Origin: Taxawa tesnikishii (nom. ined.)
Taxonomy: Eukaryota; Ascomycota; Dothideomycetes; Dothideales
Direction: 5' to 3'
DNA length: 64,000 nucleotides
Assembly: GCA_030247885.1 (NCBI GenBank)
Contig: JAPDRO010000009.1
Location: 806,001-870,000 of the forward strand
Position 1 is the stretch's first letter. The number at the start of each line of letters is the position of its first letter. The translations under genes were made by a program, and so were the position numbers. The notes beneath the pieces are model-generated. The model had not been told where the DNA came from and made no database searches. It saw only the letters and a list, made by a program, of their open reading frames with translations. Positions 1-64,000 of the stretch are shown here, one piece after another.

Positions 1-2
1 TA

Positions 3-469
3 TCCAGGGAGACGGGTGAAGTGGAAGACCGACTGGTTATCATCGCCTGCGAGAACATTCGAGGGCTTTTGACGATCCCAGTTTCCTCACTTGTTGAGGA
101 CAAACACCATGCAAAACTGTCCATCACGCAAATGCCAGGCTGGCCTCTCAGCCTTGTAGTGAGTGGGACGAATGTCATCATTTCACTTGAGGCACGAATA
201 GAATCCGACGTAGGTCACGCAGCCCGTGGGCTAGAAACCGTCCGCTAACAAACCAGCTATAGCCAAAGATCCAAGCCGGCACTTTCTCCATTGTCCAAGG
301 ATTCCGCGGCGTGTTTAACGAGAACGAAGAGCTTGCCAGGGCGTTGAATGAGAACTTGGGAAGCTTTGAAACTCCAAAAGCGGATGACAAGGAAGTGGTG
401 GAGCTGCTAAGAGGTACAGAGAACTTGCGGAAACGTGGGAAGGATGCAGCAGAGGATGGAGACGACTGA
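3..469 (+). CDS. 3' end of an unrecognised protein-coding gene
   Basis: The window opens inside a gene. The last exon (263-469, stop TGA 467-469) encodes about 68 residues beginning PKIQAGTFSIVQGFRG and ending in an acidic, lysine-rich tail (KDAAEDGDD). It is preceded by a likely intron at 159-262 (GTGAGT donor, CTAAC branch site at 245-249, TAG acceptor). Removing it joins in phase 0 to an open upstream frame running from base 3 (ending PGWPLSLV). The 5' part lies outside the window. I do not recognise the family. The last exon is the better supported part; the upstream frame is inferred from phase agreement only. Confidence 0.5.
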
Positions 470-1102
470 TTCAGTGTTGTGCTCTTTGAGACTGTGGTGC
501 CTGTACACATGCTTGTGGTTACACGCTTGTGGTTACACATGATGTACTTTGTACTCTGGGCCTAGCCTTTAATGGCTACTAAGCCGCGGCTGATGCCTGT
601 CGATTCGATCCTTTGTGACGTGCAACGCCAGGTCGTAGGGCTGAGTTCTCGGCTGATCTTTTGATCTTTTTACAAATCATTGTGCTGGATACTAACAAAA
701 ATACTTCGACCAATGCCACCCTTTGCTTGTTGGAACGCGAAGCGATCAATTAGTAAACACTGTCTTTATAATCTTTCCCGCTTCCTGGCACAGGCACAGC
801 ACCTCACGTAACGGACAGAAGCGTCTGGGACACGCTCGGTCGAGTCTACTGCACGCATAAACACGCCCCTACAGCCCACCGTCCCCCCACTTCGTAACAC
901 AAAAATCTCCTGCATCTAGCAAAAAGCCGCCAAACTGTTCAGATCAGCCTTTCGCCGTGCAGGCTCTACACCCTTCCGCGCCTCTCTCGCACTCCCCGTC
1001 GCAGCAGCCGCTTTCTACAGACCCACCGCACCCTCTTCGCCTACGCTCCCCTTCGTGAAACAAGCCCAAGCGGCCACCTTCTCCTCGACTCCAGCGCGCA
1101 AC
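470..1102 (+). promoter_or_regulatory. intergenic region and 5' region of TRR1
   Basis: No separate gene is visible here. A TATA-like TTTATAAT at 765-772 is followed by pyrimidine-rich sequence, so transcription of the reductase probably starts near 780-800. From 920 the sequence is open in the TRR1 frame all the way to its first AUG at 1103 (see the next entry). Confidence 0.4.
935..1102 (+). other. in-frame non-AUG leader of thioredoxin reductase
   Basis: After the in-frame stop TAG at 917-919, the TRR1 frame stays open for 61 codons before the first AUG. From CTG 935-937 it reads as a 56-residue segment rich in Arg, Ala and Ser with almost no acidic residues (KLFRSAFRRAGSTPFRAS, then LPVAAAAFYRPTAPS). 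This is typical of a mitochondrial presequence. The CTG sits in a near-ideal initiation context (GCCGCCAAA before it, A at -3). No upstream AUG in this frame is seen. Inference: leaky initiation at CTG makes a mitochondrial isoform and AUG 1103 makes the cytosolic one. A spliced upstream AUG exon is the main alternative. Confidence 0.55.
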
Positions 1103-2230
1103 ATGCACTCCAAGCTCGTCATCATCGGCTCCGGCCCAGCAGGCCATACAGCGGCAATCTACGCCGCACGCGCAGACCTCAAGCCCGTCATGTACGAGGG
1201 ATTCCTCGCTCTCGGCATCGCAGCAGGCGGCCAACTGACGACAACCGACGAGGTGGAGAACTACCCGGGCTTCGTGAAGATCCAGGGTGCAACATTGATG
1301 GACCAGATGCGGCAGCAGTCCGAGGCTTGCGGGACGGAAATCGTGTCCCAGACGGTCGGCAAGGTGGACCTGTCGAGCCGGCCGTTCAAGTACTGGCTGC
1401 ATCCAATGGGCGACGATGAAAGCCTGGAGGAGGAGACGCACACTGCCGACAGCATCATCATTGCTACGGGCGCGAAGGCCAGGAGAATGGATCTGCCGGG
1501 CGAGGACAAGTACTGGGGCAACGGTGTGTCTGCGTGCGCGGTCTGCGATGGCTCGTTACCGATCTTCCGCAACAAGCCTTTGGTCGTGATAGGTGGTGGT
1601 GACTCGGCAGTGGAGGAGGCCATGTACCTTACCAAGAAGGCCTCCAAAGTATACGTGCTAGTGCGGCGAGACGTGCTGCGCGCCAGCAAGGCCAACGCTC
1701 GGCGACTCTCGTCCGACCCCAAGGTGGAGATCCGTTACAACACTGTGGCGGCGAAGATTACGGGCGAAGAGAAGGCTAGGGGACTCATGCAGGGATTGGC
1801 GATCAAGGATCTCAAGACGGGCAAGGAGGAGGAACTCCAGGCGAATGGATTGTTCTACGCCATCGGACATGAGCCCGCCACGCATTTGTTCAAGGGTCAG
1901 TTGAGGATGGATGAGGATGGGTATATTATCACGACGCCGGGGACTGCGCATACGAGTGTTGAGGGTGTGTTTGCGGCTGGTGATGTTCAGGATAAAAAGT
2001 ACAGACAGGCGATCACTAGCGCAGGTGAGTCCATCTCGTCCAACGCCATGAAGAGGTATACTGACATTTTCTTCGCAGGCACCGGCTGCATGGCCGCTCT
2101 CGAGGCCGAGAAGTTCATCGTCGAGCAAGAAGGTCCGGAGAACGAGCTCGAGGCGGACAATGAGGTGAAGAAGGGCTCGGCAGACGCCAAGGGCGACGTG
2201 CCAGAGTATAGATCGAACCCTTTGCTGTGA
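1103..2230 (+). CDS. TRR1: thioredoxin reductase (NADPH)
   Basis: This flavoenzyme passes electrons from NADPH through FAD and a redox disulfide to thioredoxin, for ribonucleotide reduction and peroxide defence. The predicted 357-residue protein has the low-molecular-weight family plan: FAD-binding GSGPAG at residues 9-14, GGQL..TDEVENYPGF, the redox-active C145-A-V-C148 with D149, the NADPH-binding GGGDSA, and the second FAD motif FAAGDV. The C-terminus PEYRSNPLL is the usual fungal ending. One 54-nt intron (2025-2078, GTGAGT...CGCAG) interrupts TSAG|TGCMAALEAEKF. It has no in-frame stop, so retention would insert 18 residues. AUG 1103 gives the cytosolic length. The upstream in-frame leader suggests a second mitochondrial form. 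Confidence 0.95.
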   Translation: MHSKLVIIGSGPAGHTAAIYAARADLKPVMYEGFLALGIAAGGQLTTTDEVENYPGFVKIQGATLMDQMRQQSEACGTEIVSQTVGKVDLSSRPFKYWLHPMGDDESLEEETHTADSIIIATGAKARRMDLPGEDKYWGNGVSACAVCDGSLPIFRNKPLVVIGGGDSAVEEAMYLTKKASKVYVLVRRDVLRASKANARRLSSDPKVEIRYNTVAAKITGEEKARGLMQGLAIKDLKTGKEEELQANGLFYAIGHEPATHLFKGQLRMDEDGYIITTPGTAHTSVEGVFAAGDVQDKKYRQAITSAGESISSNAMKRYTDIFFAGTGCMAALEAEKFIVEQEGPENELEADNEVKKGSADAKGDVPEYRSNPLL

Positions 2231-2653
2231 GCGTGCTGAATGTCTTCTTTGATTCTGGATAGCGAAGATGCCCCTGAGAAGTAACAATGCCGTCACGTGT
2301 ACACATCTGCATCATTTTCCGGGAGATGGCTAGACACTCAGTCTATAGACGTAGATTACAATCAAGACTTCCAAAATCCGTTTGAGCTCCAGTTCGGCAA
2401 ACGAGAGAGCGATATAAACGCATGGTGAAGATATGCTAACGGGGTATCGAGCTACAAGTAAGAAAGAAAAGAGAAATCGTCATCACCAAAGCCAAACGCC
2501 TGAACATGACCTTCCCGAATATTCAGTCATGCAAGACCACAGGAGCGCAAGAAGGCGCCCTGAAACAGCACCCGGAGCTGCGCGAACACACGCTGGCGGA
2601 CAGAACGAGCAGTTGAAGAATAGTCTCGGGGAGCTTGGTGCGGTGGGACCTCC
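2231..2653. other. convergent intergenic region
   Basis: Shared 3' flank of TRR1 (plus) and the next gene (minus). Short open frames here are not conserved-looking and I support no gene. Confidence 0.5.
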
Positions 2654-3615
2654 TCAGTTGAGGAGTTCGAGAGCTCTCTTGAAGGCTTCGACGACGCCGT
2701 TGTCTATGCTGCTCGTTAGTTATCGTCTTCGAGCATCGATGACCGTAGGATTGACCTTACAATGCTGTCGGCGCTTCTCGAGTTCGTCTTCTTTATGCTG
2801 TACGAAGGCCGTCTGGGTCTTGAGCCTTGAAAGAATATTGTCAGCAATGCTATGCCAAGAAGGATGACTCCTGTACCTCTTGACGCTGCGCTCGGCTTCG
2901 TGGTGGGTTATCGTCTGCATCCAAACGTTGAAGTACTGCAAGGGCATCAGCACGTCGATGACTGTGAAGACGAACGTAAAAGCAGTACGTCAACAAGGTG
3001 GCTGAATTCTTGACTGAGTTCCTGTTCCTTGCGATATGCCGCATCGAGCATGCTGCCGTAACGTTGCTGAAGATCAGCCCAATCGAACTCCTCCATACGT
3101 TCTTCCGGCAAGCCGACATCTGAGGGACTTTCTGGCCAATACTCCTGAGTTTCTTCCTCCTCATCGTGTTGAGACTCAGTCTCCGGAGTGGCTTCCTTAG
3201 GTGGTGATGCACGTGACGCTTGTTCTTGCTGCTCCCTTTCTGCCGCCCACTGAGCTGCTCGAGCATTTGCTGAAATTTGGTTCCGCTTTGCCTGGGGAAT
3301 ATAGGAAGACAGTGGACCAGTAGAGTGTTCAGGTAGAGTGTCTGAAGAAAGAACCGGTATGCTGGAGGCCGGAAGCGTGTGAGCAGCTTGAGAAGGTGCT
3401 TGCTGTGTCGGCCTCGGCGGTGGCGGCATGCTATTGTTTGCAGAAGCCATGTTCTGCGCTGGACGTTCCTCGGCCAGGTCAGGAGAGGGTGATTGATTGT
3501 AGTCTGCTAAGGAAGACTGCGGTATGTCGTTGCCGTTCGGTAAGTCAATCTCATCATGTGAGCGCTTGCGTCCTGAGGGACTGTTGGTCAGACTGGGAGA
3601 GTGATTGTCGTCCAT
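2654..3615 (-). CDS. uncharacterised coiled-coil protein, four exons
   Basis: Spliced model: exon 1 3615-2989, exon 2 2935-2877, exon 3 2825-2761, exon 4 2703-2654. Introns of 53, 51 and 57 nt have GT/AG ends, and the phases close to 801 nt (266 residues). The N-terminal two thirds is polar, proline/serine-rich and disordered (SPSGRKRSHDEIDLP; later a WAAEREQQEQ helix). The C-terminal third, starting at FDWADLQQRYGSM and running through YFNVWMQTITHHEAER, VKRLKTQTAFVQHKEDEL and RRQHYNGVVEAFKRALELLN, is helical with strong coiled-coil character and is probably the functional part. It looks like a conserved fungal family, but I cannot name it. The recovery of a smooth helical sequence across three splice junctions supports the model. 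Confidence 0.75.
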
Positions 3616-4024
3616 GTCGTCGAGGTAGTTGAGAGACTCTACGGGCTCAACCGCCGTGTCTCATGCTAGGTATTTCTGAAATCGTGGTCATGTTAGAAGT
3701 ACTTGTGTACATATATAGAGATCAATTTGACGCGTGAGGAAGGCACGTGTCGGCAGGTGACCTCATCGCCAACCCTTCTCGGTGTACCATCTGCCTTTGT
3801 CCTTCGTATATCTTTGGACATAAGCTTGACATCTTTCCGGTATGACAGCCTCTTTGTGGTCTGCCTGACTGCGATTTTGTCACTTGAAGCAAAGCAAACA
3901 GCCTCATCTTCCGGACACGCTCTGCATCAGGCTTCAGCAGACGAAACGCATCCATCATGCTTCATGCCGGTAAACTCCTGCGGCTTTTCAACATCCATCT
4001 TGCCTTCCTCGCTCCGGACATTAC
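3616..4024. promoter_or_regulatory. divergent promoter region
   Basis: Head-to-head spacer between the coiled-coil gene (minus) and the ATG14-like gene (plus). Small open frames in it look incidental. I see no clear TATA box or operator-like site. Confidence 0.4.
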
Positions 4025-5657
4025 ATGAAAATGGCGTGCAATATATGTTTCCGCAACTTCACCAGACGGCGACAGCCCTACTGCCCCTCTTGCGCTCGAG
4101 CAACACTGTATGAAGCCCGCATAGACCAGGTCACCGCTCTACTTGCGAAGGAGTCTTCGCGCAAGGATGTCGAAACCGTCTTAAAACCGCGTTCCGAACG
4201 TTCAGCCGCGATTTCCTCTGGCCCTGAATACAAAGAAACAGACGACAGTGCAAAGAAGATCGAGCTGGAACAGCAGCAGGCCGAGAAAGAGCGCATAGAT
4301 GACAGGCTGAACTCGATATCAGAACAACTGGAGATCTTGAAGAAGAACATCGAAGATGGCAGTGCAGAGGTTGCATCACGCAAGGCTCAGAGCAAGCAAC
4401 AGAAAGCGGATCTTCAATCTGAAATCGAGAGGTTGGATGCACGGAAGCCACAGCTGCTGGAACCAATACAGGCGAGCATCCAGAAGTTAGACCACAGGCT
4501 GAAGAAGGTTCAGACCAGGACAGTCGAGAGCCGTGTCACACTCTGCAGAGAGATTGCTCGGCTCGCTGGTCTTCAGCAGCGCAGACGCAGGACGAGAGAG
4601 GGAGGTTGAAGGAAGACTACGCTATTGGAGGGATTGGCATAGTGGATCTACGAGATTTGAACAGTAAGTTACAACTCTCGTAATAGGCTTACATCACAAC
4701 CTGACAGAAGCAACAGCAGCAAGACCTGATCAGGTCACAGCCTCTCTAGCCAACCTCTGCCGCCTCATCACAACGTGTTGCCACTACCTGTCTGTCCGTC
4801 TTCCTGCAGAAATAACAATGCCCCATGCCGATTACCCTCACCCCACGATCTTCTCTGTCCAGTCTTCATACCAGGGCATAGAGTTGCCCTTCCCAGGGTC
4901 GACACCGAACCAGAGCACCATCAACAGTCCTACCGCTTCTCGCTTCGTTGGCCACCGGTCTCTGCCAAAGTTACGCCTACTTCACCTCGACCGTCCCCTG
5001 CCACGGCTCGCGAAGGAGGATGTGACTACTTACAATCTCTTCATCGAAGGCGTGACCTTACTGGCCTGGGACATTGCCTGGCTCTGTCGGTCTCAAGGCG
5101 TCCTCACCATCGACACATGGGAAGACGTATGCCAGATCGGCAAGAACCTCTGGGCGCTCTTCGTCGAGAGTGCTTCTAGTCCCTCAACGCCTCGTCACTC
5201 TCAACACGGCACGCCGACTCCCGCAACAGAATCATCAAAGGCCGCCCCTCAGGGTCTCGGTTCTGCTGCAGCATATGCCGAACCCACGGCGCCTGTCTTC
5301 GGTGCGTTCTCTCACGCAGCAAGTTACATGAACCTGGCTGGCCCAGCTGGGACAGAACTTATGCGCAGCTGGCGTCTGGTATCTCCGGCACGAATCGTTG
5401 ATAACGTGAAATCGCACCTCTTAACCGAAATGTCAGGAGCTGAATGGGAGGTGCTGGACGAGAAGGAGTGGAATGAGGATCGCGAGGACGAGCAGGCCGT
5501 ATTGGTGGGTGGACCGAGGAAGGAGGAAGAAATCGATGGTGTTGTAAGTGTAGTAACTGCTGGTGCAGATGGAGGCGGTGGAGAGAGGAAGGAAGAGAGA
5601 AGGGCAAAGGGTTCCAGTGGATGGATGAAGCTGAAGAGTCGGAGTGAAGGCGCTTGA
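4025..5657 (+). CDS. ATG14: Atg14-like subunit of autophagy PI3-kinase complex I
   Basis: Atg14 directs the Vps34 lipid kinase complex to the autophagosome formation site. The start (AUG 4025, or 4031) is followed by paired cysteines, CNICFRNF...YCPSC, as in the Atg14 N-terminus, then a long coiled coil (about residues 70-180). Next come the family segments CREIARLAGL, GGIGIVDLRDLN and LPAEITMPHADYPHPTIF. One 44-nt intron at 4664-4707 (GTAAGT...GACAG) joins DLN to KATAARP. Between QQRRRRTRE and LKEDYAIGG the frame shifts by one missing base near 4601-4606; with one base restored the spliced length is 1590 nt (529 residues). The C-terminal about 110 residues are acidic then basic. The UVRAG/Vps38 relative is the alternative, but the N-terminal Cys pairs favour Atg14. 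Confidence 0.8.
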
Positions 5658-6591
5658 TACCCATAGATGGCTGCTACATATCTGCTTAACTGTCTCTTTG
5701 ACCTTCCCCATTCTCTTTGGGTCGACCTTACGGCTCACAGATGTCATCTACATCTGATGCTCTCCGTAGTAGGTTGGGTTGGATTGAACTGACTGCTATC
5801 TCAAGGCAACAGCAACATCTACACACCTGCATAAAGACCACGTTCGCAGGCATGTCCTATGCTATGCACGACTATGATGCTTGGCCGCAGCTACAGGTGC
5901 GACAACGACTCATCAAGCACAATTCTGCAGTGCCTCTGTGAGGGCGATTTGGCTGGGACAGGGACGTCTTTGAAGAAGGTCGAGTTGGGGGATGAATGAT
6001 GCAGAGGGGAGATTCGGGTCAGTAGGCAAAACTGCTTCATCAATTGAGACAGGTTAAAGGGAACAAAGGAGAGATGGTGGTGGAGGGAAACCGGGTTAAT
6101 GGGCAGCTCAAAACTTGTAGCTAAATTGCTTCGTCACGTAGTCCAACCGGGAGGAACCCGGGCAAGAAGAGTTGCTGTCGGAAGGCTTTGCTGGCACACC
6201 ACTGGCGATCACGACACCATACACATTGATGGTCTCGAGCTCAACGTGTAGTTGCATGCGTCAACCACGGGTTTAGTTGCCTTACTGTTTTGAGATTCTT
6301 GTCCCTCGCTAGCTATTAGTCGGCGCTATACCGAAACAACCGATAGGAAGACTCGCCTCAGCGGTCCCTTTGTCAATGAATCCAGCATCTACACCAGCCC
6401 CTGTCCGATATACACAGTAGACGCCATGTATCTCGTGATCCCAACCCTGCCTGAGCACCTTCCACGCATCGCATACTCAAACAACAAACGCACATCCAGA
6501 GGATCGTCCGTGCCCGGATATTCAAACCACAAAGCCCCTCACCCCGGATCCGAAAACTCCGCATCATGCAAACAGGTAATATTAGTCTCGC
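5658..6591. other. convergent gene-free region
   Basis: About 0.9 kb between the ends of the ATG14-like gene and the DUF726 gene. Open frames up to about 75 codons occur but show no domain, codon pattern or splice structure I would defend. It probably holds both 3' untranslated regions. Confidence 0.4.
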
Positions 6592-9500
6592 TCACTCGAA
6601 CGTCATCTCCATCTCTCTCTCTGGCCAAAGTCCTCTTCCTCATCAGCCCAAGCATTGTGATCGAGGGCCGCGCTGCCCGCAACAGGCATCGTATTCGCCG
6701 TATGCAGCGGCGGTCGTTGTTGCGCCTGCTGCTCCTCCGGCCACCTCGGGCTCGGTTCGGGCGAGTGCGATGTTGTCGTACGCGGCGGCTGCGCGCCAGC
6801 AGACCTCGCAGGCCGGCGATCGTCGTCCTCGAAAGTCATTGAGATGTTACTCTCGCCGTGCGCAGAGTCGTGATCATCAAATTCGTGGTAGTCGTAGGAA
6901 GGGTTGGAAGACGGCACCTTGTGTCCTTGTGGGAGTGAGGTGTTGCTGTACGAAGGGCTGCGGCTGTTGTAGCCACCGCCGGCGCCGCTATAACTCTGCG
7001 TCTGCCGCAGGCTACCGTATATAGATCCTGGTCTGCTCGATGTGGTGCTGGCTTGGGAGGATGTGCCGGTGTTGACTTTGATCGGCGGTAGCGTGCCTTT
7101 GATTTCTTTGAGCTCGACGCCTTGGGATGCCAATTCGACTGCTTCGCGCCTGATAGCGTCGATGTCGAATAGCACGGCTCCGTCTTCGCCCGTCTTTGAT
7201 GCTCCTTCTTCACCTGGTGCTGCGCCATTGGTGGGTTCGGCCTTTGTTCGCTCATCGTACGTCTCCCATTCTTTCTTCTCCGCGCGCTTCTTGCGGCTGA
7301 ATAGCGCTTTGAAGCCCTTCTTTCTGGCTTCTCGTCCAGCTTGCGCCGCGCCTCTTCAATCTCGTTGATGAGCTCCCTCTGTCTGGCCTCGTGGTTTTCG
7401 GGATCCGGATCCTCGATTTCGGTGAACTCATCGCTCTCGACCACCCAACCGACTTCGCGAAGAAGTCGAGGCATCGCTGTACGGTATGCCATGTGTCCAG
7501 GTACGAGCGCCGTAACATCGTGGTTCTCGACTCCAGGAACGTCGACCGTGGCGAGACCTGCTACCCGCATGATGCCACCGGAAGTGGCGCGGAAGAGGTA
7601 ACCCAAGATCCAATCGTTATTCGCGTAGCCATTAACGAAACGCCCAGAGACAACGGTCCGAGCGCGAGTGTACTCATCCTTCTTCACGACGACAGGGCTT
7701 CCGAAGAGGTATACGTTCTGCACCAGGCCAAAAGCACCCTTATTGGCCAGCTCCTTAAGACATGCGAAGATGACCCGGGCTCCTAGGGAGAAGCCAACAA
7801 GTGTCACAGGGCGGACCCCTAAGTTGCGGTCGATCAAGGAATCGGCAAGAATGAGTCCAGCCAGATCGGCGCGTGCCATTGAAACTGCCCATGGGTTGTC
7901 GATGAGATAGGAAAGCTTTGTAAGAACAAGAGGAAGCGAAAGGGAGGCCATCAGTGCTGTCAAGATAGTACTACCAAGAATCTGCTGCAGGCCTTGAGTG
8001 AGTGCCTATGAAGATTGGTCAGCTCATTGCTCAAGGCCAATGGATTTTGGCTCAAAATACTTCGGTTGCGAGAATATTGATGGTCTGACCCATACTTTGC
8101 AGCATCTCAGGCTCCCAAAAGATGCTGTAAATATCGCCCATGATGGGGTCCACTGTACTGTATGGCAGACGGACATCATCAACCTTGCCTGTCATCCAGC
8201 CGGCCACCGTAACAATGAGGTTGACACGCTTGTTGTTATGCAAAGGCCTGTATTCGAACGTCTTGACTGCGCCCATTCTCCTCTTGCTCGCCCGCACTGC
8301 GATTGTGCCACCAGTCGTAACACCTATCGTAGTAATCATGGCAGCGCCACCAGCACCAGCAAGGAAACCGCTGGTGCCCGCAACTCCGATCGTCGTAAAG
8401 CCAGCCGCAAGACCAGCACCAATGACAGGCGCCAGAAGACCTGCGCTCAGCCCGATAACAAGTCCACCGCCTACAGTGGCAAGACCCATCATCATCAGCC
8501 TGCGGTTTCTGGCGGACTTGTCCCGCTCCTGCATATGCTCGTCCTCGTTCCAATTCTCTTTGTCTGCAGCTTCCTGCATTTCGAGCGCATCTGTAACCCG
8601 CTTCTCGAAGCGACAGATGTCAAGCCAGGGTACGTCAAGCGCAGATCCAACACGTTCCACTAGAGTCCTGGACCTCGAGTCGTAAACGCTGTCCGCAATC
8701 AAGACAAGAAAGAGATCGCAGAGTACTGTCCAACGCAGGTCAATGTCGAGGCTTTTAGTTGTCGGTAATTGTGACGGATCTTTTATCGTAAGGTAATCTG
8801 AGGATTGCTTCTCTTCATATGGTGGTGGCGCGCCAGGTGTTACTGGAGTGCTTGGTGTGGAAAGATTCGAAGTCGACAACTGCTTGTTCACTGCGTTGTC
8901 TGCTAGTCCCGGAGAAGATGTAGATACCCTACTCGACCCGGGCTGTTCCGCTGCAGGGTTCTTAACCCGCGCATTTTGCATCAATGTGGGGGTTAAGTCT
9001 GCAGGTTGGACACCATGCGTTGCAAGTTGCTCGATCATGATCTGCTCTGCGGCATCGATTTCCATATGACTGTAAAGTCTGAGCATCATCTTTTGACCCC
9101 ACATCTTCATGGCTTCAAGAGCAGTGTCGACGTATTTTTTCGCCCCTTTTGTCTGTTCGTAGTTGTCAATCTCATCGGTCATCTGTACCATGGAAAGACG
9201 CACAAGACCGACGTATGCGATACGTTGCCCTTCGTTGAGCAGATCTTTGGTAGCTTGCATTTGCGAAAGCACATCTCGACTCTCTTCATCATCCTCAAGC
9301 GATGTATGCGCGCCAGGTGACTTGAAGAGATACGCGGTGTTGTCGTCCATGCTCGTCACAGATTCTGCGTCATCGTCCAGCTGGACTTTGGTGTAGCCTT
9401 TGCCCGCCCCTCCAAGGTGGCCGTACGCCGCCTCTTCCTCGTCAAGCTCGGCTTGTTCCCGCGCTAGCACCTTGCCCCAGTCGTCGTAGATTGTGTGCGT

Positions 9501-10132
9501 AGCGAAAGCTGGCATATCTTGCCAACCGTCATCATCGTTCTCGTCATCGTTCTCCTTTCCAGGTTTTGGCTCTATTGTCTGATGCGACCACTCCGAGGCC
9601 CCTCCTGCGGATGCGCATCTGAGCGGCTCGCCATAGCGACGTTCTGCGCCTCGTCGTGCTTGTTCGGCCCTTGTCCCTCTTGACTGGCCTCTGTGGATGT
9701 CACCAGCACTACTCTGTCATGGCTTCCGTTCGCAATAGTATTTGTTCCATAAGGCTCTGATTGGACCCGCCTGCTGCCGGCGCTCTCCTCGGAGGACTGT
9801 GCTTGGGTCGAGTCCTTCTGAGTGGATGCCTCATTGCTGACTTCCGGCATGTTTTGCTCCTCCTTCACGGTTCCCTGGTTTGATTCTTCCTTGGGTGAAG
9901 CATGTCCCGACGACTCTCCTCCCTCCGCCGTGTCCTCCTCATTATCGTCGTCGTATTGCCGCCTTCTCGCCTTGCGGACCGGCAATCCGAACTCGTCAAC
10001 TTCTGGCAGGTTTTTCGTTTCTATCCCTTTTTCCTGCGCATCGTTCGCGGAGTTATTGATGACTATAGCGTCCATATTCTGGTCATGTGTGGGCTCGCTG
10101 ACCTGGTCCTTTTCCGCGCCATTACTCGACAT
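6592..10132 (-). CDS. DUF726 membrane protein with alpha/beta-hydrolase motif
   Basis: Member of the DUF726 family (animal TMCO4, yeast Mil1 relatives). The disordered acidic N-terminus (AUG 10132) leads to GWQDMPAFATHTIYDDWG and then the DUF726 core. The core has two glycine-rich hydrophobic segments (MGLATVGGGLVIGLSAGLLAP and the following AGLAAGFTTIGVAG) likely to be membrane helices. After them come VTVAGWMTG and the lipase-type nucleophile motif GFSLGAR. The tail ends in EMEMTFE. One 55-nt intron at 8006-8060 joins NILATEA to LTQGLQQ. The frame is broken three times, each by one missing base: near 9599-9602 (CCCC run on the plus strand), near 7326 (GG) and in the CT repeat near 6611-6622. 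With three bases restored the length is 3489 nt (1162 residues). Enzyme activity is unproven. Confidence 0.85.
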
Positions 10133-10601
10133 GGTTTTCGCACTGTGATATTACTACTACTTTCCTAACGGGAGCATTGGCAGGTATTTGACATGGCCGC
10201 GGGGCAAGATGCAGTCGGCGCGCAGTAAGGAGGGCAGGGGATCAGGGGGACTGATTGACTTTCCTCAAGGATGCTTTGAACTGCCCGCAACTGACTGAAA
10301 CGGACCGGAGTGATTTAGGGTTCTCGGTACCCCACAGTGTCGGCAAGGCGGGCGCTAACCGACGGTGTGGCTTGTGGCTCGAAGTGACAGTGACAAAGGA
10401 ACTTTTTGGCACATGAAACATCTTCTCCGACCGCAGATTCGTGCGACGCAACCTAGCTATTGAAAACACTGGATCTTCGGTCGCCGAATATTTCCCTTAG
10501 AGGAAGCTGTGCCCAATTCGCCTGCATTGCTCCTTACACAGATATCCAGAGGCATCACAACGCGCCAACCGTCTTGAGCTGTTCGCAGCGCAACCGCGAA
10601 G
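10133..10601. promoter_or_regulatory. divergent promoter region
   Basis: Head-to-head spacer between the DUF726 gene (minus) and UTP23 (plus). No gene or clear motif is supported. Confidence 0.4.
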
Positions 10602-11618
10602 ATGAGAGGAAAGAGGGCAAAGGCATACCGCAAGCTGATGCACCAATATGCCTTACTCTTCTCCTTTCGCGAACCGTACGCTCCATCTTCGCTATTTCAC
10701 ATACTCCCCGTTAACTTCTCTCAGCTACCAAGTTCTCATTGACGCCGACATGATCAAAGACTCCCAAAAGCTACCCAACAAGCTCCTCGGCGCACTCGAA
10801 CAAACGCTTCAAGGGAAAGTCAAGCCCATGATCACACAGTGTTCGATCCGCCATCTCTACACCTCCGACGCGTCGAATGCAGCCACCAAGACCGCATGGA
10901 TTGAGACCGCAAAGTCGTTTGAGCGCAGACGGTGCAACCACCACGAGCTACCCGAACCGCTGACCACGATCGAATGCCTGAGTGAGGTGGTGGACCCCAA
11001 GTCTAGCGGGACGAACAAGCATCGCTACGTTGTTGCGAGTCAGGACCAGGAAGTCAGGGCGAAGATGCGCACGATTGCGGGCGTGCCGCTGATCTACATC
11101 AACAGGAGTGTGATGATCATGGAGCCCATGGCAGCGAAGACGGAGGAGATTAGGGAGCAGGGAGAGAGGGATAAGGTCAGAGCCGGGCTCAAGGGCAGGA
11201 GGGGAAACGTTGATCTGGCTGGCTCGAAGAGGAAGAGGGATGAGGAGGAGGACGGTGCGGAAGATGCAGGGAGACTGCGCCGGATGAAGCCGTTCAGGTA
11301 CAGGGAGAGCCGGCATCTAAAGCGAAGAAGAGGAAAGGGCCTAAAGGACCGAATCCGCTAGCGGTCAAGAAGCCCAAAAAGAGACCCGTCCAAGCGGATG
11401 CTGAGGCGGAGCGGAAAGCAATTCGAAATGCCACCAAGGAGGATCCGCAAGTGGTAGAGAAGGCTCTGGATGCCGAAACAGCGGCTTCGACAGAAGTAAA
11501 TGCGGATCCTCAAGCGCCGGTCAAGAAGAAGCGGAGGAGGAAACACAAATCCGGTGGCGAAGGCCTAGCTGCGACGCCAGGAGACGATGCTGCGGATGTG
11601 GCTGCTGGGGATTCATGA
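10602..11618 (+). CDS. UTP23: Utp23 small-subunit processome protein
   Basis: Utp23 acts in the nucleolus in early 18S rRNA processing, with snR30. Exon 1 (10602-10675) encodes MRGKRAKAYRKLMHQYALLF. A 49-nt intron (10676-10724, GTACGC, GTTAAC branch) joins FREP to YQVLIDADMIKD. The degenerate PIN domain follows (KLLGALEQTLQGKVKPMITQCS), with Cys/His residues (C in MITQCS, CNHHE, IEC) of the family zinc site, then VASQDQEVR and GVPLIYINRSVMIMEP. The tail is the typical Lys/Arg-rich nucleolar sequence with GPNPLAVKKPKK. One base is missing in the GGG at 11269-11271 (AEDAG to ETAPDEA); restored length 969 nt (322 residues). The gene is essential in yeast, so a dead copy is unlikely. Confidence 0.9.
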
Positions 11619-11787
11619 TTTCATTCTATCGTTTCTAGCTTCAACGGATACCTACGAGATGGGGTTAGCTGTGGCGCCGCTATCTGGTTGTGGTGTGATA
11701 CCTTTTCCATAAGCGTAACACTCGAGGCTCAAGATGCTCTCTTTACAACCATATTCATCTGCTCCTGTCACATATCCAATCCATTTC

Positions 11788-13015
11788 TCAGACTTTCTTC
11801 CCCTGTGCGAGCAGCTCCGAAACCTTGGGCGGCAGCACCAGTGAGCTCCTGTCGTTTCGCTTGAAGAATTCGGTCATGAGTTGTGCCGTCTTCTCCGGCA
11901 CGTCTTCCTGGATGAAGTGTCCAGCCTCCGGAATAACCTGAAGCTGGAACTTGCCTGCAACTTCGTCAGCCACCCTACTACCATGTAGTATTCCGAGAAG
12001 ATCCGTTCTCTGCAGAGCCGTCTACCTTGCATTTGACCGACCATCAGCTCCCGATCCAGCCTATCCGTACCAGCCAGCACCAACAACTTCGCCACCTTTC
12101 CCCTCAAAACTTCGCACTCATCCCCATGAACCAGCCCTCCCACCAAGCCTTCGTAGCCCACAAATCCGTCTTCCACCTCCACCTCTCCGTCTCCCGCTCT
12201 CTGATAAGCAAACTCGGCACACTCGCCCTCGCGCTTTCTAGATCCCGGATCGTCCGACTGCGCACATGCCACTCGACCGCCGCATCCACCGACGCAAAAC
12301 TCGGCGGCCGACTCGCGAGATACGTGCTCATGTGCTGGAGCGCCTCGATCGCGCTCCCCTCGACCACATCCAGGACCGCGAAACCGACCAACTGCGCACC
12401 TAAGCTGCCCTCCGCGGCAACATGCGTGCATACCGCGCCGCCCAGACTGTGGCCCACGAAGACGGAAGGCGGGACTTTGGGCCAGCCCATTTGCTGCGTG
12501 GTCAAAGTGATCATGGCCAATGCGTCCGCGGCGAGCGTTGCGATACTGAAGTCTGGTGGCAGGGACTCGCCAGAGGGAGACGTGATGACGGAGCCATGAT
12601 CACGTGCTTCGAGCGATAGGATACCGGCTGATGGCATTACGGCCTTGACGCTGGTCGCGAAGCGGGCGAAGGACATTCCGGAGGCACCTGCGCCGTGATG
12701 GCATATGAACAATGGTCCCTTGTTCCGGTCGGTGGGTGGGGTTAGATAGACGTGGTATGTGGCGTGGTAATCGGGGGTTTGGTGATCTAGGTAGAGCTCT
12801 TGCGAAAAATATCGAGTCCATGGATTCTGCGGGAGAGAGTTTTCCTCGCGTGACGAGGGTCGGAGGGTGTCGATTGAGTCGTTGGTTGATGCGGAAGAAG
12901 CGGATGAATCGGAGGAGCCGTCTTCGTCTGCGGTTGTTAGAGGGCGAGGCGGTGGTCTGAGACCCGGTGGATTATTCTGTTTTATCTTTGGCAGCGCGCG
13001 GAGAAGATCCGACAT
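11788..13015 (-). CDS. PPE1: protein phosphatase methylesterase 1
   Basis: This alpha/beta hydrolase removes the methyl ester from the C-terminal leucine of PP2A catalytic subunits. AUG 13015 starts MSDLLRALPKIK. Family landmarks follow in order: FICHHGAGASGMSFA (oxyanion region), LEARDHG, the nucleophile motif GHSLGG, and near the end EAGHFIQED with the catalytic histidine. A 71-nt intron at 11955-12025 splits GQMQG|KFQLQVIPE. One base is missing in the T run on the coding strand (plus-strand AAAA 12106-12109), between MSAKF and LRGKVAKLLVLAGTDRLD. With it restored the spliced length is 1158 nt (385 residues). An upstream in-frame AUG at 13108 exists, but the family start is the one chosen. 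Confidence 0.92.
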
Positions 13016-13446
13016 GGTGACTGGTGAATCCGGATTCACAGTACTACACAAGTGAGAGGAGGGAGTTTGTAGCTGGGTTGAGAAGCTGGATATCATCGCA
13101 CAGACCACTTAAGGCTCAATTAGGTAATTGCAGTAAATGATGCAGTTTGTGAGAGTGCTTCAAATTCTTGAAGCACTCCCACGTCTGTACAAAAGTATTG
13201 GAAATCACTAGAGAAGTTGTGTAGCAATGTAGAAATAGCAACCGTCGCTTGAAGTAGCACAACAAGAGTCGTAGTGAGCCGCGCATGCTCAACGCCGTAA
13301 CCACGTTTTTCCGTACAATGCCCGTCATCGTCCTCTTACAGATGAAGAAATGTCGCATTCTCTGGGTATCCTGCTGAAAGCCAATTTATCCAAATCATGC
13401 CCACCCGATGCCTTTGCTTGAGACGGGTCCCCTCCCTTGAACGCCA
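13016..13446. promoter_or_regulatory. PPE1 promoter and ADK2 3' flank
   Basis: Spacer between two minus-strand genes. It contains a perfect 11-bp inverted repeat with a 4-nt loop at 13153-13178 (listed separately). No gene is seen. Confidence 0.4.
13153..13178. repeat. perfect 11-bp hairpin
   Basis: GAGTGCTTCAA (13153-13163), loop ATTC, TTGAAGCACTC (13168-13178). It lies 138 nt upstream of the PPE1 start and about 270 nt past the ADK2 stop. It could be a 5' UTR, 3' UTR or promoter element, or chance. Confidence 0.6.
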
Positions 13447-14330
13447 TCATCTCGCGTACAAAGGATTCCCAAACCTCCTCGAGAACTCCGCAAACAACTT
13501 GGGGTAATCTCGTCGCTGCTGTTGCCCTCCACTTTCCAGAGAATGCCGAGCTTATCGTAGTGCTCCAGAAGCGGCTTGCTGGTCTCCTCAAATTTGGCCA
13601 ACCGGGTCAGCCAAGTCTCCGGCTTGTCGTCATCGCGCTGAACGAGAGGTTCACCAGTCACATCGTCCCTTCCAGGCACCTTTGGCGCGTTGAATGTTGT
13701 ATTGTAGACCCTCCCAGACTTCTCATGGACCCAGCGGTTGCAGATACGGTCAAGGATGACCTCGGTAGGTGTCCTAATGTTGACAACCAGATTGATCGGA
13801 ATTAACTTGTCCAACTGCTGCGCCTGTATCGCCGTGCGCGGAAACCATCCAAGATGAACGAGGCATCTGGTATGTTACTGTATTCATACTCCATCTCCAT
13901 GTTCGGTGCGGGAGTAATATAGTTGTCCTCTTCTTGAGCTGCTGGTGGTGAAGCGAACGAGTACAGAGGACCAAGAGAAGCAGCCATGGAGTTGAGCGTG
14001 ACAGGCTTCCGACCTGCCGGCCTGAGCCAGCCTCGAGTCGTCAGTTCGGAAAGAATTAGACGGATGATGGTGCTGTCGGGTACGAGGCCACCGGTCTTCA
14101 TGATGGCCTCGGCTTGAATACCTGCGACTTCGTTAACACGAGAACTCGCATGGATAACGAACACTGCACTCACCTAGCGCTGTCCGGTTTCGCACGTTTT
14201 CGCGCAACAGGTCGCCTGAGGATATGGAGGCCAGCTGAGGGAATCGCTTAAGCATGCGCTCCGTCTGGGTGCCTTTGCCGACGCCAGGAGCGCCTATAAG
14301 GATGACACGGGCAGCCTGTTTGAGATACAT
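13447..14330 (-). CDS. ADK2: mitochondrial GTP:AMP phosphotransferase (adenylate kinase 3 type)
   Basis: This enzyme recycles AMP using GTP or ATP in the mitochondrial matrix. AUG 14330 begins MYLKQAARVILIGAP. The P-loop GAPGVGKGT is followed by SSGDLLRENV (AMP site), TGGLVPD, and after a fungal-type insertion of about 40 residues SFILDGFPRT, then NLVVNIRTP, DRICNRWVHEKSGRVYN and a LID without zinc cysteines (GRDDVTGEPLVQRDDDKPET). A 52-nt intron at 14122-14173 (GTGAGT, GTTAAC branch) lies after RTALG. Two bases appear missing: near 13840 (between LDGF and PRTAIQAQQLDKL) and in the GGGG at 13501-13504 (before KLFAEFSRRFGNPLYAR, stop). With both restored the length is 834 nt (277 residues). 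Confidence 0.9.
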
Positions 14331-14949
14331 GCTGGCTGTGGCTTAATTGAAGGCGAGAGCGATTGCGGAGTCGAAGGTCTCGGAGGTCTTCGAGTCGTCC
14401 GTTCCAGGTAATATGTCGCGACGTGTCGCGATGTAGGCACGTGGGGGTGAAGCTGACGGCAGGCCGAGAGGTGGTATTATATCTACGAGAAGATCATGCC
14501 GACGATGCTGTGGACGCTGAACGGTGAATATACAATTGACCGAGGTCCAGGGACAAGAAAGAGAGAGGAGAGGAGGACGAGGAGTTGCAGGCAACAAAAG
14601 GAATGAACGGCATGGTCACCTCAACCAAACCCGACATATGCCACTCACTCTCCGGCCACGCATTTCCCCGCAGTCCCGATTACTTTATTAGCACGGATGC
14701 ACGGTAGGCGGTAGGTGGTTAAGATCTCCGAGGCTTGGCGCGCTCGCTCCGCGCTAACTCCGACGGACTCAGGGACGGACGAAATGTTTCCATCACTCTT
14801 TCCTGCATAACGTCAGGCAACTGCCGCAAACAACATTCCTTACCACACCAACACCATCCCTACAACCATCACCACGACTTCTCTTTAGTGTGCTCTATCC
14901 ACCCTTCCTACCATCAGGAATCTGTCCCGCAGCTGGCCGGCCCAGTACC
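14331..14949. promoter_or_regulatory. divergent promoter region
   Basis: Head-to-head spacer between ADK2 and MDM38, both nuclear genes for mitochondrial proteins. The sequence just before the MDM38 start is rich in CACCACC and CAACACC. No gene is seen. Confidence 0.4.
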
Positions 14950-16670
14950 ATGTCCTTCAACCGCACCGCCTCTCAGCTGGCTCCTCTGATCCTCAGGAAT
15001 GGAGTCCGTACAGCGTTCAGGAGATCGCCTCATCTCCCCGGCAGCTCCCAGCCATAGCCATACTTGTTCCGCATCGTGGATATGCTACCGAGACATCTAC
15101 CTCGTCTGGCGCAAACGCCAACTACCCGCCTCCAGGCTTCAACGCGGAGCAGGCGAAGAAACCCCTGCCGAAGGAGACGCAAAGCTCAAAACCATCAAGC
15201 CAGCCAGCCAAGGAATCTAGCAGGCCTCTGCCGGAGATCAACATCCCCACGCACGAACCTTCTGTGCATCCTCCAACCAAAGCGGCCGAGGACAGAGCAC
15301 TGAACGAGCTTGCCGTGGAGAAGAAGGCCGAGGACAAGGCGGAAGAGAAGGCTATGGAGAAGAAAGAGGAGGAGAAGAAAAAGCTCAGTCTTCGGCAGAA
15401 AATCATGAAGGAAGTCCATCACTACTGGGATGGTACCAAGCTGCTCGCTGCCGAAGTCAAGATCAGCTCGAAGCTCGCGCTGAAGATGGCCGCCGGCTAC
15501 GAGCTCACCCGTCGAGAGCACAGGCAGCTCACGCGTACTGTTCAGGATCTGGGTCGTTTGGTACCCTTCTCCGTCTTCGTCATCGTACCTTTCGCGGAAC
15601 TGCTGCTCCCAGTTGCGCTCAAGCTCTTCCCCAATATGCTACCTAGCACGTACGAAGGACAGAAGTCGAGAGAGGCGAAAGCCACGAGTCTTCGGGCGAC
15701 TCGCAAGGACGTCAGCAACTTCCTCCGCTCGACCCTCAGGGAGACTGGTCTGCCTGTGAGTGCGGCGAACGCACAAAGAGAGGAGTTCACCGAGTTTTTC
15801 AGAAAGGTTCGTCAATGAAATCACAGGCAAGGCCATGCATCTTGACTAACCCGCACTGTAGATCCGTACGACTGGTGAATCGCCCTCAAAGGCCGATGTC
15901 ATCCGTGTCTGCAAGATCTTTAAGGATGACTTGACTCTCGACAACCTCTCGCGGCCTCAGCTGGTCGGCATCTGTCGATACATGAACCTCGGAACATTCG
16001 GTACCGACGCAATGCTCCGCTACACCGTCCGCCACCGCATGCGCCAGATCAAGCGTGACGACAGGGCTATCTCCTTCGAGGGCGTCGATTCGCTCTCCGT
16101 GCCCGAGCTGCAAACTGCCTGCGCATCGCGCGGTCTGCGCACCCACGGCGTCTCCCCGGTCGTTTGCGTGACGACCTAAACCTGTGGCTGGAGCTGCGTT
16201 TGAAGTACGGCGTCCCGTCCACGCTCCTCGTGCTAAGCAATGCTTTCATGTACGCGCAAGGCAAGGAGCAAGACTACGACACGCAAATCGACGCCCTGCA
16301 AGCCGTGCTGTCCTCCATTCCCGAGGAGCTGTTCCATGAGATCGAGCTCGAGGTGCACACGGCCGAGGGCGCGGCGACCAACAAGCAGCGTCTCGAGGTG
16401 CTGCGTGAGCAGCAGGAGCTCATTGAGGAGGAGAATGAGCAGAGCGAGAAGCAGAAGGAGGGAGGCAAGGAAGCCCGAATTGATGATCGCGAGAACATCG
16501 ATGAGGCGGAGACCGAGGGTCGTCAGGATGAGACGCTGAAGAAGGAAAACGATGCTGACGCCCAGGCTAAGAAGAAGGAGGGTGAGGAGGTTGACGCAAA
16601 GGAGGTCAGACTCGATAACGAAGCAACCGAGGACGCGCCCAAGCCTGCGGAGGACAAGAAGAAGGAGTAA
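14950..16670 (+). CDS. MDM38: LETM1/Mdm38 mitochondrial inner-membrane protein
   Basis: Mdm38/LETM1 supports K+/H+ exchange across the inner membrane and binds mitochondrial ribosomes. AUG 14950 opens a basic presequence (MSFNRTASQLAPLILRNG) leading to HRGYATE, a likely cleavage region. A Lys/Glu-rich segment precedes the LETM1 core: KEVHHYWDGTKLLAAE, the single membrane helix FSVFVIVPFAELLLPV, LPSTYE, then VCKIFKDDLTLDNLSRPQLV and LNLWLELRLKYGVPSTLLVLS. The tail is a long Glu/Lys coiled coil. A 55-nt intron lies at 15807-15861. Two bases seem missing, both in CCCC runs, at 15036-15039 and 16154-16157. With them restored the length is 1668 nt (555 residues). Confidence 0.92.
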
Positions 16671-17901
16671 GTCAAACGTGTCTCTGTAAAACACTACTAC
16701 TTTGTGTAAATATGTGATGATCGGTGGGGATCGGGTTGGCATCTGTGTGCATAGAATTGGCGTCAAAGGGGTGGGAATCATTGCACACGCTGCTGCTGCT
16801 GCTGCTGCTGCATGGGCGAAATGAGCCCGATAACTCTACTATTACAGCTGGGTGGGCATCGGAGAATCGCTGCTCAGCGCTTCTGATAGAGCTAGATACA
16901 AAGCATGAATTTCTTTTGTACTGATACTTATCGGAATCAAGTCTTGTTTCCTTGTTGTGACGGTCTTCTCTTAGTCCCTAAGCATGTCGGAACCGGAGGT
17001 CACATGCTGGTTGTGCTTGTGTGAGTTAAGACCAGCAAAAGGCGAAGCGTGGTTTTTTGTTGGCGATGCTTGTGTGTCGTTCGAATCATGAGCTCCGTTC
17101 TGCATAGCAGTATGTTGTTGTAGATGCTGCTGGATAAGATTATCGCCGCGTGTATCTCGAGCGCTCGATCATTCACCAATGCGTAGCAACCGCCGCTTCC
17201 TCCTGATCCGTAGACTCACTCGTATGAGCCTGTTTGGCAAGTACTGCGTCAAACAGCCCATCGTCTTACAATGCCAGAGGGACAACGGGGTTCGTCTTCG
17301 TAAATTCTCAGGACCAACACATCTTAGCCGTTCGACGAAACTCGTAATCAGCTTGTCTTCCAAGGTATTTTCGAACGCCAGAACTGGACAAAACGTCGAG
17401 TCGATCGTGACTTCGCGTTCACCATCTTCGTCCTCGCCCATTTCGCATGTATCCCTACCTTGTTCACAGCCTGGCTGCATTACTCACCCCTCACCAGGTA
17501 CATTGCATACGTCCTTGGTAACAAATTTTTGGATAACTTTTGGAGGAACTCAGATAGTGGCACAATCTTCACACACGTCGGTGGTGGCGTAGGCAGGTTT
17601 GGTCAACCCTTCGTGCTTCTGAAGCAAGGCTTGACATCCGGCATCCGGCGTACGTTGCTTTGCATGGTGTCGTTCGTGCAGACCGAGCATCGTGATGTGC
17701 GTTGCGTAGATCGAGAGACTGATGTCGGGATTGACGGTGGAAGAAGGAGAGCCTCTGAGTGGGCTAAGGGGCTGAGGATTAAGAGCCACATCCCTGCTCT
17801 CCCTCCCCACACTTCGTCCGTCAGCTCCATATACCGCACCATCACCGTTAGACAACTGTATCAGTCTCAAGTGAAAAGCAAAGCAACTACCCCCGTATAC
17901 G
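16671..17901. other. 1.2-kb gene-free region
   Basis: Between MDM38 and the TMEM14 gene. Open frames on both strands reach about 150 codons but lack recognisable domains or a coherent splice pattern. It contains a short CTG microsatellite (16790-16811) and presumably the TMEM14 promoter. Confidence 0.4.
16790..16811 (+). repeat. (CTG)7 microsatellite
   Basis: Seven uninterrupted CTG units plus one base, in non-coding sequence 120 nt past the MDM38 stop. Confidence 0.9.
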
Positions 17902-18321
17902 ATGGTATTCCCCTTGATTAATTCCTCTGGACAATATGCTAACGCTCACAGTCTCTCTCGTAAGCGACTCAGCCAGATCCTCCGCCCACCTGACCACCGT
18001 CTAACAACATACAGCACCATTGCCTACGTCCTCGCCTCCTTGACCGCCGGCGGCGGCACCATGGGATACGCTCGCACCGGATCCGTTCCCTCGATCGCAG
18101 CCGGTTGCACCGTTGGCGCACTCTACGCTCTTGGTGGCTACAGGATCGCAAACAGGCAGCCGTACGGCGTGGAGCTGGGGCTGCTGGCCAGTGTCGTGCT
18201 CGCAGGAAGCAGTGTGCCGCGCGCCATCAGGAGCGGAAAGCCTCTGCCGATTGGCTTGAGCTTGCTGGCTGCTTACGGACTATTCAACTTCGGCATGGCG
18301 TGGCAGAACAGGGTCAGGTAG
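17902..18321 (+). CDS. TMEM14 family membrane protein with 8-nt microexon
   Basis: TMEM14 proteins are small polytopic membrane proteins; animal TMEM14C is a mitochondrial porphyrinogen carrier. Best model: exon 1 is just ATG (17902-17904), intron 1 17905-17951 (GTATTC, GCTAAC branch, CACAG), exon 2 is TCTCTCTC (17952-17959), intron 2 17960-18014 (GTAAGC, TCTAAC branch, TACAG), exon 3 18015-18321. This gives MSLSTIAYVLASLTAGGG then MGYARTGSVPS, 105 residues, the normal family length, with glycine-rich helices. Both introns together are 102 nt without an in-frame stop, so an unspliced reading also stays open but adds 34 non-family residues. The start exon and microexon are inferred from splice signals and phase; the family core (from about 18020) is secure. 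Confidence 0.8.
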   Translation: MVFPLINSSGQYANAHSLSRKRLSQILRPPDHRLTTYSTIAYVLASLTAGGGTMGYARTGSVPSIAAGCTVGALYALGGYRIANRQPYGVELGLLASVVLAGSSVPRAIRSGKPLPIGLSLLAAYGLFNFGMAWQNRVR

Positions 18322-18647
18322 ACGCCTGGACCGAACTCGGGAATCAAGCGCCGGGAGGATCGTAAGAGGCGAAGAAGATACTTGGGGAGAGAGAATTTTC
18401 TGTACTATCGACTATAATTCTTGAAAGCTCTTCAGCCGCGGCGTTGATGGAAGCTGATATGCCAAGATCTCTCTGTTCATGACATTCAAGGTAGCTGAGC
18501 AAGAGTACTCCGTAAATGAGTTATGCTCTGACAGCAAGCTCCCGAGCCGCAAGCGATGTGTGTGCAGTCACACGAAGCTTTTGTACAGCATCCCAGACAT
18601 CAGATGCGCAAACGAGCGTACATCCACAGACGCTCGTTCGCGCAACG
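18322..18647. other. convergent intergenic region
   Basis: 3' flanks of the TMEM14 gene and RTC4. I see no gene. Confidence 0.4.
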
Positions 18648-20317
18648 TCATCGAAGCCGAGCCGACGTGTCGAGACCTTCAATGTCTTCAGGCGCCGTCC
18701 CACCGATTTCGTCAAAATCAAACACCGGAGATCCTTCGCGCGCCACATGAGCGACCTTTTGGTGTTCTTCTTCGTTCAAGAGTGCTCCGGCCAAGCCGCT
18801 TTCGTTCAGGATCTCCCTGGCCTCTCTCTCCTTGGCGTCCATGTCTTCCATGATCAAGGCCACAGCAAGCTCAGGTACCAGTACCGTCTGGACAAATCCT
18901 GATATACCACCTTCCGTGCCAACGGATGCTAAGAGCTTGTTGTTGGCGGCGTACAGCCTTATATCCCTGGTAAATGCTCTCAGAATGAAATCACCCCTGA
19001 AAGCACGTTAGCTATTGCCAATCTCAGCAGTAATAAGAGAACCTACATGAACTTCTCTCCTTTGCTTCCGTAGTACCCTGCATTACTGCCTTTCGCTGGT
19101 TCACTCTGGAAGGCCTTTCCAGCGGTTTTCGCGTTCCCGCTACGAACACGTTCTTCCAACTGATTCCGGTAATAACTCTTCCGTGTGCCATTCAAAATAT
19201 CGCGAATCTGCGCTTGGTGCCGCTTGAGGCGATGTTCAAGACTATCCCAATCGATCCTTGGGTATCCTCTTTCGTCCCATAGTTGCTGCGCCGAACGGTC
19301 TTTGTGCGCTTTGCAAAACTGCTTCTGCTGCTTGTACGTCATGCGCTTGCCCCGGCAGTGCTCGATTTCGAATTCCTCTTTAAAGGAGGACTCCACTCGG
19401 TTGCCACACATGGGACATTCAACGGCAGAAATGTATCGGCCAGGTTCCGGCAGATCAAGCTCCTCGACTTCGTCATCGCCATCCAGAGGCAAGTCTTCTG
19501 GGATATCTGAAAGAACACTTGATAACGGAGACGACGGTCCCAGCTGGTTGGCCTCCGTAGCATCCAGAGCCTTCTTATCTTCGTCTTCGAGACCGAACTC
19601 CATTCCTCTAGGCAGTTCAAAAGCCAAAGCCTTTTGCGAAGAAGGTTCAGTCTGTGACGAGCTGTCCGCCGTAGCCCGGAAACCATGTGCAGAGGAGACA
19701 CCTTGGGGTGCTTTGAACTTTGGCGCTCCTTTCTTGGGTGATGCAGAAGCCTGTGGCGGCTTCTTGAACCCTACATGAATTCAACAAGGCGAACAAGACA
19801 GTCTGCAAGAAGCGCACATGCTGACCTGACTTCGAATCGCTTTCAGTCCTCTGTTTCTTCACGCTTTTCCCATAGCCAGTGCTACCAGTTCTCCCGTACT
19901 TCCGCTTGCCGCCCGAATTTGACGCTTGGGAACTTTGTGTCATCGCATCCATTCTCGCATCGTCCTGGCTTCGCGCTGTGTCTTGTCCGGATAGTGCGGA
20001 GCTCTCTTGCGCAGCTGTGCTCTTCCCTGCCTCATGGCCATTGCTGTGTATGTTGCCTAGATATCCCCCTTGGGGACGGCGAACAGCTGGTTTCCCCGAT
20101 TTGCATGCCATTGTGTCTTGTCAGGCTCTTCCTCTTCGCTGCTCGAGTCCGGTTCTCTTTCGATGTCCTCATCTGGCTGGGGTTTGCGCTTCGGTGGACT
20201 CAAAGACCGCGCAGATGAAAGAGGTGATGAGTTTTCCTCATGGTCGTCCTCTTTAGCGTGCTGCTTGTTGTCGACTTGTTTCAATAACGGACGGGCACTT
20301 CTGGAAAGTAGTGGCAT
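18648..20317 (-). CDS. RTC4: RTC4-like protein
   Basis: Yeast Rtc4 is a nuclear protein named for a telomere-capping genetic effect; its biochemical role is unknown. AUG 20317 begins MPLLSRSARPLL. A long disordered, phosphorylatable N-terminal half (PPKRKPQPDEDIERE) contains the basic patch GKSVKKQRTESDSKSG. The C-terminal RTC4 domain shows a CPMCG...EHCRGKRMTYKQQKQFC...H metal-site pattern, then RGYPRIDWDSLEHRLKRH, YYGSKGEKFMGDFILRAF and PELAVALIMEDM. Introns: 19771-19825 (55 nt) joins SKSG to FKKPPQ, and 18997-19046 (50 nt) joins KFM to GDFIL. One base is missing in the C5 run 20065-20069 (AVPKG to GYLGNIHSNG). Restored length 1566 nt (521 residues). Confidence 0.9.
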
Positions 20318-20593
20318 GTCGACATGCGCTCGAGTGTAATGAAAGAACAAAGCCGCATGCGCTCGCGTGAAGATGGCGGAGGAAGACGCGCCGCGCTTGG
20401 CGCGTCGTACAGGCCTCTATTCAGTTCGCGAAAGTAATTTGTATACTTTTTGCCTATGATATTGCATCACATTCGCTAAGACTCTAGAACAACTGGACTT
20501 GTAGGATCACGTATCTAACCATTTGCCGTTTGCTTGCTGTACAGGGTATCATTAATCATAGGTCCAAACGCGCCATGCAGTGCAGCTTTCCGT

Positions 20594-21802
20594 TTATGCA
20601 ATCTTCCGTCCCACGTTTCCAACGCCTCTTCCCACGATACTGACAACGACCTCTTGTTCGTTGTCGCCATCTCTAAGACCCCAGCCGCTCATTCCGAAAG
20701 TCCTCAAGTCCCGTGCCAATTGCACAACCTCTTCTGTTCCTAGCACTTCCTTGCCCAGTACCAACCGCCCAACATCCTCGCTGCCCATAGCCATGAGCGT
20801 TAACATAGTCGGTGCTGCCACCCTGGAAGCATGTCCAGCTTGGGAAATGGTCTCCAGCAGTTGATAAGCACAATACCTTCCGATGTCCTCGGCCGCCTCG
20901 CCGCCAGAAGGAGGGCTCGCCAGATCTGCAGAGTAAAGCGCTCCTGTATTCGACTCTGCAACAAGGCTTAGACCAAAGCCAACACCGATCTTTCTTTTCG
21001 CAGCCGGATTGTTCTTCTCCGGCCAAGCTACCAGAGGCGCAGAAGAGATGTCCGAGAAAATATATGTGTCCGCAACGAGTTGGTTCAACACCCCTCTTGC
21101 CGTCTCGATCATCCGCGCATTGTTCGCACCAGCCACACCAGTCGCATATGCAACACCTCTGATCCTCTTCACTCTTCCGGGATTGAGCAGATGTATCGTT
21201 TTGGGCAAACGTACTTGGTGTCCGAATACCAGTTCAACTTCACCACCACCGCCTCTTCCTCCAGGACCAGGGTTGGACCGCTTGTTCACACGCAGCTCAA
21301 TGTTGTTCTCTATACCGAAGTGCTTGTAGAGCGGCAGAATAGCCGTGCGTACTGTATCCACGCTCACGTCTCCTCTGTCCGTTGCGCTCGTGATGACTCC
21401 GGGACCAGTGAAGAGAACCCTAATTTGTGCTTTCGCAAAGGGTGCAAGCATACACAGAGGTATCAGAAACCAGCTAACTCCCCGCACGCACTCTTTCGGA
21501 AGCTCATGTCGTATAACGCCGCCACTGGCTCCGTAACCTGCAGCGCTGCCAACGATGAGGCCCGGTCGATATACCAGCGTCGTACCAGTCATAGAAAACT
21601 CGATAGCAGAGCCGTTTGTGAGGGAGTCGAGAAGGCGGAGGAAAGACACTTCATGAGGGGCGAGACCGGGATTGGTGTGGGACGAGGCGCGAATGTTTGA
21701 AATACGGATAGAGCGGCCGGTGAGGGTTGCCAGAACAAGGCGAGATGTCATCTGAGTGGACCCGTCAAACCGCAGAGGCACCGTAACAGGCGCGGTCGCC
21801 AT
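20594..21802 (-). CDS. RCL1: RNA 3'-terminal phosphate cyclase-like protein Rcl1
   Basis: Rcl1 is a nucleolar endonuclease-like factor that acts with Bms1 in cleavage at site A2 during 18S rRNA maturation. This intronless gene encodes 402 residues with the RTC fold from end to end: LRFDGSTQMTSRLVLATLTG at the N-terminus, RPGLIVGSAAGYGASGG, the insert domain around PGVITSATDRGDVSVDTVRT and RRGVAY-like RIRGVAYATGVAGANNAR, then AVESNTGALYSADLASPP-like sequence and a conserved C-terminal helix. The family's catalytic histidine of true cyclases is not evident, as in other Rcl1 proteins. It sits tail to tail or in series with other ribosome biogenesis genes only by proximity (UTP23 at 10.6 kb). Confidence 0.95.
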   Translation of the reverse strand: MATAPVTVPLRFDGSTQMTSRLVLATLTGRSIRISNIRASSHTNPGLAPHEVSFLRLLDSLTNGSAIEFSMTGTTLVYRPGLIVGSAAGYGASGGVIRHELPKECVRGVSWFLIPLCMLAPFAKAQIRVLFTGPGVITSATDRGDVSVDTVRTAILPLYKHFGIENNIELRVNKRSNPGPGGRGGGGEVELVFGHQVRLPKTIHLLNPGRVKRIRGVAYATGVAGANNARMIETARGVLNQLVADTYIFSDISSAPLVAWPEKNNPAAKRKIGVGFGLSLVAESNTGALYSADLASPPSGGEAAEDIGRYCAYQLLETISQAGHASRVAAPTMLTLMAMGSEDVGRLVLGKEVLGTEEVVQLARDLRTFGMSGWGLRDGDNEQEVVVSIVGRGVGNVGRKIA

Positions 21803-22374
21803 TGTGTTGCGGAGGTGGTAGTGAGGAAGCTGATCGTTTTGCGGCTCTCGTTCGAAAAAATCACAAGAGCGATCTGTAGCTTATCCGATACAGTCTGGGG
21901 TTCCACGCACTAGAGCAGAAACAGCTAGTCCCAAGACCCTGTTGGAGCGGTTTCCGACTATCTGGTAAAGACACGGGAGTGGAAGGATGCTGTTTTATTT
22001 CTTTCTCCTCGCAGAGTCTTTGCGTCAGTCATCATGTATCAGCTTAACCCAACTTCACTTCGTCAAACTTGGCATTATTTGTAGACACTGTAGAGTAAAT
22101 GAGTAGGATATCGGTCAGCAATGCAGTTGCACCGCAGCTATGTAGAGATGCTGCATAGTGGTATCATCAAATATGATGTCGATCCCAAAAAGACAACAAA
22201 ACAAAGCAGAGCAGGTGCCAGAGCCATCCAGGATAAGTTGGTGAGATCATGTATGTCCCTCCTCTATCTCTCCAGGCTCTTTCGGGACAAACAACTTTTC
22301 GCAACGCATCAGTTCATCCAAGTACAGGCAGACCGCCCTGGAGACGCTTGGGATGAGTCGTGTTCGGTGTGAGC
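21803..22374. other. RCL1 promoter and 3' flank of the RNA-binding gene
   Basis: The RCL1 end should hold its promoter and the other end the 3' UTR of the glycine-rich protein. No gene is supported. Confidence 0.4.
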
Positions 22375-23258
22375 TTAGTAGCCACCTCCTTGCTGAGGCT
22401 GCTGTTGGTAGCCGCCGCCGCCGTAGCCGCCGCCCTGCTGGCCACCGTAACCGCCTCCTCCTCCACCTCCGCTGCGCCAGTTTCCGCCGCCAGATCCGCC
22501 GCCGGATCCGCCATAGCCTGAAGAATGTAAGTCACTGCCGCAGCTAGATTGATACCAAGCCAGACTTACCGCCACTCTGGCCACCATAGCCTCCTCCACC
22601 TGCGGATGCCTTGTTAGCTAAATCAGCAGATCAACTTCACAGAGCTACTTACCGTATCCGCCGCCGCCGCCGCCGCTGTAGCCTCCGCCGGAGTATCCGC
22701 CTCCGCCTCCACCGCCGCGAGGCGCATTGTAACCTGTTTACGAGTTCAACATCCAGCACGAATTATGAGCGCAGCTAGCAGCTTACCGCCACGGCCCTGG
22801 TAGCCACCACCTCCACCACCACCGGTGCGCTCGGAAGCCTTGTCCACGCGGATGGTGCGGCCGTCGAATCTATGATGGTCAGCCGAATGCATGTTCTTCA
22901 GTGAGGAAGACGCAGCTGGCTCTGGCAAACCTGTCGCACTAGCGGTTGGGCACTCACTCGACGTTGTTCATCTCCTGGATGGCCTTGTCGGCATCAGTCT
23001 CAGAGGCGTAGCGGACGAAACCGAATCCACGGCTGCGGCCGGTATCGCGGTCCTTAACCACGATCTTGCAAGTGTCAGAACTCGATTCGGAAACTGAAGT
23101 GATAGTGACCGCGTACCGCTTCCTCAACTGTACCGAACTCCTCAAACTTTTGTCTGAGGGTTGTATCGTCGGTGTGCCATGCCAGGCCACTGCACTGGGT
23201 CAGCAGAGAGTTTTCGGTGAAATTCCAGCAAAGCTCACCCGATGAAGAGCTTCGACAT
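22375..23258 (-). CDS. glycine-rich RNA-binding protein, seven exons
   Basis: Small RRM protein of the glycine-rich (GRP/CIRBP) type, usually involved in mRNA handling under stress. Exons: 23258-23239, 23189-23117, 23064-22958, 22869-22787, 22733-22653, 22599-22570, 22517-22375; introns of 49, 52, 88, 53, 53 and 52 nt. Total 537 nt, 178 residues, all phases close. The single RRM reads [18 protein letters not shown] (RNP2) and [18 protein letters not shown] (RNP1). The C-terminal half is GGGY/GGYGG repeats with one RGG-type NWRSGGG and ends [10 protein letters not shown]. The high intron density for so short a gene, especially splitting the glycine repeat into four exons, is characteristic of autoregulated RRM genes. 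Confidence 0.92.
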
Positions 23259-25581
23259 TGTAGCGGTTGCCTAAAGTGTTCGGATTGTCTGGTGGTCTGG
23301 TTAGTTGGTGTTATCTTCAGGATCTCGGTATAGTCGTGGAGTTGTTGCTGCTGTTGTTGCAAATTCCTTAGAGTAGTTGAGACAAAGAAGATCGAACGGA
23401 TTGATGATTCAACAAAAGGAAAGGCGGCGAAACAATCCGCAGCCCCGTGATCGCTCCAGGTTTGATCGCTGAGCAGTATAGCGCTTGGGTGTCTTGGGAG
23501 CGAGAGTGAAGCGCGATAGTGAAGGATTGACAGAAGACTGAACTGCAAGGTGCTCACAGAGACGGTTGTGTCATTGAAGGGTAAAGTGTGACACGTCGCG
23601 GAACAGTCACGGAATGGAGTGGGATGGCTTACAGTGATGCGCCGATGGATGAAGCGGTCTGCTGTCTGTTTGTGGTTTGCGCTGCGTGCTCAGAGAGGAG
23701 TAGTACACCTCAGCCCTTGGAAGATCGTCTGGCAGATGGTGTGTCAAAAGATCGCAGCCGAGTTATGCAGAAGCTCGAAGCGGATGCGAAAGAAAAGATG
23801 CGACAGAGAGGTTTGCGGTCACCTTACCCCTCCTGCAGGCAGAAACGCGCTAACAGCGACTGCTCGACCAGAGAAGCGAAAGGCAGGTGCTAACGGGCGC
23901 TCCATCACAAAGTTGTCAGCCGCCGACGGGTACTTATCCGATAACTGAGCAATGGGCTGCAGCCATTGTGGGTTTAGGTATGCGAGCAGGGCCAGAGACT
24001 GTAGTCGCGCAATGCTACCAGCGCCCCAAGAGTCTAGAGCGGTTGAGCTGAGTACCTTGAGTGAGTTAGATGGGGCGTCTCCCCACGGCAGGCTGCCCCA
24101 TTGCAGTCGTCTCGTGTCCAATCCGTCATGCGGTCCACTTTGCCGGCCAATATACAAAGGCCAATCATGGTGCGACCTGTCAAGCTCCCCTTCCCTAGGC
24201 CAGCCGGCAGCTAGGCTAGGGCTGCCTCTTGACGCATGTGCGCGAGCCCATCCTGCTTTGCGATCCACGATTCATCATCCATGATCATGATACAATCCTC
24301 AGCAAAATGCGCGCTCGGCACCCATGCAAGTCCCGATTGGAGCTAGCGCGGCTTGAGGTAAAGGTGGCCGAGTGGCTGTCTCCTCACTGCAAGAAAGAGT
24401 GTCCGTTGCAGCGCTTTCTGCCGGTACAGACGCGAAGCGGAGCGGTGTCGACAACATCTGTTTTGGATGTTGGCATATTAAATGACCGATGTTGATGCGC
24501 GCGCGCTCGTGCCAATCGTTCAGCAATCCCTCAGCTCTTGCCTCGGGTCGACCGCCGAGCTGGAAAAATCGCTGAGTCGTGCTGGAGAACGAGAACAACC
24601 AGAACCGGGAGTGTGGGGCGAAGGGAACGGCTCCTGATCGGCAAGAAAGGCAATCTTCACACCTCTTCATTTCATCTGCTCGTCGTATGTATCTATGTGT
24701 GTATATACATCGCGTGCGATACGAGGCACAATGACAACAAATTGAGTCGAATCTAAGCGACGTGTTGTTCGCACGATCCCAAAGACACCAACCACTGCCA
24801 AGACGGGTATATGCTTCCGCTATAGGTGATACAGCACACCGGTCGCATGCAACTGACCGAAAGCGAGCTATACCTGCCTGTTTACTGCTGTATGCACCAT
24901 GCAAGGTGAATCACATGCATCGTTGCATGGTACTCGGAGGGAGTTCCATCTGCTACTGTCACTTCCAATCCCATGTCAAATTATCACCAGTTGGACTACC
25001 GTACACCCCGATGGAGCTGGTGCAATCTAGACGGAAGAACTCGTTTCACCAAACAGGCTCAGCAGCCACGTCTTTCTCTCCTTCCTCCTCTGGATCTCTA
25101 CCATCTTTGTTGACGATGCTTTGGCAACGTTACGTTCATGCCATCAACCCTTCACCTGCTTTACCATGTCGAAGTGTGCTACTCCAAGTCACTCGGTCCA
25201 TGAAGACGGAGAATGGCTTCAGTGATGCGATGGCAACAGGATTATCGTGTTTGTCCGAAGCGCGTATTATGCACTCGCATTCTTCTATCATGTCGACGGG
25301 ATGATGATGTGTTCACGGCCTTCGAATCTTGTCGCAAGAGCATGTCCAATCCATATTGTACAGCATCACTGTATCGGTCGCAGGTTGCAACGCGCTCAGT
25401 CCATGGCGATGATGTTGACACACGCTGTCAGAACTGGAGAGGTGTTGAGGTACCCACTGGCGGCTGTGACGTTGTGATGTTTATCTTTCCATTTTTGGGA
25501 AGAGCAACCCGAATCCAAAGCTTCGTCGCGGTTGATGGAACTTCCTATTCTCCCACAACCCAAAACAATGCCATCGCAGAA
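23259..25581. other. 2.3-kb gene-free region
   Basis: The longest low-information stretch of the first half. It contains the promoter of the glycine-rich protein (minus) and of the next gene (plus). Open frames reach about 200 codons on the minus strand (24299-24904) but are Cys/Arg-rich and lack domains. No tRNA, repeat array or terminal inverted repeats were recognised. Confidence 0.4.
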
Positions 25582-27686
25582 ATGGACATTCATCAATGGT
25601 TACAGGAGACCGCTGGTACTGCGCAACCATCTGTACCTGCACCAGCCAATTTCCCTGCCTTCTCATATGCAGACCGGGATGCGGCAACACCCAAGCGACG
25701 GACCGTCCACAAGCGCAAGCACAAGCGCGACTCAACAGACAGCTCCATTATGGAGATGGCTCAGATACCTCCGCATGCGCATCAAAGCAGGAAACGGAAG
25801 GCAAGGGAACCTTCTCCTGAGGAGGCGACATCATCGGGCTTGTCGTACAGCACGTCGCAATCAATGACCGTCTCTGAATCTGAACATGAACCACAGGGAA
25901 AACGTATGAGAGACGACCACGGCACAGGACTAAAGCAGATAAGTATGAGCCGAAGAGCAAACGACAGAAGCGTAAGAATCATAAGGAAGATGAACCGAAA
26001 AAGCGGAAGCGCAAGTCAACCAAGAGACGCGGAAGCAATCCAACCGCAGGCCTTGTCCGAAACTACCACGCGAAGAATGTGTCAAAGAACCGATTGACCG
26101 TATGAGCTCATCACAACGTCTTCGGTGCAGAAGGCTTCGCTGACATGTCGTAGCTTAATCCAAAGGACAGCATCGGTATCTTCAAGAAAGGACATGCCTC
26201 AGTGCCTGTAAGAGGTCAAGGACGTAAGAGATTCCCAGTCTTGAAGATTGGTGGTCCAAATACTGATATGCTTGCAGTGCCAGATCTAGTGTTCTCTGAG
26301 ATGAACTTCTTGCAGAAAAGGGACAGGCCTACGGCAGAACCAGAAAAAGACGAGCAGGCGTCGAAGAAGAAAAAGAACAGGAAGGATCGCAAGATTGCGC
26401 AGGAAGAAGAGATATCTGCATATTTTGGAACGAGGAAGAAAACCACCGAACCGAATGACGATGGATCCCAACCAGCAAAGAAAACATCGAGACCCTCTAG
26501 CCTTCCTTCAGGACGCGAACACTTAGGCCAGCGGTATGGGCAGGAGTCCGTAGAGTCGATCGTTGATCTGCCAGGGAAACCGTTCCTGGGATTCGGAAGC
26601 CGAGGCATACGTCCGCATGGTACAAGCCTTCTCTCCCGGTCGGGGTCCATACATGCAGTTCCATCAAGCTCCAAGCTGTTCCGTAACGCTACGGTCAGTA
26701 CTGAACATCCTGGAAACGTACGAGAAGGCCTACCACATCGTCGGACCATCTCAGTAGCGTCGTCTTTGCATTCTCGACCTACTGCAAGGAGACCTCAGCC
26801 AACAGCCATCGAAACCAGCCGTCACCCTCAGAGAGTTTCTGAAGCAAGCCACGTAAGAGTAAAGAGCACAGTGGTTCCCGTGGAGCACATGGACTGGACG
26901 GTTGACGAAATGCCGCGCCAAGCACGCTCGAAGTCGCCAAGCATATCACCAGGACATGTGGACGCAGCGGAACAGGAAAGGAAAGGACCACTTCCATCCA
27001 GGCTTCCCGGTACTGAGCGCCCACAATCGCGACAACCACCGCCAGCAAGACCAGCGTCGCAATGGAACGATGGCAATGGTCAACCACCTATACCCAACAA
27101 TCAGAGGGAAAACCTTGACCCAAAGACATCTTCTTCGCCTATGGGGAAACTGCTCTACAGATGCGCCGCGGCTGTAATGAGCAAATCGCCGATCGAGATG
27201 CCGCAAATGCTGCCGGACCCAACGTGGCAGCAACGAAGACTGTCCGAGACCGTTGAACCTGTTCCGGATCAGACGGCCTGGGTAGGATCTGACTACGACG
27301 ATAGGCGTCCGTATGGGCAAAGGGTGCACTGGCAGGATCTGATCCACGACACGCAGCCCAGCGTGTCGTACGACCAGACTGCACCGGTAGAATACGATGA
27401 CTACCAAGGAGCGGCACTTGATAGTATCTATGAAGAGCCTCCTGTTAACGATACGGTCCCGACGGAAGAAATAGTTCTTGAGAAAGAGCAAGCCTGGCAA
27501 GAAGAACCTTTAAACCACCCCGCACGGTATGATCAATCATACGTCGACATGGCTTACAACGAAGAGGGTATACAGGAGGATTCCTCTTATGACCTGGAGG
27601 AACCTAACTTTGTTCAAGGACCGGAAATGGTTGAAGAAGAGCCTGATGGACTGGCGGGGTTTTGGCGGCCAAACAAGCTGTATTGA
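25582..27686 (+). CDS. conserved fungal protein of unknown function
   Basis: AUG 25582 begins MDIHQWLQETAGTAQPS. A long basic, disordered region (KRRTVHKRKHKRDSTD; KRKSTKRRG) precedes a core reading RNYHAKNVSKNRLT, LNPKDSIGIFKKGHAS, then LPDLVFSEMNFLQKR. The remainder is low complexity and acidic and ends GLAGFWRPNKLY. Introns: 26100-26153 (54 nt, GTATGA...CGTAG) and 26224-26277 (54 nt, GTAAGA...TGCAG). The second has no in-frame stop, but removing it yields VRGQG|LPDLVFSE, which reads more like a continuous conserved core. One base is missing in the AAA at 25932-25934. Restored length 1998 nt (665 residues). The nuclear-type basic patches suggest a nuclear protein; I do not know its function. 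Confidence 0.8.
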
Positions 27687-27964
27687 CGGACAAAGACGAT
27701 TTCTCACCAGAGGCTGCGTTTTGCCATAGTGCTTTCAAAGGAGTTTTCTGACTTGTGTGTTGATAAGTGATACCACGATTTTGAACTTGTAATTGTCAGG
27801 AGGACCTCGGTAACTGCCGTTGTCGGCCCTTCGCTTTGGGCCAATGCACTGCTGTATCTGACCTCACCTCACGTGAAAAGGAGCCTCCCGAGGTCCTCAC
27901 AAGCTCGGATAAGCGTCCAGTTCTGGAGAATCAGTGTTAAAGGGTAGCCATTGTCGTTCTCTGC

Positions 27965-29343
27965 ATGTTTTCCCAGCGTTTCCACACCGTCGCACGCCCC
28001 CTTTCACGCAGTTTGCGCCTGCAGGTCGCCACTCCAAGGCGGTCTAAAGCTATTCTTTCAACGCTGGCTCGTCATCGCCCTCCCACCAATCCTGACCCCA
28101 CCAACAACGCGGGATTGGCCGCCGACATCAACAAAATTCAATCCCGCACCGCTCAGTTCGCCAGACATCTCTCTGTTTCCTCCACATCAAACATCAACAA
28201 CGACAACATGACCTCCTCCGCTCCCCTCCCAGTGTCCGAGAAGGGCTACCACAGCAAGGCCCCCTCCCAGTACTCCGTCCGCAAGGTCGGCGCTCCTCAC
28301 ACTCTTGAATACCGCATCTTCATCGAGAAAGATGGCGTTCCGGTCTCTCCATTCCACGACATCCCTCTGTACGCCAACGAGCAGCAGACAATCCTCAACA
28401 TGGTTGTTGAGATTCCCCGCTGGACCAACGCCAAGCAGGAGGTTCGTCGTCTCCCAACTGCCCCTCAATGCACAATACGGAGTGCCATTGGGTTCAGCAA
28501 GAGCAATGCATCGAGATGTGGGCACAATGGCTAACTCGCTACACTCCAGCTCTCCAAAGAGGAGACCTTAAACCCTATCAAGCAGGACACCAAGAAGGGC
28601 AAGCTCCGTTTCGTCCGTAACTGCTTCCCCCACAAGGGTTACCTCTGGAACTACGGTGCCTTCCCCCAGGTACGCGATGGTCACAAGCAATTGAAAGAGG
28701 AGTATGGAATTAACAACCGGTGCAGACCTGGGAAGACCCCAACGTTGTCCACCCCGAGACCAAGGCCAAGGGTGACAACGACCCGCTCGATGTCTGTGAA
28801 ATCGGTGAGCTTGTTGGCTATCCCGGTCAGGTCAAGCAGGTCAAGGTTCTTGGTGTGATGGCTCTGCTCGATGAGGAGGAGACCGACTGGAAGGTCATCG
28901 TCATTGATATCAACGACCCTCTTGCCCCTAAGCTCAACGACATTGAGGATGTTGAGCGTCACCTTCCTGGCCTTCTCCGTGCTACCAACGAATGGTTCCG
29001 TATCTACAAGATCCCCGACGGAAAGCCTGAGAACCAGTTTGCCTTCTCTGGCGAGTGCAAGAACAAGAAGTACGCCATGGACGTTGTCCGTGAGTGCGCT
29101 GAGGCCTGGGAGAAGCTCATTACTGGCAAGACCAACAGGGGCGATATCTCTCTGTATGTGCATGAACAAGGTTTTTACATTGGACTGCGTATTGATGGAA
29201 ATAGTGTCAACACCACCGTCCCACACTCCCCAGACAGGAAGAACCCCAACGAGCTCAACATTCCTAAGGGTGAGGACAAGGCCCCAGCGCCAATCGATCC
29301 ATCCATCGACAAGTGGTTCTTCATCTCTGGCGCGTCTGTCTAG
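27965..29343 (+). CDS. IPP1: inorganic pyrophosphatase, with mitochondrial and cytosolic starts
   Basis: Family I pyrophosphatase hydrolyses PPi made in biosynthesis. Exons 27965-28441, 28550-28669, 28726-29153, 29205-29343; introns 108, 56 and 51 nt. The core has [40 protein letters not shown] and the metal-binding [11 protein letters not shown], then [16 protein letters not shown] and PHSPDR. Two in-frame AUGs exist: 27965 gives 387 residues with a classic presequence ([18 protein letters not shown], and [10 protein letters not shown] before the core), and 28208 ([16 protein letters not shown]) gives the 306-residue cytosolic form. The 51-nt third intron has no in-frame stop; splicing restores [11 protein letters not shown]. 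Inference: one gene serves both compartments through leaky scanning or two transcription starts. Confidence 0.95.
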
Positions 29344-30049
29344 AAGTTCGGCGTGCTTACACGGGATGTGATCAACAATTCCACGGGTGACCAGAATCCC
29401 CAGGGTTCACCATAGAGGCGTCTAAAACGATGATTAGTTTTGCGCACTCAAAAGCCAAATAGCAACATGAAAAGATGCCGCTGCAAGGCAATGCCAACAC
29501 TGAAATATCTGTATATGTATGGTTTTTTGAGGTGAAGAGCATTCCTGTGCTCCTTGTGATGCTGGCCGCGCTTTTAGCGAACGTACTTGCGCTCTCAAGA
29601 TGGTCCGTCTCCGTGAAAAATGCTTGAGACTAGTGATAGTAACCTGTTAGTTTGGGAAACTGGCTTTGAGGTAAAGCTGACCAACAATAGCCTGTCCGTA
29701 ATGCTTGGCGGACAGCAACCAGATGCTTCTGGGTTGTTATCAGATGTATTAGCCAACAGACGACTGGTAATCATTGCAAAGCCGGTATTGCAGACGCGTC
29801 CTCATTCGAGAAGGTTGTCTTTGTGTACGAATGCGATATTGATTCATGACCTTGTCTTATACATGAGATTGCTTCCCTGTCCTTCGTCGGTCTGCATTTG
29901 CTTCCCAAAATGTACGATCGCGGAAGACCTTGGGTATGGGGGATCTGACCTTAAACCGAGAACGCCTCGCTGAACCCAGCTCTTTTGTTACAATACGCAC
30001 CAGCAACGCACCCACAGTACGATCTCTGTTCCACCGTCCGTTTCATCGC
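29344..30049. other. convergent gene-free region
   Basis: About 0.7 kb between the pyrophosphatase stop and the mL53 stop. Only short, unconvincing open frames; probably two 3' UTRs. Confidence 0.4.
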
Positions 30050-30410
30050 CTAGCCAGCCAGTTCCTCTTGCCTGCTCAGCATGCGCGAGTGCCTATCCAC
30101 TTCTTCCATGACATCCTTAATCTTCAGCTTCTCCAGGTCCAGGTTCATCTCCTTGCCATCCTCTGCAAACCAATCATAAGCACTATCCAATACTTTCATG
30201 CGATGCGAGCAGAAGAATCGACGTACTGAACTTCAAGGCCAGCAGGCTGGGTTGTGCTGCGCCAGATTTGGGCAGCATTTTCACATCGATTTTCATGTTT
30301 TGGCGCGCATTCGGTGGCAGCAGGGCGAGGAAGTTGCGTGCTGTCTTGCCGGACTTGGGGTTGAAGGGCGAGAAGGAGGTTGTTACGGAGGTGAGGAATC
30401 GGGTGATCAT
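30050..30410 (-). CDS. MRPL44: mitochondrial large-subunit ribosomal protein mL53 (yeast MRPL44)
   Basis: Subunit of the mitochondrial large ribosomal subunit with a thioredoxin-like fold. Exon 1 (30410-30227) encodes MITRFLTSVTTSFSPFNPKS and FLALLPPNARQNMKIDVKML, typical of the family start. A 64-nt intron (30163-30226, GTACGT...TGCAG) joins ALKF to KDGKEMNLDLEKLKIKDVM. The C-terminus is the usual EEVDRHSRMLSRQEEL. Total 98 residues, the normal length. AUG 30410 starts directly at the conserved MITRF, which in this family doubles as the import signal. Confidence 0.92.
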
Positions 30411-30685
30411 CGCGGCGGTAGTATGTACGAGTTGGATGCGAGGCGTTGAATGTTCGGGAATTGAGTCCTGCAGTTCCGAGGAGTGAATAATATGTTGTTC
30501 TTTAACGAGTTTTGTAACTCAGATAACGCACTATAAGCTTATGAAAGTGATATGCCCATCCGAACGGCTAAGGGAACATAGAGATGCACTCTGATTTAAT
30601 GATAAGATAAGATCCTTGAGCCGCATCCAAATGACGCTGTCGTGTTCCAAAGTTCCAAAACAGCACCTTCCTACAACTCTGTACG

Positions 30686-32140
30686 ATGTCTACACAGAAC
30701 ATCTCCTCCCGCGTAACGGCACTGTCAGACTCTCTCAAAACCACATTCCAGCTCATCAGCCGGTTGGCCAAGCTCACTTTCCAGCCCGGCTCTACACCAC
30801 TTGAAGGAGACGGAGACGTCAGAGTCGAGCTCTCTCAGGATATCCAGGACAGCTTGCGACAGCACGACGAGACTCTCGAAATACTTAAACAAGAGGTTGA
30901 GGATTTTACCACCCTCAGAGGAACTTCTCGACGAAAGGATATCGAACGGGATTTGGAAAGGACTCAATTGGCTGCACAAATTGCACGCTTGGGAGAAGAT
31001 CTGAAACAGTATGTTGTAAATAAAGACAATGGCTAGAAGCATGCTAACTCGTCATGCAGCGCTCGTAGTCAGTTCCGGAGAGCACAACTAACCGCCAAGA
31101 GAGCTTCAGAGGCTGCGAAACAGAAAGAACGCGAGTTGCTGTTCACTACTATTCAGCAAGGCAGTGAAGATACGTCTGGAAGATCCACACCAGATCTCTT
31201 CGCCGGACGTCGTCAGCATCAAAACAAGCAACTCACCGCAGATGAGCTTCTGGTCAACGCATCCAGCGACGTGACAGCTGCATTAAGACGAACACACGAC
31301 CTTCTAGCTTCGGAACTATCGCGCTCACGGTTTGCTCAAGAGACACTTGATCAGTCAACTGCCGAGCTTAACGAGCTAGGTGAACGATACAGCAACCTAG
31401 GAACTCTTCTTGACAACTCCAAAGGCCTGATCCGTACTCTCGTCAAGAGCCAGAAGAGTGATACCTGGTATCTTGAGACAGCATTATACATCCTTATAGT
31501 AACTATCTGTTGGCTCTTTTTCGCCGCTTACTCTACGGACCCCTTTGGTGGTTTCTCTGGCTGCCCACCAAGTACTTTGTTCTTAGTCCATTCCGCTTCT
31601 TCTGGAACCTTCTGGTCATCAAACCGTTCTCCTTCATATTCGGAGCCTTCGGCATTATTGGCCGTTCAGCAGCTTCTACAACCAGTCAACCAGCGTTACG
31701 TCAGACGACTACGTCCAGACCGCCTTTACGCGTCAAACCCAGCGCAACCGGAGGGATTCCCAGATTCGCTCCGGGCCACGATCAAGGAACGGACCTGCCA
31801 TACCAGCCGGTGGCGGTGGTGCAGGTGCCAAGATAGGGCCTGAAGGAGAACGGGTCGACCCAAGCACAGCAGGCAGCTTGTCTCAAAAATCGGACAAATG
31901 GCCGAAGCTAGCAGACAACAGGCACAGCAGGTGCCGAACGAGCAGACAAGTCAACCAGTGCAAGAACCGAAGGCGAACGAGCAGCCGCAACAGGGTGGTG
32001 GTGAGCCGAAAGTGGCCCAGCCAATCGTCCGAGGCGATGGCACCGTTTTGCAAGAAAGGGGTGATAGGCCTGTCAACCCCAAGAAGAAGGTGTTTGACGA
32101 TGATGCCAAGCCCAAGTTCAGCAAGCGGGACGAGCTTTAA
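30686..32140 (+). CDS. SEC20: Sec20 SNARE with C-terminal RDEL
   Basis: Sec20 is an ER SNARE (with Ufe1 and Use1) for retrograde Golgi-to-ER vesicles. AUG 30686; a 51-nt intron at 31009-31059 joins LGEDLKH to ARSQFRRAQ. The Sec20 domain reads ALRRTHDLLASELSRSRFAQ and STAELNELGERYSNLGTLL, then DTWYLETALYILIVTICWLFF begins the membrane anchor. A hydrophobic Trp-rich stretch follows, then a long polar luminal tail ending KFSKRDEL, an ER-retrieval signal matching the HDEL end of yeast Sec20. Three single bases appear missing: T5 31517-31521, GGG 31753-31755 and A5 31885-31889. With all three restored the length is 1407 nt (468 residues) and the RDEL end comes into frame. Confidence 0.9.
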
Positions 32141-32589
32141 GTTAGGGAAGAGCTACAATGCGTTACGAAGCAACGATATCCAAAACAGTCATGATGCTAT
32201 ATACCTAATCTGACACCTATGCAGTAGTATCAATCGAGATAACATTGGTACGAACTATGGTTCTCTACTCCTTCTGGATATGCCAGCATTAACAGGTTTT
32301 CTCTCAAGGCGCTGTATGCAGCCCGCTACCACGGCAAGAATTACTACTGATTGTCCAAACTGCTTCTTCCCCAACGTAGCAATTTCCTGGCGTACCAGCA
32401 GTCTTGGCTTTAAGTACCTTGCATTCTGGATGGAATGAACCCGATATTGCGGCCAATGAATCCAGGCTAGGTATCGGAATGTACACAGCGCGTAGCGTCA
32501 ACAAGTTACATGTCAGACCAGGTAAGCTCTTGATTCCCTTTAAGCGATCGTCTTCGTGGTGTCGCTTGTCCCAACGCAACGCGCTTCTA
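32141..32589. promoter_or_regulatory. promoter region of the GH16 gene
   Basis: About 450 nt between SEC20 and the GH16/apple gene. No gene is supported. Confidence 0.4.
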
Positions 32590-35500
32590 ATGATGTTATC
32601 TCTACCGCTCGCCGCTAGGCACGGCATTGCTGCTCTTCTATCTTCTGTTTCTTTCGCTTCTGCTCAAGGCGCTCTTGGGGGCACATTCTTTCTCGGTGGA
32701 GGTGCGCCTGGCTCTAGCACTTATGCACTCGTGGATGACTATCAACCGTCCACGTTCTTCGATAAGTTCCAATTCTATGATGTGCGCGGCCATCCTGTCG
32801 AAGCTTGACGTATACATGCTCACAGAGCTTACAGTCCTACGACCCAACTTATGGACACGTGCAGTAAGTGTTGCAGCCATGCTATCTGATACATATAGAT
32901 GTGCTGACAGAAGGCCAGATACGTCAACAGAACAGTGGCTCTACAGAACAGCCTCGCTGTCACCAATGACGATTACGTGATAATAGACGTAGACCACACA
33001 AACCAGTGGCCTAACGGAGGGCCTGGCCGACCTGCTGTTCGCATCTACAGCGACAATACCTACACTCATGGCTTGTTCATCCTTGATCTGTCTCACATGC
33101 CATTCGGATGTGGCACATGGCCCGCTTACTGGCTTCTAGGGCCCAACTGGCCTTACACTGGAGAGATCGGTAAGCGAAGCCTGGTGGAGGGCGTTCGGGG
33201 TGGACTGACAGCTACTAGACATCATTGAGGGCGTCAATCTGAACACGGAAAACACAATTAGTTTGCACTCCTCTCCGAACTGCACCATCGCCGGCACTGG
33301 ACAGACGGGTACTTTCGAGACGAACAATTGTGACAGTAACGCAAACGGCAATTCGGGCTGTGGCAGTACGGCGAACAATCCCCAAACCTACGGCGCCGGT
33401 TTGAATAATATCGGCGGCGGTCTATATGTGACCGAATGGACGTCTCAAGCGATCAAGACGTGGTTCTTTGCAAGAAACGCAATCCCGGAGAGTATACTCG
33501 CTGGAGTCCCAGATCCATCCAAGTTCGGATTGCCCATCGCTAACGCCCAAGGCTCTTGCGACATCGACTCGCATTTCTCGAACCACAGCATCGTCATCAA
33601 TACCGATTTCTGCGGTGCATGGGCTGGAAACGCGTACCCAACCAGTCAGTGTCCAACAACCAATCCCTCAGACCCATTCAACTCCTGCGTGGATTTTGTG
33701 GGTAGTCACCCTGAAAGCCTTACAGAGGCGTACTGGCAAATCAATTCCATCAAAGTCTACCAAATGCCTCAGGGTGGTCAAGCCCCATCTACTGCGCCAT
33801 CGTCAGCATCGATCTCTTCAGCAATTCCACAGGGAACAAGCGTGAACTCAATCAACCTGGGAATGGGAGGAACTACAACAACTCTAAGTTCCATTCCTTA
33901 CACTGGTCCGCTTTCCTCGGCTGCCAGCACGGCCTCGGCGGAGGCGCCTGTTGGCTCGCCAGGCATTTGCCCAACCTACAACAATACCCAGTACACGGAC
34001 GCCTTTGGTGGTGTGTACACCATTGCTTGTGGTTCCGACTGGCGAGGCGAGGCCATTGCTATCCAACCGGTGGCCAGCTTTGAGGCGTGTCTTGATTTCT
34101 GTGATGGTACCGCCAGCTGCGGAGGAGTATCGTATATTGGCGGTAACGGGGCGGGAACTTGCTACGCAAAGGGCGGTGACTCTGTCTTTGTCTACGACGG
34201 CCATACTTTTGGTGCCAGCCGCTCAGCCATTGCAACAGCAACCGTGGTAAACTTGCCCACAAGCCCTCCAGGTTCCACCTGCCCTTCGGCGAACAACACG
34301 TTCTACAATTCAGAGGACAACATCAAGTATCAGATATACTGCAATGCGGACAACGACGTTCCTGCATTTGACAGTGTCACAGTCAGTGGCGGAGGTTTTG
34401 GTGGCTGTGCTTCGACTTGCGACGTTACTCCGGGCTGTGTGGTTTTCGTTTTCGACGGCACCTCGAGCGGAACCTGTTATTTCAAGAATTCGGTTGGTAA
34501 CACTTTGAGCGCCTCCAGCAACTATGTCCTAGCCATCATGCAGGGGGATGCCGCATCAACTGGAACTGTGGTGTTGTCCACATCATACGCTTATATCTCC
34601 GTCTCGGCTACTGCGCCGATATCGAGCTATCCGTGGAATACAGATACAGCCCTGGGCGCGCCAACACTCTCTACCTTATTGGGATCTCTCAGTACTACCG
34701 ACTCTGGTGCTGAGGCTACCTTGACGTCTGCAGTGAGCTCTGTTCCAGTACCCTCTGGTATGGCTACCTCTTCTCGTATGGAAGGTGCGTTCAACTCGTT
34801 GTCGTTTCCATTTGTTACCTCCGCAGATTCTACAATTAGCACTTCCACAAACGCACCCATTCGCTCTTCTACAGGTACTGCTTTCAGCTCCCCAACACCT
34901 TCTTCAGACAAGTCATCCTCAGGCTCCTCCACTGCTTCCTCCCTGAGCACGGCCGCAGAGATAGGACCTCCTCCATTATTCTCCATCGAGTCACTTGCCA
35001 CATCCTCATTGAGACGTTTCTCAGACACAGCAAGCATAGCCACAAGCACTGCTTCGGCAGCCAGGAGCTCTTCATTGACCAGCGAAGCAGTCCTTTCTAG
35101 CTTGGGCCTCAGTTCAACCACCGTCAAGACCAGCTCTTCATTGCTGCCAGTCAGCACCGCTAGCAGTGGCGCTGCAGCTCCAAGTGCAGCTACGTTTACA
35201 GATCCATCCGGCGTCACGTATAACGTCTACGTTGGTTTTGATACTAACACGCCAGCAATCTCCACCGTGATATCGCCGACCAAAGATTACACGGGCTGTT
35301 TCGGCGCTTGCCACAGTACACAAGGCTGCGGTGGATTCACATATGCGAACGGGTACTGTTATCTGAAATCATACGCCGGCCAATACCAACCGGCAGCTGA
35401 TACGACCATCTCCGCCTTCTTGGCCGCTTACGACACCTCGATGACGCCGTCGGATATCTCTACAATACATCCGTCGACGCAAATGTCTTCAGTGGGTCCA

Positions 35501-38103
35501 TCTTCTGCAGCGGTATCCTCGACAGTACCCGTCCCAGTGGTATCTTCTGCTTCAAGCAAGATTCCCAGCACGACTCTCTCCGGCTACAGTAGTTTCTCGT
35601 ATTCCGGCTATGCTCCTCCCAACCCAACATACACCCCGTCAGCATGCCCCGCCAGTATCGGACCCCAGGGAGAAATTACGTGCTCAACTTCGAACGGTGC
35701 AGCTTACCAGATCTATTCCGGCACTGCATTCGTTGGAGCAGAGATCAATCCTGGTCTAGCTGAGAAGCGTGAAGTTCCTGTTCCCAAGCGCCCTACTACG
35801 GAGCCGGACTACCAGTCATGTCTGAACCTATGTACTGGTACCGTAGGATGTGTGGGTGTCAACTACATTGGCACCGACTGTACCATGTTTAGCCAGATCA
35901 CTGGAACCGTTCCAGCTGCAGACAGTATTGGTGGAATCATCGTCCAGCCTGCTGGCACCTTCCCTGCGGCAACAGCTTCTACGACCGTGGGAAATGCGCA
36001 GATAGGATCAACTTCCAACGGTGGAGCAATCCAGAGCGTCCCAACCTCTGGTTCTGGTGGCGTGGTACCAAGTGCGACCGCAATTTCCTCATTATCGAGC
36101 ATCACCCCCTACTTCTACGGTGACTATATGTGAGTTCCATTCCAAGCCCCTCGTAATCAAGCCATACTGACTTCGTATCCTCAGCTTTGCCTTCTACCGG
36201 CGTCACAGTAACCGTCTTCAGCACCACATTCGCGCCCATGAGCTCGAGCAGTTACAACAGTGGCTTCCAGTACGGTACTGGCGATCCTAACTCCGTCTCC
36301 GCTTCGCTCTGCTTCACGTGTGCTCTCACTCCAACCGTCATTGTCGGCGAGTCAGGCGCCACAGGCGTGCCCGATGCTGGAGTCGGCGTAGGCGGCGGCG
36401 CCCGGCAGAGCGCAGGCTCGGGCTTGGGTTCGTGCGCCGCACGCTATAATGGCACTGTGGGCACCACGACCATCTTTACCACGGAAACCGTCACGGGCTG
36501 CCCGACTCCCTTGACTTGTCCTGCGCTTGGTTTCGCCTGGGCGGAGCCGTCTGGTTATTATGGCAGCATGGGCCCAGGTAGCGGCAGCGGAAGTGGCACT
36601 GGAGGCAGTGGCACAGGTGCTGGCTCTGGGGACCCCGGATCGGGAGGTGGTGGCACGCTTGTCACGACGACGGACGGTTCCGGTCACACTGTTACGATTA
36701 TCGTCTACCCCACTGGTGCAGGTGGCGGATCCGGTACCGGCGGATTTAGCTCTGGCGGAACTGGTGGTGGCTCTGGCGCTGGCATAGGAACTATGGGCGG
36801 TGGCGCCGGCGGTTCTGGAACAGGAGGCTCGGGTACAGGTGGTTCTGGAGGGCCCGGAACAGGAGGCACAGCAGGAACTGGAGGAACCGGAGGAACCGGA
36901 GGCACTGGAGGCACTGGAGGCACTGGAGGCAATGACGCTGGCGGTGGAGCTGGCGGAGTCGGCGGCGTGGGCAGCGTTGGCGTTACTGCAACCCGAACAT
37001 ACACCAATACCGCCGATACGACAACCACTGTTCCTGGCGGTACTACCATCACTGGCGGTTCGACCGATCTCCCAATCTGTCCCCAGGCAGACAACCAGAC
37101 CTATTCGGATTATTACGGTCAGCAATACCATATCGCATGCGACACTGCTGCCGGCGGCAACACTGTTGAGGAGTCCAGCCAGCAGTCCTTGGCAGCTTGC
37201 ATTGCCGCTTGCGACATGCACAACACCATGACCTTCTACCAAGCAAGCACCTGCCTTGCTGTCACCTGGTACCCAGCCACCGGTGCTTGTCAATTGAAGA
37301 ACGGTTACCTGCCTACCAGAGCTGCTGGTGCTCAAAGTGCACAGCTCATCTCCGTGTACGGTGGTCCCGGCAACAACGTCACAGTCACTGGTGGCGGAGA
37401 TGGGCTGGGTACTCTCACTGTGTCTGGTGGCGGATTTGGAGGCCCGACAATCTACGCCGGTGGTGGTGGGGGCGGAGGTGTAGGCGGCGGTGGTTACGGC
37501 ACTGCGACAATTGTCAACTCACTTGGACAGACGATCTTCTCCGCGTACGGTGTGCAGACTGTTGTGTCCAACGGGCAGACCATCGTCCAGACATACGGCG
37601 TGTCCACGGCTTACGCTGGAACGAGTTATGTTCCCATCACTCAGTACGGTGTTTCTACCGCCGTCTCGACATACATTTCCAACGGCATAACCTTTCAAAG
37701 CACCTACGGGGTTACAACGGTCATTTCAGTGTCGTATGCGCCCGCTAGTACAACCACTGTCACAACCACGACTGTCAGTATCTCAGTATCCGTGTCGGAG
37801 CGAGTATTCACGGCTCCGGGAGCGACGGTGACCGCATCTGGATCTGGAGGAAAAGTCGTTACCATCACCGAGGGCGGCGGGGGCTTCATTACCGTGACCC
37901 AAGTGGTGACTGAATACCCCACGCCCACGAGTCACTCGAGCAGCTTCTCGTGCCGTACCTACGCGACGAACTACTTTGAGAATGGAATCAGGGAGCGAAA
38001 GAAGAAGAGGAGTATCTTTGATGCTGAGGCGGTCATTGGTGACAGCGAGGGTCCGCCAGCGGCACAACCAGGTGCTAGGCCCTGGATGATCCTTGAAGTT
38101 TGA
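32590..38103 (+). CDS. secreted GH16 beta-glucanase fused to five apple-like modules
   Basis: Five exons: 32590-32781, 32835-32863, 32919-33169, 33219-36119, 36185-38103 (introns 53, 55, 49, 65 nt). They total 5292 nt, 1763 residues, in one frame. A signal peptide (LSSVSFASA) precedes a GH16 domain to about residue 390 with the catalytic motif GEIDIIEG (two glutamates flanking aspartate) and WPAYWLLG. Then come five Cys modules of PAN/apple type starting near residues 407 (CPTYNNTQY), 511 (CPSANNTFY), 815, 966 and 1422 (CPQADNQTY), separated by Ser/Thr-rich linkers and a GTGG repeat region (about 1248-1393). No GPI signal is seen at the C-terminus (ERKKKRS near the end). GH16 enzymes cut or transfer beta-1,3(4)-glucans; apple modules bind sugars or proteins. 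The last donor (GTGACT) is weak but keeps the frame. Confidence 0.88.
36556..36990 (+). repeat. GGN-ACN-GGN glycine/threonine repeat inside the GH16 gene
   Basis: Imperfect tandem units coding for GTGG/GSGG, including near-identical 9-bp units at about 36887-36932. It is a flexible linker by translation and also a candidate for length variation by slippage. Confidence 0.8.
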
Positions 38104-38421
38104 TGTCAAATCTATCTGTGTGGGTTCGTTCTTGATATTCGAGGCAAATACTATTGTAGATCTAGCTCTAATGAAATCCTGTCCTTTCTGCTGCTGTTCC
38201 ATAAGCATTACCATTCAACACTTTGTTAGCAGGAGTTCAACCAGTCACGTGACGCATCATCTTCTTTCCTGATTTGACAGTCAGGCAACAGCGGTGAGCC
38301 GAACAACGACCATGCAACATGGATAATCGCGAGATCTTTTGTGACCTTGCGTACCCACTGAACACACAGAGATCAACGCACATCTGAACAGATCTTTCGT
38401 TTACTCGCAACCACAGTCACC
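38104..38421. promoter_or_regulatory. promoter region of the SRR1-like gene
   Basis: Spacer of 318 nt between two plus-strand genes. No gene is seen. Confidence 0.35.
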
Positions 38422-39400
38422 ATGCCACACTCATCGCGCCGAAACCGTAAGGCCCCTTCCACCAAGAGAAGAGAGGAGCTGTTGGACGACGGCTGGACGA
38501 GGGTCACACGGACTGGACGCAACGAACACGGCAGAATTACTACAGAATCATTCGATGTCGAACCCGTACAAAGCGGACTCAACGTGGAGAAACTTTCGCA
38601 AGAATTGGACAAGATGCGGGCAAGATGGCTCGAGAGCGATTGCAGAACGAAGCTTGCAGATGTGCTACGGCCGTTTTTGTCTGATCATGCCAACGCGATT
38701 ACAGAAGGAGTGTGCGTGGCTCTGGGTAGTGTGAGCCGTGGCTGGAGCCACCGGTTCAACAGCATCTGGCAGCTCATCTTGTTCTTGGATATCGTGGAAC
38801 AGAGTGAGTGAAGTTCTTTGGAAACCACGTGCAATGCTGTGGATTCCTGGTTCTGATCATTGCTCGAAATGAATAGTTGAGTCGGTCAGCCAGCAGAAGA
38901 TTAGGCTGTATGCACAAGAGCCCAGATTCAGCGACCTGGACAAGGAATTTCTGACATCAAGGAACATTACCGTACTCGAGGATCCAGAAGCACGAGACCA
39001 TGTCGGGAACAACACCTTCCTCTTCATCCCCTATTTGGAGTGGAGCACCGAGATTCCTTACACGAAGGCAGCCAAAGATGCGCCCTTATACGTCACCTCA
39101 GGAATGAACTGGGTGATTGAGGAGGCCGAGCGAGCCGAGCGAGAGGTGGCGCGCTCGGAGTTCAACGAGTAAGCTTTTGTTACTATGCACCGATGTGGAA
39201 AACGCTGATGCGAAGGATGTCACAGCGAGGTGGACCGCGAGACAAAAGCAGAAAGCTCTGATGCAATCCAGTGTGCACACATGGTCCTTGATACCCACCG
39301 GGCATGGCGTATCCCAAACGCCGAGCCTGCTGGATACAACGTGGCTTTGACGATCTACATGAAGAACGATGAGCAGGAGGCGCAGGATCAGAGTGGCTGA
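38422..39400 (+). CDS. SRR1-like domain protein
   Basis: The SRR1 domain is named after a plant protein linked to light signalling and the clock; fungal members have no settled role (yeast Ber1 is linked to microtubules). Exons 38422-38803, 38877-39168, 39226-39400; introns 73 and 57 nt; 849 nt, 282 residues, no frame problem. A basic N-terminus (MPHSSRRNRKAPSTKRRE) and LDDGWTRVTRTGRN lead to the domain: CVALGSVSRGW, WQLILFLDIVEQIES, LYAQEPRFSDLDKEFL, GNNTFLFIPYLEWS. The last exon is acidic. Confidence 0.85.
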
Positions 39401-39639
39401 CAGCGCCATCTGCCAGTAATGGTCCGTTCCGTTGGCGTCGACTGCTGGGACCCACCAGCATCTGATATCGGAATGCCTTGAATGAGCGGGAGATGCCATT
39501 GCAATTACTCGACGTCCATTGTGAAATCACGTCCCAACCAGGGGTATGCGATCATCGGGAATCTGGGAATGCTGCGGATCCCAACATGATTCATCTACTC
39601 TACGGAATGTCTTACGGGCACCGACATGCACAAGAAGAC

Positions 39640-40328
39640 TTATTTGATCTCTGAGCTCTGCACGACAGTACCGAAGGCATCTGCCAACTCATTCAGCGCC
39701 ATCTTGGTGACCTGCTCAGCGCTAGCACCGGGGATGTCTCTGTCACCGATTGCATCTTCGGCAAGCACAACATCGTATCCCAACTGAGCTCCTTGTCTGG
39801 CAGTCGTGGAGACGCAGACGTGTGCCTGACCTGTTGTTAATCCAAGATTGCTCGCGCCTTGTCATCACAACTGGACGAACCATATATCCCGTCAAGACAA
39901 TCTTCTTTGCTCCAGACTCTTTCAGGTAGTTATCCAGGTCAGTGTCCGCGAAGGATCCTGGGTGTACTTTCTGTATAGTCTTCTCTCCCTCCTTTGGCGT
40001 GAGCTCCTCAAATTCCTCCGCGAGCTTTGTTCCTGGTGTGAAGACGGGCGCGCCATCGGGGACCTTGTGCGTTACGTGCACGATGTTTCCGTTTGCCTTG
40101 CGGTATTTCTCCAGCAGAGACGAAATGGCTTTGCGGGAAGAGTCCGAGTTGGAGACCTGCAGCTTGCCCTCAGCATACTCGCCTTGGGCATCTGCATCTT
40201 GATTAGCCTTTGACGTGAGAATTCTCCGCATGGACAGCAAGACCGATGATAATCAAGGTGCTGTCGGCAGTGGACGCCGTCGACGGAGGCACTCCGAGAA
40301 GCTGGCGGAACGAAGTCGCGGAAGCCAT
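39640..40328 (-). CDS. isochorismatase-family hydrolase
   Basis: Cysteine hydrolase of the isochorismatase/nicotinamidase superfamily; substrate unknown. Exons 40328-40244, 40197-39881, 39825-39640; introns 46 and 55 nt; 588 nt, 195 residues. Catalytic landmarks: Asp in TLIIIDADAQGEY, Lys in HVTHKVPDG, and the nucleophile Cys in AHVCVSTTARQG, followed by YDVVLAEDAIGDRDIPG. No import signal is evident. The 46-nt first intron splits the codon of the catalytic aspartate. Small soluble members like this often act on amides or ureidoacrylate-like compounds, but nothing here fixes the substrate. Confidence 0.9.
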
Positions 40329-40925
40329 TGTGCGCGCTTTATTCAAAAGTGTATGTTACGTAGTTGGTAGATGCGTTTGCAGGGATAGGCACGGCCTTGG
40401 GATCACAGAGAGCGAGCGACCACGTTGTTCCTGTCGTTGCGTAGAGATGCGTCGGCTCATCGGTTTGTGTGAAATGGAGACCCCGCACCCCAGCAAATCA
40501 AACGTTTAGGTAAGAAGATTGTTTCGTACGGAATAGTTGCAGTACCGTTCAAACCAAGGCTCCATGGGGTTAGACATGCGCCGGATCGAAGGCAGATCCA
40601 GCCAGACGCACGACAGCCGCACTCAATTAGAGTTGACAGTTTCTTCGTGATTGAGATGGAAAGAAGTCCGATGCCCATCTCACCAGAGTGCTTCTTCTTC
40701 TTCTTCCACAATCTGTCACTCCACCAAGGAATATGAAGGCATCACTGTTCCGGAGCTCAACGGCTGTCGGTTATCATGCTTTCGCCTAAGTCGCTGAGAC
40801 CCGAACGACTGGGTGGTATCTGAGTCTCTCAGGTTGACATGGAATCGCAGACGGTTTGTGGACCGCCTGTAAGCGCATGCGATGCGGTATGAGCAGTGCA
40901 CACAAGAGATATATTATGAGTTTGG
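40329..40925. promoter_or_regulatory. promoter region between isochorismatase and permease fragment
   Basis: Promoter of the isochorismatase at the low end. No gene is supported. Confidence 0.35.
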
Positions 40926-41225
40926 GTGTGTCTTTCCGCCAAGAAGGCAGAGGCCGAGCCGCCGGACAAGCATGACACCACACATCACGCAGACAGGATT
41001 GAGGAGGGCACCACCCTTCAGAACCTCCCCTCATATGACAAGACAGTCCGGCAGATTGTCGATGAGACGGCAGACTCAGAGGGCTATGGTCAGGTACGTA
41101 AGAGCTCGGCGGTCAACGCCGATGTGCTTACTGGAGAGCTGTTCGACGCGCGCTTCGAGACTACCCAGCGTGGTCTCAAGAGCAGACATGCTCCGATGAT
41201 TGCACTAGGTGGAACAATCAGTACT
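40926..41225 (+). pseudogene. 5' fragment of an amino-acid permease
   Basis: About 100 codons match the cytosolic N-terminus of fungal amino-acid permeases: SAVNADVLTGELFDARFETT, then QRGLKSRHAPMIALGGTIST. In intact genes this runs directly into GLFVGSG and twelve membrane helices. Here the sequence stops at a GTAAGT (41226-41231) and no continuation or membrane helix is found in the next 2 kb on this strand. There is also no in-frame AUG at the expected place. It looks like a truncated copy of a host gene, so it cannot make a transporter. A very long intron seems unlikely. Confidence 0.7.
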
Positions 41226-42294
41226 GTAAGTGGCAACTCGCATCCTGAGGCCAGCTCGAACTCGTCTAGCGATGGGCGTCGACCTTATCACTGGTATGCA
41301 TGAGGTGCTTGCGGAGGAGAAGCCAAGGTGCCCTTACACTAAGTGGTAACACCACTTCAGAGCCCTCTTCTGGGAGTAGACAAAACGCGGCTTGGCGCCG
41401 ATAGTCATGTTTTGCAAACATGTGGATAGATTGATTCCAGATACGTTGTGATGTTGCTCGGGAAAGGTACATAGAGTTTCCATGATACCAATGTGATGAT
41501 ATTCAGCGCTTCTTAACAAATTTTCCTCCCAGTCTCTGTTTCTGTGACGTTCCCTTCAAGTGAGTAGTATCAGTGGATTGGTGCGGGAATGCTGTAATGC
41601 AAAGCCAGACGCCGGACGGTACAAGTGTCTCGTCAAGTTTGTCGGCCGCGTTCATGCACATGCGTGTGGGACGTATCACGCCAAACAGGAACCCCTTTGG
41701 GCACCGGCTAGACGCTGATGCTTCAATGGGATCGACAGTGCGGAGCGGAGACGACTGGAGCGGTTCGCTCTGATCGCGTTGCTTCCGCTATGTTCATCGC
41801 TCAATGTATTACCCCTTCTTCCAGCTCTTCCGCCAGCGTGACTGAAGGTCATGTTGCTCAACGGAGACAGTGGTAGGGGTTATGTCTGTCGTCGACCATG
41901 CACTGACACGCTGTTGATTGCGGCAATCTCTTCATTCGATTGTGCTTTGGGAACACTCTTTATCCGCGATGTGGGTGGCAAAGCCCATGGGAGATAGCTG
42001 TTCGCAGGCTCGGAGATGTCGTGTCGGGCGAGACCCGTTGGTCTGAAGCTGGGCTGCAAAGAGTGTTGAGGCAATAGGTGCAAGCCAGCTGTAAGTCGCG
42101 ACCGCACTGTGTGTGTGGTAGTCAGGTCCAACCTAAAAAAGTCATGAAAGAACATGCAAAGAACCGCCTCGAGCGGTAGCCAGCCGCTCGAGGCTCAAGA
42201 AACCCCTCCAGTGCCTCCAGTAGCAGAAAAGAAACGTCCACCACTGGGACAGGACGCCCAAGAGGGAGCACTGGTCTATGGGGGTTTTACTTGG

Positions 42295-42388
42295 GATCCC
42301 TACAAGGTAGGGATCGAACCCGGCCTCTGTGCGGCTTACAAGCGTCGTAGTGGGGTGCTGCGACGCCTGCGCCTACGCCATAAGACCG
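42295..42388 (-). other. tRNA-like A-box/B-box block
   Basis: On the minus strand, TGGCGTAGGCG (42380-42370) matches a Pol III A box and GGTTCGATCCC (42320-42310) a B box, 60 nt apart. The T stem pairs only partly and no acceptor stem forms, so it is not a working tRNA. A perfect 9-bp inverted repeat GATCCCTAC/GTAGGGATC lies at 42295-42315. It could be a decayed tRNA or a tRNA-derived short element. Confidence 0.3.
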
Positions 42389-42644
42389 GGTTGGATGGCA
42401 TAAGCAGGGCTTTCAAGTAAGTTGACGCTTCATAGGCTGTCTACCTTCCGCGGCAATCTGAGACGAACATCCATGGTGCAAGGGTAGATGTGACTGACAG
42501 GCAGCTCTGCGCCATTGAATGTAGGGAAGGCGTTTCTTAGCAGACAAGCATCCGTTGTGTGCATTCAACAGCGCCCAATGCCATCCTGTGGCCTGAATCA
42601 AGCCTGAGGCCATGCTGGCGTTGCTGAGCAACTGCATGAAGCTT

Positions 42645-42777
42645 TGCGGCTTCGCCCTTATAGGGAAAGGCTCCCGATGAGTGTCTTTATAGACCGTGTT
42701 GCGGCTTCTTTGCGTTGTCAGCGTCGACCATATAAGGGAACGCTCCCGACGGAGCCCATAGCAACAGCTTCTTTGCG
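42645..42777. repeat. two imperfect copies of a ~70-bp unit
   Basis: TATAGGGAAAGGCTCCCGA (from 42660) recurs as TATAAGGGAACGCTCCCGA (from 42730). Each is followed by a CTTCTTTGCG copy (about 42705 and 42768). The GGGAA..CTCCC core is itself a near palindrome. It lies about 400-540 nt upstream of the next start codon, so it may be a promoter element. Confidence 0.6.
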
Positions 42778-43181
42778 GTATAGCCCAACTGAAGCCTCTG
42801 TAATTCCTGGAAGGGAATAGCTCTGTTTTCGAGTCAATAAAAACGATTCTCTCTCGGCTTTCCTTCATCTCCCTTTCCTCAACATCGCTCTCAGCACAAG
42901 GTAGTGACAACCCGTTTTCCACCATCGTTGCCCATTGCTCCTGCAATTGCATCTTCCTGTCATTCCTTCCTCCTCTTCCTCGTTATCACCACCACTGCCA
43001 TCATCATTGCCGTCCTCACTGCCACCGCCATCAGCTCGTCGTCGTCGGTCCTGTTGGTATTGCGACGTCTGCTAACGCCTGTGTTTACAGCGCCAGATAT
43101 ACGTACCGCCCATATCCTCAACGCGCAGACAACACTCTCAGACCGATTTCAGCAACCGCAACCAGCATCATCACCATCACC

Positions 43182-44189
43182 ATGCTTGCACGCACTGCCA
43201 CCACCACCTTCAAGACGACTACCAGCCGGCTTGCTCGCCACCTGCCACGCTGCGTTCCGGCCAAGGAAACTGGAGATCTCTGGTGCGAGATCGCAAACGA
43301 AGCACCTGTCAAGGAGAACACTGCATCCCGGTTCAGTAAGTCATCTTCCTCTTGCTTACCTCCTCATACTCGTCCCTCCCGCCCTCCATCATGATGCCCT
43401 CCACCTCTTCCGTCCGTCATCACCACCACCACTCTACCTCCTCGTATCTGCAGACCACCCTTACCTGTCATGATCTCGCCTTATCACAAACCATTATCAG
43501 CAACGGCATCGCCGCTCGAGAACGCGCCTTTGCTGACGCTTTTTGCTTGCAGGAAACCATGCAGCTGCCCGCTCTCAACCGGTTGCACCGACAACCTCGA
43601 CCACCTCGACTCGCACCCGTGAAGAACGACTTGCTGCCGCCAGACAACGCGCCGCCGCCCTCCGTGCCGCCAAGCAAACCGCGCCAACCACTCCAGCCCG
43701 CCCTAGCGTCCGCTCCCTCGACGCCCCGAAGGCCGCCACACGGTTTGCTGCCACTCGAGTCGACACCACCGGCCTGTCCAAGAAGCTCTTCGCCGCTTCC
43801 GAGAAGCCAGTTCAGAAGTCCACCAAGCCAGCTCAGCCAGCCTTGAAGTCTTGTCTCAAGACCGCCGCCGCCGCCAAGGACTCCAAGCCAACCAAGAACG
43901 TCCGCTTCAGCCACCGCGATGTCGCCAAGATCGTTCCGCTCTGGAAGATCGTCAACCCGGAAGAGGTCTACGGATCATGCAACCCAAACAGGAGACGTTG
44001 AAGAAGTTCAAGGTGAGTCGTTCCCCTTAGGTTGCCTCTGATGGACTCTCGTTGACACCTCCGCAGCCAGTCAAGAGGATCGATCCCAATCAGCCGCGGA
44101 ACTCGAACAGAGGCATCATTCCGTCACCGATCTACCCACGACCAGAACGAAAACTCGACAACACCAACAGGCGACAGCTCGTCCTTTGA
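43182..44189 (+). CDS. conserved small basic protein of unknown function, possible PP1-docking motif
   Basis: Exons 43182-43335, 43553-44012, 44067-44189; introns 217 and 54 nt. N-terminus MLARTATTTFKTTTSRLARH is import-signal-like, then WCEIANEAPVKENTASRF. Exon 2 holds a helical Arg/Ala segment (REERLAAARQRAAALRAAKQ) and KSCLKTAAAAKDSKPTKNVRFSH, then VPLWKIVNPEEVYGSC. KNVRF fits the RVxF motif that docks protein phosphatase 1. Exon 3 reads PVKRIDPNQPRNSNRG. One base is missing in AAA 43986-43988; with it restored the length is 738 nt (245 residues). I cannot name the family. Confidence 0.7.
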
Positions 44190-44981
44190 TCTCACGATCT
44201 TCGCCTAGTAGTCGCAGCACGCCGACCAGAGACTTCGGTCTTGCTTCAGTGCTTTACTCAGTACGCGGTTGCGACGAAAAGGGGATGACTCGACTCCCGC
44301 AGTGTCCGTCCAGGACTCCGACCCAGCTTCCTTCAGCCTGGCACCAGATTGTCAATGGTAAGTAACCCCAAGCCGTGTGTCCTCTTGACATTCGCTGACA
44401 ACCATTGCATAGCTTTAGATCGATAATTATTTGCCATTGCCGCTTACCGTTAGAGGGAAGACTGCTGACGATTCGATTCGCAGGGTAGTGAGCGCAGAGC
44501 GGACAAGTGGTGAAAGCCAGCAAGAGGAGGCCATTGGTATATCAGTCCGAGAGACTGGTTGCTAAAGGCTTTGGTATTCTCCTTTCTTTGCGTATGATTT
44601 CCTTTCTTCGAACCGAGACGGTTGTGCTTCATCCAGTTTCATGCTTTGTGGCCGTCTTGGAAGATTTTGTAACAGCAGCTGCGTTGCTCATTGTCTTCTT
44701 CTCTGTCTCTCACGGCGCTTCCTTCGACACCACGTCAGGAAGGGCTAGTCGCTTATGGAGTGAAGTCGGAAGCATAATGGATGAGTAAGCAGAGTCTCCT
44801 TACACCCTATCTAATCTCGCAGGAAGCGGAGTACCCGGCCAAGCCAATCATCCGGAACATCGACCGAAGGCATCCCTTAGCTGACCCTATCGTTGGCTCT
44901 CAACACTCAAGGCCTCAGCGCATGGCATGAAGAGTGTCCTACTGACTGAAGAGCTGTGACGGCTCCTGCTGCGCCGTCAGC
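44190..44981. other. spacer with an orphan canonical intron
   Basis: Contains GTAAGT at 44358, a GCTGAC branch site and a GCATAG acceptor ending at 44412 (55 nt), a textbook intron for this genome, but no coding frame uses it. It could belong to the 3' UTR of the preceding gene, the 5' UTR of PTC7 or a non-coding RNA. Confidence 0.45.
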
Positions 44982-46199
44982 ATGCCCGGTCCACGTTCGC
45001 TGATCCCAGCACCTCCTATCCGTTGTAGCGCCAGACTCAGAGTGCACCGAGTGCAACCATTTCGTCCACGGCCGTTTGGGTCGCGCAGGCCGGAGGAACC
45101 TTCGGGCGGTACAACAACACCGGCTCCGGACGAAGCGAACGAGAGGGCATCGAAGTCGCTGTACTATTTCGAAGCAGGCTACGCGTTATTCGCAAAAAGG
45201 CCGTCCCGGCCATTTCCCCCACCTTTCAACTCTCCTCCGTCGGGATCGTTTTCAGATCCGCTCAGCACGCATCACCGGGCAAGAGATCGTAGGCCGTCTG
45301 TCAATGGAGAGATGATACGAGGCATCACCAATGGCGACGACGCCGTGCTGGTCAGCGATAACTTCATCGGCGCCAACGACGGCGTAGGCGCATGGGCTCG
45401 GCGGGAGAGGGGACACGCTGCGTAAGATCAAGGAACAATAACGGGTTGAATATGGCACAGGAGAACTAACGCATCGTGGCCATGCAGACTCTGGGCGCGC
45501 CTAATATTGCACTTCTGGGCTCTCGAAGCGGAAAAGGACAGATATGGGGACGCATCCGAACCCAATCCTAAAGACTACCTGCAAAGGGCCTTTGAGCGTA
45601 CGAAGGATGCTACCTCGAAACCAAATGAGTGGTATGGCACGACCACTGCCTGTAGTGCTTTGTTATCCACCAATAGCGAAACCCCGCCGCATCCGGTCCT
45701 GTATGTGACGCAACTTGGAGATTCACAGGTTCTCGTTATCAGGCCAAAGGATCGGGAAGTCGTTTACAAAACCGAAGAGCAATGGCACTGGTTTGACTGT
45801 CCTCGTCAGCTAGGGACCAACAGCCCGGACGAACCCAACAAGGACGCAGTCACGGATAAGATTACCATTGAAGAAGATGACGTTATCCTCGCCATGTCCG
45901 ACGGCGTGGTGGACAACCTCTGGGAGCACGAAGTCGTGGAGAATGTTGTAGAGAGCATGCGAAAATGGCAGGCTGGAGAAGCCGGCGAGGCGTTGAAGTC
46001 GGAGCAGGCGGGCTATGCGGACGGAATGCGCTACGTGGCCCAGGAGCTTGTCAAAGCTGCTCGAACCATCGCAGAGGACCCGTTTGCAGAGAGCCCGTTC
46101 ATGGAACGTGCTGTGGAAGAAGGCTTGTCTATTGAGGGCGGCAAGCTGGATGATATTAGCGTTGTTGCAGCTTTGTGCAAGCGCAGGAAAGGCAGATGA
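44982..46199 (+). CDS. PTC7: mitochondrial PP2C-type phosphatase (Ptc7/Azr1 type)
   Basis: Ptc7 dephosphorylates the coenzyme Q protein Coq7 in yeast mitochondria. AUG 44982 gives a basic Arg/Pro leader (MPGPRSLIPAPPIRCSARLR). The family block FEAGYALFAKRPSRPFPPPF precedes the catalytic core: NGDDAVLVSDNFIGANDGVGAW (metal-binding aspartates), TTTACSALL, YVTQLGDSQVLVI, VILAMSDGVVDNLW, and the final metal site GGKLDDISVVAAL. One 66-nt intron (45422-45487) joins RGHAA to LWARLILHFW. Total 1152 nt, 383 residues. Confidence 0.92.
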
Positions 46200-47022
46200 G
46201 GTCTCGCACTTGAGACTCGCTATGACAATCTTTGGCCGCCGGATGGACCAGCATGTCCCTGGCCGGAAAGACTGTAAATGCCTGGGCCGAAACGTTCACC
46301 AGGTGCAGTAACCGGGGATGACCGGCCTCAGAGTACAGACGTATCACGGGCGCCACGGGCACCGTGGTTGCGACGGGATGTCGTTGCCCCCGTTTAGCGT
46401 GCAGTGCTTGTCGCATGCGGCAGGCTCCGGTCGAGGGCTGGTAGAGATTCGAACAGCATGTCCGGGTTGCAACATCCGGACGCACAGCAGCCAAGTGGTG
46501 CGGCCTTCGATCAATCTCTTCCCCAGAGAGACGGGGCCTCAGCACAGCTACAGTGGCGTATTGGACGAGTGGTGCAGCGCATGGGCCTGTGGGAAATTAC
46601 TTGGTCTTGATGGAAAGGAAGCGTCGGGGCGTTTTTGGAGTTTGGAGATGGGACAGGCCGTAAGAGAAAGGGTTATACAGAATGAGCTACTGTATGTCGT
46701 TCAATGCATAGTCCTCATGATCACAAGAGCAATGGGAAGGTTGTGATTCGTTTTGAAATATTTGTTCCTCTATCATGAGCCCCTTCATCTTTCGTTCGTG
46801 AACTTCTACCTCCGCAACTGGATCGTCGGTCGGGTACTTCAGAGCACAACCTGCTTGCCCTTCAAGAACGCAACTTCCTCGACACGTGGAAGTGCCTTCG
46901 TGCGACGCCACCATTGCTTGGTTGATACACCTTGGTGTCTTGTACCTCCAATACTCGTCACTGGCGGCGTCTATCCCTCAGCTCCGTCAGGCCTACGTTT
47001 CGGCTCAACTGTGGAGGAGCAG
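46200..47022. other. convergent gene-free region
   Basis: About 0.8 kb between the PTC7 stop and the CBS gene stop. Several open frames of 70-140 codons overlap on both strands without domain signals; I support no gene. Confidence 0.4.
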
Positions 47023-47584
47023 TTACGTGGGTCTGCTCTTGACGAACTTCTCCAGATCCGTCCTTGTGACCACACCCAGCACAAACCTCCTCGACCCATC
47101 TGTGACGACAGCAAAGTCCTGTTTCCTCCCCGTAGCATCGCCCACGCCCTCGAAGAAAGCCTCGAGCTCTTCCAACGGCGTGTCCATGGTGATGATGCGG
47201 TACTTGGCGCCTTTCCGCTTGAACTTCATCATGGCCTTGTCGACGGGATCGTCCTCGTGGACAGTGCCGGAGTCGAGCAAGTCCTTGAGGTGCGGGATCG
47301 AAAGGTAGCCTAGCAGTGCGCGGTTATCCGGCGAGATGACGGTCAGGTGGGTGTAGTCGCGTTCGAAAGCGGACATCAGGGCCTGCGCGATGGGCGCGGA
47401 GGGACTCGTCGAGAGCGCAGGAGGCGGGTCGAGATCTTCTACTGTTGCCTGTCAGAAGCGTCAATGAGGTTGGATTGTTAGACGACCACATCGGAGCCCT
47501 ACCCCGCGGTACTTTATCGCCCATTGCGAGATCAACTCGCTCCAAGGGCACGCCGTTTGGCGTCGTGGAAGTGACAGCAGCCAT
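47023..47584 (-). CDS. CBS-domain pair protein
   Basis: A Bateman module (two CBS motifs) of 166 residues, likely binding an adenosyl ligand. Exon 1 47584-47503 (MAAVTSTTPNGVPLERVDLA), 61-nt intron 47442-47502, exon 2 47441-47023; 501 nt. CBS1: ALMSAFERDYTHLTVIS, then GYLSIPHLKDLL. CBS2: YRIITMDTPLEELEAFF, then FAVVTDGSRRFVLGVVTRTDL. No catalytic domain is attached, as in other short fungal members; the partner is unknown. An upstream in-frame AUG (about 47731) would add 49 residues of poor quality, so the shorter start is preferred. Confidence 0.88.
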
Positions 47585-48072
47585 GTCGAGTGCGGCAAGT
47601 CTGGACAATTTACGTTCTTCCGCAGCAGAGATGTTCAAATGCTCGCCTGTCCCCGCGAATGTCAACAGATGGACGTAGCCTTGCAGATTAGCTGCCGTCC
47701 GGAAGAAGCAGCCACGCAGCCACGCAGCCACCAGCCACCAGCCCCGCAGCCGCTCACGTCACGCTTCCGGGCTCGAGCGTGCCTTCCCGGAACCCTTTCT
47801 CCACCCTCACCTGTCGCCCGTCATTGCTAGCAATAGTGAGTCAAACAGGTCGTCGCTGACTGTTTCATCGCCGTAGCAGGAATTGCTGCTGTTGCTCTAT
47901 CGCTGTCGCTGTCGCTGTTGCTGTCGTCTCTACTGTGAACGTTCGCGATTGGTACACAATCCCTGCGCACTTGAACAAACGGATCGTTGCTGGTAAGTCG
48001 CAATAAGATGCAGCGCTAGTGAAGTCGGCGGAGAATGGTGTTCCCACTATTTACAAACGCAAACAGACAGGC
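47585..48072. promoter_or_regulatory. divergent promoter with 5' UTR introns
   Basis: Between the CBS gene (minus) and the phosphate carrier (plus). It contains a CGCAGCCAC/CCAGCC-rich stretch (about 47710-47755) and a CTGTCG repeat (about 47899-47925). Two likely carrier 5' UTR introns are visible: 47836-47879 (GTGAGT, GCTGAC, GCAG) and 47993-48066 (GTAAGT...CAAACAG), the latter ending six bases before the AUG. Confidence 0.5.
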
Positions 48073-49459
48073 ATGCCCTCCCTGTTCCCTGGCCTTCGGG
48101 CCCTGAGCGACGCATTCGCCTCTTCTCTTCCTCCCTACCCACCCACAAACACCGAGCAGCGAGCAAAGTCGAACAACCTAGCGCGCTCTGAACTGTACTC
48201 TGCATGGAGTGTCGCCGACGATGCGAAAGCGAAAACAGCGCAGCTGAGCGATGCTGCCGTCAAAGAGTTCAATAAGGCTAGCGATGCCGCCCAGGCGAAA
48301 GCTGGCAAAATCGAGCTCTACTCGGCCAAATACTATGCTGCCTGCACGTTTGGCGGTCTTCTAGCCTGCGTAGGTACAAAGCAATGCACTCGAGACACAC
48401 ACAGTGCTCATTGGACGTAAGGGCGTTACTCATTGGTCCGTGACTCCTCTTGACCTGGTCAAATGTCGCCGTCAGGTCGACCCCAAGATGTACAAAGGTA
48501 ACTTCGAGGCCTGGAGAAAGATTAGTGCCGCCGAAGGTGTCCGTGGAGTTTACACTGGTGGCAGTCCCACCTTTTTCGGATACTCGGTATGATCAGATGT
48601 AAGTCCTGTCGGGATGATGCAAGCTCTAATATAGTGACAGGCGCAAGGTGCATTCAAATACGGTGGATACGAGTTCTTTAAGAAATTCTATTCCGACCTT
48701 GCTGGCGAGGAGAACGCGTACAGATACAAGACCTCGCTCTACCTCACGGCCAGTGCTTCCGCTGAGTTCTTTGCTGACATTGCCCTCTGCCCCTTCGAGG
48801 CTGTCAAGGTCCGCATGCAGACGACGATTCCACCCCAGTTCACTGGCACTCTGAATGGAATCAATACAATCATTGGCAAAGAGGGCGTCGGCGGGTGAGA
48901 CACGAAAAGCCTGAGCTCCAGTATGCTCTTGACTGACCACGTTGCAGTCTCTACAAGGGTCTGTACCCGCTCTGGGGTCGTCAGATTCCGTATACCATGA
49001 TGAAGTTCGCTTCTTTCGAAACGATAGTCGAAGCCATATACCACCGGCTTCCAGGAACCAAGCAAGACTACGGAAAGGCTGCCCAGACCGCTGTTTCGTT
49101 TACCGGAGGCTATCTTGCCGGTATTCTTTGCGCCATTGTCTCTCACCCGGCCGACGTTATGGTCAGCAAGCTCAACGCCAGTCGTCAGCCCGGTGAGGCT
49201 TTCGGTGCCGCGATGGGCCGTATCTATAAAGACATCGGATTCGCTGGCCTCTGGAACGGGTTGCCGGTCAGAATTGTCATGATTGGAACTCTCACTGGAC
49301 TGCAGTGGATGATTTACGACTACTTCAAGATCTTCATGGGCGTAAGTGGTACATGTCTCTGTCGTTTCGTTCTCGTGCACTGACAGCACCGTCCAGCTGC
49401 CGACCACGGGTGGTGGTGCGCCTCCACCAAACAAGGAGAAGGCCTCAACTGGCCCATGA
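48073..49459 (+). CDS. mitochondrial phosphate carrier
   Basis: Carrier of the MIR1/PIC2 group, importing phosphate (PIC2 also copper) across the inner membrane. Exons 48073-48369, 48422-48586, 48641-48894, 48948-49341, 49397-49459; introns 52-55 nt; 1173 nt, 390 residues. An 80-residue N-terminal extension ([20 protein letters not shown]; helical [20 protein letters not shown]) precedes three repeats, each with the carrier signature Px[DE]xx[KR]: [25 protein letters not shown] and [13 protein letters not shown]. Matching-type residues such as [21 protein letters not shown] are phosphate-carrier typical. The start is set by the AUG right after the presumed 5' UTR intron. No frame break. Confidence 0.93.
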
Positions 49460-50069
49460 GCTACCGGGTTACGATGATGGAATGATTGTGCTCTCCGCTC
49501 AAGATTGTGTTTTGTATCCGTATCTACCTTCCGTATGCAGTATATACCTACCTATCCGGCTTGATCTGCTTTTCCGAAACGATTTCGTTGCAAATGCATC
49601 TTGTCATTGTTTGGCGACGATGTCATGCAGTTGACATGTGCGTATGAATAAAGTTTCATCGACCATCAGCCGGAGCGAATCGGACTTCGCTCCCTTATCA
49701 GGCCGACCAGGCCGTCGTTCGATCGTTCGCTGCTCGGTCGTCATGTCATCCTGATCTCCAACAACAACCAGACCTTCACCACAGACCACAATGGCGATGG
49801 CTGTCGGCCACGGTGCGCCCCTCAACGAGCGATGCAGTTGTGAGTGACACTTCGCCGTAGGCCCTTCACTCTCTGTTCCGCTTGGCAAATCCCTCGACTC
49901 GAGGACCATACGTCATACGTAATTGCGTCTTCGGAGGATCTTCACAACAAACAGGCTGCGCTCTTTTCTCGTCTCCTAAATATCTCACACCCATCTCGAT
50001 ATCGTTATAAGCTACTTGCAGGCCCTTGTCGCAATCTGCCATAAAAAGCTCAAGCACAACCGACACGAA
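49460..50069. promoter_or_regulatory. promoter region of the Par32-like gene
   Basis: About 0.6 kb between two plus-strand genes. No gene is supported. Confidence 0.35.
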
Positions 50070-50626
50070 ATGGCTGACGGAATGCACTCTACTGGTCGCG
50101 GCGGTACGGGCTGTCACATGCGCATTGGCACTTCACACCCCAGCGTAGATAGATAGACTGATTCCATCGCAGGTGCCGGAAACATCGGCAAGGACGACAG
50201 CGCGTACGTCGACGCTGGCATCGTCCGCGAGGGCGTGTACGGCGGGTCCGACAAGCCAGAATACTCCAGCGGCCGCGGAGGCGCCGGCAACATCGTCGAC
50301 TCTCCCCGTATGGGTGCTGCCAGGGGCATGCCGTCCGAGGACGTGATCCCCGAGACTGCGACGCGCACCGGCGACTACGAGAACTTCCACACCGGCGTAC
50401 GTCACACACTCCTGAGAGCCCCCTTTGCGCCGCGCCCGCGCCGCGCGCGGGCAGTCCGTGTTGTATATGGGGAATGAAAGCTGATCCATGGTCCATACAG
50501 CGCGGCGGTGAGGGGAATATTCACAAGCAGAAGTACGGCGGCCACAGCGGCCCGCAGGACAAGGAGAGCCTGGGAGAGAAGGTCAAGCACCTGTTCGGCA
50601 AGGACGGTACCAAGCATGACAAATAA
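50070..50626 (+). CDS. Par32-like DUF3602 protein
   Basis: Yeast Par32 is phosphorylated on rapamycin treatment and inhibits ammonium transporters. Exons 50070-50103, 50173-50396, 50501-50626; introns 69 and 104 nt; 384 nt, 127 residues. The defining repeat appears three times: GRGGAGNIGKD, GRGGAGNIVDS and RGGEGNIHKQKYGG. Two copies are split by introns after the codons for GRG/TG, so repeat and exon borders coincide. The tail LGEKVKHLFGKDG is typical. No membrane segment; a small disordered cytosolic regulator. Confidence 0.88.
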
Positions 50627-51060
50627 CTTCGAGGTAGAATTAGGGAGTGAGCGCAAGGCCGAGCGAGACGATGGAAGAGATACCCATATTGATTGAGGCA
50701 ATGAAGCGGGCGATGCCCATTAATGGCCATATAGACTCGGTTCATGCGATGATACTCTTCACGGCAGAGGGACCGCCGTTTCCGAGTCTTCGTAAGCTGT
50801 GCGTCTCTCGTCAGGCTGACTTGTCCATTTGGTAAGGTTGATAGGCACTGTTCTCAGCGGCTGGCGACGAAGACATCTGTAGTGTTTGATACTTTAACTC
50901 GGGAGCCCTGAATCCATCTACAAGCCTCGAGAGTAAGGATGGCTCAACGACCACTGGAAACAAGCGTGCCCGAAACGCCAACCATGCCCCCGCTTGAAGC
51001 ACACAAACACACACACACACACACACACGCTCTGCACCGTAAAGGTCCCACGTGCAGCCA
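50627..51060. other. convergent region with CA microsatellite
   Basis: Between the Par32-like gene and SEC66. It contains an (AC)n run at about 51007-51028, about 33 nt beyond the SEC66 stop and thus probably in its 3' UTR. No gene. Confidence 0.5.
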
Positions 51061-51915
51061 TCACTTCTTCCCTCCCTTCTTCTTCTTCGCACTGCCCGGC
51101 GTTCCTGGCGTTCCCGGCGTAGCGGCAGGGCCACCGGCCTCGACCAGAACGGCATCTTCGTCGCTGTTGCTGCGGCCCATCTTGCCGCTGAGCGAGCCCT
51201 TGCGCGCCTGTTCCGCCTTCTCCTGCGCGTCCTCCTCCAGCTCCTTCATGAAGCCCTCCTGAATGCCCTGCTTCCGTCGCTCCCACCACTCCTTCTCCTC
51301 TTGAACCTGCGCTTGCATCTCGCTCATCCGTGAGCGGATGAGTTGGTTGTTTGCGATCTCGTTGGCGGACTGGAAGATGACTTGACCCCAGTTCGGGGCG
51401 AGTGCGTTTGCCTGTGAGAGCTGTGTCAATCTTTCTCTTTTTTTTTTGCTCTTCCTCTCCGACATGCTTCCGAAGCCCCGCCCTTCCCTTACCTCGGATA
51501 CGACGTCCTTGACCTCTTCTTCAATCTCCTTCTCGGCCCTCAAGAACCGCTGCCACAGCTCGTCCCCCACGCTGCCCCTCTGCAGCAATCCCTGCAGCGC
51601 TGGCTTCGCGTTCCGGATCTGCACGATGCGGTGAATGTCCTCGACCGCGCGTCTCAGCAATGCCGCCTTGAGCGTGCTCTCCGGCACCTTGCTCAGACTC
51701 TTGTCCGCATCGGCGGGCGTCGAGTCGGGGTCCGCGGGGTCCAGGTGCAGTAATGAGAGGTAGATGTTTCGTTGCAGGTGAGGCGGAAACCAAGGTTCGA
51801 GAGAGGCGGTCTTAGCGATCTTGCGCGCGCGGTACAGAGAACTGAAGGTTGCGAAGGAGCCGATCAGGATGGTGAGGTAGGCGAGGGGGATTATGAGGCC
51901 GGCCCAGTCGACCAT
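51061..51915 (-). CDS. SEC66: Sec66/Sec71 subunit of the post-translational translocon
   Basis: Sec66 is part of the Sec62/Sec63 complex that imports proteins into the ER after translation. AUG 51915 gives MVDWAGLIIPLAYLTILIGS, the N-terminal membrane anchor, then RKIAKTASLEPWFPPHLQRN, KVPESTLKAALLRRAVEDI, LLQRGSVGDELWQRF and NALAPNWGQVIFQSANEI. An 81-nt intron at 51412-51492 (GTAAGG...CTCACAG, with a 10-T run) falls between KDVVSE and ANALAP. It has no in-frame stop, so an unspliced reading would add 27 residues that family members lack. Spliced length 774 nt, 257 residues. The C-terminus is a charged tail with GGPAATPGTPGTPGSAKKKK. Confidence 0.93.
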   Translation of the reverse strand: MVDWAGLIIPLAYLTILIGSFATFSSLYRARKIAKTASLEPWFPPHLQRNIYLSLLHLDPADPDSTPADADKSLSKVPESTLKAALLRRAVEDIHRIVQIRNAKPALQGLLQRGSVGDELWQRFLRAEKEIEEEVKDVVSEVREGRGFGSMSERKSKKKRERLTQLSQANALAPNWGQVIFQSANEIANNQLIRSRMSEMQAQVQEEKEWWERRKQGIQEGFMKELEEDAQEKAEQARKGSLSGKMGRSNSDEDAVLVEAGGPAATPGTPGTPGSAKKKKGGKK

Positions 51916-52485
51916 TTTGGCGGGTTTTCGGTGTTGGCGGTTGTTAGTTTTTGGGTGTCGTGTGCTTCGGTCTTCAGGACGAACGTGCTATTTTCCTCCT
52001 AAGGGGGTTTTTTTACTGTGTTGCGTGGTGAATGGTGGGTATAACAGACGTGAAGCTGAATAGCTTATATGTGTAACTTTACAGTAATTCACGGCTTCTT
52101 AGGGAACGTGGCAGGAGCGTTGCTTCGCATGCGGGCCGAGTACAATCTTATCGGATCGGATCTCTCGATAGGCGGATACGTCACCTCGGACGCGCTGAAC
52201 CGTGAATCTTCGAGTTGTCACGCCGCGTACCTTCACGTTTGCCTACACAGCATTCACAGAGAGCTTCTCCATCCTTTCACCACAGGTTTTTCCCTCTGAG
52301 TGTGTCTCTGGAAAGCATTTCTCGTCACAAAATCTCATCACCGCGTCTACGTCGCACGAACTAGAGAACGAGGCTCGAGTCCTGTTCGCCTTCTAAGCCA
52401 GGCACAGGCACAGGTACAGCTCCAGGTACATCTGGCAAGCTTCGTCCGACTTTCTTTCCACAAGACAACGACGACTGCCTCCCTC
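51916..52485. promoter_or_regulatory. divergent promoter region
   Basis: Head-to-head spacer between SEC66 and NPL4, both ER-associated functions. No gene is supported. Confidence 0.4.
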
Positions 52486-54642
52486 ATGTTGCTCCGCTTC
52501 CAGAGCCGGAACGGCCAGTTCAGGCTCACTGTTGAGCCAACCACCGACATCGCCTCACTTCTTCCGCAAGTTCTGGAGAAGCTCCCACCGGACACAGTGC
52601 CGTCGTCGGTTACCATGAGTCCGAAACCTCATGGAGCAGATTCTCGGGCTATCCAGAGCCTCAATGGGGTTACCATCCAACGGTTGGGTTTAACGTGAGG
52701 CCATCTGAAATAGCCTATTGGTGTAAGACTACTGATCGTTTTGCCCAGTCACGGCACCCAAATCTTCCTCGAGTTTCAAGAACAAGCTGCCCAGACCAAC
52801 GGCCACACGGCGTCTGCGAGCAAGCTCAGCGGAAAGCCCGTTACTCCTTCAGAAGATCTTAGCATAGCTATACCCACCGATGCCGCGCCTCAACTCATCA
52901 GGAATCCGTGGGAGACAGTCAAGCAGTCCGCGCTTGACGATCGGTTAGACGGAATGGATGGAAAGATTGCTCGGCCGCGCGACGCGAGGATGTGCAAGCA
53001 CGGGCCTAAGGGCATGTGCGACTACTGCATGCCGCTGGAGCCCTACGATGCGAAATATCTCGAGGAAAGGAAGATCAAGCACCAGTCATACCATGCCTAT
53101 CTCCGGAAGTTGAACCAGGGCAAGAACAAGTACGAGTCGGGAAGTTCATACATGCCACCTCTCACCGAGCCATACTATCGCGTACGTCCCGACTGTCCCT
53201 CTGGCCACAAGCCCTTCCCCGCCGGTATCTGCTCCAAATGCCAGCCAAGCGCCATCAGTCTTCAACCACAGCCTTTCCGCATGGTAGACCATGTCGAATT
53301 TGCCTCGCCAAATCTCATTAACACTATGCTGGACTTCTGGAGGAACTCGGGATCGCAGAGGATAGGTTTCATGTACGGTCATTACGAAGAGTACAAGGAA
53401 GTCCCTCTCGGTACGAAGGCTGTGGTAGAGGCCATCTACGAATCTCCCCAGATTGACGAGATGGACGGAGTCACCCTCAACGATTGGGAGAACGAGGCTG
53501 CTGTGGACGAGATCGCCCAGATGTGTGGTTTGCAGCGCGTTGGTGTTATCTTCACCGACCTCACCGACGCCGGAGCAGGAGACGGTACCGTCGTTTGCAA
53601 GAGGCATATCGACTCTTATTTCCTGTCCTCTCTGGAGGTCGTCTTCGCCTCCAGGTACCAGGCCAAGTACCCCAGGCCGACAAAGTGGAGCGACACCGGT
53701 CGGTTCGGATCCAACTTTGTCACCTGCGTCGTCAGCGGTGATGACGAAGGCCAGATCGCCATCTCCGCATACCAAGCATCGAACTCGGCCGTCGAGATGG
53801 TGCGGGCGGACATCATCGAACCCTCCGCCGATCCGTCTGTGATGCTTGTGCAGGATGAGGACGAGGACTCGCAGCTGGGCCGCGTGCGATACATCCCCGA
53901 AGTCTTCTACCGCCGCATCAACGAATACGGTGCCAACGTGCAAGAGAACGCAAAGCCGTCGTTCCCGGTCGAGTACCTGTTCGTGACGCTAACTCACGGC
54001 TTTCCCAACGAGTCGAACCCCGTCTTCACTGACGGCACCGGCTTCCCCGTCGAGAACAGACTGATTATCGGTCAGTCACAGGATCCGCTCGCGCTCGGCA
54101 AGGCGCTCAGGAACGTACGACCGGAAACCTCTGAGGGCCTGGCCAAGCTGTCCGACTTCCACCTGTTGTGCTACATCCGGAGCATGGACGTGCTGAACCC
54201 GGTAAGTTCTGAAAATCCTCCGCCCTGTTCATTCAAGGAATCCCTCACTAACTTTTCTTCACTCAAACAGAACGAAACTCGCCTCCTCTGCCAAGCCGCA
54301 ACGAAAAAGGACGCCACGCTCGGGGCAGAGTTATCTCGTCAGCCAGGTTGGGCCACCTTACAGATGATCCTTTCCTCCTCCTAGAGACATCATCGTCATC
54401 ATCTTCTTCACTTTTTTTTCGGACATTTCAAGGAACTGTAGTTTTACTGACTTGTGCCGTGTGTCCCGTTTGTTGTAGGTTGGAAAAACCTGCTGATGAT
54501 CCTCGAGGCGAGCGGTGCGGCAACGACAACACCAGCAGCCAAGAAGAAGAGACCGAGTCCGTTTGATGTCGGCGGGGGCAGGGACAGCGACGATGGCGAA
54601 TCTCTGGTCAAGAGGGTCAGAGGCATCGGATTGGGCAAGTAG
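52486..54642 (+). CDS. NPL4: Npl4 cofactor of Cdc48, two possible C-termini
   Basis: Npl4, with Ufd1, recruits and unfolds ubiquitylated proteins for Cdc48 in ER-associated degradation. Exons 52486-52694, 52749-54201, 54271-54346, 54479-54642; introns 54, 69 and 132 nt; 1902 nt, 633 residues. Order: ubiquitin-like N-terminus ([20 protein letters not shown]), zinc-finger region ([33 protein letters not shown]), MPN-like domain ([36 protein letters not shown]) and the C-terminal domain. The last intron begins at a weak donor (GTTGGG). Unspliced, the frame reads [13 protein letters not shown] and stops at 54384 (591 residues). Spliced, it reads [14 protein letters not shown] and ends in a basic tail. 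The 69-nt intron also lacks an in-frame stop. Confidence 0.93.
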
Positions 54643-56110
54643 GAATTGTGCGCTTTCTGTTGGTCCCCCAGCGGAGCATAGAAGAGGCTCGGTGGCCATG
54701 GATGGAATGATTGTTTTTTTTTTTTTTTTGCGACTGGCGTTACGGAGGGCTAAGGAGGACCTCAACGGTCCGTAACTTCGAAAAGTTACGGTGTTCGCGG
54801 GTGATCGCGGGTGAGCGCTCGCTGCAGATGGCTGATTACCTTGCTCATTATTGCGTGGGCGCATGCATTCAGCTACCCCAATGAAACTTTTTCACATCCA
54901 GTGGGCTGTCACTCGTCAACAGCCGGGGGGGGGGGAGGGGGCGACACCTCATTGTTACTGCTCAAAAGGTGGTCAGTTAGTGTAAGCAACCGACTATTGC
55001 CAAAAGCACGAAAAATGCTGCGTAGTCCACTCTAGTCTACCCTGCCGACCCTGTTGCGCAGAAACCGCGTCGACTGCATGGCATCGCATCGGGTTCAGTA
55101 ACCTGCGATAGGTCATCAAACCGTCCCCCAACACGCAAGAGATGGCACTTTCCCCGAGCTTGCAACGCGCTCTGCGGCAACCAGGTCACGAGCTGGAGCA
55201 CCTATTAGCGCAGCACGCAGGTTTTTGCGTACGTCAGAGTCAGAATACGGCTTTACTGAAACAAACGTCAGTCTCCACTCCCCCATCCACACAGTAGATG
55301 CAGACGCAAGCTACGGGACTAACAGGATAGCAAGGGGAGTTCGAAGTTGCAATAAAGCCCTCGATGAGAACGTCTGGTTGTAGGCGTAATCGAAACAGAC
55401 AGACTGGTTTACGATCCAGTCCGCTACCCTGTTGACCAGCTCCCTTTGCGGCGACATGTCTGTCATGCTCGCTACAACAAGACAAGACCAAGACGGATAT
55501 AGTATTGTAGAAGGCGAGTACGTCTCTTAGCGTCGGCTGCCATAAATTCGGCTAGAAATTCGGCTAGATAGTTGTAAACCAAGGCTAGTATAGTACTAGT
55601 CAGTCATACTGAGGGGGTGAGATTGCCGTTGCAGAAGACGGAGCTGTCGCTCTCTTGCTAGGAAAGAGCTCTGGGTTAGACGCTCGGGTCGCTAGTATGG
55701 ATGCGAACGGATTCAGGGTATTGCACAAACTTGTAGGGGAGTGATACATCTATGGCTTTATAGATGGAGAGGTTACGGTTCGGGCGAACGAGAACAACTT
55801 TCTGTTTGGGCTTTTCACGCTTTGTTAGTACGGTAGTCATGGTTATTAGGGAAGGTCGGTTTCAATCCCTCTCCGACTATGGAAGCAGCTCCCGGCTCTT
55901 CGTTCCCGATCCAACGCTGTATGAAATGATGCCCCATCGCGCCTCGTAGAGCAACGCAGTGACAAACCCCCAATGGTATCTGTTCCACGCAGAACTCCGC
56001 CCAATGCAGTTCGTGTCCCTTTCATATCCCATGCTCCCCTAAAACCAGATCGCTCCAGAACGCCCGGCTAACCCGTAAATTCAGACGAAAAGTGAACAAA
56101 AGTTTCGGCG
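54643..56110. other. 1.5-kb convergent gene-free region
   Basis: Holds a T16 run (about 54714-54729), a perfect hairpin (54770-54791), a G11 run broken by one A (54925-54941) and no supported gene. Short open frames (61-83 codons) look incidental. Confidence 0.5.
54770..54791. repeat. perfect 9-bp hairpin with CGAA loop
   Basis: CCGTAACTT (54770-54778), CGAA, AAGTTACGG (54783-54791), about 130 nt past the NPL4 stop. It may be a 3' UTR stem-loop or part of a small repeat; a related GCGTTACGG lies just upstream. Confidence 0.65.
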
Positions 56111-57523
56111 TCAGTGTCCTCCTCGCGGACTCTGCCGCCACCTCTTCATGTTCCTCACGCTCGCATTGACTACGACGTAGCGGTTGGCCTTCGGGTCGTA
56201 GAAAGCCTGGATGTCGAACAGCACTCTCGCCCTCTGGCCCTTGACCTCGACGAGCCCGGACACGACAAAGGTGCCCCGCGGCGGCTCCATCTTCTCCGGC
56301 ATCCAGGAGCGTGCGAAGGCGCTGCCGAAGACGTGCATGGCGATGGGCATGTCCAGGCCAGCTGCACTGGGGAGGGGAGCCTTGACCGTCCATGGGAGGC
56401 GTCGGCCGTCCGGTACCTCGGTTGACTGTGCAGGGGCAGAGTCGTTAGGGGACGATTGGGCGCTGGACGACTTCATGCCTCCGCTTTCCGAAGAAGCCAC
56501 GGCGCCGGCGCCAGCGCCAGGGTCCGTCTGTGCCTTGCTGATGCCTGCTTGCTTTCCTTGGTGTGCTGCGATCATCTGTAGCATGTGCTGATACTTTGCT
56601 TCGCGGCTGCCCGGCTCCGGTTTCCTCTCGATCCCAAGCGCTTCCATCACTCGCCAGTAGTTTATATCGAAGAGTACTCGAGTTGTTGCCCAGAGACCGT
56701 TGAAGGCGGCTGTCGGCCACAAAGCACGTTTCGTCCGGTGGTATTGCTCGGGTGAGAGGCGCTGGTCGGAGAGGGCGATGAAGTCGTCGGCGATCTCGAT
56801 GCCGGTTCGAACGTACTCTTGCGGTGGGCCTAGGAAAGGTCAGCGATCGCGGTTTCACGGCAGAAGGGTTTGTTACGAAGAAACTAACCGTCAGGGAAGT
56901 TGATATCCAACCAGACCTTCCCAACCTTGGGATCCTTCCCGATCTGGCGCGCAATAGCTGGATGTTGTAGCGTTCCGTCGTACACTATCCCAACAAGCTC
57001 CTCTGTAGACTCACGTCAGTCTTGTTCCCGTTCTCACACCTCCTTCGATGTGCAACATACTGTGCAAAGCCTTGTGCTTATTTGAGTCCTTCGCGATCTT
57101 GATGAATTCCTGCCATTCCGGATCCGAGCCCTTGTAGAAAGTGCGCGGCAACTTTTTCGCCCAGGTAAGTGGTATGAAGGTGGAGTCCTCGTCCGCGAAC
57201 TCGGATTCCTCCTCATCCTCGCCCTCTTCTTGCTCCACTCTTGCGTGTTCCTCTGCGTAACGCTCCTGTGTCGTCACCTCAACTTGCACGTCCATGTCCT
57301 GAAGAAGCCAACGCATGTAGCCTATTGTACAGCCGGCGTAGAGGGCGAAAGTGGCCAGCCGGCGCGGCGTGAAGCCCGCCGGCTTGAAGCGGACGGATTG
57401 CACCTGGACATTGTCGCCGGGTTGCACTGTTCGTCGCAGTAGTCCTGAGAAGGGGCGTCGCGCAGGCTGGAGGACGGGTGGGACTGTTGTCCGGAGGGCG
57501 GTGAGTCGCGGTGATCGGAACAT
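56111..57523 (-). CDS. predicted mitochondrial inner-membrane protein of unknown function
   Basis: Exons 57523-57040, 57002-56889, 56829-56111; introns 37 and 59 nt; 1317 nt, 438 residues. A basic presequence (MFRSPRLTALRTTVPPVLQP, RRPFSGLLRR) precedes one membrane helix (LATFALYAGCTIGYMRWLL), an acidic stretch (EQEEGEDEEESEFADED) and a conserved-looking domain: TFIPLTWAKKLPRTFYKGSD, ELVGIVYDGTLQHPAIARQI, KVWLDINFPDGPPQEYVRTG. A low-complexity Ser/Ala insert is followed by a second conserved part (MHVFGSAFARSWMPEKMEP, RARVLFDIQAFYDPKANRYV). I do not recognise the family. The 37-nt intron (57003-57039) is unusually short but has GT/AG ends and a CTGAC branch, and keeps the frame. Confidence 0.8.
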
Positions 57524-57908
57524 GTGCGTTGGAGGCGTGTGAGATGGAGCGGAGGAGAGGGAGAGTTGGAGAAAGGGCGAAAGTGGGTTGTTGACCTTGA
57601 TCCGTGAAAGCTGTGGTGAGCGAGAACAGACAAAAGAAACGCTGGGACGGGTATCTCAATAGTAAGAAAGAAAAAAAGTAGAGTGGGTGGCTGTGGTTGT
57701 TTTCGTGGCATGAATGGATGGATGGATGGTTGGTAGGCTGATCGTCGTCCACCGGAGGAGGGGCGGCGAACGTCTCGGCAAGTTCCAGGCCGCATACGGG
57801 CACAGACAACGTCAGTTCAGGAAGTTGCCTTATCAGGCACACCCTTTACTCTTGAGGGGAGAGAGAGAGACACACACAGAGAGAAAGATACAAGTACCAC
57901 ACGCTACC
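57524..57908. promoter_or_regulatory. divergent promoter region
   Basis: Spacer between the mitochondrial protein gene and the Vps3844 gene. It contains GATG repeats (about 57713-57729) and a GA/CA-rich run just before the plus-strand start (about 57856-57890). Confidence 0.4.
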
Positions 57909-59116
57909 ATGAGGATATCCACAAGCTTATGGCTGCCCGCCCTGGCAAGCCTCGTTCAGGCGGAACTGGGCTTCCTGACCATCACCCAGTCGCCCAAGGA
58001 CCGCCAGATCGACGCCCTCAAGACCACAATCACCGCAGACACGGCGAGATTGATCATAGCATCGCGCCTCGGTCTGGAGCACTTCCACAGTCTAGGAGAG
58101 GCAGACGACAGTACTCTCCAGGCAATCAACGACTTCGGTGGGGAGCGGCAGCGGCTCTTCACCTCCGGCCCCCAGCAATCCATCGCCGTGCTTCTGGGGC
58201 AAGACATCAAGCTGGACGGTGCGTGTTGACGGGGCAATATACACACATGGCAACGAGATCACTGCTGACGCCCAGTTAGACGTGCCACGCCCATTCGTCA
58301 GCGAACACAACATCCACCTCGAGATCGAGAATGCGCCAAATGCGGACGCAAACCGGCGATTCCTCAGCGACCTTGCCACGCAGTCTAGCTTCGGAGATGC
58401 CTTTGAGATGAAGCAATACACAGATGCCGAGGTATGCACTTGGTCAGACTGTGAGGATAGGATGCGAAAGATTGACAACCCTGCAGGCTTTTGCAAACGC
58501 CTTTGTCAAGATGCAGTCTCAGTACGACGCCGTTATCGCACTGGCAATGCCCAAGACCAGCCACTCCAAGTCCGCGAGCTGGGGCACATACTCCATGCCA
58601 GCGCAAGCCGGCTCGCTGCAAAAGCGCCGCCAGCCCGTCGAAGAAGCACCTCTCTCCGACTCCACGCACTCCCACCCCAGTGACGCAGCGACTCTAACTC
58701 CCAACACTCCTTCCATCTTCGCCAACAACTCCAAGCCCTTGAAGGGCATCCTCCCACACTGTTTCTCCTCGCTCTCGGCCTGCCAGAGCACGACCCGCAA
58801 CTGCACCGGCCACGGCTCCTGCCGCCTCCAGTACACGGACAAGGATGCTGGAAAGAACGGTGCGGGTGCGCCCTGCTACAGCTGTGCCTGCACTGCTGAC
58901 GTGCGCACAAATGCCGACGGCACCAAGAAGACTACACGCTGGGGTGGCCCGGCTTGTCAAAAGAAGGACGTCGTCATGCCGTTCTGGCTGCTGGCTGGTT
59001 TCACCGTCGTTCTCGTCTCCGTGGTCAGCTGGGGAATCGGTCTGCTTTACACCATGGGCTCTCAGGAGCTCCCGAGCGTCATCGGGGCTGGTGTCAGTGG
59101 TCCACCAAGGCGGTAG
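57909..59116 (+). CDS. Vps3844-domain type I membrane protein
   Basis: Family with the DUF3844/Vps3844 C-terminal domain, secretory-pathway or vacuolar membrane proteins of uncertain role. Exons 57909-58218, 58280-58431, 58487-59116; introns 61 and 55 nt; 1092 nt, 363 residues. Signal peptide MRISTSLWLPALASLVQA; luminal region LGFLTITQSPKDRQIDALK; then the EGF-like Cys block CFSSLSACQSTTRNCTGHG, CYSCACTADVRTNADGTKK, WGGPACQKKDV. A single membrane helix PFWLLAGFTVVLVSVVSWGI and a short cytosolic tail follow. The first acceptor is CAGTTAG, not the nearer CAG, because only it keeps the frame (KLD|DVPRPFVSEHN). Confidence 0.88.
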
Positions 59117-59380
59117 GTTCGAAGACTAGACGAACGACTGGCCGGGGAGAAGGAAGTGTACGAACTACGTTGACCGTTGGACTTTTCCCCCTTTCAGATA
59201 TCATTGAGCGTACGGGGCGATCACAATCTAGAGTTCGCTTGACTCTCAACCGTCGATACCATGATTTTGCAGTGTACAGAAAGGCGCAATTCAAATTTTA
59301 ACATCAAAAGACCCAAAAACAAAAGGCCACGCATCGCAATCCGTTTCCCGCACTACCGCCATACCGTCACCACTCCCGTC

Positions 59381-62336
59381 TCATTCCTTCAACGTGAAGC
59401 CCAGCTCGTCCCTCCGATCATCCGTCAGCCTCCCCCACTCGAGCAACAGCCTGAAGAAGTAAATCTCCATATCTTCCTTCCTGAGCACCCGCCCCGCCCA
59501 CTCCCGCCCCTTCTCGGCAATAACCTCCGCCTCCTTCTCATGCGCGGGCGCCCCGACCACGCCCCCACCCGCCCGGCCCTCCCAGCCCATAAAATACGCC
59601 AACGTGCTCCAGAACCCGTGACCCCTCAGGTCGAGCGGGACGAAGTGCAACCAAGGCGTGAGACGGCTGTCGTACCACTCCCTGAACAGCGCGGCCTTGA
59701 ACGGCAGGGAGCGCGAGTGGAGGAAGGGCAGGAAGCGGCCGCTGAAGCCGGCGCCGTCGAGGTCGAGGAGGTAGCGGTAGGACCAGTGGGACTGGAAGTC
59801 CGAGGGTGTGGCCAGGGGCGCGAATTCCTGCGCCTGCGCCTCGCAGTCGGGGCCGCCGCAGCGGGCGATGAAGTCCACAATGTGCACGTCCGTGGCCAGG
59901 TGCTGCGTCAGCGTGGCGGACGAGAGGGAGGCGTAGGCGTGTCGTTTGCCGTCTTTGTGAAGGAGGAGCACGGGCTGCGGCGGGGTGGTGTCGTTGATGT
60001 TGTTGGCGAGGTGGATGAAGCGTTGGCGCGCCATTCCCATCCAGGTCCCAGAGCCGGGCGAGACGCCTTCAGAGGTGGCGCCGCGCCAGAAGAGCGTATT
60101 GTTCTTGTCCGCGAAGGGCGGGTCCGGGTGCTCGTCGTTGGGGTCGTATTTGACCTTGTCCATATAGTTCCATGCGGATGGGTACAAAATGTCGTTGTAC
60201 CCGTAAGCTTTCGATTGCGAGAAGACGGGCAGCAGCTCGTGCGAGGCTTTGAATGCGGCTGGGGAGAGGTATAGCCCGTGAAGGTTGGCCATGTCCGGTT
60301 GGTAGCATATGTCGGCGCTCTGGGTCCAGTTTGCGAGGAAGCCGCCCAAGGAGTGCGGGTAGGTGCACGAGCTGCATAGACGGCTTGTGTCCCAGTGGCG
60401 TTGGGTACGTGCAGGTGAATTGGGTGGACACCCAACGTTTCCGAAATCGTAGAACGTGCGTTGGAAGGACATCTCGCGAAAGGGCCGTTCTGGGTTCGGC
60501 TCTTCAGGAATCGGCTTCCAGGTCTCACTACGTTCTTTGCTGAACTCGTCTTTCATCTGGTTGTTGAAGTCTGCTCCTCGTAGGCCGATGTCTCGCATAG
60601 GCTCGACCTTTTCGTAGGGTACGGCGACACGGCACTCGTCATTCAGATTGAATCCCAGGTCCATGTCTGGCAGCCATTGTCCAAAACGGTCAATCATGCT
60701 GATTATGCCGTCGAGCATCCACCGATGGGTCGGCATGACGTTCGGACTGATCTCTGCCTTGCCGTTACGGATGCTGATGCCTGCTACATCGTTCCAAGGG
60801 TTCGATATGGCGTCCCAGGTACGCTGTCTGATTTCAGCGGGAGGCAATGCCCAGAATGGCAGAACATCTCGATTTATGCTGTCAAAGTCGTCTATGATTG
60901 TTGCATTGCGAGTTACGGCATACTCATACCACTGCGCAAAGCCTGGGGGCGGGGAACGATTGTAGCGCTGGTGGTAATTGGTAACGGCAGCTTTCAGATC
61001 ATCGCTCGAATGTGCTAGCTTCAAGTACGTTTCGTGTTGTTTGGCGGCTTGGTACGTGAGCATGTCAATGGGATGGTAGTTTGCCACGGGGTTCTTCGTG
61101 AACCACAGGCCAGTGCGCACGGTGAAAAGTGCCAACAGCAACACGTAAACCCAAGCCGATACTGGATGGGTAGTGGATCGCTGAGTTGGTCTGTGACCGC
61201 TCTCGGTCGATGTATGGGTGTTGCAGTAAGTCGCAAATGCCAGGAGTGCCAAGCAGAAGAACAGATAGGATAATCCACTTGGTCCAGAAGGGAATGGGTG
61301 TATGTCGCGCCAGGACCAGGCAAGAGCCGTCGTGGAAGTCATCACGAATACCGTGACAGCGGCAGTGGTCATGGCGCCGTAGTACGATATCTAGAACGTC
61401 AGTAGGCGCCGGTCGCGCTTGAGCGTGTCTGGGTGGACTTACCGATAATAGCGCGGATAGCACAACCAGGCAGACAAGAGAATCCAACTTCACCAAACTC
61501 CATGCAAAATGCTGAGGCAGCGTCGAAATCCAACGGCGGTCATCAGGCACGAAAACATAATACATGACTCCCGCTATGCAAAAGACGACTGAGGCAAGCT
61601 GTGAACGCATCAGCTCAGCTCGTCATTCGAAGCAACGTAGGTGAGCTTACCACAAAAGCCAACCCAACAGCAGCGAAACGCCTACCGCCCGGTCCGTGTT
61701 GATGAGCAGAGCCGCTTCGAATAAGGTAGTCGGCACAAAACGCCAGGAAGAAATCTAGCAAAGATCCAAGAATCTGTAAAGCAGGTAATACACGCCTTGC
61801 TGAAGACAGGCCCGGGCAAATGTATGTCGATCCGGGTGGTATGCTTGTCTGTGTGATGAAAAGAGAGCTGACACCTAGGAGCAGTGTCGGTATCAAGCAA
61901 CGATACAGGCTCCGCATGATGCGCCGCTCGACGACATTGTATATGTTCCCGTCGTGTGCGTCCTCTGTACTGTTCTTCGCTTGTCTTTGCACGCTCCAGT
62001 AGTCTAGAATCGCAAAAGCGAATGGGACGAGTTCCTAATGGGCGTCAGCGGTGCCAGTAGAGACTAACCAGGAATGCGGCTTACGCTATACCCAAAACCG
62101 GCGCATTGTATGTCCTTCAGCACTCGCCTAAGAATCTCCACTCGGAGACACAAGGCTATCACGAGCGCGAAAAAGACAAGTCGCAGCTTGCCTGGGCCAG
62201 ATACTTGACGGGTGTCGTTGCGATCCGGCGATGGTTCACGGGATCCATGTGGCCGACCCAAATCATCCAGCGGTACGGCAGAGTATCTCTGCGCCGGATT
62301 GCTGCCGCCGAGCGACTTTGGAAGAATCCTGGGCAC
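59381..62336 (-). CDS. GT90 (CAP10-like) glycosyltransferase
   Basis: Relatives include Cryptococcus Cap10 and xylosyltransferases that act in the Golgi. Exons 62336-62085, 62034-61651, 61598-61443, 61390-59381; introns 50, 52, 52 nt; 2802 nt, 933 residues with no frame break. The first about 400 residues carry several membrane helices (LVFFALVIALCLRVEIL; CLIPTLLLGVSSLFITQ; LVCLVVLSALLSI; AWVYVLLLALFTVRTGLW). The catalytic part follows: PPPGFAQWYEYA, DDFDSINRDVLPFW, NNTLFWRGATSEG, and the signature RYLLDLDGAGFSGRFLPFL. An N-terminal multi-pass region before a GT90 domain is common in filamentous fungi. Confidence 0.9.
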
Positions 62337-63154
62337 AAGAGCGGCTGCAATGCCTACGGAAGCGAGGATTGGTATAGCTGCGTGGACTGGCCGATCTGAA
62401 ACCCCTTTAGCAACGCACCATTGTGAAGTAGGTCACAAGGTTCTACCCAGAGCAAAAGATCCTTGCGTGTTCAACGGCAAAAGTATTGTCCCTATCACCA
62501 GTCCGCTTTTTGCTGGTCAGTCGCATGTTCCTGGCGATAGTTCGGCGCGTACATACCACAACGACACCGGTCTGAGATTATCCATTTCGCTATAAGTGAT
62601 GCCAATAGATGCAATTTCAACATGATCTCGACTCTTCTTAACGAGAGGGGTTTGCTACCTCATACCGCCGATTCTTTTGGTACCAATTCCCAAAAGAACA
62701 AGAATGCCGTGAGGATCACAATGCGCGACTCAAGATGCGATGTAGTTCGCACGGGGAGCATGAAAAGAAGAGTACATTCGTTGATGGCAGAGAACTATAC
62801 CGGAGTTTGGGCAAAGGAGGCAAGCACGAGCATCTTCCAATTCTGGATAGGGAGGATTGCCAGGGTAAGTGAGCGCTAAACCAGTTTTGACTTGGTAGGC
62901 TTTAGCCGGACGTTCGAATTTCTGTCACTGTTAATTCCCTCGACCTCAATGATGAGACAGAAAACACTTCCCGTTGTGCCTTTTAGCGAAACTGTAGCAA
63001 TGTTTGAAGATCTGTGGTAGCCTACATATTCAAGATCCCGCAAGAGCGCACTGCTCGAGAAACGTGTTACTATATATAATATCTATATTAAACTATCTAT
63101 CAATAAGCGCGTATCTTGCCGGTCCACTGGCTTGACTTACTACAATTCAACCCC
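62337..63154. other. gene-free region upstream of the GT90 gene
   Basis: Includes the GT90 promoter and the flank of the tRNA gene. An AT-rich block (about 63068-63105, TATATATAATATCTATATTAAAC) lies 50-90 nt before the tRNA. No protein gene is supported. Confidence 0.4.
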
Positions 63155-63243
63155 GGTTACGTGGTGTAGGGGTAGCATGTATCGTTGTGGTCATCCGACT
63201 AGCAACTTCCGATCCGACCCTGGTTCGATTCCAGGCGTAGCCA
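63155..63243 (+). tRNA. tRNA-His (GTG anticodon) with an 18-nt intron
   Basis: The acceptor stem GGTTACG (63155-63161) pairs with CGTAGCC (63236-63242), discriminator A63243. The T arm is CCTGG-TTCGATT-CCAGG, and the D-arm region TGGTGTAGGGGTAGCA fits the A box. The anticodon arm TATCG-TTGTGG has GTG at 63187-63189 after T33. The extra TCATCCGACTAGCAACTT (63191-63208) before C38 and the 3' stem half CGATC is an intron at the usual 37/38 position. T27-C43 is a mismatch. T-rich sequence after 63250 may terminate Pol III. Confidence 0.88.
63191..63208 (+). other. tRNA-His intron
   Basis: 18-nt insertion between position 37 and 38 of the tRNA; its exact edges could shift by one base. Confidence 0.7.
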
Positions 63244-63651
63244 TAAACGCTTTCCTTTTGCCCCTGGATGGATATACTTTGCTGCACCGGTCGTCGTATG
63301 CAAATACTGATCGATTTTTGTACTGATGGATGGATGGAAGGAAGCAGAGCTTGTGGCTGTTGCTGTAAACTGCTCCCTCAGGGTATGCGGGGGCTAGATA
63401 AGCTCCATGGACGTACAACGATGATGAGCAGTCTTCACTTAAAAGCAACAACCATCTTGGACATGTACATAGTCAAAAGGAACCCGGCGTATTGTTGATG
63501 TTTCTCTTTGATAGGCATTGATTATATATACTTTTGGTACAGTATCACCAGGCGATCGATCGGCTTCCATGGCCTCCCAACAACCTCCAGAAACGCTAAA
63601 ACGCTACAAATCAAAGCATGCATAGGTTCTCCCCATACGATCTGCCCTTCC
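63244..63651. other. intergenic between tRNA and the alcohol dehydrogenase
   Basis: About 400 nt, probably the 3' UTR of the dehydrogenase. An open frame antisense to the tRNA and this region is not a gene (see rejected items). Confidence 0.4.
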
Positions 63652-64000
63652 TTAGGACTCCTTGGGGTAGAGGACAGCCCTGTACCTGACGTTGCCCTCG
63701 TCCAGCCTCTTCATGGCCTCGGTAATGCCCTCCTCGGTCATGTCGAAGCGCTGCGTCATAGGCTTGATCTTGTGGTGGGCGGCGAAGGCCAGCATGCGCT
63801 GGTGAATATGGCGTGGGGCGACGACGGAGCCCTGGATGGTAAGGCCGTTGGAGAGCAGTGGCATGTATGGGATAGCGAAGTCACCCTCGGCGACGGAGAG
63901 AGGGAAGACGGTAGCGCCTGGAGCGAGGATGGGGAGGTACAGGTTCCAGTCCGGCTGGAAACTGGTGGTGACGAGGAGCTGGTTGATGGGCTTCTTGACA
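63652..64000 (-). CDS. zinc-type alcohol dehydrogenase, C-terminal part
   Basis: The gene runs out of the window at 64000; only the last 115 codons or so are seen (stop 63652-63654). KKPINQLLVTTSFQPDWN, PILAPGATVFPLSV, PYMPLLSNGLTIQGSVVAPR and MLAFAAHHKIKPMTQRFDMT are typical of the NADP-dependent cinnamyl/YahK-like medium-chain dehydrogenases. The C-terminus is GNVRYRAVLYPKES. The catalytic zinc residues lie outside the window, so activity cannot be judged. Confidence 0.85.
   Translation of the reverse strand, partial: VKKPINQLLVTTSFQPDWNLYLPILAPGATVFPLSVAEGDFAIPYMPLLSNGLTIQGSVVAPRHIHQRMLAFAAHHKIKPMTQRFDMTEEGITEAMKRLDEGNVRYRAVLYPKES

Follow-up and report, generated by a model that had tools for sequence, protein, structure and literature searches.

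In S. cerevisiae, one gene, GLR1, is said to give both mitochondrial and cytosolic glutathione reductase through alternative starts, reportedly in work of Outten and Culotta from 2004. The thioredoxin reductase Trr1 of S. cerevisiae is reported to have a verified mitochondrial form with a presequence, read from an upstream non-AUG start, from 2019 work cited in a review (PMC11653698). In K. lactis, one TRR gene is highly similar to TRR1 as well as to TRR2 of budding yeast, its annotated protein has a predicted presequence of 29 residues, and thioredoxin reductase activity in both fractions is mentioned as the authors' unpublished data; a second sequence with weak similarity is annotated, and the authors do not decide between one gene and two (PMC2754438). 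Trr1 of Cryptococcus is described as preferentially mitochondrial (PMC12386961). For N. crassa, frequent dual localisation through leaky starts has been predicted; the work, which also covers Cryptococcus, deals mainly with tRNA synthetases and AUG pairs, in which a leaky first start and a presequence precede a strong second AUG in frame, and its main text has no mention of thioredoxin (PMC7049704). As to how well a CUG can serve as a start, CTG had about 50% of the activity of ATG when tested with an ALA1 reporter (PMC2909995), and the near-cognate starts of N. crassa cpc-1 stayed below 1% of reporter activity in vivo, which counts against CUG use (PMC5487733). In U. maydis, a peroxisomal form of Pgd1 is read from the near-cognate codons AGG AUU, its targeting signal being concealed in the 5' UTR (PMC7214817). 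Bol3 of A. fumigatus also has mitochondrial and cytosolic forms through alternative initiation; there the second start is an AUG (Met41) past the targeting sequence, and the mitochondrial form comes from the other start (PMC11285713). Among the titles listed from a library that lacks most subscription journals, none pointed to a mitochondrial thioredoxin reductase read from a CUG in a filamentous fungus.

The gene considered here, TRR1, lies on the forward strand of the window, by which we mean the whole 64,000-nt stretch of DNA that was analysed. Its first exon extends from the proposed cytosolic AUG at 1103 to position 2024 (1103..2024), and is followed by a 54-nt intron at 2025..2078 (GTGAGT...CTGAC...CAG), predicted from the sequence, and by a second exon at 2079..2230 that carries the stop. 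The spliced translation is open to its end, and the protein from AUG 1103 has 357 residues. Since the intron is a multiple of three and free of stops, the raw open reading frame reads through it, and retention of the intron would leave the message in frame. Exon 1 scored 356.7 bits against TIGR01292 (cut-off 343.45), and solved thioredoxin reductase chains aligned with it from residue 1, PDB 7ytv and 6bpy over query residues 1-307. The nearest solved relatives were 7ytv, 6bpy, 5w4c, 3d8x and 3itj, the last two of which we take to be yeast Trr1. The organism is probably a filamentous ascomycete. CAVC, presumably the CxxC redox pair, is present in the translation, as are GSGPAG and GGGDSA, presumably FAD/NADPH motifs. 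AUG 1103 thus opens the reading frame of a low-molecular-weight thioredoxin reductase. No fungal orthologue was seen among the 80 listed of 564 relatives in prokaryote genomes; these 80 carry bacterial titles and do not exceed 56% identity. Viral contigs gave no relative.

An earlier note on this DNA had proposed that TRR1 could supply thioredoxin reductase to cytosol and mitochondria through the choice of start, in place of the two genes of budding yeast. A search of the whole genome (29.4 Mb, 34 contigs) with the exon-1 protein returned TRR1 itself and one 23-bit match, at the glutathione reductase locus. One TRR gene was found, in an assembly of uncertain completeness, and within this assembly no second gene for a mitochondrial form was found. 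The contrast with budding yeast does not hold cleanly, since according to the review Trr1 itself has a verified non-AUG mitochondrial form besides TRR2.

The region upstream of AUG 1103 is laid out as had been described. An in-frame TAG at 917..919 limits the start of any long form; the frame is open from 920 for 61 codons up to ATG 1103; and five codons after the TAG lies a CTG (935..937) in the context GCCGCCAAA CTG TTC, the proposed CUG start of the mitochondrial form. From this CTG to position 1102 (935..1102) the frame would encode LFRSAFRRAGSTPFRASLALPVAAAAFYRPTAPSSPTLPFVKQAQAATFSSTPARN, presumed to be a cleavable presequence. The leader is basic, as claimed, with six Arg, one Lys and no Asp or Glu among 56 residues, for a net charge of +7, and its best 11-residue hydrophobic moment was 0.72, a value without a control. 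A Pfam search with the translation of 920-1102 gave no match. When nine near-cognate codons were scanned, in-frame sites in the leader were CTG 935, ACG 1043 and GTG 1055. An ATG is found at 713, and the next is ATG 1103, with none between; 166 of 25602 sampled forward windows of the genome were free of ATG over 387 nt. Start contexts were scored with a matrix built from the first ATGs, presumed to be starts, of 56 ORFs of at least 250 codons. CTG 935 scored 1.44, which puts it at the 68th percentile among these first-ATG contexts, and 5.5% of 10443 CTGs scored as well in a 264-kb sample that comprised the window and twenty 10-kb stretches of one contig. AUG 1103 was placed at the 95th percentile of first-ATG contexts and GTG 1055 at the 30th, and the context of ACG 1043 was very poor. 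TRR1 has the open, AUG-free extension with a near-cognate start that is sought in a non-AUG dual-localised gene, and its leader has presequence character, being basic and acid-free, with amphipathic values that have no control. A serine/threonine-containing stretch ends the leader before the AUG, as it does in the leaders of GLR1 and thioredoxin described below. The pattern FS[ST][ST] shortly before M was set aside as a leader mark, with 13 matches in the 264-kb sample, mostly unlike presequences.

The features of the leader differ in how far they depart from chance. Open length was dropped as evidence: the 264-kb sample holds 123 non-overlapping ORFs that are 150 codons or longer (TRR1 included), and 25 of them have at least 61 open codons upstream of the first ATG. 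The absence of acids, by contrast, is unusual. At least 40 open upstream codons were present at 38 ORFs, TRR1 among them, and no other ORF of this set lacked acidic residues in the last 56. Basic charge is weak evidence, because a second open frame over the same stretch (898..1419) is equally basic, with a net charge of about +8, one Asp and one Glu by manual count. We also applied a combined test that required one of the codons CTG, GTG, TTG and ACG, a purine at its -3 position, and after it at least 20 codons without an acid or an ATG and with a charge of at least +4. Among 194 ORFs that are 100 codons or longer, two passed, namely TRR1 and a 24-residue TTG leader on another stretch (L035). 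When 935-1102 was shuffled with dinucleotides preserved, 5.6% of 20,000 shuffles were open, ATG-free and acid-free with a charge of at least +7. Synonymous codon usage was 0.088 in the leader frame vs 0.036 and 0.159 in the other two frames, and was dropped as evidence because it was higher in another frame for both the TRR1 and the GLR1 leaders. Local base composition accounts for part of the unusual look of the TRR1 leader, and the shuffles and codon usage back leader coding weakly. Taken alone, the TRR1 leader is suggestive but falls short of proof.

Farther upstream, a pattern search found TTAGTAA (reverse complement TTACTAA) at 750..756, which we take to be a Yap1-type site; TTASTAA has a density of 0.019 per kb in the 264-kb sample. 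A TATA-like TATAAT was found by pattern scan on the forward strand at 767..772. It sits 17 bases past TTAGTAA, and both are upstream of TRR1. In both S. cerevisiae and K. lactis, TRR1 is among the targets of Yap1 (PMC2754438). Together, TTAGTAA 750 and TATAAT 767 suggest that transcription begins upstream of 935, with a predicted start between TATAAT 767 and 935. One short intron was read in each of TRR1 and GLR1, both with a CTGAC branch site. To look for splice forms that would supply an AUG, we enumerated introns between 45 and 400 nt long (YAG acceptor, YTRAY branch site, strict or relaxed donors) together with ATGs no more than 300 nt upstream of the donor; no in-frame join was found for TRR1 (donors from 561) or for GLR1. 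Downstream of CUG 935 there was no hairpin beyond chance (z +0.55; 137 of 200 shuffles folded at least as well), and the idea of a hairpin that slows scanning just past the CUG was dropped for this reason.

The strongest evidence for the TRR1 reading is an internal replicate in the glutathione reductase gene GLR1, because the same design recurs there with a similar CTG context. GLR1 lies on the reverse strand (L002, positions 1170-1287 of the reverse complement; G000:C16 near 369418). Its exon 2 scored 514 bits against NF004776 (cut-off 480) and 554.2 against TIGR01421, just below the cut-off of 556.15, and its best solved relative was 2hqm, a glutathione reductase. The layout reads in-frame TAA, then GTC GAC AAA CTG, then 35 acid-free codons, LSSLLASRSLLTAPARTAVHRLSNISRQFSSSSAI, with a net charge of +4, then the ATG of the catalytic protein, and there is no ATG in the 330 bases before this ATG. 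With gaps of three codons between stop and CTG in GLR1 and five in TRR1, the CTG is the sole near-cognate codon that heads either leader; further inside the GLR1 leader AGG, ACG and two ATC occur in frame. The GLR1 context is GTCGACAAA CTG TCT vs GCCGCCAAA CTG TTC in TRR1, so that 8 of 12 flanking bases agree, and agreement with the TRR1 context at 8 or more of 12 was seen at 27 of the 10443 CTGs in the sample (0.26%, TRR1's own included). The GLR1 CTG context was at the 68th percentile, the same as that of TRR1, and the GLR1 AUG was at the 79th. Shuffles of the GLR1 leader were as good in 10.1% of cases, so that by shuffling the GLR1 leader alone is moderately unlikely, and a multiple-testing cost applies, GLR1 having been picked out among 8 loci from a 10-match Pyr_redox_2 list of which TRR1 was one. 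The less expected point is that the two reductases of a single genome agree in their CUG design.

The shared pattern itself was dropped as a general CUG-start signal. CGMCAAACTGTYY occurs at 12 places in the genome, vs 7 for the reversed pattern, and the full layout was present only in TRR1 and GLR1; at none of the other 10 places was an in-frame ATG preceded by an acid-free leader that reached 20 codons. One of these places (L057) comes nearest in layout: the CTG follows a stop by six codons and precedes an ATG by 30, but the leader has two Asp and a net charge of 0. Another locus (L006), an FAD oxidoreductase that is mercuric-reductase-like, has near position 1453 a CTG whose -3 base is A; nine residues, FRALRRSSS, separate this CTG from an ATG, which places the leader below the 20-codon limit.

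A related arrangement that uses AUGs was found for thioredoxin. Among 14 PF00085 matches (12 loci cut; L012 and L016 left out), one locus (L020) was the only stand-alone thioredoxin recognised, and we take the remaining loci examined to be disulfide-isomerase-like or multi-domain. This gene, which contains WCGPC, has a dual-AUG design on the reverse strand (positions 1015-1168 of the reverse complement; G000:C1 near 2612900). Its first ATG is in the weakest context class (0th percentile), and heads an acid-free leader of 51 residues, MSLKTALRRTLL...FQKRAFSVT, that is followed by a second in-frame ATG whose context is better but average (42nd percentile). At the AlaRS gene (L024, positions 227-395) the first AUG is weak, at the 5th percentile, and the second is strong, at the 96th. 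The leader between these two ATGs is presequence-like, with one Glu. AlaRS is a dual-AUG gene in N. crassa (PMC7049704). A leaky-start design appears to be used at several genes of this genome, with weak AUGs at thioredoxin and AlaRS and good-context CUGs at both reductases. A mitochondrial peroxiredoxin client with a TRR1-type leader was not found at the two PF00578 places read out of five: L138 reads VVEAASVMPEQGVVVGKSAPDFTC, and in L023 an in-frame stretch with Glu in it precedes MSAEGRPEPLRLG.

These observations bear on how the two forms of the enzyme might be made. What the dual-supply reading predicts at the level of sequence was present throughout: a single gene, an acid-free leader, a CTG in good context, no splice route, and parallels at GLR1 and thioredoxin. 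We put a probability of about three in four on the reading that the single TRR1 gene serves two destinations, with a CUG-started mitochondrial form and a cytosolic form from AUG 1103. The TRR1 mRNA would start between the TATA-like box and 935, and scanning 40S subunits would then reach CUG 935, where the good context may allow a minority to initiate. The long form would be a precursor whose basic, acid-free leader directs mitochondrial import and is cleaved off before the catalytic domain. Most ribosomes would go on to AUG 1103, which has a strong context and no AUG before it in the interval, and would make the cytosolic enzyme. GLR1 probably behaves alike from its own CUG, and thioredoxin through a leaky AUG. 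If this is true, gene models of this fungus that start at AUG would lack the mitochondrial forms of both reductases and would falsely imply mitochondria without thioredoxin reductase, and start-codon stringency would become a testable control on the sharing of reducing power among compartments. The case would add to what is already reported for Trr1 of budding yeast and would introduce no new mechanism. A further reading, to which we give a low probability, is that a single rule sets the mitochondrial share of both NADPH-dependent disulfide reductases, namely leaky scanning at a CUG in the matched context CG(C/A)CAAACTGT. A shift in stringency, as under oxidative stress, would then move mitochondrial reducing capacity up or down in the two systems at once, with thioredoxin following by way of its weak AUG.

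The leader might instead be untranslated 5' UTR, with an acid-free, basic look that comes from C-rich, GA-dinucleotide-poor sequence. The shuffles that equal it in 5.6% of cases fit this account, as do the second open frame across this stretch, which is just as basic, and a codon usage that shows no preference for the leader frame. We nevertheless consider it unlikely, given that the combined test was passed by 1 of the 193 other ORFs, that the layout recurs in GLR1 around a CUG in similar context, and that a comparable leader, there started by an AUG, is present in the thioredoxin partner.

It is also very unlikely, in our view, that the CUG yields an N-terminally extended protein which stays outside mitochondria or is functionless low-level noise. 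In favour of this, thousands of human non-AUG proteoforms are reported to lack evidence of selection (PMC9789052), and yeast Trx1 and Trr1 are reported from the intermembrane space proteome as well, which makes the destination uncertain (PMC5601281). Against it stand the acid-free leader with its serine/threonine-containing end, like those of GLR1 and thioredoxin, and the dual-AUG thioredoxin, which would depend on the one thioredoxin reductase found.

The leader could also be translated from an AUG in an upstream exon, through splicing or an alternative transcript. The enumeration of introns described above gave no candidate join in either gene within the ranges covered, and we consider this route very unlikely, although the ATG at 713 together with the known use of alternative transcripts in dual targeting (PMC11653698) lends it some appeal.
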